A DNA stretch of 64,000 nt from Desulforamulus reducens MI-1 (GTDB lineage: Bacteria > Bacillota > Desulfotomaculia > Desulfotomaculales > Desulfotomaculaceae), in the NCBI RefSeq assembly GCF_000016165.1, contig NC_009253.1:248001-312000 (forward strand), read 5' to 3'. Numbering within the stretch: the stretch's first letter is position 1; each line of letters begins with the position of its first letter. The notes below the pieces were generated by a model. It was given only the letters and a program-made list of their open reading frames with translations, ran no database searches and was not told the origin of the DNA. Made by a program: the position numbers and the translations under genes. Of this stretch, positions 1-64,000 are shown piece after piece.

Positions 1-482
1 AAATGGCCCTGGATAAGGTAAAACTGGAGGAAGAATACTTTCATATTTCACCCTTTAAGCTTAGTGGCGGGCAACAGCGAAGAGTTGCCATAGCCGGGAT
101 TTTAGCCATGGAGCCCAAGATATTACTGCTAGATGAACCAACAGCTGGCTTAGACCCCCAGGGGAGGCAACAGTTGATGGGGATGTTTTCTAGCCTTTGT
201 AAAAAAGAAAAAGTAACCGTAGTGCTGGTAACCCATGATATGGAGGAGGTTGCTAACCGGGCTGATCGTGTAACTGTTTTGCAACGGGGGAAGCTGATCA
301 TGGAAGGGACACCGCGGGAGGTATTTTGCCGAGGAGAGGAACTGGCGTCCGCTGGACTTTCAGTTCCTTTTGCAGCAGAACTTGCCACTTCTCTAAGAGT
401 GAAGGGATTTAATATAAAAAATCTTGCCACCCTACAGGAGGCAGAACGGGAACTGGAGAGAATACTAAAGGCTAAGCGATAA
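1..482 (+). CDS. ecfA2: Energy-coupling factor transporter ATPase EcfA2, 3' part
   Basis: This is the C-terminal part of an ABC ATPase; the window begins inside the gene, so the P-loop half is missing. Visible from the frame of the ATG at 3 are the ABC signature LSGGQQRRVAIAG, the Walker B box ILLLDEPTAGLDP and the H-loop VLVTHD. The SPFKLSGGQ context and the long helical C-terminal tail are typical of ECF vitamin-transporter ATPases. In Firmicutes the gene follows ecfA1 in the rpoA-rplQ locus and precedes ecfT, exactly as here. The product sits on the cytoplasmic face and, with a second ATPase, drives EcfT and exchangeable substrate-binding S components. The assignment to A2 rather than A1 rests on its position next to ecfT. 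Confidence 0.93.
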   Translation, partial: MALDKVKLEEEYFHISPFKLSGGQQRRVAIAGILAMEPKILLLDEPTAGLDPQGRQQLMGMFSSLCKKEKVTVVLVTHDMEEVANRADRVTVLQRGKLIMEGTPREVFCRGEELASAGLSVPFAAELATSLRVKGFNIKNLATLQEAERELERILKAKR

Positions 483-579
483 AGGGTAGCCAAAGACTTT
501 AGTCCTTTAGATATATGTAAATAAAACAAGAGTTAATGACTAATGACTAAAAGCTAATGGTTACACAGGAGGAAATACC

Positions 580-1389
580 TTGTTCCTTTTTTCAAACATA
601 ACAGTTGGTCAGTATTATCCTACAAAATCCATTATTCATCATATGGATCCCCGGGCAAAGCTTTTGGCCATGCCTCTGATTATTGCAGCGGTACTCCTGG
701 CGAATCACAGGCTGGGTTATTTAATAACGGCTACCATGGTATTTTTGGCAGTGGCCTTGGCTAGGGTACCTATGGTTTCCTTCTTACGGGGGATGAAATT
801 TCTCTGGCTGTTTCTATTGATTAGTCTTATATTACAGACCCTTACTTATCCAGGCGAAGTATTATGGCAGTGGGGTTTTTTAGCCGTAAGCCGGGAGGGC
901 TTACTATTGGGCTTAAAGCTCGCTTACCAATTAACTTTACTGATTTTGACAGCCATGCTGTTGACCATGACCACCACCCCGGTTAACCTGACCGGAGCCT
1001 TGGAGAAACTTTTCCAGCCCTTTAAGCCCTTGGGGTTACCAGCCCATGAACTGGCCATGATGATGGCCATCGCACTGCGGTTTATACCCACATTACTAGA
1101 GGAAGCTGAAGCGATCATGAAGGCGCAGCAGGCCAGAGGGGGAAGCATTGCTGCCGGGAAACTTGGCCCTAGGTTAAAAGCTGCTGTGGCTTTGTTAGTA
1201 CCACTACTGGCTGGCTCTCTGAGGAGAGCGGACGAACTGGCCCTAGCAATGGAGGCACGCTGTTATCGGGGAGACCAAGGCCGTACAAAGCTCAAGCAGT
1301 ACCAATATAAAATGATGGACTTCCTGATACTTATTGTTGTTGCAGTGATAACAGCCATGGTTATCCTGAATCGTTGGGGCATAATATAG
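580..1389 (+). CDS. ecfT: Energy-coupling factor transporter transmembrane protein EcfT
   Basis: Integral membrane scaffold of the ECF vitamin importer that couples the ATPase pair to S components. The 269-residue protein has several hydrophobic segments (about residues 28-60, 72-90, 105-130 and a C-terminal one at 245-265). It carries the Ala-Arg-Gly coupling motif (QQARGGS, about residue 185) and a second EARCYRG motif near 225, both diagnostic for EcfT. The start is TTG at 580, 7 nt after AGGAGG at 567-572; no ATG fits. It follows ecfA2 by 97 nt. That spacer holds a short run of degenerate gactaat repeats (about 532-560). truA normally follows ecfT directly in Firmicutes; here the trp operon separates them. 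Confidence 0.95.
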   Translation: MFLFSNITVGQYYPTKSIIHHMDPRAKLLAMPLIIAAVLLANHRLGYLITATMVFLAVALARVPMVSFLRGMKFLWLFLLISLILQTLTYPGEVLWQWGFLAVSREGLLLGLKLAYQLTLLILTAMLLTMTTTPVNLTGALEKLFQPFKPLGLPAHELAMMMAIALRFIPTLLEEAEAIMKAQQARGGSIAAGKLGPRLKAAVALLVPLLAGSLRRADELALAMEARCYRGDQGRTKLKQYQYKMMDFLILIVVAVITAMVILNRWGII

Positions 1390-1417
1390 GTTTTTTTGCA
1401 TATTATTGAAATATGCA

Positions 1418-1446
1418 TTGACTTAGTTTAGTTTGTGTGTTAACCT
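1418..1446 (+). promoter_or_regulatory. Weak candidate promoter for the trp operon
   Basis: TTGACT at 1418-1423 is followed after 17 nt by TAACCT at 1441-1446. The -35 is good and the -10 is poor. A small hairpin (TGCATAT/ATATGCA, 1397-1417) lies just upstream with its T-run on the 5' side, so it would act as a terminator only on the - strand. Confidence 0.3.
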
Positions 1447-1518
1447 AAATCCTAATTTAGTAAGATAGCTGAGATGAGTTTAGTTAAATAGAAGAGTTGA
1501 GAATAGCTGAGAATAGTG

Positions 1519-1580
1519 AGATCGGGACAACTATGTCTTTTTTTAAACCGGAGCTCATATTTCGAGCTGCCGGTTTTTTG
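1519..1580 (+). terminator. Leader terminator upstream of trpE, possibly a T-box remnant
   Basis: Left arm 1545-1556 and right arm 1564-1576 form a 12-bp stem (AAACCGG AGCTC against GAGCT CCGGTTT, one bulged G) followed by T-runs. It lies 57 nt before the trpE start, so transcription must pass it or start after it. Just upstream, gatcgggacaac at 1520-1531 repeats the 5' start of the second ilv T-box at 39641-39652, but no specifier loop or T-box bulge sequence follows. The stem is certain; attenuation is inferred. Confidence 0.6.
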
Positions 1581-1588
1581 CATTTTTT

Positions 1589-1605
1589 TGGGGGTCAGAC
1601 CCCCG
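1589..1605 (+). repeat. GGGGGTC/GACCCCC palindrome before trpE
   Basis: A short near-perfect palindrome (gggggtcagaccccc) flanked by T- and A-runs lies between the leader terminator and the trpE ribosome site. It resembles small REP-like palindromes seen in many genomes. No function is evident. Confidence 0.45.
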
Positions 1606-1636
1606 TAAAAAATGTCGAATGATGGAGGTGAGAGAT

Positions 1637-3160
1637 TTGTATAATCCTTCCTTTACGGAGTATCGTTCATTAGCCGAAGAATATAACTTAATTCCAGTTT
1701 ACAGGGAGTATCTGGCCGACACCGAAACCCCAGTTTCAGTTTACGAAAAACTGGCGCCCATGGGCCCCAGCTTCTTACTAGAGAGTGTTGAGGGGGGAAT
1801 AACCCTGGCCCGGTATTCTTTTATTGGCTGCCAGTGTTTTTTAAGCTATCGATTTCACCAAGGACGAGCGGAGTATAGGGGGTTAGCTGGCAAGGTTCGA
1901 TTACATGGGGGGCCACTACAGGCACTGGAGGGGGTCCTAAGCAGGTTTCGTACACCAGAATTATCTGGCTTGCCCCGCTTTACTTCCGGTGCGGTGGGTT
2001 ATTTTGGTTATGACATGATACGCCATCTGGAACACCTACCCAATAAGAAGGAGGATGAACTTAATTTACCCATCTGCCAGCTTATGTTTCCCGGAGTGGT
2101 GCTGGCCTTCGATCATGTAAAGCGAACGTTATTAATTATTGCCAATCATCCTCTCAGTGGATCTCCGGAGGAATCCTACAGGGAAGCCATAAAAAAAATA
2201 GACCGAGTGGCAGAAAGAATTTTTCAGCAAGAAAAAATCAACTATTCTCCCAAGTCCAATGCCCAGGGATATCCAATGAACCAAATAAATCAATTCTTAG
2301 CTGAAAAATCATCCATAACCAAAGAACATTTTGAAGAAGCTGTCCAAAAAGCGAAAAAACATATTCAGGCAGGCGACATATTTCAGGTGGTATTATCACA
2401 GCGGTTTACGTTGCCCTTTTCCGGCCAACCCCTTCACCTATACAGAAGACTACGCGCTATTAATCCTTCGCCCTACCTCTATTATCTTGATTTTGGGGAC
2501 TTTTCCCTAGTGGGGGCTTCACCGGAAATGCTGGTGCGTCTGGAAGGCAACCAAGTAATCACCCATCCCATTGCTGGTACCAGGCCAAGGGGAAAGCAGC
2601 GGGAAGAAGATAACCTGCTGGCAGAGCAGTTACTGGCCGATGAAAAGGAACGGGCAGAACATTTGATGTTGGTAGATTTAGGACGTAATGACTTGGGTAG
2701 GGTTTGTTTGCCAGGCACTGTCAAGGTTAGCCAATTCATGAAAGTCGAACGATACTCCCATGTGATGCATCTGGTTTCCCATGTGGAAGGGCAAATGGAG
2801 AAAGCTAACAACAGCCTTGGGGTATTGGCAGCCTGTTTTCCTGCAGGTACTGTAACCGGAGCTCCCAAAATCAGGGCCATGCAAATTATTGACGATTTGG
2901 AACCCCTAGCGAGGGGGCCCTACGCCGGGGCCGTAGGCTATGTGGACTTTGCCGGCAACCTTGATACAGCCATCATCATCCGCACAGCCATCCTACGGGA
3001 GGGCAAAGCATACATACAGTCAGGTGCCGGCATTGTGGCAGATTCCGATCCAACCAAGGAGTATGAAGAAACACTGCATAAAGCCAGGGCCATGGCATCG
3101 GCAGTACTAGCAGCAACCAATGAGGAGGGGGAGAGGTTTTATGCTGGCTGTACTGGATAA
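1637..3160 (+). CDS. trpE: Anthranilate synthase component I
   Basis: Converts chorismate and ammonia (from TrpG) to anthranilate, the first committed step of tryptophan synthesis. The N-terminal anthranilate-synthase domain (about 15-160) has YSFIG in the region expected for feedback binding of tryptophan. The chorismate-binding domain (about 235-500) has IQAGDIFQVVLSQRF, PIAGTRPRG, DLGRNDLGRV, FPAGTVTGAPK and QSGAGIVADS. I place the start at TTG 1637, 6 nt after GGAGGTG (1624-1630), giving 507 aa. An ATG at 1619 lies upstream of and inside this ribosome site and is less likely. The 3' end overlaps trpG by 20 nt. It is the first gene of trpEGDCFBA. Confidence 0.97.
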   Translation: MYNPSFTEYRSLAEEYNLIPVYREYLADTETPVSVYEKLAPMGPSFLLESVEGGITLARYSFIGCQCFLSYRFHQGRAEYRGLAGKVRLHGGPLQALEGVLSRFRTPELSGLPRFTSGAVGYFGYDMIRHLEHLPNKKEDELNLPICQLMFPGVVLAFDHVKRTLLIIANHPLSGSPEESYREAIKKIDRVAERIFQQEKINYSPKSNAQGYPMNQINQFLAEKSSITKEHFEEAVQKAKKHIQAGDIFQVVLSQRFTLPFSGQPLHLYRRLRAINPSPYLYYLDFGDFSLVGASPEMLVRLEGNQVITHPIAGTRPRGKQREEDNLLAEQLLADEKERAEHLMLVDLGRNDLGRVCLPGTVKVSQFMKVERYSHVMHLVSHVEGQMEKANNSLGVLAACFPAGTVTGAPKIRAMQIIDDLEPLARGPYAGAVGYVDFAGNLDTAIIIRTAILREGKAYIQSGAGIVADSDPTKEYEETLHKARAMASAVLAATNEEGERFYAGCTG

Positions 3161-3710
3161 CTATGATTCCTTTACCTATAACCTGGTTCAGTTAGTTAGA
3201 GAATTAGGCCAAGAGGTAAGGGTTTATCGAAACGATGCTGTTAGCTTGAAAGAATTGTTGTCGCCTGAAATAAAGGGCTTAATTATTTCACCGGGACCGG
3301 GGCGACCCGAGCAAGCAGGAATCTGCCAGGAGGCCGTCCGCTATTTGGTGGGTAAACTTCCTATTCTAGGGGTTTGTTTGGGGCATCAAGTCATTGCCCA
3401 ATCCCTGGGGGGAAGGGTAGTTCCAGCAGCAAGGTTGATGCATGGCAAAACTTCTGCTATTTGCCATGATAATAGAGGTCTCTACAGTAACATTCCCCAA
3501 CAATTTGTTGCTGCACGGTATCATTCACTGGCGGTAGAAGAAAAGAGCTTACCCACCTGTTTAAAGGTCACGGCCCGCACGAAGGAGGGTGAGGTGATGG
3601 GAATTCGACATCAGCATTACCCGGTGGAGGGAGTCCAGTTCCATCCGGAATCCATTGCAACCACCTGTGGTAAAGATTTACTAAGCAATTTTATTAATCA
3701 GAGTTCATGA
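3141..3710 (+). CDS. trpG: Anthranilate synthase component II (glutamine amidotransferase)
   Basis: Class I glutamine amidotransferase that supplies ammonia to TrpE. The catalytic triad is visible: Cys79 in GVCLGHQ, and His168 and Glu170 in HPES. The oxyanion region SPGPGRP is at about 50-56. The start is ATG 3141, preceded by GGAGGGG and GAGAGG; an ATG at 3120 would add seven residues made from the ribosome site itself. At 189 aa it matches stand-alone TrpG/PabA proteins. It may also serve p-aminobenzoate synthesis, as in Bacillus; the sequence alone cannot decide this. It overlaps the end of trpE, implying translational coupling. Confidence 0.95.
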   Translation: MLAVLDNYDSFTYNLVQLVRELGQEVRVYRNDAVSLKELLSPEIKGLIISPGPGRPEQAGICQEAVRYLVGKLPILGVCLGHQVIAQSLGGRVVPAARLMHGKTSAICHDNRGLYSNIPQQFVAARYHSLAVEEKSLPTCLKVTARTKEGEVMGIRHQHYPVEGVQFHPESIATTCGKDLLSNFINQSS

Positions 3711-3745
3711 GTTAGTTGAGACGAGTGGAGAAGGAGGAGAGATGA

Positions 3746-4783
3746 GTGATTACTGAAGCTATTCAAAAAGTTGTAGCAGGGATAAACCTGTCTGAGGCCG
3801 AGGCGATGGAAACCATGCAAGAGGTAATGGAAGGAAAGGCCACTCAGGCCCAAATTGCCAGCCTTTTAACAGCCCTGCATTTAAAGGGGGAAACTGTACC
3901 AGAAATTACAGGTTTTGCACGAACCATGCGTACTAAGGTTATTCGAGTGCAGACCAAGCGAAGGAATCTGGTGGATACCTGCGGTACAGGTGGCGACGGG
4001 GCCAATACCTTTAATATTTCGACGGCCTGTGCCTTTGTGTTGGCCGGCGCGGGGCTGCCTGTGGCCAAACATGGCAATCGCTCTGTTTCTAGCAAGTGCG
4101 GCAGTGCAGATGTGCTGGAGCAACTGGGCGTTTTCGTACAGTTAACTCCGGAGGAAGCAGGGCTTTGCCTTGATCAAGTTGGAATAGCCTTCCTTTTTGC
4201 ACCCCTCCTGCATGGAGCCATGAAATACGCTGCAGCTCCTAGAAAGGAAATAGGTATTCGTACGGTTTTTAATATATTAGGTCCTCTTACCAATCCGGCC
4301 TTTGCGGAGAACCAAGTGCTAGGGGTTTATTCTTCAGACTTAGCCCCGGTTTTAGCCCAGGTGTTGGCTAACCTGGGTACCAAGCGATCCTTTGTAATCC
4401 ATGGGTGCGGTGGCCTGGATGAAATATCTTTAGCCGGTGAGGCACTGGTGTATGAAGTGAAGGACAATCAGGTAAAGGAAATGATTATAGATCCCATGGA
4501 TTACGGCTTAGACAGGGCACCTATCTCAGCCCTGGCAGGGGGAGATGCCAAAAGGAATGCCAGAATGATAAAAAATATTCTAAGCGGTGCACCGGGCCCC
4601 CAACGGGACACCATTATTATCAATGCAGCTTTGGGACTGATAGCCGGTGGATTGGTAAGGGATTTGGCAATGGGTATTCGGCTGGCGGAACAAATTATTG
4701 ATGAGGGCTATGCCTTGAAAAAGTTAAATCTTTTGGTGGAGTTTAGCCAAACACTGGTTGGGAGGAGGTCCGCAGCCCTTTGA
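3746..4783 (+). CDS. trpD: Anthranilate phosphoribosyltransferase
   Basis: Transfers phosphoribosyl from PRPP to anthranilate. The 345-aa protein has the small helical N-terminal domain (1-70). It then has the PRPP-binding glycine loop DTCGTGGDGANTFNISTA, the KHGNRSVSSKCGSADVLE segment and the GPLTNPA motif (about residues 178-184). The start is GTG 3746, 6 nt after AAGGAGGAG. The stop overlaps the TTG start of trpC (TTGA, 4780-4783). The 35-nt gap after trpG contains short gagttgag-type repeats. Confidence 0.97.
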   Translation: MITEAIQKVVAGINLSEAEAMETMQEVMEGKATQAQIASLLTALHLKGETVPEITGFARTMRTKVIRVQTKRRNLVDTCGTGGDGANTFNISTACAFVLAGAGLPVAKHGNRSVSSKCGSADVLEQLGVFVQLTPEEAGLCLDQVGIAFLFAPLLHGAMKYAAAPRKEIGIRTVFNILGPLTNPAFAENQVLGVYSSDLAPVLAQVLANLGTKRSFVIHGCGGLDEISLAGEALVYEVKDNQVKEMIIDPMDYGLDRAPISALAGGDAKRNARMIKNILSGAPGPQRDTIIINAALGLIAGGLVRDLAMGIRLAEQIIDEGYALKKLNLLVEFSQTLVGRRSAAL

Positions 4784-5577
4784 TTCTGGAAAAAATTAAA
4801 GAAAAGAAAAGAGAAGAAATTCGGCAACTACTTCTTACTGCCAATGTAGCCCACATGAAAAAGAAAATTTTGGAGTTACCCCCAGCCAGAGATTTTCGAA
4901 AGGCCCTTTATAATCAGGGACAGGTAAGCCTCATTGCAGAAATTAAGAAGGCCTCCCCTTCAAAGGGGCTGCTTTGCCCAAACTTTGATCATCGCCAACT
5001 GGCCCATATATACCAGTCCAATGGAGCTGCAGCGTTATCAGTTTTAACAGATGAGAACTTTTTCTTAGGAAAATTGACTTATCTGGAGGAAATAAAGCAA
5101 CAAAGCAGCCTACCCCTTCTAAGGAAAGATTTTATTCTTGACCCTGTGCAGCTTTATCAAAGCCGACTGGCTGGAGCAGATGCAGTTTTATTAATTGCCG
5201 GGCTGCTTACCCCCGGCGAGCTTAGTCAATTATTTTTGTTATGCCGAGAAATTGGTATGCAAGCATTGGTGGAAGTACATACCCAAGAGGAATTACAACG
5301 GGTACTGACTACGGATGCAAAGTTGATTGGCATTAATAATCGGGATCTCTCCACCTTTCAAACCAATTTGGCAACCACCGCAAAACTGCTGGAGCAGGTA
5401 CAAATAGAGGATATTACCATTGTCAGTGAAAGTGGTATTGCCCAAAAAGAGGATATAAAATTTCTAAAATCCCTGGGGGTTCATGGGGTTCTGGTGGGAG
5501 AAGCTCTGGTAACCGCCCAGGATATTGCTAAAAAGGTGCAGGAAATTGTTGTGGCAGGCGGAAGGGGTGAAGCTTGA
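4780..5577 (+). CDS. trpC: Indole-3-glycerol phosphate synthase
   Basis: Closes the indole ring: CdRP to indole-3-glycerol phosphate, CO2 and water. This is a TIM barrel of 265 aa with the catalytic stretch EIKKASPSKG (Glu and first Lys), LLRKDFILDPVQ (second catalytic Lys), the VEVHTQEEL strand, GINNRDLSTF and ESGI near the C-terminus. The TTG start at 4780 overlaps the trpD stop and lies downstream of GGAGGAGG (4761-4768). It is separate from trpF, unlike the fused enterobacterial protein. Confidence 0.97.
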   Translation: MILEKIKEKKREEIRQLLLTANVAHMKKKILELPPARDFRKALYNQGQVSLIAEIKKASPSKGLLCPNFDHRQLAHIYQSNGAAALSVLTDENFFLGKLTYLEEIKQQSSLPLLRKDFILDPVQLYQSRLAGADAVLLIAGLLTPGELSQLFLLCREIGMQALVEVHTQEELQRVLTTDAKLIGINNRDLSTFQTNLATTAKLLEQVQIEDITIVSESGIAQKEDIKFLKSLGVHGVLVGEALVTAQDIAKKVQEIVVAGGRGEA

Positions 5578-5578
5578 T

Positions 5579-6205
5579 ATGGTTCGAGTGAAAATTTGTG
5601 GTGTTCAGGATCCAAAGATCGGAGTAGCAGCTGCCCTGGCAGGGGCAGACGCCATCGGCATAGTCTTTGCCAGCAGTAGTAGAAGAGTAACACCGGAACA
5701 GGCCCGGGAAATCTGTCAGGCTTTACCTCCATTTACCGCTAGAGTGGGTATCTTTGTGGATACGCCGCAGCAAGAAGTACAACAGATTGCTCATTTTTGT
5801 GGCTTGGATGTGATTCAACTACATGGCGGTGAAAGTGCTGATTACTGCCGAGATCTGGGATTCAGGTGTATTAAAGCAATACCTGCCAGAAATAGGCAAT
5901 GCCTGGAGGAAGCCAATGCCTTCCCAGTCAGTGCGTTGCTGGTGGATTCCTATGTCAATGGAAAGAGCGGAGGAAACGGCTGCACCTTTAATTGGCACTT
6001 GCTAGAAGGGCTTCAACTAAATAAACCCTTAATCCTGGCCGGAGGACTGAATATCGAGAATGTTGGACGTGCAGTGGCCTATGTTCGACCCTACGGTGTC
6101 GATGTTTCCAGCGGGGTGGAAGTAAAGGGCCAAAAAGATATCCCTTTGATTAAAGCTTTTATAAAAAGAGTCAGAGAGGTGAGCTTCAATGCAACCGGAT
6201 CATAG
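5579..6205 (+). CDS. trpF: Phosphoribosylanthranilate isomerase
   Basis: Amadori isomerase converting PRA to CdRP. The 208-aa TIM barrel starts [10 protein letters not shown] with the catalytic Cys7, and has [30 protein letters not shown] and LAGGLN; the VDVSSGVE loop near the C-terminus binds phosphate and carries the catalytic Asp. The start is ATG 5579, one base after the trpC stop, behind GGAAGGGGTGA. Its end overlaps trpB by 17 nt. Confidence 0.96.
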
Positions 6206-7379
6206 AGGTTATTTTGGCCCTTACGGTGGTGCCTTCGTGCCAGAAACACTGATGCCTGCACTGGAAGAACTAATCCAGGCTTACGGGGCAGCCAGTGAGG
6301 ATGAAGAATTTTTAAAGGAGGTAACATATTATTTAAATGATTATGTAGGACGGCCATCTCCTATTTATTTTGCCCGTGCCCTCAGTGAGGGGACCGGGGG
6401 AGCCAAGATTTTTCTGAAGAGAGAGGATCTAAATCATACCGGCGCCCATAAAATTAACAATACCATCGGACAACTGCTGCTGGCCCGGCGGATGGGTAAA
6501 AAACGAATCGTAGCAGAAACCGGGGCGGGGCAGCATGGTGTGGCCACCGCTACGGTTTCTGCCATGCTGGGTATGCAATGTGTTGTCTATATGGGTGAAG
6601 AAGACATCCGACGCCAGGCCCTTAATGTATTTCGTATGCGCTTACTGGGGGCAGAGGTGGTTAAGGTCAGTTCTGGTACTGGAACATTAAAGGATGCTAT
6701 GAATGAAGCCATGAGGGACTGGGTTACAAATGTAAGGAATACTTTCTATGTGATTGGTTCGGTGGCGGGACCACACCCTTATCCTAAAATGGTAAGGGAC
6801 TTCCAATCCATTATTGGTCGAGAAGCCCGGGAACAAATGCTCAAAAAAACCGGCAGACTGCCTGATTATGTGGTGGCCTGTGTAGGTGGCGGTAGTAATT
6901 CCATGGGTATTTTTTATCCATTCTTAGAAGATCAAGAAGTCCATTTAGTTGGGGTAGAAGCAGGGGGGCTGGGGTTGTCTTCCGGGCAACATGCAGCCCC
7001 TCTCACAGTTGGACGGCCTGGGGTTTTGCATGGCTCCTATAGTTATTTAATGCAGGACTCCCACGGCCAAGTTCACTCGGTTTATTCCATATCGGCGGGG
7101 CTGGATTATCCGGGGGTTGGTCCGGAGCACAGCTACCTAAGGGATGCTGGGAGAGTCCGCTACACGGTGGCCACCGATAAAGAAGCCCTGGAGGCCTTCC
7201 ATTTACTTTGCCGAACCGAAGGAATCCTGCCAGCCCTGGAGAGTTCCCATGCACTGGTGGAGGCCGTAAAATTAGCCAAGGTACTGGACAATAGCCACAA
7301 CATTCTGGTTTGTTTATCTGGGCGAGGAGATAAAGATGTTCATACAGTTGCCGAGGGAATGGGGGAAGAACTGGTATGA
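6189..7379 (+). CDS. trpB: Tryptophan synthase beta chain
   Basis: PLP enzyme condensing indole and serine to tryptophan. The PLP lysine is Lys88 in NHTGAHKIN; the phosphate-binding loop GGGSNS and the GRGDKD segment near the C-terminus are present. The N-terminal [14 protein letters not shown] is that of the classic TrpB1 type that partners TrpA. 396 aa is the usual length. The ATG at 6189 lies within the trpF 3' end, and the stop overlaps the trpA start (ATGA). Confidence 0.98.
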
Positions 7380-8179
7380 CAGGGGTAGAAAAAATAAATG
7401 CAACTTTTAACAAGGTCCGGGAGAAACATGAAAAGGCCTTGGTAACCTATGTGACTGCTGGAGACCCGGATCTTAAGACAACGGGTCGCCTTATTTGCAG
7501 CATGGACAGGGCCGGAGCGGATATCATTGAAATAGGGATTCCCTTCTCGGATCCCTCAGCCGATGGGCCTGTCATTCAGCGGGCATCGGCCAGGGCATTA
7601 AAGGAAGGAACCAATCCACCAGCTATTTTAGAGCTAGTAAAAGAAGTGAAAGAACAAGTTCTGGCTCCTTTAATCTTAATGTCTTACTATAACCCCATTT
7701 TACAATATGGCTTATTAGAATTTTGCCGTGATGCCGCAAATGCCGGGGCAGCGGGATTGATAGTGCCAGATTTGCCACTGGAAGAATCTACAGAATTGCT
7801 GCTGGCAGCAGGGCAGGTAGGTCTAGCTTTGATTCCACTGGTGGCCCCTACCACCAATCGTCGTCGTTTAGCAAGAATCACTGCTGCTGCCCAAGCCTTT
7901 GTTTACTGTGTGACAGTGACAGGAATTACAGGAACCTCTCAAAATGTCACCGGAGAGATTGAAGAATTGTCCAAGGAAGTTCGAGAAGCTACGGAACTAC
8001 CTATGGTGGCCGGCTTTGGCATTGCCAGCCCGGAACAAGCGGTCAAAGTGGCCAAATATTGTGACGGTGTGGTGGTGGGTAGTGCCCTAGTTAAATTAGT
8101 GGAAACCCATCAGGAGGATTCTCTGGAACCAGTGGCAAACCTTACCCGGCAACTGAAACAGGCATTAGTACAACCCTAG
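7376..8179 (+). CDS. trpA: Tryptophan synthase alpha chain
   Basis: Cleaves indole-3-glycerol phosphate to indole and glyceraldehyde 3-phosphate and channels indole to TrpB. The 267-aa TIM barrel has the catalytic Glu in [20 protein letters not shown], the second catalytic Asp in [14 protein letters not shown] and the phosphate-binding GFGI and VVGSALV segments. It starts in a 4-nt overlap with trpB and is the last gene before a terminator. Confidence 0.98.
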
Positions 8180-8309
8180 AGGGACTAGGAAGATCCAGCC
8201 ACCGTATTACGCCAGAGAAATATAGAACACATTAAACATTCTTGAGTTCTTGTAAATGCAATTTGGTTGCTTCTTTCTGGCTTCTTGAGTAAAATAATAA
8301 AGAAACTTT

Positions 8310-8338
8310 CCCCTGCATTATCCTGCAGGGGATTTTTT
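8310..8338 (+). terminator. Rho-independent terminator of the trp operon
   Basis: Eight-bp stem CCCCTGCA (8310-8317) against TGCAGGGG (8324-8331), a 6-nt loop, then a T-run at 8333-8338. It ends trpEGDCFBA and separates it from truA. Confidence 0.9.
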
Positions 8339-8397
8339 AAGCATATATTTGCCATTGCCAATTATCCATGTTAGTCACTCAGCGGAGGTAAGGCTTC

Positions 8398-9141
8398 ATG
8401 AAAAATATTAAATTAACCCTAGCCTATGATGGTACAAATTATCATGGTTTTCAAGAGCAGCGGGGGACCGGATTGGCAACCATACAGGAAGCTTTAGAAA
8501 AAGCCCTCAGTACCATCGCCCAAACCCCTATTCAAGTGATCGGGGCAGGACGAACCGATGCAGGCGTGCATGCCCAAGGGCAGGTGGTTAATTTTCGCAG
8601 TGAGAAATGGCCGGTGCCAGCTGAAAAAGCCCCTTTAGCCCTGAATGTTTTACTGCCAGGGGACATCAAGGTGGTGAAGGCAGAGGAGGTACCTATGGAC
8701 TTTCACGCCCGATTTTCGGCAGTGGCTAAGACTTACCGCTATTCAATCTATCACCACAGAGTGATGTCACCCTTTCATCGGTACTATTGCTATCATGAAC
8801 CCAGAAGATTAGATGTTAACGCCATGCAAGAAGGAGCGGCTTACCTGCTAGGCACCTATGATTTTAAAAGTTTTCAGGCCCAAGGAACCCCGGTTAAGGA
8901 TACAATCAGGACCATCTACCGGGCAGACATTATTGAAGATGCGCCGGTCATAAACCTATATTTGAGAGGAAATGGCTTTCTGTATAATATGGTGCGTATT
9001 ATTACGGGTACATTATTAAATATTGGCTTTGGCAAAATCAAACCGGAGGATATGGTGAAGATTATTGAGTCCAAGAACCGTACCCTTGCCGGCACAACTG
9101 CTCCACCCCAGGGGCTTTGTTTAATGGAAGTGGAGTATTAG
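8398..9141 (+). CDS. truA: tRNA pseudouridine(38-40) synthase
   Basis: Isomerises uridines 38-40 in the anticodon stem of many tRNAs. The 247-aa protein has the catalytic Asp in [15 protein letters not shown], the FHARF-x-AKTYRY segment and [12 protein letters not shown] near the C-terminus, all standard for TruA. The ATG at 8398 follows GGAGGT (8384-8389). It belongs to the truA-rplM-rpsI block, and in relatives directly follows ecfT. Confidence 0.97.
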
Positions 9142-9167
9142 GTTTGGGGTAATTCTTTTCGGTCTAG

Positions 9168-9196
9168 CCGTGAGCCTTGAGCCATGAGCTCCTAGT
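9168..9196 (+). repeat. GCCATGAGC-type degenerate repeat
   Basis: A short run of agccgtgagccttgagccatgagct units between truA and rplM. It is a partial member of the spacer repeat family seen at 35008, 44891 and 51130. Confidence 0.5.
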
Positions 9197-9300
9197 ATTG
9201 GTATGTATGTAATACGGGGTAATTGTTGAAAAGGCAGATTACCGTTGATGAAGATACCTTAAAGAAATACCTTCCAATGAACAAAGTAATGCCCTTCTAC

Positions 9301-9329
9301 TTGACACCGCTATAGGTATGGATTAAAAT
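9301..9329 (+). promoter_or_regulatory. Sigma-A promoter for rplM-rpsI
   Basis: Perfect -35 TTGACA (9301-9306), 17-nt spacer, -10 TAAAAT (9324-9329). Transcription would begin near 9336, giving a leader of about 70 nt before rplM. Confidence 0.85.
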
Positions 9330-9335
9330 ATCCTT

Positions 9336-9407
9336 ATGTGTGGCCAGTTGCGATTCCCGCCCCGTTATCGTAAGCTGGCGACAGGCTGTAAGGAGGGTAA
9401 CGGATAA
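9336..9407 (+). promoter_or_regulatory. Structured rplM leader (candidate L13 leader)
   Basis: The leader can fold with CCAG/CTGG closing a GCGAT/ATCGT stem. CCGTTA (9362-9367) can also pair with TAACGG (9398-9403), which brackets the ribosome site AGGAGGG. Autoregulatory L13 leaders are known ahead of rplM in Firmicutes. The fold is my reading; a covariance-model match to the L13 leader family would settle it. Confidence 0.5.
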
Positions 9408-9839
9408 ATGAAGACTACGTTTATGGCCAAGCCAGCTGATGTACAGCGGAAGTGGTATGTCATAGATGCTGAAGGAAAGCCCCTTGGTCGTGTTGCTGCA
9501 GAAGCTGCTCGTATCCTGCGTGGTAAGCACACTCCTATGTTTACTCCCCACGTAGATACCGGAGACCATGTAATTGTTATTAATGCTGATAAGGTAATCC
9601 TTACCGGTAAAAAATTGGATCAAAAGATGTACACCCGGCACAGTGGATATCCTGGCGGTTTGAAAGAATTTTCTTACCGCACCATGATGGAGAAGCGTCC
9701 CGAGTTAATTGTGGAAAAAGCCATTAAAGGCATGCTGCCTCATAACCGTTTAGGAGCTCAGCAATTCAAAAAGCTGAAGGTTTATGTAGGCAGTGAACAT
9801 TCCCATGAGGCTCAAAAGCCGGAAGTGTGGAACTTTTAA
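9408..9839 (+). CDS. rplM: 50S ribosomal protein L13
   Basis: Early assembly protein of the large subunit. The 143-aa sequence has the family features [15 protein letters not shown] at the N-terminus, the [17 protein letters not shown] segment, [10 protein letters not shown] and [13 protein letters not shown] 9408 follows AGGAGGG. It is cotranscribed with rpsI 33 nt downstream. Confidence 0.99.
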
Positions 9840-9872
9840 TTTTTAAGATCTGTACCGGAAGGAGGAAATATT

Positions 9873-10265
9873 GTGGCACAAGTACAGTTTTACGGAACCG
9901 GCCGTCGTAAAAATGCCGTGGCTAGAGTTTACCTGGTTCCTGGCGAAGGCAAGGTTGTTGTAAACAATAAAGAAGTATTAGACTATTTTGGTCGTAAAAC
10001 TTTAGATATGGTTGTTCGCCAGCCTTTGGAATTAACCAATACTACCGGACGTTTTGATGTTCTGGTTAAAGTAGTAGGCGGTGGTGTAAGTGGTCAAGCA
10101 GGTGCAACTAGACATGGCCTTGCTCGTGCTCTGGTACAAGCTGACCCCAACCTGCGTCCTGTTTTAAAACGTGCTGGTTTCTTAACCCGTGACCCTCGCA
10201 TGAAAGAGCGTCGTAAATACGGTCTTAAGAAAGCCCGTCGTGCTCCTCAATTCTCCAAACGTTAA
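9873..10265 (+). CDS. rpsI: 30S ribosomal protein S9
   Basis: Small-subunit protein whose C-terminal tail reaches the P-site tRNA. The 130-aa sequence shows [14 protein letters not shown], the [19 protein letters not shown] core and the basic tail ending RRAPQFSKR with the conserved terminal Lys-Arg. GTG 9873 follows GGAAGGAGG. In relatives cwlD lies next downstream; here an accessory island intervenes. Confidence 0.99.
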
Positions 10266-10280
10266 TTTGTGCAAACAAAA

Positions 10281-10297
10281 GGAAGGCATTTGCCTTC
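10281..10297 (+). repeat. 17-bp direct repeat, left edge of the accessory island
   Basis: GGAAGGCATTTGCCTTC, itself a short hairpin, lies 16 nt after rpsI. The same 17 bp recur at 20136-20152, where they are followed by a T-run and work as a terminator just upstream of cwlD. This left copy has no T-run. Confidence 0.7.
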
Positions 10298-10311
10298 TCC
10301 AGACTGTTGAA

Positions 10312-10347
10312 AAACCTCGTGTACTTTTGGACACGAGGTTTCCTTTT
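10312..10347 (+). terminator. Terminator after rpsI
   Basis: Eleven-bp stem AAACCTCGTGT (10312-10322) against ACACGAGGTTT (10331-10341) with an 8-nt loop and a T-rich tail (tttcctttt). Confidence 0.8.
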
Positions 10348-10606
10348 AGGCGTCTACTAAATGATTTAATGTTTTTATGTGGAAAATTGATTAGTGAACA
10401 CAAAGGCCCGCTGCCATCAAATTTCTTTGCTAGGTAGAGGGCTACATTGCCCCCTATACAGTTCACCATAAAATGTGTAAAATAAAAATTGATCTTTGCA
10501 TATTTCAATAAGGCGATGCATTTTATGAGCAGGGATTTAGCACATGCAAAATCATAAGTTTGTTAATGAAAGGTAGCCAGTATTGTACTACCGGAAAAGG
10601 AGACAT
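10348..10606. other. Gene-free spacer before the sigma-54 activator
   Basis: No reading frame with a ribosome site and no strong -35/-10 pair was seen here. A small hairpin (cagtattgtactaccgg region, 10578-10593) lies just before the activator. The promoter of the activator gene was not identified. Confidence 0.4.
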
Positions 10607-12388
10607 ATGGCTGGTATTCTGTTAGAGATTCAAGAAACGGTAGAAAAGTACGCCTCCATTATGGCCAAAATTTCAAACTTTGACGTTGAGGTAGTGGACG
10701 CCGATCTGTTTCGCGTAGCTGGGACAGGGATTTTTGCCCCTTTTGTAAACATGGATATGTCGGCGGAAGGATACGCTTACCGTCAGGTTCTAAAAACCGG
10801 CAAACTGCAGATCATCTATACGCCGGGCCGTGACCCCATCTGTCAGGACTGCCCCAAGCGGCACAACTGTACCGAGGAAATTGAAATTGCAATGCCCATT
10901 CTTGCCCGAGGAAAAACCATCGGGGTAATCGGCTTGGTGGGTTCCAGCGAGTGGCATAGAAACACTATTTTGCAGGACGAGGGGACCTACCTTGGCCTCA
11001 TTGAGCAAATTGCCAACTTTATTGCAGCGAAAGCCACCGAACGAATTGACCAAAAGAAACAGGAGTCGATGCTGTCAGCATTGTCCTGCACCATCGACCA
11101 CATGGAGCAGGGCATTTTGATTTTGGGCAGCGACCGCACAATCACCCTTGCAAACTATGAAGCACGTAAGCAGCTGAAGCTGGAAATATTAGAAGGAAGC
11201 CAGGTGAAATTAACCCCCACCCGGGATAAAATCAATGGCCAAAGTGAATACCTTCTCTCTGTAGCGGAGAAGAAAACATATATATTAGGTGAAATTTATA
11301 TCCCCTTTAAGGTGGATGAAAGCTATGCGGAGGTTCTGGTATTCACCCGTTCTAAAAATCTGCATCAAAAGATGTATGCCTTGACGGCCGCAATTTCCAC
11401 CGGCAACATAATAGGCAGCAGCGAAGAAACCGCTGCTTTACGCATGGAAATTGAAAAGGTAGCCAACAGTGCCTCCACCGTATTGATCACCGGGGAAAGC
11501 GGCACCGGCAAAGAGGTGGCTGCCACCGCTATTTGGCGGGCCGGCAACCGCCGTGACCAGCAGTTTGTTGCACTCAACTGTGCGGCCATCCCAGAAAGCT
11601 TGTTGGAGTCGGAGCTGTTTGGCTATGTGAAAGGCGCCTTTACCGGGGCAGATCCCAACGGAAGAATCGGCAAGTTTGAATTAGCCAACCACGGCATCGT
11701 CTTTTTAGACGAAATTGGGGACATGCCGCTGTATCTGCAGGCAAAGTTGCTGCGTATTCTACAGGATAGAAAGATCGTTCGTATCGGTTCGAACCAGCTC
11801 ATACCCGTGGATGTACGGGTGATTGCCGCCACCAATAAAGACCTGAAATCAATGATTGCCGACGGCAAATTCCGTGAAGACCTGTATTACCGCCTGAATG
11901 TAATTCCTTTAAACATCCTGCCTTTACGGCAGCGACAAAAGGATATTCCGGATCTGGCTAATCTGTTCGCGCAGCGGTATGCAACCCGTTTTGGTAAATC
12001 CCAGTGCAGAATTCCACCTCAAACGATGGATGCATTGTTGGCACATCCATGGTACGGGAATGTACGGGAACTGGAAAACACGATTGAATTTATGGTCAAC
12101 ATGAGCGATGAAGAAGGCATTTTGGATTTAGATACCCTGCCAAGAGATTTCTTAGAGCACCAGAGGAGAGCGGCATACAAACATGATTGGAGTGCCAACC
12201 CGGCAGAAGGTTCTTTACCGCCAACCGATGCGCAAACCGTCCTGCCGTTAAAAGAAGTGGAGCGCCGTGAAATCCAGAAGGCTTTACAGCTGTTTGGCGA
12301 AAGCACCCAAGGCAAAAAGAGCGCTGCCAAAAGCTTGGGCATCAGCCTGGCCACCCTGTACCGAAAGACAGAGGAGTTCTCAAAATAA
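10607..12388 (+). CDS. Sigma-54-dependent transcriptional activator (YgeV/PrdR-like) with cysteine-bearing sensor domain
   Basis: Bacterial enhancer-binding protein of 593 aa. The N-terminal sensor region (1-160) resembles a GAF domain and has a cysteine cluster CX2CX5C (Cys79, Cys82, Cys88). A PAS-like segment follows (about 165-245). The AAA+ domain (about 270-500) has Walker [11 protein letters not shown], an intact sigma-54-contacting GAFTGA loop, Walker [11 protein letters not shown], and the R-finger region [12 protein letters not shown] Fis-type helix-turn-helix closes the protein ([17 protein letters not shown]). ATG 10607 lies 5 nt after AAAAGGAG; an upstream ATG at 10583 has no ribosome site. 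It stands alone ahead of a sigma-54 promoter and the dpaL operon, so that operon is its likely target. The inducer is unknown. Confidence 0.9.
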
Positions 12389-12446
12389 GAAACACCAATT
12401 CTTAATTTGAGAATTTTCTCAAATTAAGAATTGGTGTTTCTTATTT
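12383..12446. terminator. Perfect 31-bp inverted repeat at the activator stop codon
   Basis: Left arm 12383-12413 and right arm 12416-12446 are perfectly complementary over 31 bp with only a TT loop. The activator stop codon TAA (12386-12388) lies in the left arm. Both ends are AT-rich (AAATAAG / CTTATTT), so it could terminate transcription in either direction, although there is no uninterrupted T-tract. Confidence 0.7.
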
Positions 12447-12509
12447 CACTCTCTATTTAGATGGTATTTAAATAGATGGCCATGAAAAAAATATTTTTAA
12501 ATTTAACAA

Positions 12510-12541
12510 AAATGCGACATTTTTTTTGATGTGTCGCATTT
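12510..12541 (+). promoter_or_regulatory. Candidate upstream activator site for the sigma-54 activator
   Basis: Inverted repeat AAATGCGACA (12510-12519) / TGTCGCATTT (12532-12541) with a 12-nt AT-rich spacer, centred about 75 bp upstream of the predicted start of the dpaL transcript. Half-site symmetry and position fit an enhancer for the activator encoded upstream. It could alternatively be a small terminator, since T-rich sequence follows. Confidence 0.55.
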
Positions 12542-12572
12542 CTTTTATTTATTTTGCAATAAAACAAATTAT

Positions 12573-12587
12573 TGGCACGAAGCTTGC
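12573..12587 (+). promoter_or_regulatory. Sigma-54 (-24/-12) promoter of the dpaL operon
   Basis: TGGCACGAAGCTTGC matches the sigma-54 consensus TGGCACG-N4-TTGC exactly, with GG at 12574-12575 and GC at 12586-12587. Transcription should begin near 12599, about 40 nt before dpaL. Confidence 0.9.
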
Positions 12588-12640
12588 TATATAAAGGGTT
12601 GAAGAGAAAAACATTGCTAACGGAGGGATAAAATCACCTT

Positions 12641-13843
12641 ATGAAAGAACTATTCAAGTTGGTTTCGTACAAGCGAGACGAACAACAAACAGCCGATTTA
12701 TCATTTTTGAGCTTGGAAGAAGCGAAAAAGGTGCAGAGTTTTCACGCCAGCTTTCCGGTTTATCAAAAAACCCCTCTTGTTGAGCTGAAGAATACTGCAC
12801 AGGCCTTAGGGCTTGGTACCCTTTATGTAAAGGATGAATCTCACCGTTTTGGCCTGAACGCCTTCAAGGTTTTGGGTGGCAGCTTTGCCATCGGTAACTA
12901 TATGGCCAAAAAACTGGGTATGGACATTGCCGAACTGCCTTATAAAAGAATGGTTTCTGCCGAGATAAGGGAAAAGCTTGGCGATCTGACGTTTGTTACT
13001 GCTACCGATGGAAACCACGGGCGTGGCGTAGCATGGACCGCCAACCAGCTCAAAATGCATTCTGTAGTTTACATGCCCAAGGGCAGCGCCATTGAACGTC
13101 TGGAAAACATCCGTGCAGAAGGGGCGGAGGCTTCCATCACCGATCTGAACTATGACGATGCGGTTCGTTTTGCAAACAAGCAGGCCGAAGACAAAGGTTG
13201 GATTATGGTTCAGGATACCGCCTGGGATGGGTATGAGGACATTCCCGCTTGGATCATGCAGGGCTATGTCACCATGGGGCTGGAAGCCTATGAGCAACTT
13301 CATGAAAAACCCACACACATCTTTGTACAGGCCGGTGTAGGGTCCATGTCCGCTTCTATCATTGGTTTCTTCTCTGCTCTGTATGGCGACGAACGCCCCA
13401 TCATGACCGTAGTGGAACCCAACAAAGCCGACTGCTTATATCGCACCGCCGAAGCAAACGACGGCAAATTGCACTTTGTCACTGGGCAAATGGATACCAT
13501 CATGGCTGGCTTGGCCTGTGGCGAACCATGCAGCATTGGCTGGGAGATTCTGAAAAACTACACAGACAACTTTATTTCCTGCCCCGACTATGCAGCCGCA
13601 AAGGGTATGCGTATTCTGGGCAACCCCGCCGCCCGCGATGAGCGAGTGATCTCGGGTGAAAGCGGCGCCGCAACCTTTGGCTGTGTAGCTGAAATCATGA
13701 CCAATCCCGAGCTGAAGCACATCAAAGAGGCCCTGAAATTGGACGAAAACTCCCGCGTACTCTTCTTCAGCACCGAAGGTGATACCGACCGCGAAAACTA
13801 CCGCGCTGTTGTCTGGGACGGCAGATTTCCCAGTGGAAAATAA
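12641..13843 (+). CDS. dpaL: Diaminopropionate ammonia-lyase
   Basis: PLP enzyme (YgeX) that splits 2,3-diaminopropionate into pyruvate and two ammonia, through an aminoacrylate intermediate. The 400-aa protein has the PLP lysine at Lys76 (FGLNAFKVLGG), the substrate/phosphate region TATDGNHGRGVAW, QAGVGSMSAS and the C-terminal STEGDTDRENYRAVVW typical of this enzyme rather than of threonine dehydratase or cysteine synthase. ATG 12641 lies downstream of CGGAGGG. It is the first gene after the sigma-54 promoter. The next genes (ygeY, hyuA) match its neighbours in enterobacterial and clostridial purine-breakdown clusters. Confidence 0.95.
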   Translation: MKELFKLVSYKRDEQQTADLSFLSLEEAKKVQSFHASFPVYQKTPLVELKNTAQALGLGTLYVKDESHRFGLNAFKVLGGSFAIGNYMAKKLGMDIAELPYKRMVSAEIREKLGDLTFVTATDGNHGRGVAWTANQLKMHSVVYMPKGSAIERLENIRAEGAEASITDLNYDDAVRFANKQAEDKGWIMVQDTAWDGYEDIPAWIMQGYVTMGLEAYEQLHEKPTHIFVQAGVGSMSASIIGFFSALYGDERPIMTVVEPNKADCLYRTAEANDGKLHFVTGQMDTIMAGLACGEPCSIGWEILKNYTDNFISCPDYAAAKGMRILGNPAARDERVISGESGAATFGCVAEIMTNPELKHIKEALKLDENSRVLFFSTEGDTDRENYRAVVWDGRFPSGK

Positions 13844-13877
13844 ACCCAACCCCATAAAATACTGGAGGGAAAAATCT

Positions 13878-15062
13878 ATGTTGAGCAAAGAGCGTAAAGC
13901 CACTGTGGTGGAACTGTGCCAAAAACTCATTCGCCAGCGGAGCTATTCCGGCGAAGAGCAGGGTGTAGTTCAGGTTCTGCAAGAGAATATGAAGGCCATG
14001 GGCTTTGACGAAGTCACTGTAGACCGCTACGGCAACATTATTGGCTGCATCAAGGGCAAGCGGCCGGGCAAAAAGCTATTGTTTGACGGACACATTGACA
14101 CCGTGCCTGTTACCAATGCGGCAGAATGGCAGCATCCCCCTTTTGAAGCTGAAATTCACGATGGCAAGATCTATGGCCGCGGAACCAGCGACATGAAGGG
14201 CGCTGTTGCCGCCATGACCTGTGCCGCTGCCAATTTTGCAAACGACACCAACAAAGACTTTGCCGGTGAAATCTATGTGGCCGGCGTGGTACATGAAGAA
14301 TGCTTTGAAGGTGTGGCTGCCCGCGAAATCAGCAAATTGGTGCAGCCTGACTATGTAGTCATCGGCGAAGCAAGCCAGCTGAACCTAAAGATTGGACAGC
14401 GCGGCCGTGCTGAAATCGTCATTGAAACCTTTGGCATCCCCTGCCACAGCGCCAACCCTAAAAAAGGCGTCAACGCTGTTTACAAGATGGCCAAGGTGAT
14501 TGAGGCCATTCACACCCTTGTGCCACCCCATCATCCCGTGCTGGGTGACGGCATTCTGGAGCTCACCGACATTAAGAGCAGTCCCTATCCCGGCGCCTCG
14601 GTTGTGCCGGAGTATTGCCGGGCCACCTATGACCGCCGCCTTCTGGTGGGTGAAACCAAAGAAAGCGTGTTGGCCCCCATTCAGCAACTTCTTGGTCAGC
14701 TGATGGCTCAGGACCCGGAACTGAAGGTAACGGTCAGCTATGCCGTTGGTGTTGAAAAATGTCATACTGGCAACGAGATTGAGGGCAAACGGTTCTTTCC
14801 TGGCTGGCTGTATGAAGAAAATTCTGATTTTGTGCAGAGTGTCTTTAGTCAGTTGAAAGAGATGGGCTACAATCCTTCTATTACTCAGTATAACTTTTGT
14901 ACCAACGGCAGCCATTATGCAGGCGAAGCCGGAATCAAGACCTTTGGCCTTGGTCCTTCTAAAGAAAATCTGGCGCACACAGTAGACGAACATATCGAAA
15001 TCGATCAGCTTACCAAGGTGACAGACTGTTACTATGGCGTAATGCAGGCACTGCTGAAATAA
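13878..15062 (+). CDS. ygeY: YgeY-type M20 family metallopeptidase/deacylase
   Basis: Dizinc amidohydrolase of the M20/ArgE/DapE class, 394 aa. Metal ligands are visible: His72 and Asp74 in LLFDGHIDTVP, the GRGTSDMKGAVAAM loop carrying the bridging Asp, and the catalytic Glu pair in VVHEECFEG. A dimerisation domain (about 180-300) splits the catalytic domain as usual. The ATG at 13878 follows GGAGGG and leaves a 34-nt gap after dpaL. YgeY proteins are regularly linked to dpaL and hydantoinase genes. The proposed role is to release a diamino acid or related amino acid from an N-carbamoyl or N-acyl form; the actual substrate is not set by sequence. Confidence 0.85.
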   Translation: MLSKERKATVVELCQKLIRQRSYSGEEQGVVQVLQENMKAMGFDEVTVDRYGNIIGCIKGKRPGKKLLFDGHIDTVPVTNAAEWQHPPFEAEIHDGKIYGRGTSDMKGAVAAMTCAAANFANDTNKDFAGEIYVAGVVHEECFEGVAAREISKLVQPDYVVIGEASQLNLKIGQRGRAEIVIETFGIPCHSANPKKGVNAVYKMAKVIEAIHTLVPPHHPVLGDGILELTDIKSSPYPGASVVPEYCRATYDRRLLVGETKESVLAPIQQLLGQLMAQDPELKVTVSYAVGVEKCHTGNEIEGKRFFPGWLYEENSDFVQSVFSQLKEMGYNPSITQYNFCTNGSHYAGEAGIKTFGLGPSKENLAHTVDEHIEIDQLTKVTDCYYGVMQALLK

Positions 15063-15092
15063 GCATTATAAAATTTGAAAGGAGCAAAAGCC

Positions 15093-16517
15093 ATGTTTGA
15101 TCTCATCATTAAAAATGGTAAGGTTGTGTCTCCCTCATCCACAGTGGAATGCGACGTCGCTGTGAAAGACGGCAAGATCGCCGCGCTGGGCCATTTTAAT
15201 GCAAGTGAAGCAGCTTCGGTTGTAGACGCAACGGGCAAGTATGTGATGCCTGGCGTGATTGAGGCGCACATGCATTGTCAGGCACCCTTTCAGGGATGTC
15301 TTGGTGCCAACACCTTTTTTGAGCAGAGCATTTCTGGGGCATTTGGCGGCGTCACTACGTTTATGGATTTTGCCAACATGGGCCGCGGGCAGTCCCCTTA
15401 CACGCAGGCTCTGGCACGGGCGGAGGAAATGAGCGAATCCGCCATTGACTACAGCGTGCATGGCAAATTTGTTGAGTCTACCCCCGAGGCCATTTCAGAT
15501 ATTGAAAAAATGGCCAACGCCGGTATTCCAACCTTTAAAATGTTCATGACTTATAAAAAAGAAGGTGTCATGAGCGACGATGAAACCATGCTGAAAGTAT
15601 TTCAAAAGGCAAAAGAGGTGGGCGGACTGCCTATGGTGCACTGTGAAAGCAACGCCATTGCAGAAACCAACATTGAAAAATGCAGACAAGCCGGCGACAT
15701 GAACTGGGTCAATTTTGCCAAATGCAAGCCGGTGCTTTGCGAAGCGGAGGCATTTGCCCGGGCAGTATATTTTGCCGAATATGTCGGCAATGGGCTGATT
15801 GTTGTTCATACGACTAACGGTGAGGCTTTGGGCACCGCCCGGCGCGCGCAAGCCAAAGATATTCCTCTTTACGTGGAAACCGGCCCGCACTATCTGACAT
15901 TGTTTGATGACCTCTACGAAGGAGAAAACGGGCATTTGGCAATTTGCTCGCCTCCGCTGCGCACCCCCGAAGAGGCGGAAAATCTTTGGAAGGGCTTAGA
16001 GGATGGCACCATTCTTCTGACCGGCTCGGATGACTGCACATTTGATGTTGATGAAAAATCCATGTTCCTGGAGAAAAACCCTGACGGCAGCTGGAAGCAG
16101 GATTTCACCAAAGTGGTCAACGGTTTAAGCGGGCTGGAAATCCGACTTCCCATCCTGTTGAGCGAAGGAGTCAACAAAGGCAGAATTTCCATTAATAAGC
16201 TCTGTGCCCTTACCAGCACTAACATTGCTAAGGTATATGGATGCTATCCTCATAAGGGCATTATCGCCCCCGGCTCGGATGCGGACATTGTGCTGGTTGA
16301 CCTGAACAAGGAGGTGGTACTTAGCAAGGAGGTTTTGCACAATAACATCAGCTACTGTTTGCATGAAGGCATGAAGGTTACAGGCTTCCCTGTAATGACC
16401 ATTTCAAAGGGTAAGATTATTGTGGAAAATGGCGAGTTCAAAGGTGAAAAGGGTGCTGGCAGATTCCTCAAGAGAAAGATTGATCCCCACTATCTTGAAC
16501 ACTATAGTCTTGACTAA
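15093..16517 (+). CDS. hyuA: Dihydropyrimidinase/D-hydantoinase family amidohydrolase
   Basis: Cyclic-amide hydrolase (474 aa) opening hydantoin or dihydropyrimidine rings to N-carbamoyl amino acids. Metal-site motifs are seen: His59-x-His61 in VIEAHMHC, the probable carboxylated Lys149 in IPTFKMFMTYK, His residues in PMVHCESNA and ETGPHYL, and the catalytic Asp in GSDDCTFD. The start is ATG 15093, 8 nt after AAAGGAGC. It resembles the HyuA (YgeZ) of the dpaL-ygeY neighbourhood in Escherichia coli. It probably acts before YgeY in the same pathway. It cannot be told from sequence whether the physiological ring is hydantoin, a purine-derived ureide or a dihydropyrimidine. Confidence 0.88.
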   Translation: MFDLIIKNGKVVSPSSTVECDVAVKDGKIAALGHFNASEAASVVDATGKYVMPGVIEAHMHCQAPFQGCLGANTFFEQSISGAFGGVTTFMDFANMGRGQSPYTQALARAEEMSESAIDYSVHGKFVESTPEAISDIEKMANAGIPTFKMFMTYKKEGVMSDDETMLKVFQKAKEVGGLPMVHCESNAIAETNIEKCRQAGDMNWVNFAKCKPVLCEAEAFARAVYFAEYVGNGLIVVHTTNGEALGTARRAQAKDIPLYVETGPHYLTLFDDLYEGENGHLAICSPPLRTPEEAENLWKGLEDGTILLTGSDDCTFDVDEKSMFLEKNPDGSWKQDFTKVVNGLSGLEIRLPILLSEGVNKGRISINKLCALTSTNIAKVYGCYPHKGIIAPGSDADIVLVDLNKEVVLSKEVLHNNISYCLHEGMKVTGFPVMTISKGKIIVENGEFKGEKGAGRFLKRKIDPHYLEHYSLD

Positions 16518-16546
16518 GTTGAACGAAGGAACGGGAGGAACTATTT

Positions 16547-17953
16547 ATGACAGCAAACAGCAATGAGGTCTTGCGCAACAGCGAGCTGCTGCCTACCACG
16601 GATGCTCAGCGCACCATGTCTCTGGCAGATTACATCATTCTTTGGGCAGGCATGACTATCAACGTGGTTGCATTCAGCCTTGGCGCGCAATATTACGATG
16701 GCGGACGCGGACTGTCGCCATGGACCATGATTTTTGTGATGACCATCGGTTACGGTCTGGTTACTGCCTTAACCGCCATGGTGGGCGATATAGGTACTAA
16801 ATATGGTGTTCCCTTTGCGGCGTACACCCGTGCTCCCTTTGGCTATAAGGGTTCCTATGTGGCGGGGCTTATTCGGGCCATCCCCGGCATGTATTGGTTT
16901 GGTTTTCTGACCTGGGTTGGGGCGTCAGCGATTAACCAGATGCTAGGAATTATTTTCCCCGGGTTTAGCAATCTGACCCTGATGATTATTCTTTTTGCCG
17001 CTATCCAGATTTTTAACACCATGTATGGACTCCACGCGATGGCCAAATTTGATTGGGTCGCCATTCCCTGCCTAGCCATTATGTTTGGTGCTATTCTGGT
17101 GGCTTCTCTGCAGAAATATAATATTACACTGCCAGATATTATGGCAACACCCGCCGAAGGCCAATATTCCCTGGCCTATGCCATTGCGGGTATTGCCGGT
17201 GGCTGGATTACCATGTCGCTGAACGGCAGCGACCTTAGCCGTCAGATTAAGCGTGTGGATGGCTATGAGAAGAAAGGCTTTTTTGCCCGCAACCAGCGCT
17301 CGATTATTGGACAGGTAGTAGGCTTGATGATGGTAGGCATCGGAACCATGCTGGTTGGTGTTGTAACAGGTATTACCTCCGGCTACTGGGATTTGAATCA
17401 AGTTATCCCCGACCTTTTCCAGAGTAAGACAGTACTAATTTTAAGTTTCTTGGTTATTATGTTTGCCCAGTGGTCCACCAATACTGCGGCCAACCTTTTG
17501 CCCCCCACTTTGGTGCTGCTCAATATCTTCCCGAAGCTTAAATATTGGATGAGCGCGGTGATTTGCGGCGTAATATCTGTGGGAATGATGCCCTGGAAAC
17601 TGCAGAGCCAAGGAGGCTTCTTGGTTATGGTGCAGGCATGGATTTCCCAGATGCTTGGGCCCATTATAGGTATTCTGCTTGTGGACTATTTCCTCATCCG
17701 CAAGTGTAAGCTGAATGTAAGGGATCTGTATGTGGCGGAAGGCCAATACCAGTATACCAACGGTTTTAATATAAGTGCGATGGTTACCATAGTGGTTTCC
17801 TTCTTCGTTGGCCTGCTGTGCGGTGATTATGCCTTCTTCGCAGGCTTGGCGTGCAGCGCTGTTCTGTATTATGTCCTGATGAAAGCCTTTACCCTTAAAA
17901 AGTATAATCAGCATATTGGTGAGGAAGTTCTTTTTGATCCGGAAAAAGATTAA
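16547..17953 (+). CDS. NCS1 family nucleobase/hydantoin-type permease
   Basis: Inner-membrane secondary transporter, 468 aa with about twelve hydrophobic segments. The start (LADYIILWAGMTINVVAFSLGAQYYDGG) and the GDIGTKYGVPFAAYTRAPFG stretch are those of the NCS1 group, which carries cytosine, purines, allantoin and hydantoins with sodium or protons. ATG 16547 follows GGGAGGA. It sits between the hydantoinase and a deacylase, so it most likely imports the ring compound that HyuA opens. The substrate is an inference from neighbours. Confidence 0.85.
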   Translation: MTANSNEVLRNSELLPTTDAQRTMSLADYIILWAGMTINVVAFSLGAQYYDGGRGLSPWTMIFVMTIGYGLVTALTAMVGDIGTKYGVPFAAYTRAPFGYKGSYVAGLIRAIPGMYWFGFLTWVGASAINQMLGIIFPGFSNLTLMIILFAAIQIFNTMYGLHAMAKFDWVAIPCLAIMFGAILVASLQKYNITLPDIMATPAEGQYSLAYAIAGIAGGWITMSLNGSDLSRQIKRVDGYEKKGFFARNQRSIIGQVVGLMMVGIGTMLVGVVTGITSGYWDLNQVIPDLFQSKTVLILSFLVIMFAQWSTNTAANLLPPTLVLLNIFPKLKYWMSAVICGVISVGMMPWKLQSQGGFLVMVQAWISQMLGPIIGILLVDYFLIRKCKLNVRDLYVAEGQYQYTNGFNISAMVTIVVSFFVGLLCGDYAFFAGLACSAVLYYVLMKAFTLKKYNQHIGEEVLFDPEKD

Positions 17954-18017
17954 ATATATTTGGACTCAGGACTTACTTGCCGGATGGCAAATAGAAAACG
18001 GAGGCGTTAGCTAGTCA

Positions 18018-19619
18018 ATGAAAACTCTCATTCAAAACGGACTGGTTGTAGACGGAAGCGGTGCTGCCAGCTATAAGGCGGATGTACTGCTGAACGGTGA
18101 CCGTATTACCGCCATCGGCACAGGCCTTTCGGCGGATGGGGCCCTGGTTATCGACGCAACCGGTCTGGTGGTGGCCCCCGGCTTTATTGACACCCACAGC
18201 CACAGCGACTTGCAGATTCTGATTAACCCCGAGGTGGCCCCCAAGGTGATGCAGGGCATCACCACGGAAATTCTGGGGCAGGACGGTATTTCTATGGCAC
18301 CCCTGCCAGTGGAGTACATCAGCCCCTGGCGTAAAAACCTTGCCGGTCTGGATGGTGACAGCGACAACATTAACTGGGAATTTGAAACCACCGAAGGCTA
18401 CCTCAAGCTGATTGAAGAGGTGGGGCCCGGGTTGAACGAGTGCTATCTGGTGCCACACGGCAATATCCGCATGGAAGCCATGGGTCTGGAAAACCGCCTG
18501 CCCAACGATGAAGAGTTGAAAAAGATGTGCCAAATCACCCGCCGTGAGATGGAGGCAGGCGCCGTCGGCCTTTCCACCGGCCTGATCTACATGCCCTGCG
18601 CCTATTCGGAATCCAAAGAAATTATAGAAATGTGTAAGGTCGTGGCGGAATACGATGGTATCTTCGTAATTCACCAGCGCAGTGAAGCAGATACCATTCT
18701 GGACTCGATGGATGAAGTCATAAAGATTGGTCGTGAATCGGGGGTTAAGATTCATTATTCCCACTTTAAGGTTTGTGGCAAGAAAAACTGGGACAAGATT
18801 GAAAAAGTTGTTGAATTACTGGAAAAAGCTCAAAAAGAAGGCATCCGTGTCAGCTTTGACCAGTACCCCTATGTTGCAGGCAGCACCATGCTGGGCGTGA
18901 TCCTTCCTCCTTGGGTGCACGATGGCGGCACCAATAGGGTTCTGGAGCGCCTTGCCGACCCCAAGCTTCGGCAAAAAATGGTCTATGATATTGAACACGG
19001 CATCCCTGGCTGGGACAACTTTGTGGAATTTGCCGGCCTAGATCAGATATTCGTCACCAACGTAAAAACCAGTAAAAACAAAGACGCGGTCGGGCTTAAC
19101 CTGATTCAGCTGGGCGAGCTACACGGCAAAAATCCCTACGACGCGACCTTCGACCTGCTGCTGGAAGAAGAAAATGCCGTTGGCATGGTAGATTTCTACG
19201 GCACCGAAGAGCATGTTCAGCTCTTTATGAAGCGCCCTGAAATGAACGCCTGCACCGACGGTCTGCTGGGCGGCAAGCCTCATCCCCGTGTATTTGGCGC
19301 CTTTCCCCGCATTCTTGGCAAGTATGTACGGGAAGAAAAGACCTTCAGCTTAGAAGAAGCTGTTTACAAGATGACCAAGAAGCCCGCCACTACCTTTAAT
19401 ATTGTAAACCGTGGCGAGCTTCGTGAGGGTTACTTTGCCGACATCACCATCTTTAACCCGGATACGGTCATTGACAAGGGCACCTACACCGAACCTGTGC
19501 AGTATCCTGAAGGCATTGAATATGTAATCATCAATGGCTCACTGACCGTAGCTCAAGGTAAACACACCGGTAGCCGTACCGGCAAGGTGCTTCGCAAAAA
19601 AGGCACAGATGTCATATAG
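18018..19619 (+). CDS. N-acyl-D-amino-acid deacylase-like amidohydrolase
   Basis: 533-aa amidohydrolase of the D-aminoacylase group. It has the small beta-sandwich N-terminus, His60-x-His62 in GFIDTHSHSDLQ, the VGLSTGLIYMPCAY segment, HQRSEAD, HYSHFK and a C-terminal GYFADITIFNPD. In classic D-aminoacylases a metal-binding Cys occurs in GNCG; here the site reads GQDG (87-90) with Asp89 in its place. The protein may therefore have altered metal binding or a different N-substituted substrate. ATG 18018 lies 64 nt after the permease. Neighbours suggest it works on N-carbamoyl or N-acyl amino acids produced in the same pathway. Confidence 0.82.
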   Translation: MKTLIQNGLVVDGSGAASYKADVLLNGDRITAIGTGLSADGALVIDATGLVVAPGFIDTHSHSDLQILINPEVAPKVMQGITTEILGQDGISMAPLPVEYISPWRKNLAGLDGDSDNINWEFETTEGYLKLIEEVGPGLNECYLVPHGNIRMEAMGLENRLPNDEELKKMCQITRREMEAGAVGLSTGLIYMPCAYSESKEIIEMCKVVAEYDGIFVIHQRSEADTILDSMDEVIKIGRESGVKIHYSHFKVCGKKNWDKIEKVVELLEKAQKEGIRVSFDQYPYVAGSTMLGVILPPWVHDGGTNRVLERLADPKLRQKMVYDIEHGIPGWDNFVEFAGLDQIFVTNVKTSKNKDAVGLNLIQLGELHGKNPYDATFDLLLEEENAVGMVDFYGTEEHVQLFMKRPEMNACTDGLLGGKPHPRVFGAFPRILGKYVREEKTFSLEEAVYKMTKKPATTFNIVNRGELREGYFADITIFNPDTVIDKGTYTEPVQYPEGIEYVIINGSLTVAQGKHTGSRTGKVLRKKGTDVI

Positions 19620-19631
19620 AAAACCGTTCAT

Positions 19632-19656
19632 GTGCCCCCGCGCTTGCGCGGGGCAC
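19632..19656 (+). other. GC-rich hairpin between deacylase and ridA
   Basis: gtgcccc-cgcg / cgcg-gggcac forms a strong stem-loop with no T-run, 28 nt before ridA. It is more likely an mRNA processing or stability element than a terminator. Confidence 0.6.
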
Positions 19657-19683
19657 AGAGCAAGAGATAATGGAGGAGATAAC

Positions 19684-20052
19684 ATGAAAGAAATTAAAAC
19701 TATTAATGCCCCAGGAGCAATTGGCCCTTATTCGCAAGGGTTTATTAGCAATGGTATGGTGTATACCTCTGGCCAGATCCCGGTAAATCCCGCCAACGGC
19801 GAAGTACCAGAAGGCATTTCAGCGCAAGCGGAACAGAGCTGCAAAAACGTGGGCGCTCTGCTGGAGTCTGCCGGAATCGGCTTTGCAAACGTGGTAAAAA
19901 CAACCTGCTTTTTGGTGGATATGGCCGACTTTGCGGCCTTTAACGAAGTGTACGCACGGTATTTTATCTCGAAGCCTGCCCGCAGTTGCGTTGCTGTAAA
20001 GGAGTTGCCCAAGGGCGTGCTTTGCGAAATTGAAGCAGTCGCCGAGCTGTAA
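19684..20052 (+). CDS. ridA: RidA family enamine/imine deaminase
   Basis: 122-aa YjgF/YER057c/UK114 protein that hydrolyses reactive 2-aminoacrylate-type enamines/imines to keto acids and ammonia. The catalytic Arg100 is in KPARSCVAV and the conserved Glu is in CEIEAVAEL at the C-terminus. The start is ATG 19684 behind GGAGGAG; a longer frame from 19609 overlaps the preceding gene and lacks a ribosome site. Its place at the end of the dpaL operon fits removal of the aminoacrylate made by DpaL. Confidence 0.93.
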   Translation: MKEIKTINAPGAIGPYSQGFISNGMVYTSGQIPVNPANGEVPEGISAQAEQSCKNVGALLESAGIGFANVVKTTCFLVDMADFAAFNEVYARYFISKPARSCVAVKELPKGVLCEIEAVAEL

Positions 20053-20135
20053 GAAATCGTAATCGTTTATATAAATCTCTTTTTGCAGGGTACTTGTATT
20101 TAATTCCTATAACCTTTAGCTTTGTCAACAACCTG

Positions 20136-20166
20136 GGAAGGCATTTGCCTTCCTTTATTTTTTTCC
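20136..20166 (+). terminator. Terminator at the right edge of the island, carrying the 17-bp direct repeat
   Basis: Eight-bp stem GGAAGGCA/TGCCTTCC (20136-20143, 20146-20153) followed by a long T-rich tract. The 17-bp core is identical to 10281-10297 next to rpsI. It ends the island operon and may originally have been the rpsI terminator. Confidence 0.85.
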
Positions 20167-20245
20167 AATACTGCTTCTATTTTCCAAATAATTGGCATAC
20201 CATTCCCTTAGGAAAAGAACTTGTACTAAAAGGAGAGGGTATGCC

Positions 20246-21061
20246 GTGGCTGTTATTAGGGCCTTTAGGATAAAAAAACGTTATGTGTTGGGGTTTATTA
20301 CCCTTAGTATTCTGTTCTTTCAGCTATATCAAATGGTCCTGGTTAAGATAGAAGAAAAAAATATTACAGCACTGTCCTACGTGCTGGCCAATAAAACCAT
20401 CGTGGTGGATCCCGGGCATGGTGGCAGGGACCCGGGAAAAATTGGTCTAAGCGGCGTTCCAGAGAAAGAAATAAACTTAGAAGTTTCTAAAAGGTTAGCC
20501 GCTGTATTGGGGCAAATGGGGGCAGCCATCATCATGACCCGGGAAGCGGATGTTGACCTGAGTGACAGCTCAGCTTCGGGTTGGAAAAGTAAAAAGCAGC
20601 AGGATCTAACCCGTAGAACAGATATGGCCAATGAAAGAAAAGCAGATTTGTATATCAGTGTTCACTGCAATGCCTATACAAGCCCCAGGGAGCATGGTGC
20701 TCAGGTCTTTTCTCAACCGGGTTCAGAGGATAGTAAACGATTGGCGGAATGCGTCCAGTCAGAAATGGCAGCACTATTAAAGAATACAAACCGCAAGGCC
20801 AAACAGGTGGATTATTTTGCCCTGCGTAAAACCAAGATGCCGGCAGCCATTGTAGAGATTGGTTTTATCACTAACCCAAAGGAAGATGAGTTGTTACGGG
20901 ACCCCCTATACCAAAGCAAAGTGGCCTGGAGTATTGCGGCGGGCATTATAAAATATTATGCAGACCTGGAAGAAAGGGAAAATCAAAAAATTGATGAGAA
21001 AAATAAAGAGATTTTGGAAACCTTTCGGCAGCAACCGGGGCAGTATATTCCTGCACCCTGA
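20246..21061 (+). CDS. cwlD: N-acetylmuramoyl-L-alanine amidase CwlD
   Basis: Spore-cortex amidase that removes the peptide from muramic acid so that muramic lactam can form. The 271-aa protein has one N-terminal membrane anchor (about 13-33). An Amidase_3 domain follows, with zinc ligands His58 (VVDPGHGG), Glu75 (EKEINLEV) and the His in SVHCNA, and Glu in AIVEIGFITN. I choose GTG 20246, 10 nt after AGGAG. The ATG at 20241 is out of frame, and an ATG at 20192 precedes the ribosome site. In spore formers it commonly lies right after rpsI. Its presence marks an endospore-forming organism. Confidence 0.93.
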   Translation: MAVIRAFRIKKRYVLGFITLSILFFQLYQMVLVKIEEKNITALSYVLANKTIVVDPGHGGRDPGKIGLSGVPEKEINLEVSKRLAAVLGQMGAAIIMTREADVDLSDSSASGWKSKKQQDLTRRTDMANERKADLYISVHCNAYTSPREHGAQVFSQPGSEDSKRLAECVQSEMAALLKNTNRKAKQVDYFALRKTKMPAAIVEIGFITNPKEDELLRDPLYQSKVAWSIAAGIIKYYADLEERENQKIDEKNKEILETFRQQPGQYIPAP

Positions 21062-21064
21062 ATA

Positions 21065-21098
21065 GAAAACCCGCCAACGATAAATTGGAGGGTTTTCT
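21065..21098 (+). terminator. Terminator after cwlD
   Basis: GAAAACCCgCCAA (21065-21077) pairs with TTGGaGGGTTTTC (21085-21097), ending in a T-run. One internal mismatch is present. Confidence 0.7.
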
Positions 21099-21208
21099 GC
21101 ATTAATATTACAGTCTTAGGTCAAAAACAACCATTTAGTCACTAGCGAATAAAATTACGCATATAATGGAACATTAAAAGGGCATTGAACTTGCGAGGAG
21201 GCAATACG

Positions 21209-22375
21209 ATGGTATATTTTGATTCTGCAGCCACATCCTGGCCCAAGCCTCCGGAAGTTTGGCAGGCTATGGAACATTTTATCCGGAAAGTTGGCGCAAG
21301 CCCCGGGCGAGCCGGACATAAACGTACCGTTGAAGCAAATAAAATTGTAGATGAGACCAGGCAGCTTTTGGCCGACCTCTTTAACGTTGATGACTACCAA
21401 AGAATTATCTTTACTCTAAATGCCACAGATAGTTTAAACCTTGCCATCAAAGGATTACTAAGGCCAGGTGACCATGTGGTTACCAGTTCCATGGAACATA
21501 ACTCTGTAACCAGACCCCTATATACATTGGAAGCCTACGGCGTTCAGGTTACCAAAGTAAAATGTGATCAGCAAGGAAATATCAATCTGGGCGAAGTTGA
21601 ACAAGCCATTCGTCCCAATACCCGGGCCATAGTACTGACCCATGCTTCCAATGTTTCGGGTACTATTATGCCGGTGGAAGAGGTGGGCAGAATTGCTGCC
21701 AAGTATAACCTGTTTTTTGTGATGGATGCAGCCCAAACGGCTGGGCTACTGGATATTGATGTTAAGAAATTGAATATCAGTGTCCTGACCTTTCCAGGGC
21801 ACAAAAGTTTGATGGGGCCCCAGGGTACTGGCGGGCTATACATCCGAGAAGGGGTACCATTACTAACACTGCGGGAAGGTGGCACTGGCAGTGGTTCTGA
21901 AACACCAACCCAACCAGATATGATGCCGGAGAAATATGAAAGCGGCACCCTAAATGCAGTGGGGATTGCTGGCCTAGGGGCCGGTGTAAAATTTTTGCGT
22001 AGGGTTGGTATGGCTAAAATAAGGGAACATGAAATGAGGCTAACAAAACAATTCCTGGAAGGAGCTGCAGGAATTGAGGGACTGCATATATACGGCCAAC
22101 AGGACCTGAATAACCGGGTGCCTGTGGTTTCTTTTCGAATTGATGGCTATAAGGCTGGGCCGGTAGGAGACAGTCTGGATAAGGAATATGATATTGCCTG
22201 CCGGGCAGGATTACACTGTGCCCCGGATGCCCACAATACCCTGGGCACCTTTGATGAAAAACTGGTGCGGTTTAGTTTTTCTTATTTTAACAAACCGGAA
22301 GAAGTGGATTATGCTCTAAATGCTTTGAGAAAAATAGCTTTCCAAAGTCCCGTACAGACTTTACCTGCTAGATAG
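21209..22375 (+). CDS. Cysteine desulfurase family aminotransferase (class V)
   Basis: PLP protein of 388 aa. The N-terminus MVYFDSAATSWPKPPEV and the RAGHKRTVEAN stretch are typical of the family that sits apart from NifS/IscS. The PLP lysine is Lys199 in FPGHKSLMGPQGTGGLY; the Asp-x-x-Gln of VMDAAQTAG stacks on the cofactor. A Cys in CRAGLHCAPDAH near the C-terminus could accept sulfur. ATG 21209 follows GCGAGGAGG. It is a single-gene unit between two terminators. It could be a cysteine desulfurase or selenocysteine lyase; there is no U-type scaffold gene beside it to show the acceptor. Confidence 0.85.
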   Translation: MVYFDSAATSWPKPPEVWQAMEHFIRKVGASPGRAGHKRTVEANKIVDETRQLLADLFNVDDYQRIIFTLNATDSLNLAIKGLLRPGDHVVTSSMEHNSVTRPLYTLEAYGVQVTKVKCDQQGNINLGEVEQAIRPNTRAIVLTHASNVSGTIMPVEEVGRIAAKYNLFFVMDAAQTAGLLDIDVKKLNISVLTFPGHKSLMGPQGTGGLYIREGVPLLTLREGGTGSGSETPTQPDMMPEKYESGTLNAVGIAGLGAGVKFLRRVGMAKIREHEMRLTKQFLEGAAGIEGLHIYGQQDLNNRVPVVSFRIDGYKAGPVGDSLDKEYDIACRAGLHCAPDAHNTLGTFDEKLVRFSFSYFNKPEEVDYALNALRKIAFQSPVQTLPAR

Positions 22376-22395
22376 CCTAGCTACTCCGGCAGCGT

Positions 22396-22438
22396 AAAAA
22401 AAGATAACCGACCCAACAGGGATCGGTTATCTTTTTTT
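22396..22438 (+). terminator. Strong terminator after the desulfurase-like gene
   Basis: Fifteen or more pairs (AAAAAAGATAACCGA against TCGGTTATCTTTTTT), with A-runs on one side and T-runs on the other, so it can work in both directions. Confidence 0.92.
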
Positions 22439-22439
22439 A

Positions 22440-22505
22440 GCAAGTAAGAAAGTATAAACTTTCCGACTTGCATAAGGGCAACTAAGATTTACGCCAAGTT
22501 TTCTT
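22440..22505. repeat. Short member of the CGGAAAGT/AACTAAGG repeat family
   Basis: Shares with 52857-52968 the series gaaagtata-aactttcc, tgcata-ggg-caact-aag, ttacgcc and aagtttt, but lacks the inner part. It lies between two convergent units. Confidence 0.6.
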
Positions 22506-22517
22506 TAGGTAGAAAAT

Positions 22518-22790
22518 CTATTTTATTATTTTCTGATCCAGAACAGCCACATGAATCAAAATCTTTGCCACAGCCTCATAGAGCTCTGGAGGTATTTCGG
22601 TTCCCAGACCCAGTTCAGTTAGGGTGTGGGCCAAGGTTTCATCCCGGTACAGGGGAATGTTATGCTCTGTAGCAAGCCTCTCTATGGCTGTGGCTAGATC
22701 GCCCTTCCCTACGGCAACGACGGTGGGTGCGTGATCCTTGCCATGATGGTAGCGCAGGGCAGCGGCCACCCGTTCTTTTTTTCTATTCAT
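22518..22790 (-). CDS. FlhB C-terminal-like protein (FlhX type)
   Basis: A 90-aa cytoplasmic protein matching only the C-terminal switch region of the flagellar export protein FlhB/YscU (AAALRYHHGKDHAPTVVAVGKGD ... IPPELYEAVAKIL). The autocleaving Asn-Pro-Thr-His motif and the membrane domain are absent. Small FlhB-like proteins can partly replace the FlhB C-terminus in substrate switching. It lies 3 nt downstream of a FliK-like gene, so the two are surely cotranscribed. No other flagellar gene is in the window. Confidence 0.82.
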   Translation of the reverse strand: MNRKKERVAAALRYHHGKDHAPTVVAVGKGDLATAIERLATEHNIPLYRDETLAHTLTELGLGTEIPPELYEAVAKILIHVAVLDQKIIK

Positions 22791-22793
22791 TTT

Positions 22794-23381
22794 TTACACC
22801 TGCACATTCACTAATGAAAAAACATCTGCTGAAGCAAAGTCCGGATCAATATCAGCGATACCCCTTATACCCGGTTGGATACGGCAGGATACAAGCACAT
22901 TTTGGTAGCCTGTTTCGTTCAATTCCCGTTGCAAATCTAAGGAAGCGGCTCGGAATATTTCTGCAGTGCTATTACGTTCAGTGATGCATTGAACAGATAA
23001 TGAACCCGGTTGGGTGGAAAGGGTAACCCACAGGGGACCCAAGGTATCGGTATTAATATGAAAAATCAGCTTATTTTGACCATTGGAGTCTGTCTTTGCC
23101 GATAAGTCTTTAAGCTTTAGGTAAAAATGGGCGTTTTCATCCAATGGGGTACGCAGGGGCAGTGGTACATAGGATAACTGATCCTGACGATCGATGTTCC
23201 CTGAGGGTTCTGCAGTTTTGGTTTCTGAAGAACGGTGGACCTTCGTTGTTTCTTTGGCCCCAGCAACAATATTTTGATCCAGCGTAAAGGGCTTTTGCTG
23301 AACCTTATCCACTTGCTTGCCGGGGGTAACCCGCATATTATCTGTAGCTTTAAATAGGGCGGACATAACCCGATCAATCAT
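22794..23381 (-). CDS. FliK-like flagellar hook-length control protein
   Basis: A 195-aa protein with a low-complexity polar N-terminal half (1-100) and a C-terminal region (about 105-180) resembling the FliK export-switch domain: a NKLIFHINTDTLGPLWVTLS strand pattern followed by helix-rich AASLDLQRELNETGYQNVLVSCRIQP. Typical FliK proteins are longer, so this is a short form. ATG on the - strand at 23381 is preceded by AAAGGGGGG. With the FlhB-like partner it would control the switch from hook to filament export; that role is inferred. Confidence 0.72.
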   Translation of the reverse strand: MIDRVMSALFKATDNMRVTPGKQVDKVQQKPFTLDQNIVAGAKETTKVHRSSETKTAEPSGNIDRQDQLSYVPLPLRTPLDENAHFYLKLKDLSAKTDSNGQNKLIFHINTDTLGPLWVTLSTQPGSLSVQCITERNSTAEIFRAASLDLQRELNETGYQNVLVSCRIQPGIRGIADIDPDFASADVFSLVNVQV

Positions 23382-23498
23382 TTTAAGCCCCCCTTTTTAT
23401 TACATTATGTTCGACATTGTAAAAATTGTTCCTTCTATAAAGGATGGGATAGCAGGATTTTGCTTTCTCTACCCGAAAAAATAGGGCGAGGTGATTTT

Positions 23499-23558
23499 AT
23501 GGAACTGCCTGCTATATTTGCATCCTCCTTTGTATTGGGATTTACCGATTTCACATAA
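23499..23558 (+). pseudogene. Possible 5' remnant of a LysE-type exporter gene
   Basis: A 19-codon frame behind GCGAGGTGAT encodes MELPAIFASSFVLGFTDFT. It reads like the first transmembrane segment of a LysE/amino-acid exporter and then stops; the rest of such a gene is missing. It could instead be a chance small frame. Confidence 0.25.
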
Positions 23559-23655
23559 AAATTATTTGTTCATGCAAAAATACAGAAGAGAAGAATAGCC
23601 AGGAAAAGCATCATTACCATATAATATTTCCTAAGTTCGTTTCGGAGGGATTTCT

Positions 23656-25059
23656 ATGACAATTGTGTTCTGTGGTATTATGCCGCATCCACCCATTGCT
23701 TTGCCCGAAGTGGGGGGGGCGGAGTCGGATAAAATTATGGCCACCCGCAAGGCCATGCTGGAACTGGGATACCGAATAAAAGAGAGTGGTGCAGAAACAC
23801 TGGTGATGATATCACCCCATTCAACAGTTTTTGGTGATGCCATAGCCATTAATGGGCTGTTAGAAGCCACAGGCGATATGAGTCGTTTTGGAGCACCCCA
23901 GGTGGCATTGCACTATAAATATGATAAGGACTTGGGCAGTGAAATTGGGTGGCAATCAGAAGATTTAGGTTTGCCAGTGGTTGAAGTTGATAAAAAAATG
24001 GCCAGTAAGCTGGGGGTTAATTTAGAGTTAGATCATGGTTTTATGGTTCCCCTTTATTACCTAGCTAAAGCGGGGCTCCAGCTGCCTTTGGTCCCCTGCT
24101 CAATGGGAGTTTTTTTACCAGAAAAATTATATGCCTTTGGTGTTGCTGTAAAAAACGCCGCTGAGGCCACACAAACCAAAGTGGCGGTGGTTGCCAGCGG
24201 TGATCTATCCCATCGGCTAACGCCAGATGCACCGGCAGGTTATGATGAGAAAGGAAAAGAATTCGACCAGGCCATTGTATCCCTAATCAAGGCCATGGAT
24301 GTGCCTGGTCTAATAAACTTGGAAGAAGACCTCTGTGAGCGGGCCGGAGAATGTGGTCTAAGGCCCATTACCATGATGTTGGGGGCCCTGGATGGCCTGG
24401 CTGTTAAAAGTGAAGTGTTATCCTATGAAGGGCCCTTTGGCGTGGGTTATATGATAGCTACACTAACACCTCTGGGGTCTGACCCTAAAAGGGAAATATT
24501 ATTAAAGTTACGGGAGGAACGTAAGAAAAAACTGGCCTTGGAGCGGGCGCGGGAAAGCTACTTAGTGCAGGTGGCCAGGCAGAGTCTAGAAAGCTACCTG
24601 CAAGGTCAATGGAAGGACCTTGCCAGTTATGATATACCAAAGGAATATTCCGGGGCGGCGGGAACCTTTGTATCCTTTAAAAAGGGTGGCAATCTAAGGG
24701 GCTGCATTGGTACAACAGCCCCTACCCGAGCCAATATCATTCAAGAAGTAGCCTATAATGCAGTTAGTGCAGGGACGCAAGATCCCCGGTTTTACCCCAT
24801 TCGCTTAGATGAATTGGATGAGTTAACTATTTCGGTGGATGTATTAATGTCCCCAGAACCCATCAGTGGACTTGATCAACTGGATGTTAAAAGATACGGC
24901 GTTATTGTTCGTAGAGGGTCCAGAAGCGGGTTGCTCTTACCTGACTTAGAGGGAGTAGATACTCCCCAACAACAGGTGGATATTGCCAAACAAAAGGCAG
25001 GCATTGGCCCGGACGAAGAAGTGCAATTGGAGCGGTTTGAGGTCATTCGATACAGATAA
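23656..25059 (+). CDS. AmmeMemoRadiSam fusion: extradiol dioxygenase-like (LigB/Memo) domain plus AMMECR1 domain
   Basis: A 467-aa two-domain protein. Residues 1-270 resemble class III extradiol dioxygenases and Memo: His11 (MPHPP), His55 (ISPHST), ELDHGFM and SGDLSHR supply possible metal ligands. A charged helical linker (about 278-305) leads to an AMMECR1 domain with its hallmark LRGCIG at 347-352 and ISVDVLMSPEPI. Together with the radical SAM gene 39 nt downstream this is the AmmeMemoRadiSam set, here with two parts joined. No reaction has been firmly assigned to the set to my knowledge. ATG 23656 follows CGGAGGG. It is transcribed away from the fliK-like gene. Confidence 0.9.
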   Translation: MTIVFCGIMPHPPIALPEVGGAESDKIMATRKAMLELGYRIKESGAETLVMISPHSTVFGDAIAINGLLEATGDMSRFGAPQVALHYKYDKDLGSEIGWQSEDLGLPVVEVDKKMASKLGVNLELDHGFMVPLYYLAKAGLQLPLVPCSMGVFLPEKLYAFGVAVKNAAEATQTKVAVVASGDLSHRLTPDAPAGYDEKGKEFDQAIVSLIKAMDVPGLINLEEDLCERAGECGLRPITMMLGALDGLAVKSEVLSYEGPFGVGYMIATLTPLGSDPKREILLKLREERKKKLALERARESYLVQVARQSLESYLQGQWKDLASYDIPKEYSGAAGTFVSFKKGGNLRGCIGTTAPTRANIIQEVAYNAVSAGTQDPRFYPIRLDELDELTISVDVLMSPEPISGLDQLDVKRYGVIVRRGSRSGLLLPDLEGVDTPQQQVDIAKQKAGIGPDEEVQLERFEVIRYR

Positions 25060-25098
25060 AAGATAGATCCAGATTTAAGTGCTGGGAGTGTTTATCAT

Positions 25099-25959
25099 AT
25101 GCAGGAAGCCATGTTTTATCACCAAAAGGAAAATGGATTACTTTTTTGTGAACTTTGTCCAAAGGGCTGCAGCATCCGGGAAGGACACAAGGGGTTTTGC
25201 CGGGTAAGGGAAAATCAAAAGGGTGTTTTATATACCTTAAACTACGGCAAAGTATCCTCCTATGCCATGGACCCCATGGAGAAGAAACCGCTTTATCACT
25301 TTTACCCAGGGACTCTGATTCTTTCCCTGGGTACGGTGGGCTGCAACCTGCGCTGTGGTTTTTGTCAAAATTGGCAGATTGCCCATGGAGATCCCCATAC
25401 CCTAAATTTAAAACCCAGGGAGGCTGTGGAACTGGCCCTAGAGCAAAGGAAAAAGGGTTTCCCCTGCACAGGGATTGCCTATACCTATTCAGAACCCTTC
25501 ATGTGGTATGAATATGTTTATGATACCTCCCGTCTGGCCAGAGAAGCGGGCCTGAAAAATGTCATGGTGACTAACGGTTATGTCAGGGAAGAGCCCCTAA
25601 AAAAACTGCTCCCCTTTATTGATGCTATGAACATCGATGTTAAGGGTTTTACTGACCGTTACTATCGTGAAAGCTGTGTGGGCCATTTGGAACCCGTTAA
25701 GCGAACGGTGGAAATTGCCCATCAAGAATGCCACGTGGAATTAACCACCCTCTTGGTACCGGAATTAAATGATACGCCAGATGAGATCTCGGAATTGGTG
25801 GATTGGGTGGCCAGCCTCAACCCAGAGATCCCGCTACACTTTTCTAGGTATTTTCCCAACTATCAGTTTGACCAGCCGCCAACGCCCCTGGAAACCATGC
25901 AACGGGCCTATGAGATAGCCAAAAGGAAATTAAAAAACGTGCATCTGGGTAATGTTTAA
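25099..25959 (+). CDS. amrS: AmmeMemoRadiSam system radical SAM enzyme
   Basis: A 286-aa radical SAM protein. The 4Fe-4S site is Cys82-x3-Cys86-x2-Cys89 in GCNLRCGFCQNW. An N-terminal cysteine group (Cys17, Cys20, Cys24, Cys34) resembles that of pyruvate-formate-lyase-activating-type family members. The LSLGTVGCN, YTYSEPF and MNIDVKGF segments are typical of the AmrS family. It follows the fused LigB-AMMECR1 gene and surely works with it. The substrate is unknown. It starts at ATG 25099 behind GGGAG. Confidence 0.9.
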   Translation: MQEAMFYHQKENGLLFCELCPKGCSIREGHKGFCRVRENQKGVLYTLNYGKVSSYAMDPMEKKPLYHFYPGTLILSLGTVGCNLRCGFCQNWQIAHGDPHTLNLKPREAVELALEQRKKGFPCTGIAYTYSEPFMWYEYVYDTSRLAREAGLKNVMVTNGYVREEPLKKLLPFIDAMNIDVKGFTDRYYRESCVGHLEPVKRTVEIAHQECHVELTTLLVPELNDTPDEISELVDWVASLNPEIPLHFSRYFPNYQFDQPPTPLETMQRAYEIAKRKLKNVHLGNV

Positions 25960-25964
25960 GTAAC

Positions 25965-26004
25965 TTAAAGGTAAGGGTCACCAAATGGTGGCCCTTACCT
26001 TTAA
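25965..26004 (+). terminator. Bidirectional-looking terminator after amrS
   Basis: Thirteen-bp perfect outer stem (25965-25977 with 25992-26004) with an inner CCA/TGG pair. The flanks are only moderately T-rich. Confidence 0.65.
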
Positions 26005-26191
26005 TAACAGGGGGAATAGCTTTCAAGGTTTTAGCCATACCTCAAGACCGTCCAAGGGATTGGCAGTACCTACATAAATATGACCCTTAAGGATAGCCGA
26101 GAAGCAGCGATATTTTCTATAAACAAGAATTTTTTATAAACAGGACGGGCCTCACTAATTTAAGTAATCCAAAAAATAATGAACAAAGGTA
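26005..26191. other. Gene-free spacer before argC
   Basis: No reading frame with a ribosome site and no tRNA or clear riboswitch fold was seen. It becomes strongly AT-rich toward the argC promoter. Confidence 0.4.
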
Positions 26192-26229
26192 TTGTTTTTT
26201 ATGCAACCGAATGTATAATTATAAACATA
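26192..26229 (+). promoter_or_regulatory. argC promoter with an overlapping ArgR-like palindrome
   Basis: TTGTTT (26192-26197), 16-nt spacer, perfect -10 TATAAT (26214-26219). An AT-rich imperfect palindrome (aatgtataattataaacata, 26210-26229) covers the -10 and resembles an ARG box; another tgtataaat follows at 26232. Repression by ArgR/AhrC with arginine is expected for this operon but not proven here. Confidence 0.5.
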
Positions 26230-26299
26230 GCTGTATAAATAACCTATAAATATATAGATTAAATAAATATAATTCACCTAAAAATTGGAGGTGCCAGAT

Positions 26300-27340
26300 A
26301 TGATCAAAGTCGGAGTGGTGGGTGCTACGGGTTATGCCGGTGCGGAACTGGTACGGTTACTATCCCGCCATCCAAAGGTTGAGTTAACCATGCTTACTTC
26401 CCAAACCTATGCAGGGAAACCCATGTGGGAGGTGTTTCCCCATTTATATGGCATTGTGGATAACACGCTGGAAGAGCTGAATATTCCTAAGTTGGTTGCC
26501 AACTGTGATGTAATTTTTACTGCGTTACCCCACGGGCATGCCATGCCCATTGCCCAGGAGGTTATGAAAAAAAGCAAGCGGTTAATCGACCTGGGAGCAG
26601 ATTTTCGCCTCAAGGACGTGAATATCTATCAAGCCTGGTACAAAACAGAACATACCGCACAACTTTTATTAAATAATGCTGTTTACGGGCTGCCGGAGCT
26701 ATACCGGGAAATAATTAAACAAAGTGTCATTGTGGCAAACCCGGGTTGTTATCCTACCAGTGTTATCTTAGGTTTAGCACCCTTGCTCACCAATGAAATG
26801 GTTGACACAAAAACCTTAATCATTGATGCAAAATCCGGTGTGTCCGGGGCGGGTCGTGGTTTAAGTTTAAAAACACATTTTTCGGAAACCACCAATAACT
26901 TTCAAGCTTATGGAGTGGCCACCCATCGTCATACACCAGAAATTGAACAGGAACTGGCCCTGTTAGCTGGTAACCCTGTTACCGTTAGTTTTACGCCCCA
27001 CCTGACACCGATGATTCGGGGCATACTTAGTACCATCTATGCAAGTTTAATCAACAACGTAACAACAGAAGAACTTACGGCAATATACCGGCAGTTCTAT
27101 CAGGGAGAACGGTTTGTACGGGTGCTCCCGGCAGGCATGTATCCGACAACCAAAGGGGTCGCGGGATCCAATCACTGTGATATTTCGGTTACAGTGGATG
27201 TCCGGACAAAAAGGGTTATTGTCTTGTCTGCCATCGATAACCTTATAAAAGGAGCGGCAGGTCAAGCTGTGCAGAATCTGAATGTAATGCTTGGTTTACC
27301 AGAAGACACCGCCCTGGATTTTGCAGGGATATATCCATAG
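26300..27340 (+). CDS. argC: N-acetyl-gamma-glutamyl-phosphate reductase
   Basis: NADPH-dependent reduction of N-acetylglutamyl phosphate to the semialdehyde. The 346-aa protein shows the Rossmann start GVVGATGYAGAELVRLL, the catalytic Cys150 in VANPGCYPTS and the GAGRGLS and TPHLTPM(I)RGIL segments. ATG 26300 lies 7 nt after GGAGGTG; a TTG at 26285 precedes that ribosome site. It is the first gene of argCJBD-carB-argFGH. Confidence 0.97.
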   Translation: MIKVGVVGATGYAGAELVRLLSRHPKVELTMLTSQTYAGKPMWEVFPHLYGIVDNTLEELNIPKLVANCDVIFTALPHGHAMPIAQEVMKKSKRLIDLGADFRLKDVNIYQAWYKTEHTAQLLLNNAVYGLPELYREIIKQSVIVANPGCYPTSVILGLAPLLTNEMVDTKTLIIDAKSGVSGAGRGLSLKTHFSETTNNFQAYGVATHRHTPEIEQELALLAGNPVTVSFTPHLTPMIRGILSTIYASLINNVTTEELTAIYRQFYQGERFVRVLPAGMYPTTKGVAGSNHCDISVTVDVRTKRVIVLSAIDNLIKGAAGQAVQNLNVMLGLPEDTALDFAGIYP

Positions 27341-27351
27341 GAGGAAAGCGT

Positions 27352-28569
27352 ATGAAAGAGAAAGCAATTAACATAATCAAAGGCGGCGTGACCTCGGCCA
27401 AGGGTTTTTTAGCCGGGGCTGTGGCTGCGGGACTGAAAAAAAACGACCTACTGGATCTGGCTTTGATCTATTCAGAAGTGCCAGCCAGTGTGGCTGGTGT
27501 CTATACAACCAACCGGGTAAAGGCTGCTCCACTGGAATTAACCAAGCAGAGAGTGTCCGGTGGTATTGGGCAGGCAGTCATTATTAATGCAGGCAATGCC
27601 AATGCCTGCACCGGGGAGCAGGGAATGCCGGCGGCCATGGAAATGGCCCGGTCTGCGGCGGTGGCCCTGGACATACCTGAAGAATATGTCATGGTGGCAT
27701 CCACCGGGGTGATTGGGGTACCACTGCCAGTAGAAAAGATTGTTAAGGCGGTGCCCGGAGCAGCATCTTCACTCAGTAAAGAAGGACATGACCTAGCCTG
27801 TCAGGCTATTATGACCACCGATCTAGTACCTAAGGAATATGCTGTCCAGGTACAGATAGGAGAAAAGGTGGTTACCATCGGTGGTATGGCCAAGGGTTCA
27901 GGGATGATTCACCCGAACATGGCTACCATGCTATGCTTTATTACCACAGATGCTGTCATTGCCAGTGATGTGCTGCAGGGGGCCCTCAAAGGGTCTGTGG
28001 ATGATTCCTTTAATATGATTACAGTAGACGGAGATACCAGTACCAATGATATGGTGGTGGTACTGGCCAACGGACTGGCCGATAACCCGGCAATTCAGAT
28101 GGACTCAGAGGATTACCAGACTTTCTGCAAAGGATTGTCAGAAGTATGTAGAGCTCTGGCCAAAAGCATTGCCCGGGATGGGGAAGGTGCCACCCGCTTA
28201 ATTGAAGTTCAGGTGATCGGTGCCCCCTCTGTCCAGGATGCAAGGCTGGCGTCCCGTTCGGTGGCAGGTTCCAATTTGTTTAAGGCGGCAGTTTTTGGCA
28301 AGGACGCCAATTGGGGTCGTATCCTGTGTGCTCTGGGCTACTCCGGCGCCAACTTTGACCCAGCCCTAACAGATATCTTAATCGGGGATGTTGCAGTTGC
28401 AAAGGATGGAGGAGCTGTTCACTTTGATGAAGAACAGGCTCTAAAGATGTTGGAACAGGACCCTGTTAAGGTTTTTGTGGATCTAAAATCCGGTACCCAT
28501 GCTGCCACAGCCTGGGGTTGTGATTTAACCTACGACTACGTAAGGATAAACGGCAGTTATCGGACTTAG
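27352..28569 (+). CDS. argJ: Bifunctional ornithine acetyltransferase / N-acetylglutamate synthase
   Basis: Recycles the acetyl group from N-acetylornithine to glutamate. The 405-aa precursor self-cleaves before the nucleophilic Thr192, seen in HPNMATMLCF, giving alpha and beta subunits. N-terminal YTTNRVKAAP and C-terminal GKDANWGRILCALGYS fit the family. With argJ present, argA and argE are not needed, and none is in the window. 11 nt separate it from argC; the ribosome site is AGGAGG. Confidence 0.97.
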   Translation: MKEKAINIIKGGVTSAKGFLAGAVAAGLKKNDLLDLALIYSEVPASVAGVYTTNRVKAAPLELTKQRVSGGIGQAVIINAGNANACTGEQGMPAAMEMARSAAVALDIPEEYVMVASTGVIGVPLPVEKIVKAVPGAASSLSKEGHDLACQAIMTTDLVPKEYAVQVQIGEKVVTIGGMAKGSGMIHPNMATMLCFITTDAVIASDVLQGALKGSVDDSFNMITVDGDTSTNDMVVVLANGLADNPAIQMDSEDYQTFCKGLSEVCRALAKSIARDGEGATRLIEVQVIGAPSVQDARLASRSVAGSNLFKAAVFGKDANWGRILCALGYSGANFDPALTDILIGDVAVAKDGGAVHFDEEQALKMLEQDPVKVFVDLKSGTHAATAWGCDLTYDYVRINGSYRT

Positions 28570-28637
28570 TCCTTCTTATTTAGCCATTGGCTAAGCGAAG
28601 AGCCAACTAAATGAAGAATATCAAAGGAGATATTGCC

Positions 28638-29501
28638 ATGATAAGTCCGTTAGAGAAGGCAGGCATCCTGGTGGAGGCCTTACCCTATATAAAAAAGTTT
28701 TCTGGTAAAACCATTGTCATCAAATACGGTGGTCATGCCATGCTTAACGCAGATTTAAAAAAAGCTGTGATGACTGATCTGGTTCTCATGAAGTTTGTTG
28801 GTATTAATCCTGTGGTGGTACACGGCGGTGGGCCGGAAATTACCGGCATGCTGCATCGGCTGGGTATCGAATCACAGTTTGTCAGTGGCCTGAGGGTAAC
28901 CGATGCCCCTACTATGGAAGTGGTGGAGATGGTCTTGGGCAAATTAAACAAAGAGATTGTTGCCCTGATCAACGGTCTAGGTGGGCGTAGTGTCGGACTG
29001 TCTGGCAAGGATGCCAACTTGATCATGGCCAATAAAAAATACAGCAATGATTGCCAGGATATTGGTTTTGTGGGTGAAGTGACAGGGGTTAATCCCCAAC
29101 TGCTGCAGACCGTGATCCAGGAAGGTTATATTCCGGTGGTGTCCCCTGTGGGTATTAGCACCGAGGGAGAAACCTACAACATTAATGCAGACACTGTGGC
29201 TTCTGCCATTGCCACAGCACTAAAGGCTGATAAATTAATCATTTTAACGGATGTGGAGGGGATTTTGGAAGATCGTCAGGACAAAGGAACTTTGATCTCC
29301 ACCGTTAAGATGGAGGATATTCCAAGGTTAATTGAGAGAGGTGTTATCCAGGGTGGCATGATACCAAAGGTAGAGTGCTGTATGCAAGCCATTCAGACAG
29401 GTGTTGCTACCACACACATTCTGGATGGTCGGGTGCCCCATTCCATCTTGCTGGAGGTTTTTACCGACAAAGGTATCGGAACAATGGTGGTTTCGGATTA
29501 A
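28638..29501 (+). CDS. argB: Acetylglutamate kinase
   Basis: Phosphorylates N-acetylglutamate. The 287-aa amino-acid-kinase fold has VIKYGGHAM (phosphate-binding Lys), the VVHGGGPEI loop, SGKDANLI and the LTDVEGI strand. An N-terminal helix before the fold ([17 protein letters not shown]) resembles arginine-inhibited hexameric enzymes. ATG 28638 follows AAAGGAG (28623-28629); an upstream ATG at 28611 lies before the ribosome site. Confidence 0.97.
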
Positions 29502-29514
29502 AAGGGGTGTTAAG

Positions 29515-30705
29515 ATGAACAATCAAGAGATACTGGCAATGGGCCAGCAATACGTGATGAATACCTACGGGCGTTTGCCAATGGCCCTGGTAAAGGGCCA
29601 AGGGGCCTGGGTCTGGGATGCAGACGGCCGTCAATATTTAGATTTTGTCAGTGGAATTGCAGTTAATTGCTTGGGGCATGCCCACCCAGAGGTGGCCGAG
29701 GCTGTTTGTAAGCAGGTCAAAACCCTTTTGCACTGCTCCAACATCTATTGGATCGAACCTCAGGTAAAGTTAGCCAAACTGCTGGTGGAAAATTCCTGTG
29801 CTGATAAGGCGTTTTTTTGCAACAGTGGTGCCGAGGCCAACGAAGGGGCCATTAAATTAGCCAGGAAGTATGCCAAGCAACACCTTGGTCCGGACAAATA
29901 TGAGATCATAACTGCCACCAATTCCTTCCATGGACGTACACTGGCCACTGTTACAGCCACAGGCCAGACCAAATATCAAAGGGGCTTAGATCCCTTGCCC
30001 CAGGGCTTTGCCTACGTTCCCTTTAATGATTTAGAGGCATTGAAAAACACCATTGGTCCCCATACCTGTGCTGTAATGCTGGAGCCGGTGCAAGGGGAAG
30101 GTGGCGTCATTCCGGCGGCCCAGGCTTACCTAGAAGGGGTAAAACAACTCTGCGAGGAAAAAGGGCTGCTTTTAATCTTTGATGAAGTCCAATGTGGCCT
30201 GGGGCGTACTGGGAAATTCTTAGGATACCAGCATTACGGAGTAGAGCCGGATATTATTACACTGGCCAAGGCCCTGGGAGGCGGTTTCCCCATCGGAGCC
30301 ATGTTGGCCAAAGAACAGGTGGCACAGGCCTTTCAGCCCGGCGACCATGCCAGCACCTTTGGGGGTAATCCACTGGCTGCCACCGCCTCCCTGGCGACTA
30401 TGGAAACCCTGCTTCAGAAGGGTGTGCTGGAAAATGCCTGGCAGATGGGAGAATATTTTAAGGCAGAACTAACCAAGCTGGCTGCGGAAGTACCCCTTGT
30501 CAAGGAAGTGCGGGGCTTAGGCTTAATGATCGGACTAGAACTTGGTATTGAAGGGAAAGATATTGTGGCCCACTGCCTGGAGCAAGGATTATTAATCAAT
30601 TGCACCAACGGAAATGTTTTGCGATTTTTGCCGCCCCTCATCATTACGAAGGATGAAATAGACCAGGCCGTGCAGATACTGAAAAGGGCCATGCTGGTTG
30701 TATAA
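29515..30705 (+). CDS. argD: Acetylornithine aminotransferase
   Basis: PLP aminotransferase of class III, 396 aa, making N-acetylornithine from the semialdehyde with glutamate. Seen are [40 protein letters not shown] and the PLP lysine in [14 protein letters not shown]. The start ATG 29515 is 13 nt after argB. A longer frame from 29401 lies within argB and is not used. Confidence 0.97.
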
Positions 30706-30713
30706 GGAGGGTT

Positions 30714-33700
30714 ATGATGCCCAAACGGAAAGAGATCAAGACCGTACTGGTCATAGGGTCCGGACCGATTATCATCGGTCAGGCCGCAGAATTTGACTAT
30801 GCCGGAACCCAGGCTTGCAAGGCTCTCCGGGAAGAGGGCATCAGGGTGGTATTGGTTAACTCCAACCCTGCCACCATTATGACTGACGCTGATATTGCTG
30901 ATGTGGTCTATGTGGAGCCCTTAACCTGGCAAAGCATTGAAAAAATTATTGCCAAAGAAAAACCGGATGGTTTATTGCCAACCCTGGGGGGGCAAACTGG
31001 TTTGAACATGGCTGTGGAACTGGCTGAGCAGGGTATCTTAGATAAATATGGTGTTACGCTACTGGGGACCACCCTGGAAACCATCAAAAGGGCTGAGGAC
31101 CGGGAACTGTTTAGGGCCACCATGCTGGAGATTGGGGAACCCATTCCAGAAAGCACCATTGCCAGTACACTAGAAGAATGCATTGAGTTTGCCAACAAGA
31201 TTGGATATCCCTTGATCGTTCGCCCGGCCTACACCCTGGGTGGCACCGGGGGTGGCATCGTTAAGGATGAGAAGGAATTAACTGCCACCTGTCACCGGGG
31301 CTTAAAAATGAGTATGATTAACCAGGTGTTGCTGGAACGCAGTGTAGCCGGTTGGAAAGAGATTGAATACGAGGTTATGCGGGATAACGCTGACAACTGT
31401 ATTACCATTTGCAATATGGAGAACATCGACCCGGTGGGCGTGCATACCGGCGATAGCATTGTGGTGGCTCCTTCGCAAACCCTGGCGGACCGGGAATACC
31501 AGATGCTCCGCACTGCTTCTTTAAAGATTATCCGGGCCCTGAAGGTGGCTGGAGGTTGCAATGTGCAGTTTGCCCTGGACCCTCATAGTATGGAATACAT
31601 TGTCATTGAAGTAAATCCCAGGGTTAGCCGTTCCTCGGCCCTGGCTTCCAAGGCTACGGGCTATCCCATTGCCAAGCTGGCAGCTAAAATAGCCATTGGA
31701 CTTAATTTAGACGAAATAAATAACCCGGTAACTGGTAAAACGACGGCCTGTTTTGAACCCACCCTAGACTATGTGGTGGTAAAAATTCCTCGTTGGCCCT
31801 TTGACAAGTTTGCCAGTGGTGACCGGATTCTGGGTACCCAGATGAAGGCCACTGGGGAAGTCATGGCCATTGACCGAAGCTTTGAGGGAGCCCTGATGAA
31901 GGCAGTCCGCTCCCTGGAGATTGGTGTGGACAGTATTCAAATGAAGGGCAGTGCCAGTTGGACCGAGATGGAACTTGAAAGTAAGCTGAGCCGCCCGGAT
32001 GATGAACGACTCTTTGTGATTGCCGAAGCCTTTCGCCGTTACTGGACCATGAAAGAAATTCAACAGCTTACCGGCATTGACTACTGGTTCCTAGAAAAGA
32101 TCAAGGATCTGGTTGTGTTAGAACAACAAATTCGCAATGTCGGTAGTCTGCCGGCACAGGATTTATTGCGCAGGGCCAAGGCCTGTGGACTTTCAGATGC
32201 ACAAATCGGGCGGCTTTGTGGCAAGACCATGCAAGATATTCGGAATTTGAGAAAAGCATACAACATCCTCCCCACCTACAAAGTGGTGGACACCTGTGCG
32301 GCGGAATTTGAGGCGTCTACGCCCTATTACTATTCCACCTACGATTGGGAGGATGAGGTGGAAGTTTCCAGTCGAAAAAAAGTGATTGTCCTAGGCTCCG
32401 GGCCCATCCGTATCGGGCAGGGAGTGGAGTTTGATTATTGCTCGGTTCACTCCGTTTGGGGTTTGCAGAGAGAAAAGATAGAAGCTATTATCATTAATAA
32501 CAACCCGGAAACCGTGTCCACGGATTTTGACACCGCAGATAAGCTTTATTTTGAGCCCTTAACCATAGAGGATGTAATGAATATCATCGAGAAGGAAAAA
32601 CCCCTGGGCGTGATTGTTCAGTTCGGTGGCCAGACAGCCATTAATCTGGCCGGGGACTTGGCCGAAATGGGTGTCAAGATCCTAGGAACCCCCATTGAGG
32701 GCATCGACGCGGCGGAGGATCGGGAAAAGTTTGAAAAACTACTGAAGGGACTAGGAATCCCTCAAACCGAGGGGAAAACAGCAACCAATGTTGAGGAAGC
32801 CCAGAAAATTGCCGCAGAACTTGGTTTTCCGGTACTGGTACGGCCCTCCTATGTGCTGGGCGGGCGGGCCATGGAGATTGTCTATAACGAGGATCAACTT
32901 CTTAAATATATGTCCACTGCCGTGCAGGTTTCTCCCAAGCACCCGGTACTGGTGGATAAGTATGTCCGGGGAAAAGAGGTCGAGGTGGATGCCATTGGTG
33001 ATGGGGAGAATATTTTTATTCCTGGCATCATGGAACATATTGAGCGGGCAGGTGTTCACTCTGGGGACAGCATTGCGGTTTATCCACCCCAGAGCTTAAA
33101 TCAGCAGGAAATGGAACAGGTGGTGGATTACACCCTGCGTATAGGAAAAGGATTAAAAATTTGTGGTTTGATGAATATTCAGTACGTTGTGGGGGAAGAG
33201 GGTGTCTTTGTACTGGAAGTAAATCCCCGGGCATCCCGCACCGTGCCGGTCCTTTCCAAAGTCACCGGTGTTCCGATGGTGCAAGCGGCCACCCGCTGTA
33301 TGCTAGGCAACAGCTTGTCAGATATGGGCTATGGTTGTGGTCTGGGGCCTGTTTCTAATTATATAACCGTCAAGGCCCCGGTTTTCTCCTTTGAAAAACT
33401 AAGTTTGGTGGAAACTTCCTTAGGACCGGAAATGAAATCCACTGGCGAGGTGATGGGGGTTGATCAAAACTTCTCCCATGCCTTCTACAAGGCCATGACA
33501 GCGGCGGGGCTAAAGGTAGCGAAAAGCGGTACAGTTTTATTTTCTGTGGCAGAACGGGATAAATTAGAGGCCGTGGCTGTGGCCAGGCAGTATGCCAGCT
33601 TGGGCTTTAAACTTTATGCCACTACCCATACTGCTGCTACCTTAAGCTCTGCGGGACTCCCGGTGCTAAATACCGAAGATCCCCTCTCTCTGGTGCGTTC

Positions 33701-33941
33701 AGGCAAAGTACAAATGGTGGTCAACACACCCACCAAAGGAAAAGTATCTGGCAGACCCGGCTTTCGCCTGCGCCGGTTAGCGTCTGAGTATAAAGTACCC
33801 TGCTTAACTTCCCTGGATACGGCCCGAGCCATGGCCGTCGTACTAACTGATCTGTTGCAGGGGGAACCAGTGTTGCCGGTATCCTTAAATCAATTTACAA
33901 AGTTTCTCAATGATAAAGAGCCGGTACAAAATGCAGGCTAA
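30714..33941 (+). CDS. carB: Carbamoyl-phosphate synthase large subunit
   Basis: Makes carbamoyl phosphate from bicarbonate, ammonia and two ATP. The 1075-aa protein holds two homologous halves. Each starts with a VLGSGPIxIGQ motif (residues about 10 and 560) and an ATP-grasp fold (about 125-330 and 670-860), with an oligomerisation domain between. An MGS-like allosteric domain is at the C-terminus (about 935-1060). The small subunit carA, which supplies ammonia from glutamine, is not next to it or anywhere in this window. Between argD and argF its product would feed citrulline synthesis. ATG 30714 or 30717 both fit the AAGGAGGG site. Confidence 0.97.
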
Positions 33942-33943
33942 TA

Positions 33944-34018
33944 TGCATACGGGTAAACTAAGCCTCCGCCATACCTAAAAGGTAAAAGGCTTTAGGTATG
34001 GGTGGAAGCTAAGTTTTT
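33944..34018 (+). repeat. Palindromic spacer element between carB and argF
   Basis: An inner 11-bp perfect stem (CCATACCTAAA/TTTAGGTATGG) sits within outer arms AAACTAAGC...GCTAAGTTTTT. The outer arms match the repeat at 52857-52968. The T-run makes it terminator-like, yet argF is part of the same pathway and follows at once. Confidence 0.65.
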
Positions 34019-34035
34019 CTAAGGAGGTTATGAAG

Positions 34036-34983
34036 ATGGAGAAAATAAATGATTGTTTAAAGGGCAGGGACCTTTTGACCCTGCATGATTATACCGTTGA
34101 CGAGGTAAAGTTAATTCTACAGGAAGCCCAACGGATTAAAGCAATGCAAAAGGCGGGTATCCCCCATCCTTACCTGCAGGGAAAAACCTTGGGTATGATC
34201 TTTCAAAAAAGTTCTACCCGCACCAGGGTTAGCTTTGAAGTGGGCATGTATCAGTTGGGCGGCTATGCACTGTTCCTCAGCCCCAAGGATATCCAAATGG
34301 GGCGTGGGGAATCCGTTGCCGACACCGCCCGGGTGTTGTCCCGCATGCTAGATGGCATTATGATCCGTACCTTTGCCCAGGAAGAAGTGGAGGAACTGGC
34401 TGAGTATGCAGATATACCTGTCATTAACGGACTCACTGATCGAACTCATCCCTGCCAAATTTTAGCTGATTTTTTAACCATTCAAGAACATAAAGGACAA
34501 CTGGCGGGTTTAAAACTGGCCTACGTGGGGGACGGTAATAATATTGCCCACTCACTGTTGTACGGCTGTGCCAAGGTTGGTATGGACATCTGTGTGGCTT
34601 CGCCGGAGGGTTACCAACCCGATGCCCAGATTGTAAGTCAAGCCAAAGAGGATGCTCGTACCACCGGTGCAAAAGTTGAAGTGGTTAGCGATCCGGTGGT
34701 GGCCATGCAGGCTGCCGATGTGGTAATAACCGACGTCTGGGCCAGCATGGGGCAGGAAGCCGAGCAAAGGGAACGGGAAAGGGCCTTTGCAGGTTATCAA
34801 GTAAACAGCGATTTATGTGCCCATGCTAAGCCGGACTTTATTTTCCTGCATTGTTTGCCAGCCCATCGGGGTGAAGAAGTGACGGCCGAAATTATTGACG
34901 GCCCCCATTCGGTGGTATGGGATGAAGCAGAAAACCGTCTGCATGCTCAAAAAGCTGTCATGGCCCTATTGATACAGAGCTAA
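34036..34983 (+). CDS. argF: Ornithine carbamoyltransferase
   Basis: Forms citrulline from ornithine and carbamoyl phosphate. The 315-aa trimer-type protein has the phosphate loop SSTRTRVSFE, MGRGESVADTARV, HPCQILADF, the DVWASMGQE stretch (the SMG loop) and HCLPAHRGEEV with the reactive Cys. I place the start at ATG 34036, 8 nt after AAGGAGG; ATG 34030 is only 2 nt from that site. Confidence 0.96.
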   Translation: MEKINDCLKGRDLLTLHDYTVDEVKLILQEAQRIKAMQKAGIPHPYLQGKTLGMIFQKSSTRTRVSFEVGMYQLGGYALFLSPKDIQMGRGESVADTARVLSRMLDGIMIRTFAQEEVEELAEYADIPVINGLTDRTHPCQILADFLTIQEHKGQLAGLKLAYVGDGNNIAHSLLYGCAKVGMDICVASPEGYQPDAQIVSQAKEDARTTGAKVEVVSDPVVAMQAADVVITDVWASMGQEAEQRERERAFAGYQVNSDLCAHAKPDFIFLHCLPAHRGEEVTAEIIDGPHSVVWDEAENRLHAQKAVMALLIQS

Positions 34984-35007
34984 AGCCGGACATTTCTTAT
35001 GGCTCGG

Positions 35008-35095
35008 CCTTGGGCCATGAGCCATGGGCCTTTTGGTGCATGTTTTGTTTAGGGGTCTTTTGCTCATGGCCCAAGGCACACGGCCCATGGCCCGG
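35008..35095. repeat. GCCATGAGC palindromic repeat between argF and argG
   Basis: CCTTGGGCCATGAGC (35008-35022) is perfectly complementary to GCTCATGGCCCAAGG (35062-35076). Further gggccatgagccatgggcc units lie beside it. It belongs to the spacer family also at 9168, 44891 and 51130. The rest of the spacer to argG is AT-rich and without a gene. Confidence 0.75.
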
Positions 35096-35234
35096 TATAT
35101 TTTTATTAGTGTTAAGATATGGTGGTAAATAAGTATACATTTCAATGGTAATAAATATTTATGCACCAGTAGGAATATAAAATAATTTGTCGAAAACAAT
35201 AGGCAAAAGCTTATATCGAAAGGAGTCTTTTGCA

Positions 35235-36440
35235 ATGCCAAAGGTTGTACTTGCTTATTCCGGAGGTCTAGATACCTCTGTTATTATTGCTTGGCTGAAG
35301 GAAAACTACGGTTACGAAGTGATAGCCGTTACTGCCGATCTGGGACAGGGAGAAGAACTGGCTCCCTTGGAGGAAAAAGCCCTTCAGAGTGGTGCCAGCA
35401 AAATATATATTGAAGACCTGCGTAAGGAATTCGTCGAAGATTATATCTGGCCCACCCTAAAGGCCGGGGCCATTTACGAAGGGAAATACCTGCTGGGAAC
35501 CTCCTTTGCCCGGCCATTAATTGCAAAAAAGCTAGTTGAAATTGCAGAAAAAGAAGGCGCAGTGGCTGTGGCCCACGGTGCCACCGGCAAGGGCAATGAC
35601 CAAGTCCGTTTCGAACTGGGTGTCAAGGCCCTGGCCCCTCACCTGAAAGTCATTGCTCCTTGGCGGGAATGGGATATTCGTTCCCGGGAAGATGCCATTG
35701 ATTACGCTGAAGCCAGGGGTATTCCAGTGCCTGTAACCAAGAAAAGTATTTATAGTAGGGATCGCAACATCTGGCACATTAGCCATGAGGGTGGCGAATT
35801 GGAAAGCCCGGCCAATGCGGCGTCCTACGATATGCTGATGCTGACGGTTCCCCCGGAAAAGGCCCCGGACCAGCCCACCTATGTGGAAATCGGCTTTGAG
35901 AAGGGGATTCCTGTTTCTATAAACGGTGAGCTAATGGACAGCATCGGCCTGCTGGAAAAACTGAATGTGATTGGTGGAGAAAACGGCATCGGCATCGTGG
36001 ACATGGTGGAAAACCGCCTGGTGGGTATGAAATCCCGGGGCGTTTACGAAACCCCCGGTGGCGCCATCCTGGTATATGCACACCGGGAACTGGAACTGTT
36101 GACTTTGGACCGGGCCACCCTGCACTATAAAGAACAGATTGCCCTGCGTTATGCCGAATTGGTTTATGACGGTGTTTGGTTTGCACCCCTGCGGGAAGCT
36201 TTGGATGCCTTTGTGGACAATACCCAGCGCACCGTCACCGGTACCGTTAAGTTGAAACTGTATAAAGGCAACATGATGCCTGCCGGAGTAACTTCTCCCT
36301 ATTCCCTATACGATGAAGAACTATCCACCTTTGGCCGGGATGAAGTCTACAACCAGGCCGATGCGGCAGGTTTTATTAATCTTTTTGGCCTTCCCTTAAA
36401 GGTACGGGCCATGATGGAGAAAAAGGCCGGACTCAGATGA
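35235..36440 (+). CDS. argG: Argininosuccinate synthase
   Basis: ATP-dependent joining of citrulline and aspartate. The 401-aa protein begins [17 protein letters not shown] (the N-type ATP pyrophosphatase P-loop) and contains [33 protein letters not shown] and the [11 protein letters not shown] region. ATG 35235 lies behind AAAGGAG; an earlier ATG at 35187 precedes this ribosome site. Confidence 0.98.
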
Positions 36441-36510
36441 GAAATGTGAGGTGAGAAGTTGGAAGTGAGAATTTATTCTTACATCTAACCTCTCACTTCT
36501 CACTTCTAAA
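36441..36510. repeat. GTGAGAAGTGAG-type imperfect hairpin between argG and argH
   Basis: gtgaggtgagaagttggaagtgagaa can pair with ttacatctaacctctcacttctcacttc. It is built of degenerate gagaagt/gaggt units that differ in sequence from the GCCATGAGC family but hold the same kind of position. Confidence 0.5.
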
Positions 36511-36574
36511 GTTAAGTTATCTAGGCAAGAAACAATGAAAAATAAAAGAAGACATACAGAGGATGTGTAGAACC

Positions 36575-37957
36575 GTGAAACTTTGGGGCGGTCGTTTCCA
36601 GAAAACCACCGATAGTTTAGTGGAGGACTTTCACTCCTCCATTTCCTTTGATCAGAGACTATACAAACAGGATATTCGGGGTAGTATTGCCCATGCCACC
36701 ATGCTGGGCAAGGTAGGCATCATTTCACTGGAGGAAGCTGCTCAAATCGTCACCGGCTTAAAGCAAATACTGGAGGAAATTGAGGCAGGTAAAGTGGAAT
36801 TTGATGTGGCTGCCGAGGATATCCACATGAATGTGGAGCAACTTCTCACAGCCAAAATAGGAGCAGTGGGGAAGAAACTGCATACAGCCCGCAGCCGCAA
36901 CGACCAGGTGGCTGTGGATATACGGATGTACCTAAAGGATGAAATTATCGAGATTCGGGCTCTTCTGAAGGAACTGGTGGAAACCCTATTGAACCTAGCC
37001 GAACAGCACACCAATACCGTGATGCCCGGGTATACCCATATGCAGCGAGCCCAGCCCATTACCTTTGCCCACCATCTGATGGCTTACAGCCAGATGTTTA
37101 TGAGGGATATGGGAAGGCTGACGGATTGTTATAAACGGACTGATGTGATGCCCCTGGGTTCCGGTGCCCTGGCCGGTACAACCTTTCCTTTGGATCGGGA
37201 GTATACAGCAGAACTTCTGGGTTTTGCGGCAGTAAGTGACAACAGCTTGGATGCGGTAAGTGATAGGGATTTTGCAGTGGAGTTCTGCGCCGCTGCTTCC
37301 CTGATCATGATGCATCTTAGTCGTTTTTGTGAAGAAATTATTCTCTGGGCCACTGGTGAATTTGCCTTTATCGACCTGGATGACGCCTACAGCACTGGTT
37401 CCAGCATCATGCCTCAGAAGAAAAATCCAGATGTGGCCGAACTCATTCGTGGTAAAACCGGTCGGGTTTATGGGGACCTGATGGGGTTATTAACCATGCT
37501 CAAGGGTTTGCCCATGGCCTATAACAAAGATATGCAGGAAGATAAAGAAGCCCTTTTCGATGCCATGGATACCGTCAAAGGCTGTCTAATGGTCTTTCGA
37601 CCCATGCTGGCCACCATGACCGTACGGCAGGAGAACATGGCCAAAGCGGCCCGGGGAGGCTTTACCAACGCCACCGATGTGGCTGACTACCTGGCCAAAA
37701 AAGGTGTGCCCTTCCGGGAAGCCCATGAAGTTGTGGGCAAGGCAGTATTTTACTGTCTGCAACAAAATAAAGCCCTAGAAGAACTGACCCTAGAGGAATA
37801 CAAGGAGCTTTCTCCGGTTTTCGAAGATGATATCTATGCCGCCATCGGTGTTGAATATTGTGTTGCAGCCCGCAAGGTTAGAGGAGGGCCGGCACCGGAG
37901 GCCGTTCAACAGGCCATTACCAGAACCAAGGAACGGTTAAAACAGCTAGGAGAATAA
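36575..37957 (+). CDS. argH: Argininosuccinate lyase
   Basis: Cleaves argininosuccinate to arginine and fumarate, the last step. The 460-aa fumarase-superfamily protein has MKLWGGRF at the start, [11 protein letters not shown], the [10 protein letters not shown] segment with the catalytic His, and the signature [12 protein letters not shown] carrying the catalytic Ser. I choose GTG 36575 over ATG 36563, because the AGAGGATG site fits GTG and MKLWGGRF is the family N-terminus. Confidence 0.96.
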
Positions 37958-37970
37958 ATTGTTCCAATTA

Positions 37971-37994
37971 CCCCGGCTTTGCCGGGGATTTTTA
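37971..37994 (+). terminator. Terminator of the arginine cluster
   Basis: CCCCGGC (37971-37977), loop TTT, GCCGGGG (37981-37987), then ATTTTTATT. Confidence 0.9.
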
Positions 37995-38081
37995 TTATGA
38001 CCTTTTTAGTTAAAAAATTGGCAGGAATATCGTACCAACTGAATAATACTTTATAATAAAACCTTTTAGGGAGAAAATACT

Positions 38082-39188
38082 GTGGCTGGGAGTACAATGG
38101 AACAAAGGAACGTTTTTACGGCCGAGGAAGTAGAAATTCTAATTGAGGTAAGCGCACTCCTTAGTTCGGATCTTCGGGGAGAGGAAATCCTAGAAATTTT
38201 AATGGAACAGGCTGTATTTTTGGTGAAGGCAGAGACCGGAATATTATGGCTAAGACCGGGAGAAGAAAAGGACTTGGTTCCAGTGGCTGCCTATGGGCTT
38301 GATTTTGCATCCGTCAACCTGTTGCACAAACAATTTAAAGGCTATGTGGAGAGCCTTACTGTGGGTGGCAAATCCATCATCACGAAGGAAAAAACCGGTG
38401 GAAATATACTGCTGGAAAATGCCAGCTTTGCCATGAACATGGCTGTTAAAAGTATGGTTTTTCTTCCTCTGATCAACAAAGGTAGAATCCTGGGGTGTCT
38501 GCAACTGATGAATAAGCAGGACGGAGGGGTCTTTGGACCAAGGGACCTGCGATTATGTAATACCTTTGCCAGCCAGGCAGCGGTGATTATTGACAACAGC
38601 TTCCTTATTGCCAACCAGGAGAAGTTAATGCTTAGTCTGATCAGGGCCCTTTCCTCTGCTCTGGATGCCAGAGATCCCTATACCCAGGGACATTCCGAGC
38701 GTGTCAGTAAGTTGGCCCTTTTAATTGCCAGAGAAATACAAATGAGTCATAAACAGCAAGTAGTCCTACAACGGGCAGCTTTACTACATGATGTGGGAAA
38801 AATTGGCATAAGGGACAATGTATTATTGGAACCAGGCCCTTTGGATGAGCAAAGATGGCAAATTATGAAGAGTCACCCTGTAATCGGAGCCCAGATTATC
38901 CAACAAATTGAGCCCAAATCCATGATGCAGCAAATTTATGACGGGGTCATGTATCATCAAGAAAAGTATGATGGGACAGGGTATCCCAGCGGGCTACGGG
39001 GCAAAGAAATCCCCCTGGTGGCCAGAATCATTGCCATTGCCGATGCCTATGATGCCATTACCAGTGACCGTCCCTATCGAAAGGGAAAAGATGCCAAAGA
39101 GGCTCTGGAGGAAATAGAACGGTGTGCTGGCAAGCACTTTGACCCCCAATTGGTACAGGCCTTTCTAAGAGCCATGGCAGAGCAATGA
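38082..39188 (+). CDS. GAF / HD-GYP domain signalling protein
   Basis: A 368-aa soluble protein. A GAF domain (about 22-175) comes first, then an HD-GYP domain (about 185-365) with His236-Asp237 in ALLHDVGKIG and DGTGYP at 297-302, preceded by YHQEKY. HD-GYP proteins usually hydrolyse cyclic di-GMP; the first His of the HHExxDGxGYP consensus is Tyr291 here, so activity should be tested. There is no receiver domain or membrane segment, so the GAF domain is the probable sensor. GTG 38082 lies 8 nt after AGGGAG. It is a single gene between the arg and ilv clusters with no evident functional link. Confidence 0.88.
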   Translation: MAGSTMEQRNVFTAEEVEILIEVSALLSSDLRGEEILEILMEQAVFLVKAETGILWLRPGEEKDLVPVAAYGLDFASVNLLHKQFKGYVESLTVGGKSIITKEKTGGNILLENASFAMNMAVKSMVFLPLINKGRILGCLQLMNKQDGGVFGPRDLRLCNTFASQAAVIIDNSFLIANQEKLMLSLIRALSSALDARDPYTQGHSERVSKLALLIAREIQMSHKQQVVLQRAALLHDVGKIGIRDNVLLEPGPLDEQRWQIMKSHPVIGAQIIQQIEPKSMMQQIYDGVMYHQEKYDGTGYPSGLRGKEIPLVARIIAIADAYDAITSDRPYRKGKDAKEALEEIERCAGKHFDPQLVQAFLRAMAEQ

Positions 39189-39215
39189 TGTAAAAATTTC
39201 CAACAATTTTAATCC

Positions 39216-39244
39216 TTGACAGCAGAGCAGTAAAAAAATATACT
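39216..39244 (+). promoter_or_regulatory. Promoter of the first ilv T-box leader
   Basis: TTGACA (39216-39221), 17-nt spacer, TATACT (39239-39244). Confidence 0.85.
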
Positions 39245-39270
39245 ATAAGTGTATTCCATATGAAAACAAC

Positions 39271-39537
39271 TTTGATAGGGATTGTGAATCTGAAACAGGG
39301 TTGCAGAGAGCCGGGTAAGGTGAAAGCCGGTACCAATGACAGATTAACTTATCACCCTGGAGTTGCCTCTTCGAAAACCTTTGGTAAGTAGGTGGGGCCG
39401 GGTTAGGAAACCCGTTACCAAATCAGCACAATACAGAATCTGTAAGTGCAAAGTGGCTCTATTGAGCAATCAGGGTGGTACCGCGGAAGGTTTAACCTCT
39501 CGTCCCTGGCATTATGCCAGGAACGAGGGGTTTTTAG
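39271..39537 (+). ncRNA. T-box riboswitch 1 (isoleucine specifier AUC)
   Basis: Stem I base AGGG (39277-39280) pairs with CCCT (39355-39358), and AATCTG (39287-39292) with CAGATT (39340-39345). The loop between holds the specifier AUC at 39351-39353 followed by A. The AGAGAGCCGGG...GGTGAAAGCCGGT apical part, the T-box sequence GGTGGTACCGCGG (39474-39486) and a terminator stem with T-run (39497-39535) follow. Uncharged tRNA-Ile should favour the antiterminator. This leader ends in its own terminator before the second T-box promoter. Confidence 0.93.
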
Positions 39538-39585
39538 TTTTACGGACACCTTGAAAAATTTAACCCGATCTTAACAAGTTATTCC

Positions 39586-39614
39586 TTGACAGTTGTTAAC
39601 TAAGAAATTATACT
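39586..39614 (+). promoter_or_regulatory. Promoter of the second ilv T-box leader
   Basis: TTGACA (39586-39591), 17-nt spacer, TATACT (39609-39614), the same boxes and spacing as the promoter of the first leader. Confidence 0.85.
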
Positions 39615-39639
39615 GATTAATAATTTATATTAACAGCTG

Positions 39640-39903
39640 TGATCGGGACAACAGTCTAAAACAGGCCACAGAGAGCCGGGTTAGGTGGAAACCGGTGCCA
39701 AAGGGTAGACTGTGCTCACCCAGGAGCTGCCCCCGTGAAAGATTTACGAGTAATTGGGGCCGGGATAGAAACCCGTTATGAATTGGCACATTACAGAGGA
39801 AACTGTTTTGATGCATGAGTGGCTCGTAAGAGCAAACAGGGTGGTACCGCGGAAGGTTTAACCTCTCGTCCCTGGCATTATGCCAGGAACGAGGGGTTTT
39901 TTA
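39640..39903 (+). ncRNA. T-box riboswitch 2 (leucine specifier CUC)
   Basis: GGG (39644-39646) pairs with CCC (39719-39721), and AGTCTA (39653-39658) with TAGACT (39706-39711). The specifier in the loop is CUC at 39715-39717 followed by A, i.e. leucine. The T-box sequence and terminator (39837-39901) are identical over 65 nt to 39471-39535 of the first leader. Readthrough leads directly into ilvD. Confidence 0.93.
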
Positions 39904-39924
39904 TTATTTCATCGGGAGGTAAAT

Positions 39925-41589
39925 ATGATGCGCAGCGATACGATGAAGAAAGGCCTGGAGAGAGCGCCACACCGCAGTTTGTTCAGGGCCCTGGGGTTAA
40001 TAGACGAAGAATTATCCCGTCCCATGATTGGTGTGGTGAACTCCTTTAACGAGATTGTACCAGGTCATATGCATTTGAGAGAAATTGCCGAAGCAGTTAA
40101 GGCCGGCGTTCGGATGGCCGGCGGCACACCGGTGGAGTTTCCGGTGATTGCAGTTTGTGATGGCATTGCCATGGGACATCCAGGTATGAGGTACTCCTTG
40201 GCCAGCCGTGAGATCATTGCAGATTCCATTGAGGTTATGGCCCAGGCCCATCCCTTTGACGGGTTGGTGCTAATACCCAACTGCGATAAGGTTGTGCCAG
40301 GCATGTTAATGGCGGCAGCCAGACTGAATATCCCTGCCATTGTGGTAAGTGGGGGACCCATGATGGCAGGTCGATTCCAAGACAAGGATGTCTCCCTGAG
40401 TCAAATGTTTGAAGCAGTGGGAGCTGTGGTGGCTAATCGCATGAGCCAGGAAGAACTGGCCGAGTTAGAGGATCAGGCTTGTCCTGGTTGTGGTTCTTGC
40501 TCCGGCATGTTTACGGCCAACAGTATGAACTGCTTAACCGAAGCATTAGGCATGGCACTGCCCGGTAATGGTACTGTTCCAGCTGTCTCCGCAGCCAGGA
40601 GAAGGTTGGCTAAAACGGCTGGTATGAGAGCCGTGGCCCTGGTTAAGGAAGATCTGAAACCCAGAGATATTCTCACCCCGGAGAACTTCCGGAATGGGTT
40701 GGCTGTGGATATGGCCTTGGGATGTTCCACCAACACAGTGTTACACTTACCCGCCATTGCCCATGAAGCAGGCCTTGATTTAGATTTAAATTTAATTAAC
40801 GAAATAAGCGAAAAATCTCCCCACCTGTGTAAGCTCAGTCCTGCGGGAGAATATCACATACAGGACCTCTATGCCGCCGGCGGTATCCAGGCGGTCATGA
40901 AAGAGTTGTCCCTCAATGGTCTGATTAATCTAAACATTAAGACTGTCAGCGGCTTGACAGTTGAACAACTTATAGAACAGGCCAAGGTTAGAGATTACAA
41001 TGTTATTCGCAGTGTTCAGGAACCCTACAGTCCCACTGGTGGGCTGGCCATCCTGAGGGGAAATCTTGCCCTGGAGGGAGCAGTGGTCAAGCGGGCGGCC
41101 GTAGCGCCGGAAATGCTGCAACATACAGGCCCTGCCAAAGTCTTTGATGGAGAAGAAACAGCCATTGAGGCCATTATGGGTGGCCAAATCAAAGCCGGTG
41201 ATGTGGTGGTAATCCGTTATGAAGGGCCCAAAGGGGGACCTGGTATGAGAGAAATGCTGGGACCCACCTCGGTATTGGCCGGCATGGGGCTGGACAAAGA
41301 AGTTGCCCTTCTGACAGACGGACGTTTCTCCGGGGCATCCCGGGGTGCTTCCATCGGGCACATTTCTCCGGAAGCAGCGGAAGGGGGTCTTATCGCCGTC
41401 CTTCAGGACGGGGATATTGTGGAAATTGACATCCCCAATTACCGCCTCGAAGTAAAACTTGATTCGGAGGAAATAAATCGCCGAATGGCTGCATGGCAGG
41501 CACCGCAGCCCAGAGTAAAGGAAGGTTATCTGGCCCGTTATGCAGAGAAAGTATCCTCTGCGGGTAAAGGGGCCGTTTGTAATCGATAG
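39925..41589 (+). CDS. ilvD: Dihydroxy-acid dehydratase
   Basis: Iron-sulfur dehydratase acting on the dihydroxy acids of valine and isoleucine synthesis. The 554-aa protein has cluster and magnesium ligands in [10 protein letters not shown] and [22 protein letters not shown], and the C-terminal [25 protein letters not shown] 39925 (or 39928) follows GGGAGGT (39914-39920). It is the first gene after the two T-boxes; a longer frame from 39880 lies in the terminator. Confidence 0.97.
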
Positions 41590-41674
41590 ATACTGTGTAA
41601 ACATTCTTAAACCATGGGCATTTTGAGCGTATGACACCAGAACAATTGGAAAATGAGGGTTACTGGAGGTTTTT

Positions 41675-43339
41675 ATGATGAGAATGTCTGGTGCGAAGAT
41701 TTTACTTGATAGTTTAAAGGAAATGGGTGTTGATACCATTTTTGGCTACCCCGGAGGTTCGGCTATACCCATTTACGATGCACTTTATGATTCTGATATT
41801 CGCCATATATTATGCCGCCATGAACAGGGTGCCGTGCATGCGGCGGACGGCTATGCCAGAGCTTCCGGCAAGGTGGGGGTTTGCCTGGCAACCTCCGGTC
41901 CCGGAGCCACCAACTTGGTAACGGGGATTGCCAATGCGTACATGGACTCCATCCCCTTGGTGGCCATTACTGGTCAGGTACCCACTTCCATGTTGGGGCG
42001 GGATTCCTTTCAGGAGGCCGATATAACGGGTATTACCCTACCCATAACAAAACATAACTACATTGTGAAAGATATTAATGAACTGGGCAAGGTTGTGAAA
42101 GAAGCCTTTCATATTGCCGCCAGCGGGCGGCCCGGTCCGGTATTGATAGACATTCCCAAGGACATTTCTGCCGGGGAGATGGACTATCAGCCCAATGGTC
42201 CTGTGGACCTGCCCGGGTACAAACCGCCGGGCATGGCTCGGGAAGATTTGGTTAATCAGGCCTTTCGTTTAATCGCCGTCAGTGAGCGACCGGTGATTTA
42301 TGCCGGTGGCGGAATTATCAGTGCTGGTGCCCATGAGGAACTGAAGAAATTGGCCGAAACCATTCTGGCTCCGGTGGCAACCACCCTGATGGGGTTAGGG
42401 GGATTCCCCGGTGACCATGCCTTGGCCCTGGGCATGTTGGGTATGCATGGTACAAAATATGCTAACTTTGCTATCTGTGATTGCGATTTGCTCATTGCTG
42501 TGGGGGTTCGCTTCGATGACCGGGTCACCGGTAAAGTGGAGTCCTTTGCTCCCAACGCCAAAATTATTCATATTGACATAGATCCCGCAGAGCTGGGGAA
42601 AAATGTGCGGGTGGATGTACCCATCGCCGGCAATGTAAAACTGGTGTTGCAGCAACTGTTGGAGCGGGTTCAGACAAGGATCCCCGAGGCTTGGCAACAT
42701 AAAGTTGCCCAGTGGAAGAAGGAATATCCCCTTGACTTTGATGAAAACGGTGAGGGTTTAACACCCCAATATGTTATTCGGGAAATCTACCGGCAGACCG
42801 GAGGAGAAGCCCGGATTGCCACCGAAGTGGGTCAGCACCAGATGTGGGCGGCGCACTATTACACCTACACCAAGCCCCGCTCCTTTATCTCCTCCGGTGG
42901 TTTGGGGACCATGGGATATGGTTTTCCTGCTGCCATCGGGGTGCAGGTGGCCTGTCCGGAGGAAACAGTTTTTGATATTGCCGGGGATGGCAGTATCCAG
43001 ATGAATATTCAAGAGTTAGCCACAGCGGTGGATTATGACCTACCTGTAAACATTGCTGTGATGAACAATGGTTACTTGGGCATGGTTCGCCAGTGGCAGG
43101 AACTCTTTTATAATCGTCGCTATTCCTACGTTGAGATGAAAAGCCCCAACTTTGTAAAACTGGCCGAGGCCTATGGTGCCGAAGGCTACCAGGTAACCCG
43201 CAAGGATGAGGTTGCGGAGGTAATGCAGGCAGCAGTGCAATCCCGTAAACCGGTATTAATGGACTTTGTGGTTGAAAGAGAAGGAAACGTATTGCCCTTT
43301 GTCCCACCGGGCAAAGCGTTAAATGAAATGTTAGGGTAG
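41675..43339 (+). CDS. ilvB: Acetolactate synthase large subunit (copy 1)
   Basis: Thiamine-diphosphate enzyme joining two pyruvates, or pyruvate and 2-oxobutyrate. The 554-aa protein has the catalytic Glu50 in [15 protein letters not shown], a central FAD/nucleotide-binding domain, and the ThDP-Mg motif GDGSIQMN...[13 protein letters not shown]. The C-terminal ERE...NVLPFVPPG is standard. It is followed 15 nt later by its regulatory subunit gene ilvN. A second ilvB-like gene lies at 45058-46725. Confidence 0.96.
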
Positions 43340-43354
43340 AAAAGGGGTGTCTAT

Positions 43355-43867
43355 ATGTATCACACACTGGCGGTATTAGTGGAAAATAGTCCCGGTGTAT
43401 TGGCCCGTGTAGCTGGTTTATTTAGCCGGCGTGGTTATAACATCGATAGTTTGGCAGTGGGCCGCACCGACGATCCTGCGATCTCCCGCATGACCATTGT
43501 GGTGGAGGGAGATGAAAGGGTGCTGGAGCAGGTCAGCAAACAACTGCACAAACTGGTGGATGTCATCAAAATTAACGATATCACGGCGAACCCCCATGTG
43601 GATAGGGAATTGGTTCTTATTAAAGTCAGTGCTGACAATGGCAGCCGGAATGAAATTATGCAAATTGCACAGATTTTCCGGGCCAACATCGTTGATTATG
43701 GACACAAGAACCTTACCCTGGAATGTACTGGCAATCAAGAGAAAATTAATGCCTTTGAAGAAGCCCTGCGTCCCTTCGGTATGAAAGAATTAGTACGTAC
43801 CGGTAAAGTAGCTATGCTACGGGGTGCCAAATATACCAATATCACCAAGACAAAAGAGGAGGACTAA
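43355..43867 (+). CDS. ilvN: Acetolactate synthase small (regulatory) subunit
   Basis: A 170-aa ACT-domain protein that activates IlvB and gives valine feedback. The N-terminal ACT domain begins [34 protein letters not shown]; the C-terminal domain contains [18 protein letters not shown] and [17 protein letters not shown]. It starts at ATG 43355 behind AAAAGGGGTG, with two bases before ilvC. Confidence 0.97.
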
Positions 43868-43869
43868 TC

Positions 43870-44862
43870 ATGGTAAAGGTTTACTACGATGCAGATGCAA
43901 ACTTGGAGTTTCTGAAAGGTAAAAAAATTGCTGTTCTAGGCTATGGCAGCCAGGGTCATGCCCAGGCCCAGAGCCTTAGAGATAGTGGTTTAGATGTGGT
44001 AGTGGGTCTGCGCAAAGACAGTGCCCGCTGGAGCAAGGCAGAAGCAGACGGTCTGCAGGTGGCCACCGTGCCCGATGCCTGTGCTCAGGCAGAGGTTATC
44101 CAGGTATTGCTGCCCGATGAAATTCAAGGTCGGGTTTATGCGGAAGAAATTGAACCATACCTCAGTGAAGGCAAGGCGCTAATGTTCTCACACGGTTTTA
44201 ACATCCACTTTGGCCAAATTGTGCCTCCCAAAAATGTAGACGTATTTCTGGTAGCACCCAAAAGCCCCGGCCATCTGGTAAGACGCATGTATGCTGAAGG
44301 CAAAGGGGTTCCCGGACTGGTGGCGGTACACCAGGATTATACCGGCAAAGCCAAAGACATTGCCCTGGCCTATGCCAAAGGCATTGGCTGCACCAAAGCC
44401 GGTGTCTTTGAAACCTCCTTTAGAGAAGAAACCGAGACAGACCTCTTTGGTGAGCAAGCCGTTCTGTGCGGCGGCGTCAGTGAATTAATTAAGGCGGGTT
44501 TCGATACCTTAGTAGAGGCGGGCTATGCACCGGAAATGGCCTACTTCGAATGCCTGCACGAACTGAAATTAATTGTGGATCTCATTTACGAAGGTGGTCT
44601 TTCCAGAATGAGATACTCCGTCAGCAACACCGCGGAATATGGGGATTACATGATTGGTCCCCGTATTGTTAATGAAGAAACCCGTGAAGAAATGAGACAG
44701 GTATTAATGGAAATCCAGGACGGTACCTTTGCCCGCAACTGGATGCTGGAAAATCAGGTAAAGTCTCCTCAGTTCAATGCAGTTCGTAAAATGGAACAAG
44801 AACATCCCATCGAAGAAGTGGGCGCAAGATTGCGTGAAATGATGCCCTGGTTGAAGAAGTAG
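43870..44862 (+). CDS. ilvC: Ketol-acid reductoisomerase
   Basis: Class I enzyme of 330 aa that isomerises and reduces acetolactate or acetohydroxybutyrate. It has the Rossmann loop [19 protein letters not shown] with GLRKDSARW, where Arg and Ser point to NADPH preference. The [24 protein letters not shown] and [14 protein letters not shown] segments are also present. ATG 43870 follows AGAGGAGG within the end of ilvN. Confidence 0.98.
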
Positions 44863-44890
44863 TTGCTATAAAGTAGTCCTTTGGGGTCTT

Positions 44891-45041
44891 GCCATGAGCC
44901 ATTAGCCCTGAGCTCTTTAGATTTAGGGCTAATGGCAAGGCATACTCTGTTAAAAGTTGATAGTGATATAAATAATAAAATTTAAAGCTAAAAGCTAATG
45001 GCTAATAGCTAACGGCTAAAAGCCCATAGCTCACAGCTAAA
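44891..45041. repeat. Degenerate repeats between ilvC and the second ilvB
   Basis: A hairpin with an 11-bp perfect stem CCATTAGCCCT (44899-44909) / AGGGCTAATGG (44924-44934) sits in gccatgagcc-type sequence. Further on is a run of gctaatggctaatagctaacggctaaaagcc units (44981-45041). No gene lies in the 195-nt gap. Confidence 0.7.
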
Positions 45042-45057
45042 TTGGGAGGGATATGCT

Positions 45058-46725
45058 TTGAAAATTACCTGTGCCGAAGCGTTAGTTCGTTGCCTGGAGT
45101 TGGAAGGCGTAGAATTGATTTTCGGTTATCCTGGTGGTGCTATCCTCCCTGTCTACGATGCCTTGATAAACAGCAAGATTAAGCATATTTTAACCCGGCA
45201 CGAACAGGGTGCGGCCCATGCGGCCAGTGGCTATGCTCGAACAACGGGCAAAGTTGGGGTATGCATGACTACCTCAGGACCCGGTGCTACAAACCTAGTC
45301 ACAGGTTTGGCCAACGCATACATGGACTCTATTCCCCTGGTTGCTATCACCGGCCAGGTTCCCACCTCTCAGGTAGGGACTGATGCCTTCCAGGAAGTGG
45401 ATATTACCGGTATTACAATACCAGTTACCAAACATAATTACCTGGTCAAAGATCCTAAAATGTTGCCCAAAATTTTGAAGCAAGCCTTTCATATTGCCCA
45501 GACAGGTAGGCCGGGCCCGGTTTTAATTGACCTGCCCAAGGATGTGGCCCAGGCCGAAATTAACTTTAATTACCCCCAAGATGTGGAACTAATGGGGTAC
45601 AAACCAACGGTTAAGGGGCATGTGGCTCAGATCAACCAAGCTGCCAAATTGATCATGCAGGCAGAACGGCCGGTTATTTATACCGGAGGAGGTATTGTTA
45701 ATGCCAACGCCTCGGAGGAACTGCTTTGGTTGGCTGAAACCATCGATGCTCCGGTGGTGTCTACCCTAATGGGATTAGGTGCCTTTCCCGGAGATCACAG
45801 ATTGTTTTTAGGGATGCTGGGTCTACATGGTATTAAAGCGGCCAATTTGGCGGTGACAGAGTGCGATCTGCTGATTACATTAGGTGCTCGCTTTGATGAC
45901 AGGGTTACGGGTAGAATCAGTGGCTTTGCTCCCAATGCCAAGGTGATCCATGTGGACATTGACCCCGCAGAAATAAGTAAGAATGTTATTTCTCACATGC
46001 CAATTGTGGGAGATACCAAAAAAGTGTTGGAAGCTTTACTGGTTCGGCTGGATAAGAAGCAGAACATTTCTTGGAATGCCAAAGTAGCCGACTGGAAGAA
46101 AGAGTTTGGGCCTAGATATCAAGCTGAAGGTGAGTATCTGAAGCCCCAGCATATTATAGAAGAAATTCATCGGCATACCAATGGTAAAGCCATCATGACC
46201 ACTGACGTAGGCCAGCATCAGATGTGGGTGGCTCAACACTATACCTTTACTGGCCCAAGGGATTTGGTTACTTCTGGCGGATTGGGCTGCATGGGCTTTG
46301 GTCTTCCCGGTGCCATCGGGGCACAAATAGGCAGGCCCAATGAAACCGTCGTTTTGGTAACAGGTGACGGCAGCTTCCAGATGACTTTGAATGAACTGAG
46401 CACAGCAGCAGAGCAGGGTTTGCCCCTGAAAATATTTGTTCTGAACAACCAGCGGCTGGGTATGGTTCGGCAACTTCAGGAATTCTATTGTGATAAACGC
46501 TATACCGCTGTGGATTTTTCTTTTGTGCCGGATTTCGCTGCACTGGCCAGGGTGTACGGCTTTAAGGGCATAACCGTTAAGAACGAAGAAGAACTTCAGA
46601 AGGCCTTAAAGGAAACCTTTGGGGAGACGGGGCCGGTGCTGGTGGATTGTACCATTGATCCTGAAGAAAATGTTTTGCCCATGGTGTTGGCTGGTAAAGA
46701 TATCAATGATTGTGTGGATTGTTAA
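45058..46725 (+). CDS. ilvB: Acetolactate synthase large subunit (copy 2)
   Basis: Second AHAS catalytic subunit, 555 aa, clearly paralogous to the product of 41675-43339. Glu49 in RHEQGAAHAASGYAR, the FAD domain and GDGSFQMTLNELSTA...NNQRLGMVRQLQEFY are intact, so it appears functional. TTG 45058 lies 6 nt after GGGAGGG. No second ilvN follows. It may share IlvN or favour 2-oxobutyrate for isoleucine; neither can be told from sequence. leuA follows by 24 nt. Confidence 0.94.
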   Translation: MKITCAEALVRCLELEGVELIFGYPGGAILPVYDALINSKIKHILTRHEQGAAHAASGYARTTGKVGVCMTTSGPGATNLVTGLANAYMDSIPLVAITGQVPTSQVGTDAFQEVDITGITIPVTKHNYLVKDPKMLPKILKQAFHIAQTGRPGPVLIDLPKDVAQAEINFNYPQDVELMGYKPTVKGHVAQINQAAKLIMQAERPVIYTGGGIVNANASEELLWLAETIDAPVVSTLMGLGAFPGDHRLFLGMLGLHGIKAANLAVTECDLLITLGARFDDRVTGRISGFAPNAKVIHVDIDPAEISKNVISHMPIVGDTKKVLEALLVRLDKKQNISWNAKVADWKKEFGPRYQAEGEYLKPQHIIEEIHRHTNGKAIMTTDVGQHQMWVAQHYTFTGPRDLVTSGGLGCMGFGLPGAIGAQIGRPNETVVLVTGDGSFQMTLNELSTAAEQGLPLKIFVLNNQRLGMVRQLQEFYCDKRYTAVDFSFVPDFAALARVYGFKGITVKNEEELQKALKETFGETGPVLVDCTIDPEENVLPMVLAGKDINDCVDC

Positions 46726-46749
46726 TAAAAAATACGGGAGGGAAATGGT

Positions 46750-48267
46750 TTGAACAACCGGGTCCATATCTTCGATACCACCCTGAGGGACGGTGAACAG
46801 TCCCCGGGTGTTAGCTTAAACTTAAATGAGAAACTGCAGATAGCTAGGCAGCTAGCCCGGCTAGGGGTGGATATTATTGAAGCTGGGTTTCCCATTACCT
46901 CCCCTGGAGATTTTGCTGCTGTTCAGGCTGTGGCCAGGGAAGTGCGGGGCGTTACGGTGGCAGGTCTGGCCCGAGCCAACTTCAAGGACATTGATGTGGC
47001 TTGGGATGCCATCAAAGAAGCCGAACAGGCACGCATTCATACCTTTATTGCTACATCGGATATTCACTTGAAATATAAATTACGTAAGGACCGGGAACAA
47101 GTGATTGAGGCAGCGGTGGCGGCTGTCAAGCATGCTAGAAAGTACACTTCAGATGTGGAATTTTCTGCTGAAGATGCTTCCCGTTCGGACATAGATTACC
47201 TTTGCCGGATTTTTCAGGAAGTGATTAAGGCCGGGGCCACTGTCATTAATGTGCCGGATACGGTGGGTTATACCACACCGGGGGAATATGCCCAATTTAT
47301 TCGAGACATTCTGGAAAAAACACCGGGCATGGAAAAGATCGTTTTAAGTGTTCACTGTCACGATGATTTGGGGCTGGCAGTGGCCAACTCACTGGCCGCT
47401 GTGGGCGCTGGTGCCCGGCAGGTGGAAGGTGCCATTAACGGTATTGGGGAAAGGGCAGGCAATGCTGCCCTGGAGGAAGTGGTGATGGGCCTGTACACCC
47501 GCAAGGACTACTATGGGTTAATGACTGGCATAAACACCCCGGAGATTTATCGCACTAGTCGATTGGTTAGTTCCTTAACCGGCATGCCAGTGCAGCCCAA
47601 TAAATCTGTGGTGGGCAAAAACGCCTTTGCCCACGAGTCCGGCATTCATCAGGACGGTGTTCTGAAGGAACGTACCACCTATGAGATTATGAATCCAGAG
47701 CAAGTTGGTATTACCGCCAACAACCTGGTGTTGGGTAAACATTCCGGACGACACGCCTTCCGGGATCGCCTAGAAGAATTGGGTTATCATTTGAATGAGG
47801 AAGAATTAAACTTAGCCTTCAGTCGGTTTAAAGTTTTGGCAGACAAGAAAAAGGAAATTACCGATCATGACCTGCAGGCCATGGTGGAAGATGAAATTAA
47901 GCATATTCCGGACACCTATGTGTTGAAATACCTGCATATTTCCACCGGGACCGCTGTGGTACCCACGGCTACCCTGGGACTGCAGATGGGTGATGAATTA
48001 AAGGAAGAGGCTGCCTGCGGGGACGGTCCCGTGGATGCCATCTATAAGACCGTGGATAAAATCACCGGCATATCCTGTACCCTGGTCAACTATGCCATTA
48101 ATGCCATCACTGGCGGCAAGGATGCCCTGGGGGATGTAACGGTAAAAATTCGGTGTGAGGAAAAAGAAAAGGTTTATATTGGCCGTGGTGTCAGCACCGA
48201 TATTTTAGAGGCCTCTGCCAAGGCATATGTTAATGCCATTAATAAATTAATTCATGACATGCAATAG
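46750..48267 (+). CDS. leuA: 2-Isopropylmalate synthase
   Basis: Condenses acetyl-CoA with 2-oxoisovalerate, the first leucine step. The 505-aa TIM-barrel enzyme starts [15 protein letters not shown], has the metal-binding [13 protein letters not shown], the [16 protein letters not shown] hinge and a C-terminal LeuA dimer domain (about 385-500) for leucine feedback. TTG 46750 follows GGGAGGG. Confidence 0.95.
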
Positions 48268-48290
48268 AACAACAAGAGGGGTGAAGAACC

Positions 48291-49553
48291 GTGCCAATGA
48301 CCATAACAGAAAAAGTACTGGCTGCGGCGGCAGGCAAAGAAAGTGTAAAACCCGGTGAACTAATTAACGCCAAGGTGGACCTTGTTTTGGCAAATGACAT
48401 TACAGCACCGGTGGCCATAAAAGAATTCCAGAAGATTGGCCTTGATAAAGTTTGGGATAAAAATCGGGTGGCCCTGGTGCCGGACCATTTTACACCGAAT
48501 AAAGACATTAAGTCTGCAGAGCAGGCAAAACTGGTACGGGACTTTGCCCATACCCAGGAACTAGCAAACTACTTTGAGGTTGGCCGTATGGGGATTGAAC
48601 ACTGTCTGTTGCCCGAACAGGGACTGGTGGGCCCCGGCGACGTTATTATCGGGGCGGATTCCCACACATGTACCTATGGTGCCCTGGGGGCCTTTGCCAC
48701 CGGCGTGGGCAGCACCGATTTGGCTGCTGCCATGGCCCTGGGTGAGACCTGGTTTAAGGTACCGGAATCCATAAAATTTGTCTTTAACGGTCAATTGAAC
48801 AAATATGTAGGCGGCAAGGATTTAATTCTGCATACCATTGGTCAAATCGGGGTAGATGGTGCTCTGTACAAAGCCATGGAGTTTTGCGGAGAAGCCATCA
48901 GTCAGTTGTCCATGGATGGACGTTTTACCATGTGCAACATGGCCATTGAAGCCGGCGGGAAAAATGGCATTATTCAGCCGGACGAAATTACCAGACAGTA
49001 TGTGGAAGGACGGACCAAGCGACCCTACACCTTCTATACCAGTGACCCCGATGCCCAATACTCAAAGGTATATGAGTTTGATGTTAACAAAATAGAACCC
49101 CAGGTGGCCTTCCCCCATCTGCCGGAAAATGCCCGCCCGGTAAGTCAGGCCGGCCATGTGGACATTGATCAGGCGGTTATTGGTTCTTGCACCAACGGTC
49201 GTATGGAGGATTTGCGCCTAGCTGCTGAAATCCTCAAAGGGAAAAAGGTTCATCAGCAGGTTCGTTTAATTGTAATCCCGGGTACCCAGGAAATCTACCG
49301 CCAGGCCATGCGGGAAGGCCTCTTTGAAATCTTCCTGGATGCCGGGGCCGTTGTCAGCACTCCCACCTGTGGTCCCTGTCTGGGCGGACACATGGGAATC
49401 CTGGCCAAGGGAGAACGCTGTATTGCCACCACCAACCGTAACTTTGTAGGCCGCATGGGTCATGCTGAAAGCGAAGTTTATCTGGCCAACCCGGCAGTGG
49501 CGGCTGCCAGTGCCATTACCGGACGTATTTCTCATCCCCAGGAGGTGCTGTAA
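48291..49553 (+). CDS. leuC: 3-Isopropylmalate dehydratase large subunit
   Basis: Aconitase-family subunit (420 aa) carrying the 4Fe-4S cluster: Cys in [12 protein letters not shown] and the pair in [12 protein letters not shown]. It is the short prokaryotic/archaeal-type LeuC and works with LeuD on isopropylmalate, and on citramalate in the CimA pathway. GTG 48291 lies 6 nt after GAGGGGTGA. It abuts leuD with no gap. Confidence 0.96.
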
Positions 49554-50054
49554 ATGAATCAGCAGGGTAAAGTATGGAAGTTTGGCAACGACATTGACAC
49601 GGATATCATTATTGCAGCACGCTATTTAAATAGTTCCGACCCCGTGGAGTTGGCTAAGCACTGCATGGAAGATGGTGACCCTACCTTTGCTTCCAAGGTA
49701 AGCGCCGGGGATGTTATGTTGGCGGGTAAAAACTTTGGCTGTGGCAGTTCCCGGGAACATGCCCCCATTGCCATTAAAGCGGCGGGAGTATCCTGTGTGG
49801 TGGCTAAATCCTATGCGCGGATTTTCTATCGTAATGCCTTTAACATTGGTTTGCCTATCTTTGAATGTCCAGAGGCTGTGGACGAAATCAATGAGGGAGA
49901 TGTGATCACCGTAGATGCCGCCAGCGGGGCCATTGTTAACCAAACCAGCGGCAAGCACTATCAGGCAGTACCCATTCCCGATTTTATGAGGCAAATCATC
50001 GACGCCGGCGGACTGATCAGCTATGTTAAAGGACGGGTGAAACAAGATGTATAA
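49554..50054 (+). CDS. leuD: 3-Isopropylmalate dehydratase small subunit
   Basis: A 166-aa swivel domain with [11 protein letters not shown] and [18 protein letters not shown], the substrate-binding loop of the short LeuD type. It starts immediately after the leuC stop and overlaps leuB by 8 nt. Confidence 0.97.
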
Positions 50055-51117
50055 AGTAGCTTTGCTGCCCGGTGATGGTATCGGGCCGGAAATTGTTCCC
50101 CAGGCTGTACGGGTTTTACAAGCCATCGGGGAGAAATATAAGCGAGAATTTTCCTTCCAAACAGCTCTCATCGGCGGTGCTGCCTATGATGCCACCGGTC
50201 ATCCCCTACCGGAAGAAACCCTGGCAGTTTGCCGCAACAGTGATGCTATTTTATTGGGGGCAGTGGGCGGGCCTAAGTGGGATAACCTGGAGCCCCAACT
50301 GCGGCCGGAGCGGGGAGCACTGTTGCCACTGAGAAAAAAATTGGGCCTCTATGCCAATGTTCGCCCTGCGTCGGTGAATTCAGCCCTGGCAGAAGCCTCC
50401 CCCTTAAAGGAAGAACTTGTTTCTGGCTTAGATATCTTAATTATCCGGGAATTAACCGGGGGACTCTACTTTGGCCAAAAACACCGGGAAGATATACCCG
50501 GTGGTGGACAAAAGGCAGTGGAAACCTTGGAATATACCACTGAAGAAGTTGAGCGGGTAGCCCGTTTAGGCTTTGAAATGGCCAGCAAGAGAAATAAAAA
50601 ACTGATGTCCGTGGATAAGGCCAATGTTTTAGAAAGTTCCCGGTTGTGGCGGGAAGTTGTGGAAGAAGTGGCAAAGGATTATCCGGATGTTGAACTAAGC
50701 CATATGTATGTGGATAACTGTGCCATGCAACTGGTGCGCTATCCCAAGCAGTTTGACGTTATGGTTACAGAGAACATGTTTGGAGATATCCTAACGGATT
50801 TGGCCTCCCAGCTTACGGGGTCCATCGGTATGCTGCCTTCGGCTAGCTTAGGTGGAGAAGTGGCCCTGTATGAGCCCATTCATGGTTCAGCCCCGGATAT
50901 TGCCGGTAAGAACCTAGCCAATCCCATTGCTACCATCCTTTCCGCAGCCATGATGCTTAGAATATCCTTTGGTTTAGAGACGGAAGCTGCAGCCATTGAG
51001 CAAGCTGTGGCCAAGGTCCTGGATCAAGGTTACCGCACCGGGGATATCATGCAGCCCGGTAAGACAAAGGTAGGAACAGTGGAAGTGACCGATGCGATAA
51101 TAAAGGCTCTGGGGTAA
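50047..51117 (+). CDS. leuB: 3-Isopropylmalate dehydrogenase
   Basis: NAD-dependent oxidative decarboxylase, 356 aa. The start [49 protein letters not shown], the [14 protein letters not shown] stretch and the NAD-binding [13 protein letters not shown] are standard. It probably also acts on methylmalate from the citramalate route, since cimA lies downstream. Confidence 0.97.
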
Positions 51118-51129
51118 TAATATGGGGTC

Positions 51130-51210
51130 TAGCCATGGGCTGTGAGCCATGAGCTATTTAGTTTACCAAAAGCTCATGGCTCACGGCTAAAGGCTAATGG
51201 CCGGACCCTA
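51130..51210. repeat. GCCATGAGC palindromic repeat between leuB and cimA
   Basis: GTGAGCCATGAGCT (51142-51155) is perfectly complementary to AGCTCATGGCTCAC (51171-51184); more gctaa/gccatg units flank the stem. It has the same design as 35008-35095. Confidence 0.75.
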
Positions 51211-51242
51211 AAGAAATACAATATAAGCTTAGATGAGGTGGT

Positions 51243-52811
51243 TTGATTGGGGATTTAAGGCTCATTAAAATGTATGACACCACACTGCGGGACGGCACCC
51301 AGGGAGAAGGGGTGAGTCTTTCAGCAGAAGACAAGGTGAAAATTGCCCTGCGGTTGGATGAAATGGGCTTCCAGTATATAGAAGGGGGTTGGCCCGGTTC
51401 CAACCCAAAGGATATGGAGTTTTTTCAAAAAATTCAACAGTATTCCTTAAGAAATGCACAGGTTACAGCCTTTGGCAGCACCTGTCGGCCAGGTGTGGAA
51501 CCACATGAGGATGCAAACATCAATTGTTTGCTGGAAGCAGGGGCAAAAATAGCCACAATTTTCGGAAAATGCTGGGACTTTCATGTGACCAAAGCTTTAA
51601 ACACAACCCTGGAAGAGAATCTACGCATGGTCCGGGAATCGGTGGCTTATTTAAAAAGTAAGGGATTGATGGTCTTTTTTGATGGTGAGCACTTCTTTGA
51701 CGGTTATAAAGCCAATGCAGACTATGCCCTGTCTGTATTAAAGGCCGCTGTCCAGGGGGGAGCCGCCACAGTGATCCTCTGTGATACCAACGGTGGCAGC
51801 ATGCCCCAGGAAATCCAGCGGGCTGTAACCCATGTGGTAGAAGAACTGCCCGGTGTAGAATTGGGCATTCACGCCCACAACGATGGGGAAATGGCAGTGG
51901 CCAACAGTATCATGGCTGTACAGGCCGGAGTTTCACAGGTGCAGGGAACCGTCAATGGATTAGGAGAGCGGTGTGGCAATGCCAATCTTTGCTCCATCAT
52001 CCCAAATCTTGCTTTAAAGATGGGATATTCTACCATTCCGGCGGAGAACCTTGTTTATCTAACTGAGCTTTCACGCTATGTCTATGAACTGGCAAACCTA
52101 AATCCCATTGCCAATCAACCCTTTGTTGGAGAAAGTGCCTTTGCCCATAAGGGGGGCATCCATGTCAGCGCCCTCATGAAAGAACCGGGCACCTATGAAC
52201 ACATGAACCCCGAAGCTGTGGGTAATGTACGACGGGTGCTCATGTCAGAATTGGCGGGTATTTCCAACCTTCTTTATAAATATAAAGAACTTCATTTAGA
52301 TAAAAGCAGCCCCGAAGGACGGCAGGTGCTGGAGAAACTTAAAAACATGGAGCATGGAGGCTACCAGTTTGAGGCAGCCGAAGGCTCCCTGGAATTGATG
52401 TTGCGAAAGGCCATGAACGGCTACCGGGAACCCTTTCAATTAGAAAGTATGCGCTTGATCTTAGAGATGAGGGAAGAGAACCCCATCCACTCCGAAGCCG
52501 TCATTAAGTTAAAGGTAGGAGACCAAGTGGTGCACACCGCAGCCGAAGGAAACGGCCCGGTACACGCCCTGGATAACGCATTAAGAAAGGCCCTGGAGAC
52601 CTTTTATCCCGAAGTGGCAGGTATGCGGCTTTCGGACTACAAAGTCCGGGTGCTGGAGGAAAAGGCAGGGACAGAAGCAAGGGTACGTGTGCTTATCGAA
52701 ACCGGGGATGGCAAAAAAACCTGGGGCACCGTCGGTGTTTCCACCAACATTATTGAAGCCAGTTGGCAGGCCCTGGCAGATAGTATGGCCTATGGTCTGT
52801 TGAAGAAGTAA
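51243..52811 (+). CDS. cimA: (R)-citramalate synthase
   Basis: Acetyl-CoA plus pyruvate to (R)-citramalate, opening a threonine-independent path to 2-oxobutyrate and isoleucine. The 522-aa LeuA relative begins MYDTTLRDGTQGEGVSLSAEDKVKIA and has HAHNDGEMAVANS, ESAFAHKGGIHVSA and a C-terminal LeuA-type regulatory domain. DGTQGEG in place of DGEQSPG and GSTCRPGVEPHEDAN separate it from true LeuA. TTG 51243 follows GATGAGGTGG. It ends the ilv-leu-cim block. Confidence 0.92.
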   Translation: MIGDLRLIKMYDTTLRDGTQGEGVSLSAEDKVKIALRLDEMGFQYIEGGWPGSNPKDMEFFQKIQQYSLRNAQVTAFGSTCRPGVEPHEDANINCLLEAGAKIATIFGKCWDFHVTKALNTTLEENLRMVRESVAYLKSKGLMVFFDGEHFFDGYKANADYALSVLKAAVQGGAATVILCDTNGGSMPQEIQRAVTHVVEELPGVELGIHAHNDGEMAVANSIMAVQAGVSQVQGTVNGLGERCGNANLCSIIPNLALKMGYSTIPAENLVYLTELSRYVYELANLNPIANQPFVGESAFAHKGGIHVSALMKEPGTYEHMNPEAVGNVRRVLMSELAGISNLLYKYKELHLDKSSPEGRQVLEKLKNMEHGGYQFEAAEGSLELMLRKAMNGYREPFQLESMRLILEMREENPIHSEAVIKLKVGDQVVHTAAEGNGPVHALDNALRKALETFYPEVAGMRLSDYKVRVLEEKAGTEARVRVLIETGDGKKTWGTVGVSTNIIEASWQALADSMAYGLLKK

Positions 52812-52825
52812 AATAGTAGCACTGT

Positions 52826-52855
52826 AAAAGATCCGGCACTGGCCGGGTCTTTTTT
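52826..52855 (+). terminator. Terminator of the ilv-leu-cim block
   Basis: AAAAGAtCCGGC / GCCGGgTCTTTT with a 4-nt loop and a T-run. Confidence 0.9.
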
Positions 52856-52856
52856 A

Positions 52857-52968
52857 GCATATCGGAAAGTATAAAACTTTCCGATATGCATAGGGGCAAA
52901 CTAAGGCTTACGCCTCGCCTAAAGGCTTCGTGCCCTATAGGGTATGGCATAAGCCAAGTTTTTTTACT
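52857..52968. repeat. Longest member of the CGGAAAGT/AACTAAGG palindromic family
   Basis: It begins with a perfect palindrome gcatatcggaaagt-ata-aaactttccgatatgc. Then come AACTAAGGCTTACGCC, an inner gcctaaaggc and gccctatagggt, and the opposing arm GGCATAAGCCAAGTT. The nested arms suggest a small non-coding mobile element or a complex bidirectional terminator. Its end overlaps the stop of the gene on the - strand. Confidence 0.65.
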
Positions 52969-54193
52969 TAACCGGTTCCAACTCAACCTTAATATTAAAT
53001 GTACGATGCCAAGGCAGCGATGCCTCCAGCACTTTTACCTTAAAAGCATGATTATCGGCAAAGGTCTGTAAACGCTTATTAATTTCTTTCTTTACCTTAC
53101 CTTCCAATGGACCCAAATTGTTTCGGTCATAACCCAAGGGGAAAAGTAGTTCTCTTTCAATGGCCTGACGAATGTTTGCTTGATAGCCCCAGTCGTCTAA
53201 GTATCTAGTAATAAGGAACTTTTTTTGAAACGGAATATCCATATAATCAGCCAGCATACCTTGACCCAATGCATAGCCAATACTGTTACCACAGGTATTC
53301 CATCCCGAATAAGCGGTTAGATGGGGTAGTAGTTTTTCTTTTTCCAGTAGGGCCATTAGAGTATTATCGGCCCCGGGAAAGGTAATAAATTGGCTTTGGG
53401 GCATACCCTTAAAGACCTCTTGCAGTTTACGGAAATCCTTGTGACTGGCACTATATACCGCACAATCATCCCGGGTAAGGACCATGTAGTCAATAACATT
53501 CTTTTGATTGAGGTTGATTAATTGGCGGGTAACATTAAGGTTCCTAGCCCTACGGTTGAACCAATCACTACGGATAGTTTGAGGAATGCTTTCCTGCAGT
53601 TGAGTAATTCTCTTATTTTCCTCAATGGTCAATGTCCCCATATCAGCCCGGTCTAATAAAGCGCTATACTGAAATAGCTTACTGCCGTAGGTAGTGTAGT
53701 AATCTGGTTCTTCGGTATTACCACCTTCCCTGGGTGAACGCATAATGGTTGTAAAAATATAAACCTTTACTTTAGGATTGATCTTCTTGATTCGGGAGAA
53801 GTTTGCAACCCGGTTGGTCAGGGTCTGTATATCAAGGGAGTGTATACGGGAAGGAATAAGCCCTCCATAAACCATGTTATCGCTGGAAAGCACCAGGTAG
53901 TCTACCTGGGGACTGTTTTCAAATACCCACTGCCAAAGCTTTTCGGTATTTGCGGGTATTTTTTTATTGGGAAGTAATTCCTTGGGCGGGGTAATGACCT
54001 CTACCCCGGTGCCACCAATGGTCTCGGTCACATAATCTAAACTGACAGGCCTTTCATCCAAGGGTACAAACAACACTTTGCCGGCGACTTTTCCCTTAAA
54101 GAAGTCAATTTTATCTGAATTACCATTGGCCTTTGCCTGGGAAAAGTCCACAAGGAGCAATAGAGATAAACAAAACAAAATAATTTTTTTCAT
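52964..54193 (-). CDS. DUF4127 family exported protein
   Basis: A 409-aa protein with an N-terminal signal peptide (KKIILFCLSLLLLVDFSQAKA, cut near 21-23). The motif VLFVPLDERPVSLDY, followed by YLVLSSDNMVYGGLIPSR, is characteristic of the DUF4127 family. Later come TRDDCAVYS and FPGADNTLMALL. No enzymatic function is established for the family to my knowledge. The ATG on the - strand at 54193 follows GGGAGGT. It stands alone, convergent with cimA. Confidence 0.82.
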   Translation of the reverse strand: MKKIILFCLSLLLLVDFSQAKANGNSDKIDFFKGKVAGKVLFVPLDERPVSLDYVTETIGGTGVEVITPPKELLPNKKIPANTEKLWQWVFENSPQVDYLVLSSDNMVYGGLIPSRIHSLDIQTLTNRVANFSRIKKINPKVKVYIFTTIMRSPREGGNTEEPDYYTTYGSKLFQYSALLDRADMGTLTIEENKRITQLQESIPQTIRSDWFNRRARNLNVTRQLINLNQKNVIDYMVLTRDDCAVYSASHKDFRKLQEVFKGMPQSQFITFPGADNTLMALLEKEKLLPHLTAYSGWNTCGNSIGYALGQGMLADYMDIPFQKKFLITRYLDDWGYQANIRQAIERELLFPLGYDRNNLGPLEGKVKKEINKRLQTFADNHAFKVKVLEASLPWHRTFNIKVELEPVK

Positions 54194-54403
54194 GGTTAAT
54201 ACCTCCCAGGTGGAAATTTTAATATCATCAGTAAAAATATTCCTATATAGATAGACAACAATTTATAAAAAACGTTTGTACTAATGGATGTGTATATTAA
54301 AAAATGTTAACCATGGATTTAGTTCTAAAAAGGAATTAGAAATGGACACTTAAACTACCATATAATAGTGCAAAATATTTGTAGGAATTTGTCTTTTATT
54401 TAT
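54194..54403. other. AT-rich spacer upstream of the DUF4127 gene
   Basis: It holds the presumed promoter of the DUF4127 gene; no reading frame with a ribosome site was seen. Its end (54395-54403, TTTATTTAT) is one copy of the target duplication of the adjoining insertion sequence. Confidence 0.45.
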
Positions 54404-55957
54404 CACTAGCGTTGCATAAAAACTAATGTATAAATCAAAAGTAAATAAATGGAAAATTGCATTGTATTATTTTGTAATAAATTGGTTGTATACACCAATT
54501 ACCTTATTTCTCTTTGTGCTAAAGGAACAACCACTTAAGAGGTAGTCCTTTATCCACATTTTTCAGATCATGTAATTCCTAAGCTATTATCGGGTCGTAA
54601 GTTAGATCATCCAGGTGTTCTGCCTCACCTTGTAGTACCTGTACTAACGTAATGTTGTAGACTTTTTCATGGTCTATACACCGTCGTCCTCTTGAACTTT
54701 GGCCTGACTTGTGGTGGAGCTTTCGTACAAACTTGGTGAAGTCTACATAAAGGCATGTATGAAGCAACATTTGAATTTTTAGTAATGGGCCTTCGTAACC
54801 TGTTTTCTTTTTAAGCAACATCATTAAACAGTAGGTAATCAGTGCTATCATCAATTGGTTTTCCACAGCCTGCTGGCTTAAACCATAGAAATGTTTTACA
54901 CAGAAATGTTGTTTGATCCACTTAAAGAATAATTCTATCTGCCAGCGGTAGCGGTATATGTCGCTTATTTCCTCGGCACTTAACTCAAAGTCGTTGGTAA
55001 TGATAATTACAGGCTTACCCTCGGTATCTTCTGTTTCTATTAGTCTCAAGGGGTTCTGCATTTTGGTTGTACCGTCTTTGCCTAGGATTACTTTATGGTC
55101 TTTCTTGATTAAGCTATCTTGGTTTGTTGGAAATTTTTCTAGTGTTTCAACTATTGCGTTACTCTTTAAACGGCTAACGAATCTGGTACCATTATTAGAA
55201 TAATTGTCAAACCTCTTGTAATCCAAGTAGCCACGATCAAAGACGTTTAGGGCATCTTTTTCTACAACCAAGGCATCCATTTGTGTTTTGTCAGCAGACT
55301 TAGCTGGTTTAATTATGGCTTTGTCTGGTAGAACCCCTTGCTCAAGCAGCTGGATACGGAGGTGTAATTTAACTCCACTTTTGGTTTTTCTGAACTCTGC
55401 CCAGCGGTATCGGGATAGACAAAGGCTTATTGTTGAAGAGTCTATCAGATAAATGCGACCTAATTCTTGTCTTATTGATTTAAAACCTATTTCAGTACCA
55501 AACTGATGGACTATATCAGAAAACAGAGACTGAGTTAATTCAGGAGATAAATCTCTCAATTTACGGGATAACTGTGAAGCACTAATTGAATCTAAACCTA
55601 CTGCCGAGCTGAAATTATCATCATTTAAGCTGTTACTAATATGGCGGAGACCTTTAAGTTGCTCTAACTGTGCATAGGAAATCATTTGAATTAGTTTGAT
55701 AACGGTTAATTTTTTAGCGTAAGCATCGACTTCTGATTCTTTGACATTGCTTAAAAATTTTTCGTTATAAATTGTTTGAAATAGTTGATTATATGTGGAT
55801 TTATTGGTATTCTTGTCCATGCGTGGTCTCCTTATTTTTGGGATTATGGACAGGACTACCTGTTATATCTCAATTATAAGGAGATTTTTTATTTATTCGT
55901 AGACAAAATATCCCAAAATACTTGACAAAACAAAAATTTTTTTATGCAACACTAGTG
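54404..55957 (-). mobile_element. IS4-type insertion sequence, complete with ends
   Basis: Terminal inverted repeats CACTAGCGTTGCATAAAAA (54404-54422) and the complement of 55939-55957 match at 18 of 19 positions. The 9-bp sequence TTTATTTAT directly flanks both ends (54395-54403 and 55958-55966) and is the likely target duplication. One transposase gene fills the element, which is 1554 bp long. Clear ends and an open transposase frame suggest a recent, possibly active, copy. Confidence 0.88.
54579..55820 (-). CDS. IS4 family transposase
   Basis: A DDE transposase of 413 aa. The first Asp is Asp127 (IYLIDSSTI), the second Asp195 (NVFDRGYLDY), and Glu296 is in IYRYRWQIELFFKWIKQH, which corresponds to the Y-x-x-R-x-x-x-E-x6-K signature of IS4. 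The frame is uninterrupted. ATG on the - strand at 55820 follows AAGGAG. Confidence 0.92.
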   Translation of the reverse strand: MDKNTNKSTYNQLFQTIYNEKFLSNVKESEVDAYAKKLTVIKLIQMISYAQLEQLKGLRHISNSLNDDNFSSAVGLDSISASQLSRKLRDLSPELTQSLFSDIVHQFGTEIGFKSIRQELGRIYLIDSSTISLCLSRYRWAEFRKTKSGVKLHLRIQLLEQGVLPDKAIIKPAKSADKTQMDALVVEKDALNVFDRGYLDYKRFDNYSNNGTRFVSRLKSNAIVETLEKFPTNQDSLIKKDHKVILGKDGTTKMQNPLRLIETEDTEGKPVIIITNDFELSAEEISDIYRYRWQIELFFKWIKQHFCVKHFYGLSQQAVENQLMIALITYCLMMLLKKKTGYEGPLLKIQMLLHTCLYVDFTKFVRKLHHKSGQSSRGRRCIDHEKVYNITLVQVLQGEAEHLDDLTYDPIIA

Positions 55958-56000
55958 TTTATTTATAGAAATTAGATAGAAATGAAGAATCTACAGGGTG

Positions 56001-56111
56001 GTGAGCAAGCTGAACCCACAGGTTTGGGAAAGGTTGTATCAATTTTTACAGGCAGCAGTACCTTTACAGAATGGCCCAGGACCAAGAAAGGGTCCTATGC
56101 AAGTGAAATAA
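56001..56111 (+). CDS. Possible 36-aa small protein upstream of cdaA
   Basis: GTG 56001 opens a frame SKLNPQVWERLYQFLQAAVP...GPMQVK ending at 56111. A weak GGTGG lies directly before it. The amphipathic helix followed by a Pro/Gly-rich tail looks protein-like, but the ribosome site is poor. It could be a remnant cut off by the nearby insertion sequence. Confidence 0.3.
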   Translation: MSKLNPQVWERLYQFLQAAVPLQNGPGPRKGPMQVK

Positions 56112-56237
56112 TTCATTAGTGTTACCAGAAGGTTAATGTAAATTAGTAGCGAAAATGATCAAGTATAAATTATATGGTGGATTAGTCCGCTGAATTTAGA
56201 AATACTAAAAAATATACAGATATAGGGGGAGTGCCGG

Positions 56238-57062
56238 TTGCTACCACAACTAAAGGCGCTAAACCTTGAAATTATAAATCTAACCAGCATCGTGGATATT
56301 CTTTTGGTGACCTATGTGTTTTATCGCTTTATGCGAGTTATTCAAGGCACCCGGGCCGTGCAACTGATTAAAGGTTTGGTGATTCTACTGGTGGGAACCA
56401 CCGTCACAAGCTGGTTTCATTTATACACCCTGAATTGGCTGCTTCAACAAGTTATGACAGGACTGGTGGTGGCCTTGCCCATTGTGTTTCAACCAGAGCT
56501 CAGGCGGGCCCTGGAAAGCTTGGGACGAGGAAAGTTTTTTGCCAGATCCATGAGCACCTTGAGGGAAGCAGACAGAAGCCGTATGATTAATGAAGTGGTG
56601 CGGTCCATTACAGTGTTAGCCAAAAATAAAATGGGTGCGCTTATTATCATTGAAAGAGTTACGGGACTGGAAGAATACATTGACACAGGGGTCAAGGTTG
56701 ATGGCATGGTATCAGGCGAATTTCTTGTTAATATTTTTATACCCAATACACCTCTCCATGACGGGGCCGTTGTTATCCGGGGAGACCGGGTGGCAGCAGC
56801 TGCCTGCTTCCTGCCCCTCTCTGAAAACCCTGACCTTAGTAAAGAGTTAGGTACCCGCCACCGGGCTGGCATTGGTATTTCAGAGGTCTCCGATGCCCTG
56901 GCGGTGATTGTATCGGAGGAGACCGGAAACATCTCCTTGGCCGCTGATGGAGTTTTAGACAGAATGCTGGATGAACCTACCCTTAAGCAGAAGTTAACGG
57001 ATGCCTTGGAGCCCAAAATAAGTAACTCATTGAGCGGGGTATTAAGGAGGAACGAAGAATGA
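56238..57062 (+). CDS. cdaA: Diadenylate cyclase CdaA
   Basis: Membrane-bound enzyme making cyclic di-AMP from two ATP. The 274-aa protein has three N-terminal membrane helices (about 15-30, 42-60, 68-84). A DAC domain (about 90-255) follows with DGA at 175-177 (PLHDGAVVI) and RHR at 207-209 (GTRHRAGIG), both essential for catalysis. TTG 56238 follows GGGGGAG. It overlaps cdaR (ATGA), with glmM next, the conserved cdaA-cdaR-glmM order. Confidence 0.96.
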   Translation: MLPQLKALNLEIINLTSIVDILLVTYVFYRFMRVIQGTRAVQLIKGLVILLVGTTVTSWFHLYTLNWLLQQVMTGLVVALPIVFQPELRRALESLGRGKFFARSMSTLREADRSRMINEVVRSITVLAKNKMGALIIIERVTGLEEYIDTGVKVDGMVSGEFLVNIFIPNTPLHDGAVVIRGDRVAAAACFLPLSENPDLSKELGTRHRAGIGISEVSDALAVIVSEETGNISLAADGVLDRMLDEPTLKQKLTDALEPKISNSLSGVLRRNEE

Positions 57063-58063
57063 TTCGCCTGAAATGGAGCAACAATACCATGTTGTTGTTG
57101 TCTTTATTGCTGGCCATTATTCTCTGGCTGTATGTAAACATTGTGCATAACCCTGGCAAAGAACAGGAATTCCGAGTTGCTCTGGATACCAGGGGAAAAG
57201 TGGCTCAGGGGCTTACTATCAGTAGCAGTTTACCCCAGGAAGTTACTGTTCGAGTTCAGGGTAGAAACATCATTCAGCTATCCGGGGTAAAGGCCCAAGA
57301 CTTTCAAGCCACCGTAGATTTAAATAACCTTCAAGAGGGGGTAAATAACCGTATTATCCAAGTCACTGCTCCCAGTGGTTTACAGGTGGTGCAAGTTAAC
57401 CCGGCCCGGGTGGAAATTACAGCAGATAGAGTGATTCAAAGGCAATTACCTGTAAAGGTTGTAATAAAAGGACAGCCCCAATACGGTTATACAACTTTAG
57501 AGCCGGTTATTGAGCCTGCTGATGTGCTGGTACGTGGTCCGGCCAGACTGCTAAAAAACCTAACTAGTATCGCACTCAACGTTGATGTCAGCGGTGCTAC
57601 CCAGAATATAGAACAGGTGAAAAGTGTAGCACTGCCCGCAGGCCTTGAGTCAACTCCTGAAAGAGTGAAGCTACTGCTGCCCATCACCCGTTCTGTACCC
57701 TATCGCATGGTGCCGGTCTTACCACGTTATTCGGGTAACCCCGAGGATAACTACCAATTGGTGCGGATAACGGTCGAACCATCCAGTGTGAAGGTCTATG
57801 CCCCGGAAGAAATTCTTAACAATCTGGCAGGCATTCATACCGAAACTATTCAACTGGAAGGTCTAGACAAGGATGATATAAGAGAAGCCAAGATACTGTT
57901 GCCACCGGGGGTGGTAGATATCATGCCCGGGAAGGTTGAAGTGGCCATTCAAATAAAACAGAAACAACCAACAACAGAGCCGTCACCACCCAAGGAGACA
58001 CTGCCCCAGGGTAAACCGGATACCTCCGGTGAGATCAAACAGCCAGATACAGTACCGGAGTAG
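57059..58063 (+). CDS. cdaR: CdaA regulatory protein CdaR (YbbR-domain)
   Basis: A 334-aa protein with one N-terminal membrane anchor (about 11-29). Several extracytoplasmic YbbR repeats follow (about 35-110, 115-200, 205-295), and a Pro/Thr-rich tail. It binds and regulates CdaA in Firmicutes. It starts in a 4-nt overlap with cdaA. Confidence 0.93.
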   Translation: MIRLKWSNNTMLLLSLLLAIILWLYVNIVHNPGKEQEFRVALDTRGKVAQGLTISSSLPQEVTVRVQGRNIIQLSGVKAQDFQATVDLNNLQEGVNNRIIQVTAPSGLQVVQVNPARVEITADRVIQRQLPVKVVIKGQPQYGYTTLEPVIEPADVLVRGPARLLKNLTSIALNVDVSGATQNIEQVKSVALPAGLESTPERVKLLLPITRSVPYRMVPVLPRYSGNPEDNYQLVRITVEPSSVKVYAPEEILNNLAGIHTETIQLEGLDKDDIREAKILLPPGVVDIMPGKVEVAIQIKQKQPTTEPSPPKETLPQGKPDTSGEIKQPDTVPE

Positions 58064-58234
58064 CGTAAAGACGCTGTTAGTTATTTCCGGCCATGATTAA
58101 AGGACCAAGGACTAGCCTAGTTCATATTATTCTTATAAATTGACATGAAAAATGAATGAACGTATAATAGCTTTGATTTGCTAATGATAGAAAATATAAA
58201 CTTCCTCAAATGATAAGGGGGAAAAGAGTGTATA

Positions 58235-59569
58235 ATGGCTAAACTATTCGGTACCGATGGGGTACGTGGGGTTGCCAACACAGAACTTACAGCTGAGCTT
58301 GCCTTTCGATTGGGGCGGGCCGGGGCCCATGTACTGACCCGACAAGGACATTCTAAAAAAATTATCATAGGACGGGATACTAGGATCTCCGGCGACATGC
58401 TGGAGGCAGCCCTGGTGGCCGGGATTTGTTCAGTGGGCGTTGATGTATATAAAATTGGTGTTTTACCTACTCCCGGCATTGCCTATTTAACAAGGAAATT
58501 AGGGGCGGGTGCCGGGGTAGTTATCTCTGCATCCCATAATCCAGTACAAGACAACGGCATCAAGTTCTTTGGACCCAGTGGCTACAAGCTGCCCGATGAA
58601 CTGGAAAGTCAAATTGAAAAGCTGGCCCTGGATGATCAAGCAGAACTGCCCCGGCCCACCGGCGGCGAGCTTGGCAGGCTGTACTATGTGGAAGATGCTG
58701 TGGATCAATATGTTGACTTTGCTAAAGCGACTATTTCCACTGATCTCAAGGGTTTAAAGATTGTGGTGGACTGTGCCAATGGAGCTGCCTACGCAGTGGC
58801 ACCGAGAATTTTATCCGAACTGGGAGCAGAGGTGATTCCCATTTTCCACCGTCCCGACGGTGTGAATATCAATGCCCATTGTGGTTCTACCCATCCCGAA
58901 ACCCTGATGGAAGAGGTTGTTAAACAAGGGGCGGATCTGGGTCTGGCCCATGATGGAGATGCGGATAGAGTGCTGGCTGTGGATCACCTAGGTAACCTGG
59001 TGGATGGGGACCAGATCATGGTCCTGTGTGCCAAACATCTAAAGTCCAAGGGTAAACTCCGTAAGAATACCACGGTGGTTACCGTTATGAGTAACCTGGG
59101 TCTATATAAAGCCCTGGAAAGAAGCGGCATTGAAGTGGTGGAAACCAAAGTAGGGGACCGCTATGTGCTGGAAAAATTATTAGAAACTGGTGCCCGCTTT
59201 GGTGGGGAACAGTCCGGCCACATTATTTTTCTGCAACACAATACCACCGGAGATGGTATAATTACAGCATTGCAGCTATTGGCTGTGGTTAAAGAAACTG
59301 GTATGTCCCTAGCCCAACTGGCGGGTCAAATGGAAAGATACCCTCAGATTCTAAAAAATGTGCAAGTAAAAGATAAGAACTACGTTATGAACAGTCCCAT
59401 TATCTCAGAAGCCATCCGTCGTTTTGAGCGGGATTTGGCCGGTCAAGGACGTATCCTAGTCCGACCCTCGGGCACGGAACCCTTGGTACGGATTATGGTG
59501 GAAGGCAAGGATATGGCTGAACTGCAGAGTATTGTAGACAAAATGGCTGAAATTGTGGGCAACATTTAA
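58235..59569 (+). CDS. glmM: Phosphoglucosamine mutase
   Basis: Interconverts glucosamine-6-phosphate and glucosamine-1-phosphate for UDP-GlcNAc. The 444-aa protein starts [13 protein letters not shown] and has the phosphorylated Ser100 in SASHNP, the metal loop DGDADR, the sugar loop GGEQSGH and the phosphate-binding [10 protein letters not shown]. The 171-nt gap after cdaR contains no terminator I can see. GlmM is reported to bind and inhibit CdaA in several Firmicutes. Confidence 0.97.
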
Positions 59570-59580
59570 TGTTGCCCACA
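59554..59580 (+). other. Hairpin over the glmM stop codon
   Basis: TGTGGGCAACA/TGTTGCCCACA is an 11-bp perfect stem with the TAA stop in its loop and no T-run. This argues for readthrough into glmS with possible mRNA processing or stabilisation. Confidence 0.6.
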
Positions 59581-59604
59581 TAATATAAATATACCCTAAT
59601 GATT

Positions 59605-59642
59605 AAAGGAGGTGATGCTAGTTGCAGAAACAAGACAACTAA
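59605..59642 (+). CDS. Candidate 6-codon leader peptide before the glmS ribozyme
   Basis: AAAGGAGGTGAT (59605-59616) is a 12-nt match to the 16S rRNA 3' end. TTG at 59622 starts a six-codon frame (MQKQDN) stopping at 59640-59642, 9 nt before the ribozyme cleavage site. An alternative ATG at 59615 (MLVAETRQLNN, stop 59648-59650) lies too close to the ribosome site but would end directly at the cleavage site. The peptide itself is unlikely to matter; ribosome loading may. Confidence 0.4.
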
Positions 59643-59644
59643 AT

Positions 59645-59823
59645 AACTGAAGCGCCAGAACCTTTTACAAAGTAAGGGTTGACGAGGAGAGGGAGTATCG
59701 ATGTTTCGGCGGATGCCCTCCGGCCCAGTTGCGGCCGTAAAAGCAGAACAAAGCTGGAAGGTAACTTTCGGTACAAAAACTGCGGGTGACTAAAAGGCGA
59801 CATTTGTCAATGTTTTACGCCCT
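59645..59823 (+). ncRNA. glmS ribozyme (glucosamine-6-phosphate-activated)
   Basis: Self-cleaving leader. The cleavage site is the A-G step at 59651/59652 in AAGCGCC. Conserved core stretches are GACGAGGAGAGGG, TATCGA, TTCGGCGGATGCCCTCC and GGGTGACTAAAAGGCGACA. With glucosamine-6-phosphate bound, cleavage leaves a 5'-OH glmS mRNA that is rapidly degraded, closing a feedback loop on glmS. Confidence 0.96.
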
Positions 59824-59918
59824 GGTATTTTATTGCCATTATCGGGGTAAAATCACACAAAAAGCATGACGCCGTGACCGGATGGTCGCGGCATGACTAT
59901 TTTAAGGAGGTCGACATT

Positions 59919-61748
59919 ATGTGTGGTGTAGTCGGCTATGTAGGAAACAAACCTGCAACACCTATTATTGTGGATGGTTTAAAGAAACTTGAATATAGAG
60001 GTTACGATTCTTCCGGTGTGGCTGTTCTGGATAAGGACGGCCTAAAGGTCGAGAAAAAAATGGGCCGTTTAGCTGAATTGGAAAAGGCCCTGGCAGGCAG
60101 AGAAGTGGAAGCTACCATTGGCATTGGCCATACTCGCTGGGCCACCCACGGTCGCCCCAGCGATGTAAATGCACACCCCCATACCTCCAATGACGGTAAA
60201 ATTGCGGTGGTTCACAATGGGATTATAGAAAACTACCTGCAATTACGGGAATGGCTATCTTCCCAGGGCCATACCTTTAAATCCGAAACCGATACCGAAG
60301 TAATCCCCCATCTGATCGAACATTTCTATAAAGGGGATCTCATTGAAGCTGTACAAAAAACTGTGTCCCATTTGGAAGGTTCCTATGCCATCATGGCTAT
60401 CTCTGTGGATCAACCCGGACGTATTGTGGCAGTGCGCCAGGATATGCCTCTGGTTGTTGGTCTGGGTGAAGGTGAAAACCTGCTGGCTTCCGACATCCCG
60501 GCCCTGCTAAAGCACACCCGGAAGTGCTATCTGCTCAATGACGGTGACGTGGTTGATTTACGGGCAGAAGAAGTAATTATTCAGGATGTTACGGGTAAAG
60601 TTGTGCAAAAGGATATCTTCGAAGTGACCTGGGATGCCGAAGAGGCCGAAAAGGGCGGCTATGAGCATTTCATGCTGAAAGAAATTAACGAGCAGCCCAG
60701 AGCCCTGCGGGATACTCTGAAGGGCCGTATCTCCCATGCTGGAGATAAAGTAATCCTGGATGAAATCAAGATGACCCCGGAGGAAGTTCAAAATATCAAA
60801 CGAGTTATTATCACCGCCTGCGGTACGGCCTACCATGCAGGGCTGGTGGGCAAATACGTAATCGAACAACTGGTACGGGTTCCAGTTGAAGTGGATATTG
60901 CTTCGGAATTCCGCTACCGTGATCCCCTAGTGGATAAAGACACCTTGGTTGTGGTAGTAAGTCAATCCGGGGAAACTGCCGATACCCTGGCAGCCCTCCG
61001 GGAAGCCCGCCGCCGGGGGGCCAGAGTGGTGGCCATTACCAACGTCATTGCCAGCTCCGTTGCCCGGGAAGCAGACGATATTATCTACACTTGGGCCGGC
61101 CCTGAAATTTCCGTGGCCTCCACCAAGGCCTATACCACCCAGTTGGTAGCCATGTACCTCTTGGCCCTATACCTGGCCCAGGAGCGTAATACTCTGGCAG
61201 CCGGCAATATTAAAGAAATTCTGGATGACCTAAAAAGTATTTACGCCAAGGCCCAAGAAGTACTGGATGATATTGAACCCATTAAGGAATTTGCCGAAAA
61301 ATACCACAAGGCAGAGGATACCTTCTTCATTGGCCGTGGCCTGGACTACGCCGTAGCTTTGGAAGGGTCCCTAAAACTGAAGGAAATCTCCTACATCCAT
61401 GCCGAAGCCTACGCTGCCGGTGAACTGAAACACGGCACCCTGGCCCTGATTGTGGAGAATATCCCAGTGATTGCTCTGGCCACCCAGCAAAGCCTCTTTG
61501 AAAAAATGGTTAGTAACATCAAAGAAGTGAAGGCCAGAGATGCCTCTGTAATTGCCCTGGCCATGGAAGGACATACCGAAGTGGAAAAGGTAGCTGACCA
61601 AGTACTGTACATTCCCAAGACCCACCCGGTACTGGCACCCATTATCACCGTAATTCCACTGCAACTGTTGGCCTACTACATGGCTGTATACCGCGGTTGT
61701 GACGTTGATAAGCCAAGAAATTTGGCGAAGAGTGTAACTGTGGAGTAG
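59919..61748 (+). CDS. glmS: Glutamine-fructose-6-phosphate aminotransferase
   Basis: Makes glucosamine-6-phosphate from fructose-6-phosphate and glutamine. The 609-aa protein has the N-terminal glutaminase domain with Cys2 as nucleophile (MCGVVGYVG), HTRWATHG and EN-YLQLREWL. Two SIS domains (about 290-430 and 460-595) carry TACGTAYHAG, SQSGETADTL and the C-terminal KSVTVE. ATG 59919 follows AAGGAGG; an inverted repeat (about 59864-59896) lies just before that site. Expression is controlled by the upstream ribozyme. Confidence 0.98.
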   Translation: MCGVVGYVGNKPATPIIVDGLKKLEYRGYDSSGVAVLDKDGLKVEKKMGRLAELEKALAGREVEATIGIGHTRWATHGRPSDVNAHPHTSNDGKIAVVHNGIIENYLQLREWLSSQGHTFKSETDTEVIPHLIEHFYKGDLIEAVQKTVSHLEGSYAIMAISVDQPGRIVAVRQDMPLVVGLGEGENLLASDIPALLKHTRKCYLLNDGDVVDLRAEEVIIQDVTGKVVQKDIFEVTWDAEEAEKGGYEHFMLKEINEQPRALRDTLKGRISHAGDKVILDEIKMTPEEVQNIKRVIITACGTAYHAGLVGKYVIEQLVRVPVEVDIASEFRYRDPLVDKDTLVVVVSQSGETADTLAALREARRRGARVVAITNVIASSVAREADDIIYTWAGPEISVASTKAYTTQLVAMYLLALYLAQERNTLAAGNIKEILDDLKSIYAKAQEVLDDIEPIKEFAEKYHKAEDTFFIGRGLDYAVALEGSLKLKEISYIHAEAYAAGELKHGTLALIVENIPVIALATQQSLFEKMVSNIKEVKARDASVIALAMEGHTEVEKVADQVLYIPKTHPVLAPIITVIPLQLLAYYMAVYRGCDVDKPRNLAKSVTVE

Positions 61749-61891
61749 GTGTTAGAGTGGCCCGTCCCCCTTTTGTAAAAATATAAAAATGTTATACAAT
61801 ATATAAACTTAGATACGGAAAGTAAAGTTTAAAAACCCAATAACATCAAGGTCTAATAACCATTTTTTGTTGTAAAAAATTTGACAGAAAA

Positions 61892-61964
61892 AGAGGGTAC
61901 ACCGCCCCTTCTACGGAATTGTTTAGCGTCCAAACAAAACATTCCAAAAGGATGGTGACCCTCT
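61892..61964 (+). promoter_or_regulatory. Inverted repeat over the transposase leader
   Basis: AGAGGGTACACC (61892-61903) can pair with GGTGACCCTCT (61954-61964), which ends 3 nt before the transposase ATG. If an upstream transcript enters the element this stem could limit translation. TTGACA at 61881-61886 is a possible -35. Confidence 0.4.
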
Positions 61965-61967
61965 GAA

Positions 61968-63422
61968 ATGATGGTATCACAATTTATTACCACAAATCAA
62001 CTTGAAACTTTGACCCGTCAACAACGACGTGATTTGGAACGTAAATATCAGAAGAAATTACATTCTCTTCAACGCCTGACTAGCAAAAGTGATCTTCCGA
62101 TTAGCTTTGACAATACTTCTGTAACTGCTTATGGAAATTTTGGCATACTAGAGGCGTTTAAGCAAGCCATTGATTTCAAGGGTATGCTTAAAGGGGTTTC
62201 CCTTAAGCGACATCATAACTGTAAATACTCTGATACAGGGTTGTTAGATACAATCATTGATGCCCTTTCCTTGGGATTATTACGGTTTTCTCATATGAAT
62301 GCTCTGCAAACTGACCCTGGATACCAGAAAATTAAAGAAGTAACACAAGTGCCTGACGAAAGCACTTTGCGGAACTTTCTATCTCTTATCTGTGAGCAGG
62401 AGGCATTAAACCAATTGCCTCTGGTGAATCAGGAAATGCTGTCCTTAAAGGCCAAATCCGATCAGCCCCGTGAAGTCTGGCTAGATATTAATGACAGTGT
62501 CCTCACTGTTTTTGGGAAACAGGAAGGATCAAAAGTCGGTTACAATCCTCGGTACCACGGGAGGCCTTCCTACAAGGTAAAGGTAGCATTTATCTCTGGA
62601 ACTTGCGAACTAGTCAATGCCGGGTTATATAGTGGGAACGTCGCCAGCAATGGCCAATTTATGGAATTCCTTAAAGAGACATTAGAGATCTTAGCTGCCC
62701 AGAATATCCTCGTAAAAGGTATCCGCATAGATAAAGGTTTCTTTGATGAGGATAACTTTGCCTACCTGGAAGAACAGGGCATCGAGTATATTTGTAAGGC
62801 TAAACTCACCAGTAATATGAGAAAGGTCATTAAATACCTTGATGACCAGAACCAGTGGCAGTCTTTGAGCAACCATTATGCTGCAGCAGAAATCACCATT
62901 CCATTACCTAAATGGTCCAAAGCCCGCAGGTTTGTATTTATCCGTGAAACTCAAGAACCTAAGGCATGCGGCGATCAACTTAACTTTGACCTGAAGACAT
63001 TCGACTACCAGGTGATAATTACTTCTAGTGACGAGCACAACCCAGAGGAGGTATGGCACGAATACAATAAGCGTTGCAATATCGAAAACAAAATTGATGA
63101 ACTCAAGGTTGGCTTAGGCTTTGAAAAAATGAGCCAAGCAGAGATGGATCGAAACAAAGCCTTTATGTGGCTCAAAGTATTATCGTATAACCTTCTCAAC
63201 TGGTTTCGCTTGGCCTTATTGGATGGCAAAGACAGCCGTGCTGAAGTGCCCACTATCCGCCGTAAAATACTGAATGTACCTGGGAACATTGTAGGCAACA
63301 ACCGTTACCGCCATATAAAGTTAGCCCCTAATCCCTGGCTGCAAAAGGCATTGAAGAATGCTAAGGAAAAATTACAAGAATTCCTTTGCATACAGGCATG
63401 GGTTGCCGTAAGTTCAGGTTAA
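61968..63422 (+). CDS. IS1380 family transposase
   Basis: A DDE transposase of 484 aa with an uninterrupted frame. WLDINDSVLTVFGKQEG (Asp173, Asp176), GYNPRYHGRPSYKVKVAF, the second Asp in GIRIDKGFFDE (Asp255) and YNKRCNIENKIDELK with the third acidic residue follow the IS1380 pattern. The first residues could start at ATG 61968 or 61971; AAAAGGA lies rather far upstream (61946-61952). Confidence 0.9.
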   Translation: MMVSQFITTNQLETLTRQQRRDLERKYQKKLHSLQRLTSKSDLPISFDNTSVTAYGNFGILEAFKQAIDFKGMLKGVSLKRHHNCKYSDTGLLDTIIDALSLGLLRFSHMNALQTDPGYQKIKEVTQVPDESTLRNFLSLICEQEALNQLPLVNQEMLSLKAKSDQPREVWLDINDSVLTVFGKQEGSKVGYNPRYHGRPSYKVKVAFISGTCELVNAGLYSGNVASNGQFMEFLKETLEILAAQNILVKGIRIDKGFFDEDNFAYLEEQGIEYICKAKLTSNMRKVIKYLDDQNQWQSLSNHYAAAEITIPLPKWSKARRFVFIRETQEPKACGDQLNFDLKTFDYQVIITSSDEHNPEEVWHEYNKRCNIENKIDELKVGLGFEKMSQAEMDRNKAFMWLKVLSYNLLNWFRLALLDGKDSRAEVPTIRRKILNVPGNIVGNNRYRHIKLAPNPWLQKALKNAKEKLQEFLCIQAWVAVSSG

Positions 63423-63725
63423 ACAAACTCGAGACTAATCGAATTAATCAAATATGATATCACTGATCCAAAAAAGATGGGTCTTATTAACTGCACCCTA
63501 AAATCTAGCTTTTTATTGGAGTATACAGCAGTGATAACGCTTTCCGAGTGATTAGGCATTCAGGCAACATAGCAGCTCAAGCGGTATAACCAAAAATTGG
63601 TTATTTTGGAGCTTTAACTTGGCTCGGAAAGTTACTTTCCGATTTGAAGATAAAAAAGATATACAACAGATAACAAAGTAATATATTAAATAAAAAAGAT
63701 ATTCGTTTGTATTTGATTTAAATGG
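63423..63725. other. Gene-free AT-rich stretch after the IS1380 transposase
   Basis: It probably includes the right end of the element. A palindrome TCGGAAAGTTACTTTCCGA (63624-63642) resembles the start of the 52857-52968 repeat. No coding frame with a ribosome site was seen. Confidence 0.5.
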
Positions 63726-63762
63726 CACACTATCTTTGATCAAGATAGTGTGTTTTATTTTT
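63726..63762 (+). terminator. Terminator near the window end
   Basis: Eleven-bp perfect stem CACACTATCTT (63726-63736) / AAGATAGTGTG (63742-63752), 5-nt loop, then TTTTATTTTT. The transcript it ends is not identified. Confidence 0.85.
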
Positions 63763-63892
63763 ATAAAAATATTTTTGAGTTTTTGTTTATTGAAGGATGT
63801 CGGTTTGATTAAAAGTTGAGAATGAATTGAACAAATAACAATAAATTTTTTAATTGTATTTTTATTAGATAAATTTAAAGGATATACAAAAG

Positions 63893-64000
63893 TTGGATAG
63901 AATGTTAGGTAAATTAAAATGGGTTAAATTTCATGATAACGCTGAAAGTACAAACATATATCAAACTAATTATAAAAACCAAATATTCAAATTTAAAATG
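63893..64000 (+). CDS. Start of an unidentified gene, cut by the window end
   Basis: TTG 63893, 10 nt after AAAGGA (63877-63882), opens 36 codons to the last base of the window (LDRMLGKLKWVKFHDNAESTNIYQTNYKN...). An in-frame ATG lies at 63902. The frame is AT-rich, with Asn, Lys and Tyr common. No family is recognised. Confidence 0.4.
   Translation, partial: MDRMLGKLKWVKFHDNAESTNIYQTNYKNQIFKFKM

Follow-up and report, generated by a model that had tools for sequence, protein, structure and literature searches.

The biosynthetic operon that begins with ilvD in the window (the whole stretch of 64,000 nucleotides analysed here, from Desulforamulus reducens MI-1) is preceded by two complete T-box leaders, the first of isoleucine type and the second of leucine type, each behind a promoter-like site of its own. 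In RNA that reads through from the first promoter, the spacer between the leaders probably pairs with stem I of the second one, as judged from RNA folding, and spacers with this capacity recur in related arrays of two families.

Tandem leaders, promoters and operon

Both leaders scored above the gathering threshold of the T-box family RF00230, with covariance-model matches spanning positions 1-219 of 219 (Table 1). This covariance search was the check proposed with the original prediction of complete tandem T-boxes, and we regard the presence of tandem Ile and Leu T-boxes as practically certain. Alignment to the T-box model reads ATC and CTC at the specifier positions, in agreement with the AUC and CUC codons that had been predicted. 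The cognate tRNA genes, tRNA-Ile(GAU) and tRNA-Leu(GAG), are present in the genome, and both have an A-CCA end (discriminator A) that matches the UGGU of the T-box bulge. The terminator arms pair with a free energy of -26.5 kcal/mol and the same 5' arm pairs with the T-box sequence at -9.9 kcal/mol, giving a mutually exclusive antiterminator and terminator with a U-tract. Both leaders are predicted by their T-box features to act by tRNA-dependent antitermination, and the two switches lie in series, each with its own terminator, ahead of one operon. The genome (3,608,104 bases) yielded 19 T-box matches, and among the matches listed there is no other pair so close together. ARAGORN reported an 86-nt tRNA-Pro with anticodon GGG on the minus strand of L245 (63-148; about 1,733,000 in G000, this genome), which is long for a tRNA-Pro and is possibly a degenerate or odd tRNA-like gene.

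A TTGACA-17-TATACT site had been predicted for each leader, and both sites, P1 and P2, were found, with hexamers conserved in all seven arrays of the genus. Each has 11 of 12 matches; the remaining six of the eight promoter-like sites in 39000-40100 score 9, and shuffled versions of this region hold a mean of 1.4 such sites. In P2, all 12 hexamer bases are invariant across the 7/7 genus arrays versus 3 of 17 in its 17-nt spacer. Both promoters are very probably functional. Since the conserved P2-like site lies between the T-boxes, RNA started there would pass one switch only.

The gene order, ilvD-ilvB-ilvN-ilvC-ilvB2-leuA-leuC-leuD?-leuB-cimA, indicates an operon that serves the synthesis of isoleucine, valine and leucine. 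The leuD-sized ORF gave no family match at the strict threshold. The operon contains two genes for the acetolactate synthase large subunit (41675-43339 and 45058-46725), and a small-subunit gene follows only the first. A gene for an HD-GYP-like protein (38082-39188; its match to a c-di-GMP phosphodiesterase family is below the cut-off) sits between the ilv leader and ORFs that look like arg genes. Elsewhere in the window, a glmS ribozyme (59640-59794, 102.6 bits) precedes an ORF at 59874-61748, presumably glmS.

Table 1. Features of the array and its operon, in window coordinates
Feature	Position	Strand	Basis or remark
Promoter P1, TTGACA-17-TATACT	39216..39244	+	Motif; both hexamers conserved in 7/7 genus arrays
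T-box leader 1 (Ile)	39263..39510	+	Rfam RF00230, 100.4 bits (gathering 93)
Specifier 1, ATC (Ile)	39351..39353	+	Alignment to T-box model
Antiterminator/terminator module 1	39471..39535	+	65/65 identical to module 2; T-box bulge TGGT 39476-39479
Inter-T-box spacer, holding P2; expected only in P1 RNA	39536..39620	+	RNA fold
Anti-stem I arm, CCCGATC	39564..39570	+	Pairs with 39641-39647
Promoter P2, TTGACA-17-TATACT	39586..39614	+	Motif; conservation in genus
Inner arm of spacer hairpin	39589..39599	+	Pairs with 39630-39640 in this genome
T-box leader 2 (Leu)	39630..39876	+	Rfam RF00230, 96.6 bits (gathering 93)
GATCGGG, 5' strand of T-box 2 stem I base and 3' arm of spacer hairpin	39641..39647	+	T-box model, fold
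Specifier 2, CTC (Leu)	39715..39717	+	Alignment to T-box model
Antiterminator/terminator module 2	39837..39901	+	T-box bulge TGGT 39842-39845
ilvD, first gene of operon	39928..41589	+	NCBIfam TIGR00110 and others
leuD-sized ORF	49554-50054		leuD by position and length only

Arrays in relatives and history of the two copies

Arrays were sought by comparing the tandem leader with 120 related genomes and by examining the DNA upstream of ilvD, to a depth of at most 2.5 kb, in 80 regions from the order; these 80 regions are part of the matches listed and do not include the seven genus arrays. Twelve tandem arrays were found in two families, seven in the genus and five in a second family. Seven of the nine genus genomes (this one included) carry an array, always Ile-Leu with ATC in copy 1 and CTC in copy 2 (the specifier in copy 1 of G008 was read by eye), and the remaining two have a single Leu T-box each. 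In the second family, five of the seven genomes with ilvD found carry arrays, namely two Ile-Val, two Ile-Leu and one Ile-Val-Leu; of the other two, one has a single T-box with its specifier unread and one has none. The triple array lies before ilvD at L175 1200-2400 (G027 C11, about 42,460-43,660). Copy 1 reads ATC (Ile) in 12/12 arrays, and every T-box of the 12 has its own TTGACA/TATACT-type promoter. By motif, the 80 ilvD-upstream regions comprise 54 with a single ATC T-box, two with GTC, two with CTC, five with an unread specifier, 12 with none and five arrays, such that 54 of the 63 single T-boxes before ilvD in the order are of isoleucine type.

A whole-phylum scan for a T-box-like terminator followed by TTGACA-TATACT matched 4 of 398 genomes (G000, G004, G006 and G027), all in the two known families; the scan demands exact hexamers and terminator letters, misses known arrays such as that of G011 and is no survey. 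A further match to the terminator-promoter pattern, in G124, was rejected as it is without a T-box motif. Among 80 named IlvD loci, many of them cut upstream of the gene, eight have one T-box motif and none has two. Tandem T-boxes lacking an internal promoter were also sought, in 13 genomes, and at least one close pair was found, in G117. By eye this pair has the same specifier triplet twice and a spacer of about 25 nt, and the promoter pattern matches nothing in its 801 bases, the upstream part included.

T-box duplication and change of specificity are reportedly the subject of a 2008 RNA paper on T-box evolution. Such a history had been predicted here, in the form of duplication, a change of specifier and a 3' half homogenised by gene conversion, on the grounds of identical 65-nt 3' ends beside differing stem I regions. 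The two modules indeed share 65/65 bases, with identity extending on neither side, versus 67% (86/129) in the stem I parts; a match by chance was rejected. In the genus, the nearest neighbour of stem I is the same-position copy of another genome for 14/14 copies, which places the duplication and the Ile/Leu split before the genus. Nearest neighbours in the second family are mixed by position. The copy 1 module here has its nearest neighbour in copy 2 of its own genome (65/65, against 94% for the next best); in the six other genus arrays the two copies share 84-91%. These comparisons support the predicted history.

Identity within arrays is 62-75% for stem I (the 62% value, from G008, being affected by a mis-set stem I start of copy 1), 72-80% for the middle part and 81-91% for the module; G053 was measured for the module only, its copy 1 being left out of the other two identities because the end of the region could not be located. 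The exceptions are this genome and G037. The Ile-Val pair of G037 (L131, about 1910-2420) has near-identical 3' halves of ~150 nt beside 73% identity in stem I. Its homogenised tract (module 97%, middle part 97%) is longer than the one here and, by sequence comparison, is independent of it. Since 65-nt identity is restricted to this genome, with one other homogenised array, gene conversion is the better reading. Purifying selection on the antiterminator and terminator, acting without gene conversion and independently of the readings of logic weighed below, is an unlikely cause of the identity: arrays with no sign of conversion do keep 81-91% module identity, yet sister arrays vary in the terminator loop and in the segment that separates the antiterminator strands, both of which are identical here, and the six other genus arrays stay at 84-91%. 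The module here has a mean identity of 0.897 to the Leu copies of the genus and 0.859 to the Ile copies, a weak hint that copy 2 may have been the donor.

Predicted spacer hairpin and stem I

RNA folding gave -28.3 kcal/mol for the stretch 39536-39648 (z -5.04), which none of 200 shuffles equalled; a comparable control stretch before P1 gave z +0.63. Fold z was negative for all 13 spacers of the 12 arrays (-0.85 to -5.28, mean -2.37), and 14 control stretches ranged from -1.56 to +1.58. With one mis-bounded control left out, the 13 untranscribed controls had a mean of +0.25, and a rank test against the spacers, ignoring kinship, gave p 3.9e-5. In all 13 spacer folds, RNA lying upstream is the pairing partner of the stem I 5' strand. 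The inner helices of the hairpin differ from genome to genome.

In the genus, nine neighbouring stem I columns are spacer-paired in 7/7 folds. All 63 cells of this helix are paired, 53 by Watson-Crick and 10 by G-U pairs, a count that leans towards paired cells as it takes each sequence's own fold and columns picked as paired. Pairs were counted in this way because a MAFFT alignment of the spacers puts the left arms of two clades out of register. Both sides have changed in columns -6 and -10, and in -11 where it is paired. Between clades and families the arms differ in sequence and place. A test independent of spacer folding, in which spacers were re-dealt among stem I strands, found a fit as good as that of the own partners in 0/20000 permutations of 11 representatives, some of them related, and in 42/20000 of eight. 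Duplex z likewise had a mean of -2.19 over the 13 spacers, against -0.75 over 12 controls (p 0.0025), the control mean showing that controls too have slight complementarity. Copy 1 of G008, with its mis-set stem I start, and, needlessly, copy 1 of G053 were left out of these controls, although both are among the 14 control stretches of the spacer folds. Duplex z was above -1.2 in 4/13 spacers, those of G011 (+0.22) and G045 and both of G027. Taken together, these sequence comparisons indicate that the spacer has changed in concert with stem I from clade to clade. G011 (L132 357-449) is an exception: its arm opposite stem I of T-box 2 is part of the P2 transcript itself, where it would act on P2 RNA as well.

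The minus strand of this spacer also folds well (z -3.30). Across the 13 spacers the plus strand has a mean z of -2.38 versus -1.88 for the minus strand and is the better in just 9/13 (p 0.07), an asymmetry too weak to prove that the inverted repeat originated at the RNA level only, and a DNA-level inverted repeat is possible. The repeat could be an insulator or processing site, either keeping apart a pair of T-boxes whose 3' modules are interchangeable or offering a target to a double-strand RNase, with the stem I pairing as a by-product, or it could be a DNA element such as an operator around P2. We consider this improbable. An insulator does not require the use of stem I, yet stem I is engaged in every fold; the G-U pairs of the genus helix, 10 of 63 cells in the transcribed sense and in columns picked as paired, argue against a DNA element; and arms that vary between clades and families are unlike one operator. 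Pairing of spacer and stem I in the read-through RNA remains, from the folds and the re-dealing test, the likely reading.

The modelled effect on T-box 2 is a higher cost of forming its native stem I base. In the genus this cost rises from 0-3.9 kcal/mol in RNA from its own promoter to 3.7-11.3 kcal/mol in read-through RNA (7/7 arrays), and in this genome from 1.3 to 9.0 kcal/mol. It is higher on read-through in 12 of 13 cases, with a weak or absent effect in G053 (0.0) and G045 (0.3 kcal/mol), and only for 8/13 spacers did no more than 5 of 100 shuffled versions reach the observed cost. The folding model leaves out tRNA, the K-turn and tertiary contacts, and in long folds the probability of the stem I base is low (0-0.45) even for P2 RNA. 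In the triple array of G027, stem I of the T-box that follows either spacer becomes costly, at 9.9 and 9.0 kcal/mol. With the spacer predicted to occupy its stem I, T-box 2 should bind tRNALeu poorly on read-through RNA; that P1 RNA is effectively blind to leucine is, on these folds, a possibility to which we give slightly less than an even chance.

Regulatory logic and known systems

The original prediction held that the first transcript must pass two terminators and that the array can weigh isoleucine and leucine starvation differently. The topology stands; what had been missed is that the spacer in P1 read-through RNA is able to pair with the Leu T-box at its stem I, and this changes the logic to be expected. 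We propose that two full promoter-plus-T-box cassettes act in series before the branched-chain amino acid operon. RNA started at P2 would contain the Leu T-box only and be read by uncharged tRNALeu. RNA started at P1 would meet the Ile T-box first, and uncharged tRNAIle would let it past terminator 1, after which the spacer would fold back on the 5' strand of T-box 2 stem I and hamper the Leu sensor. Isoleucine would then be sensed on P1 RNA and leucine on P2 RNA, on separate molecules and not twice on one. Such separate sensing, with a spacer-hampered Leu sensor on P1 RNA, is in our view the best explanation, though we hold it tentatively and with clearly less than even confidence.

If T-box 2 were functional on P1 RNA, isoleucine starvation alone could not induce the operon. 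This is the consequence of a plain serial AND gate, in which P1 RNA passes both terminators, binding of tRNALeu refolds T-box 2 to its native form and pairing by the spacer amounts to no more than a small kinetic obstacle; P2 would give control by leucine only, with leucine as the master input and isoleucine as a boost. The published reading of contiguous T-boxes before branched-chain amino acid operons, in the portion of the source at hand, requires two uncharged tRNAs (PMC12452182), and the complete terminator 2 wins in six of the eight arrays examined, both of which suit an AND gate. It leaves the recurring, co-varying anti-stem I arm without a role, however, and since copy 1 is of isoleucine type in every array, as are 54 of the 63 single T-boxes found in the order, a strict AND gate would cost the lineage the Ile-only response expected of those single T-boxes. 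The same figures favour separate sensing, possibly as an OR gate, over a simple AND. We regard the AND gate as a real possibility, with about one chance in three.

Were the hairpin merely to disable T-box 2, terminator 2 would halt P1 RNA. The array could be a dead end for P1 RNA, terminator 2 being an unconditional stop imposed by the spacer hairpin and the Ile cassette serving to make a long leader RNA or to affect P2 by passing RNA polymerase. The hampering of T-box 2 in read-through RNA and the stability of terminator 2 in 6/8 arrays examined are consistent with this. Retention of P1, the ATC specifier and T-box 1 in 12/12 arrays of two families is hard to explain without an output, and we find a dead end quite improbable.

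Under separate sensing, P1 RNA would have to pass terminator 2 if isoleucine starvation alone is to induce the operon; passage without leucine starvation is, on the folding evidence, rather unlikely. One candidate route is a terminator hand-over, in which the 3' arm of terminator 1, once freed, would capture terminator 2's identical 5' arm before hairpin 2 forms. With antiterminator 1 held, the modelled probability of hand-over at the 5'-arm stage reaches 0.91 in this genome, lies at 0.69-0.89 for four further arrays of the genus and drops to 0.25-0.52 for four second-family spacers; it is 0.00 in 4/13 spacers (G002, G006, G011 and G045). With terminator 2 complete, hand-over still prevails in this genome (0.88 vs 0.05), and of the eight arrays examined among the 12 it wins in two, G000 (this genome) and G037; terminator 2 wins at 0.83-0.99 in the other six. 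Modelled hand-over is therefore not general, and the folds do not support a genus-wide OR gate. A search for selection on cross-pairing of the terminators gave no separable signal, as T-box terminator arms are conserved anyway. The hand-over persists only in the two arrays with homogenised modules, which suggests that gene conversion may matter for function. A natural RNA OR gate of two ON switches, in which starvation for Ile (through P1) or Leu (through P2) would suffice by way of a blinded Leu sensor and terminator hand-over, is distinctly unlikely. Under that reading, conversion would have made the modules of this genome identical, which in the folding model tips terminator 2 towards read-through.

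The array provides a specific case, open to experiment, where the start of an RNA at one promoter or the other may decide which sensor it can use. Mutations here could tell AND, OR and dead-end behaviour apart, and a natural series of one, two and three sensors is on hand for comparison. The parts are ordinary and the arrangement is of a known kind; what appears to be new is the recurring spacer-stem I feature. Among the matches listed in a literature search of titles and abstract beginnings, covering neither subscription papers nor supplements, pairing of a spacer with stem I of a second T-box was not found described.

The contiguous T-boxes of Bacillota (Morales and Merino 2025, PMC12452182) are alike in placing two full T-boxes before ilv genes as tandem switches; unlike the present case, no internal promoter, Ile/Leu split or spacer structure is described in the part of that paper at hand, and its supplementary tables may list this array. 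Two T-boxes upstream of the homoserine dehydrogenase gene of C. difficile are presumed to recognise different tRNAs (PMC11477304), which is a likeness; in the available portion, promoter or spacer structure is not described. Double T-boxes have been proposed to sharpen the response through cooperative action and are thought to derive from duplication (PMC9413887, in part), an origin shared with the array, whereas the excerpt describes no internal promoter or spacer structure; the G117 pair resembles these. Duplication of T-boxes with a change of specificity has been reported (PMC2494555, in part), and the mode of action of tandem T-boxes was called unknown in the excerpt of a 2020 review (PMC7583486). 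A tandem of an adenine riboswitch and a Tyr T box has promoters before and between its switches (Sherlock et al. 2022, PMC9481103), and there, as predicted here, the internal promoter lets the downstream switch act alone. That pair unites an OFF and an ON switch of different classes, unlike the two T-boxes here, and the sections at hand describe no pairing of a spacer with the second sensor. The same sections list OR among the logic functions unseen in nature and state that it could arise from two interacting ON switches (PMC9481103). If the OR-gate reading were true, the array would be a natural pair of tandem ON switches with the logic listed there as unseen.
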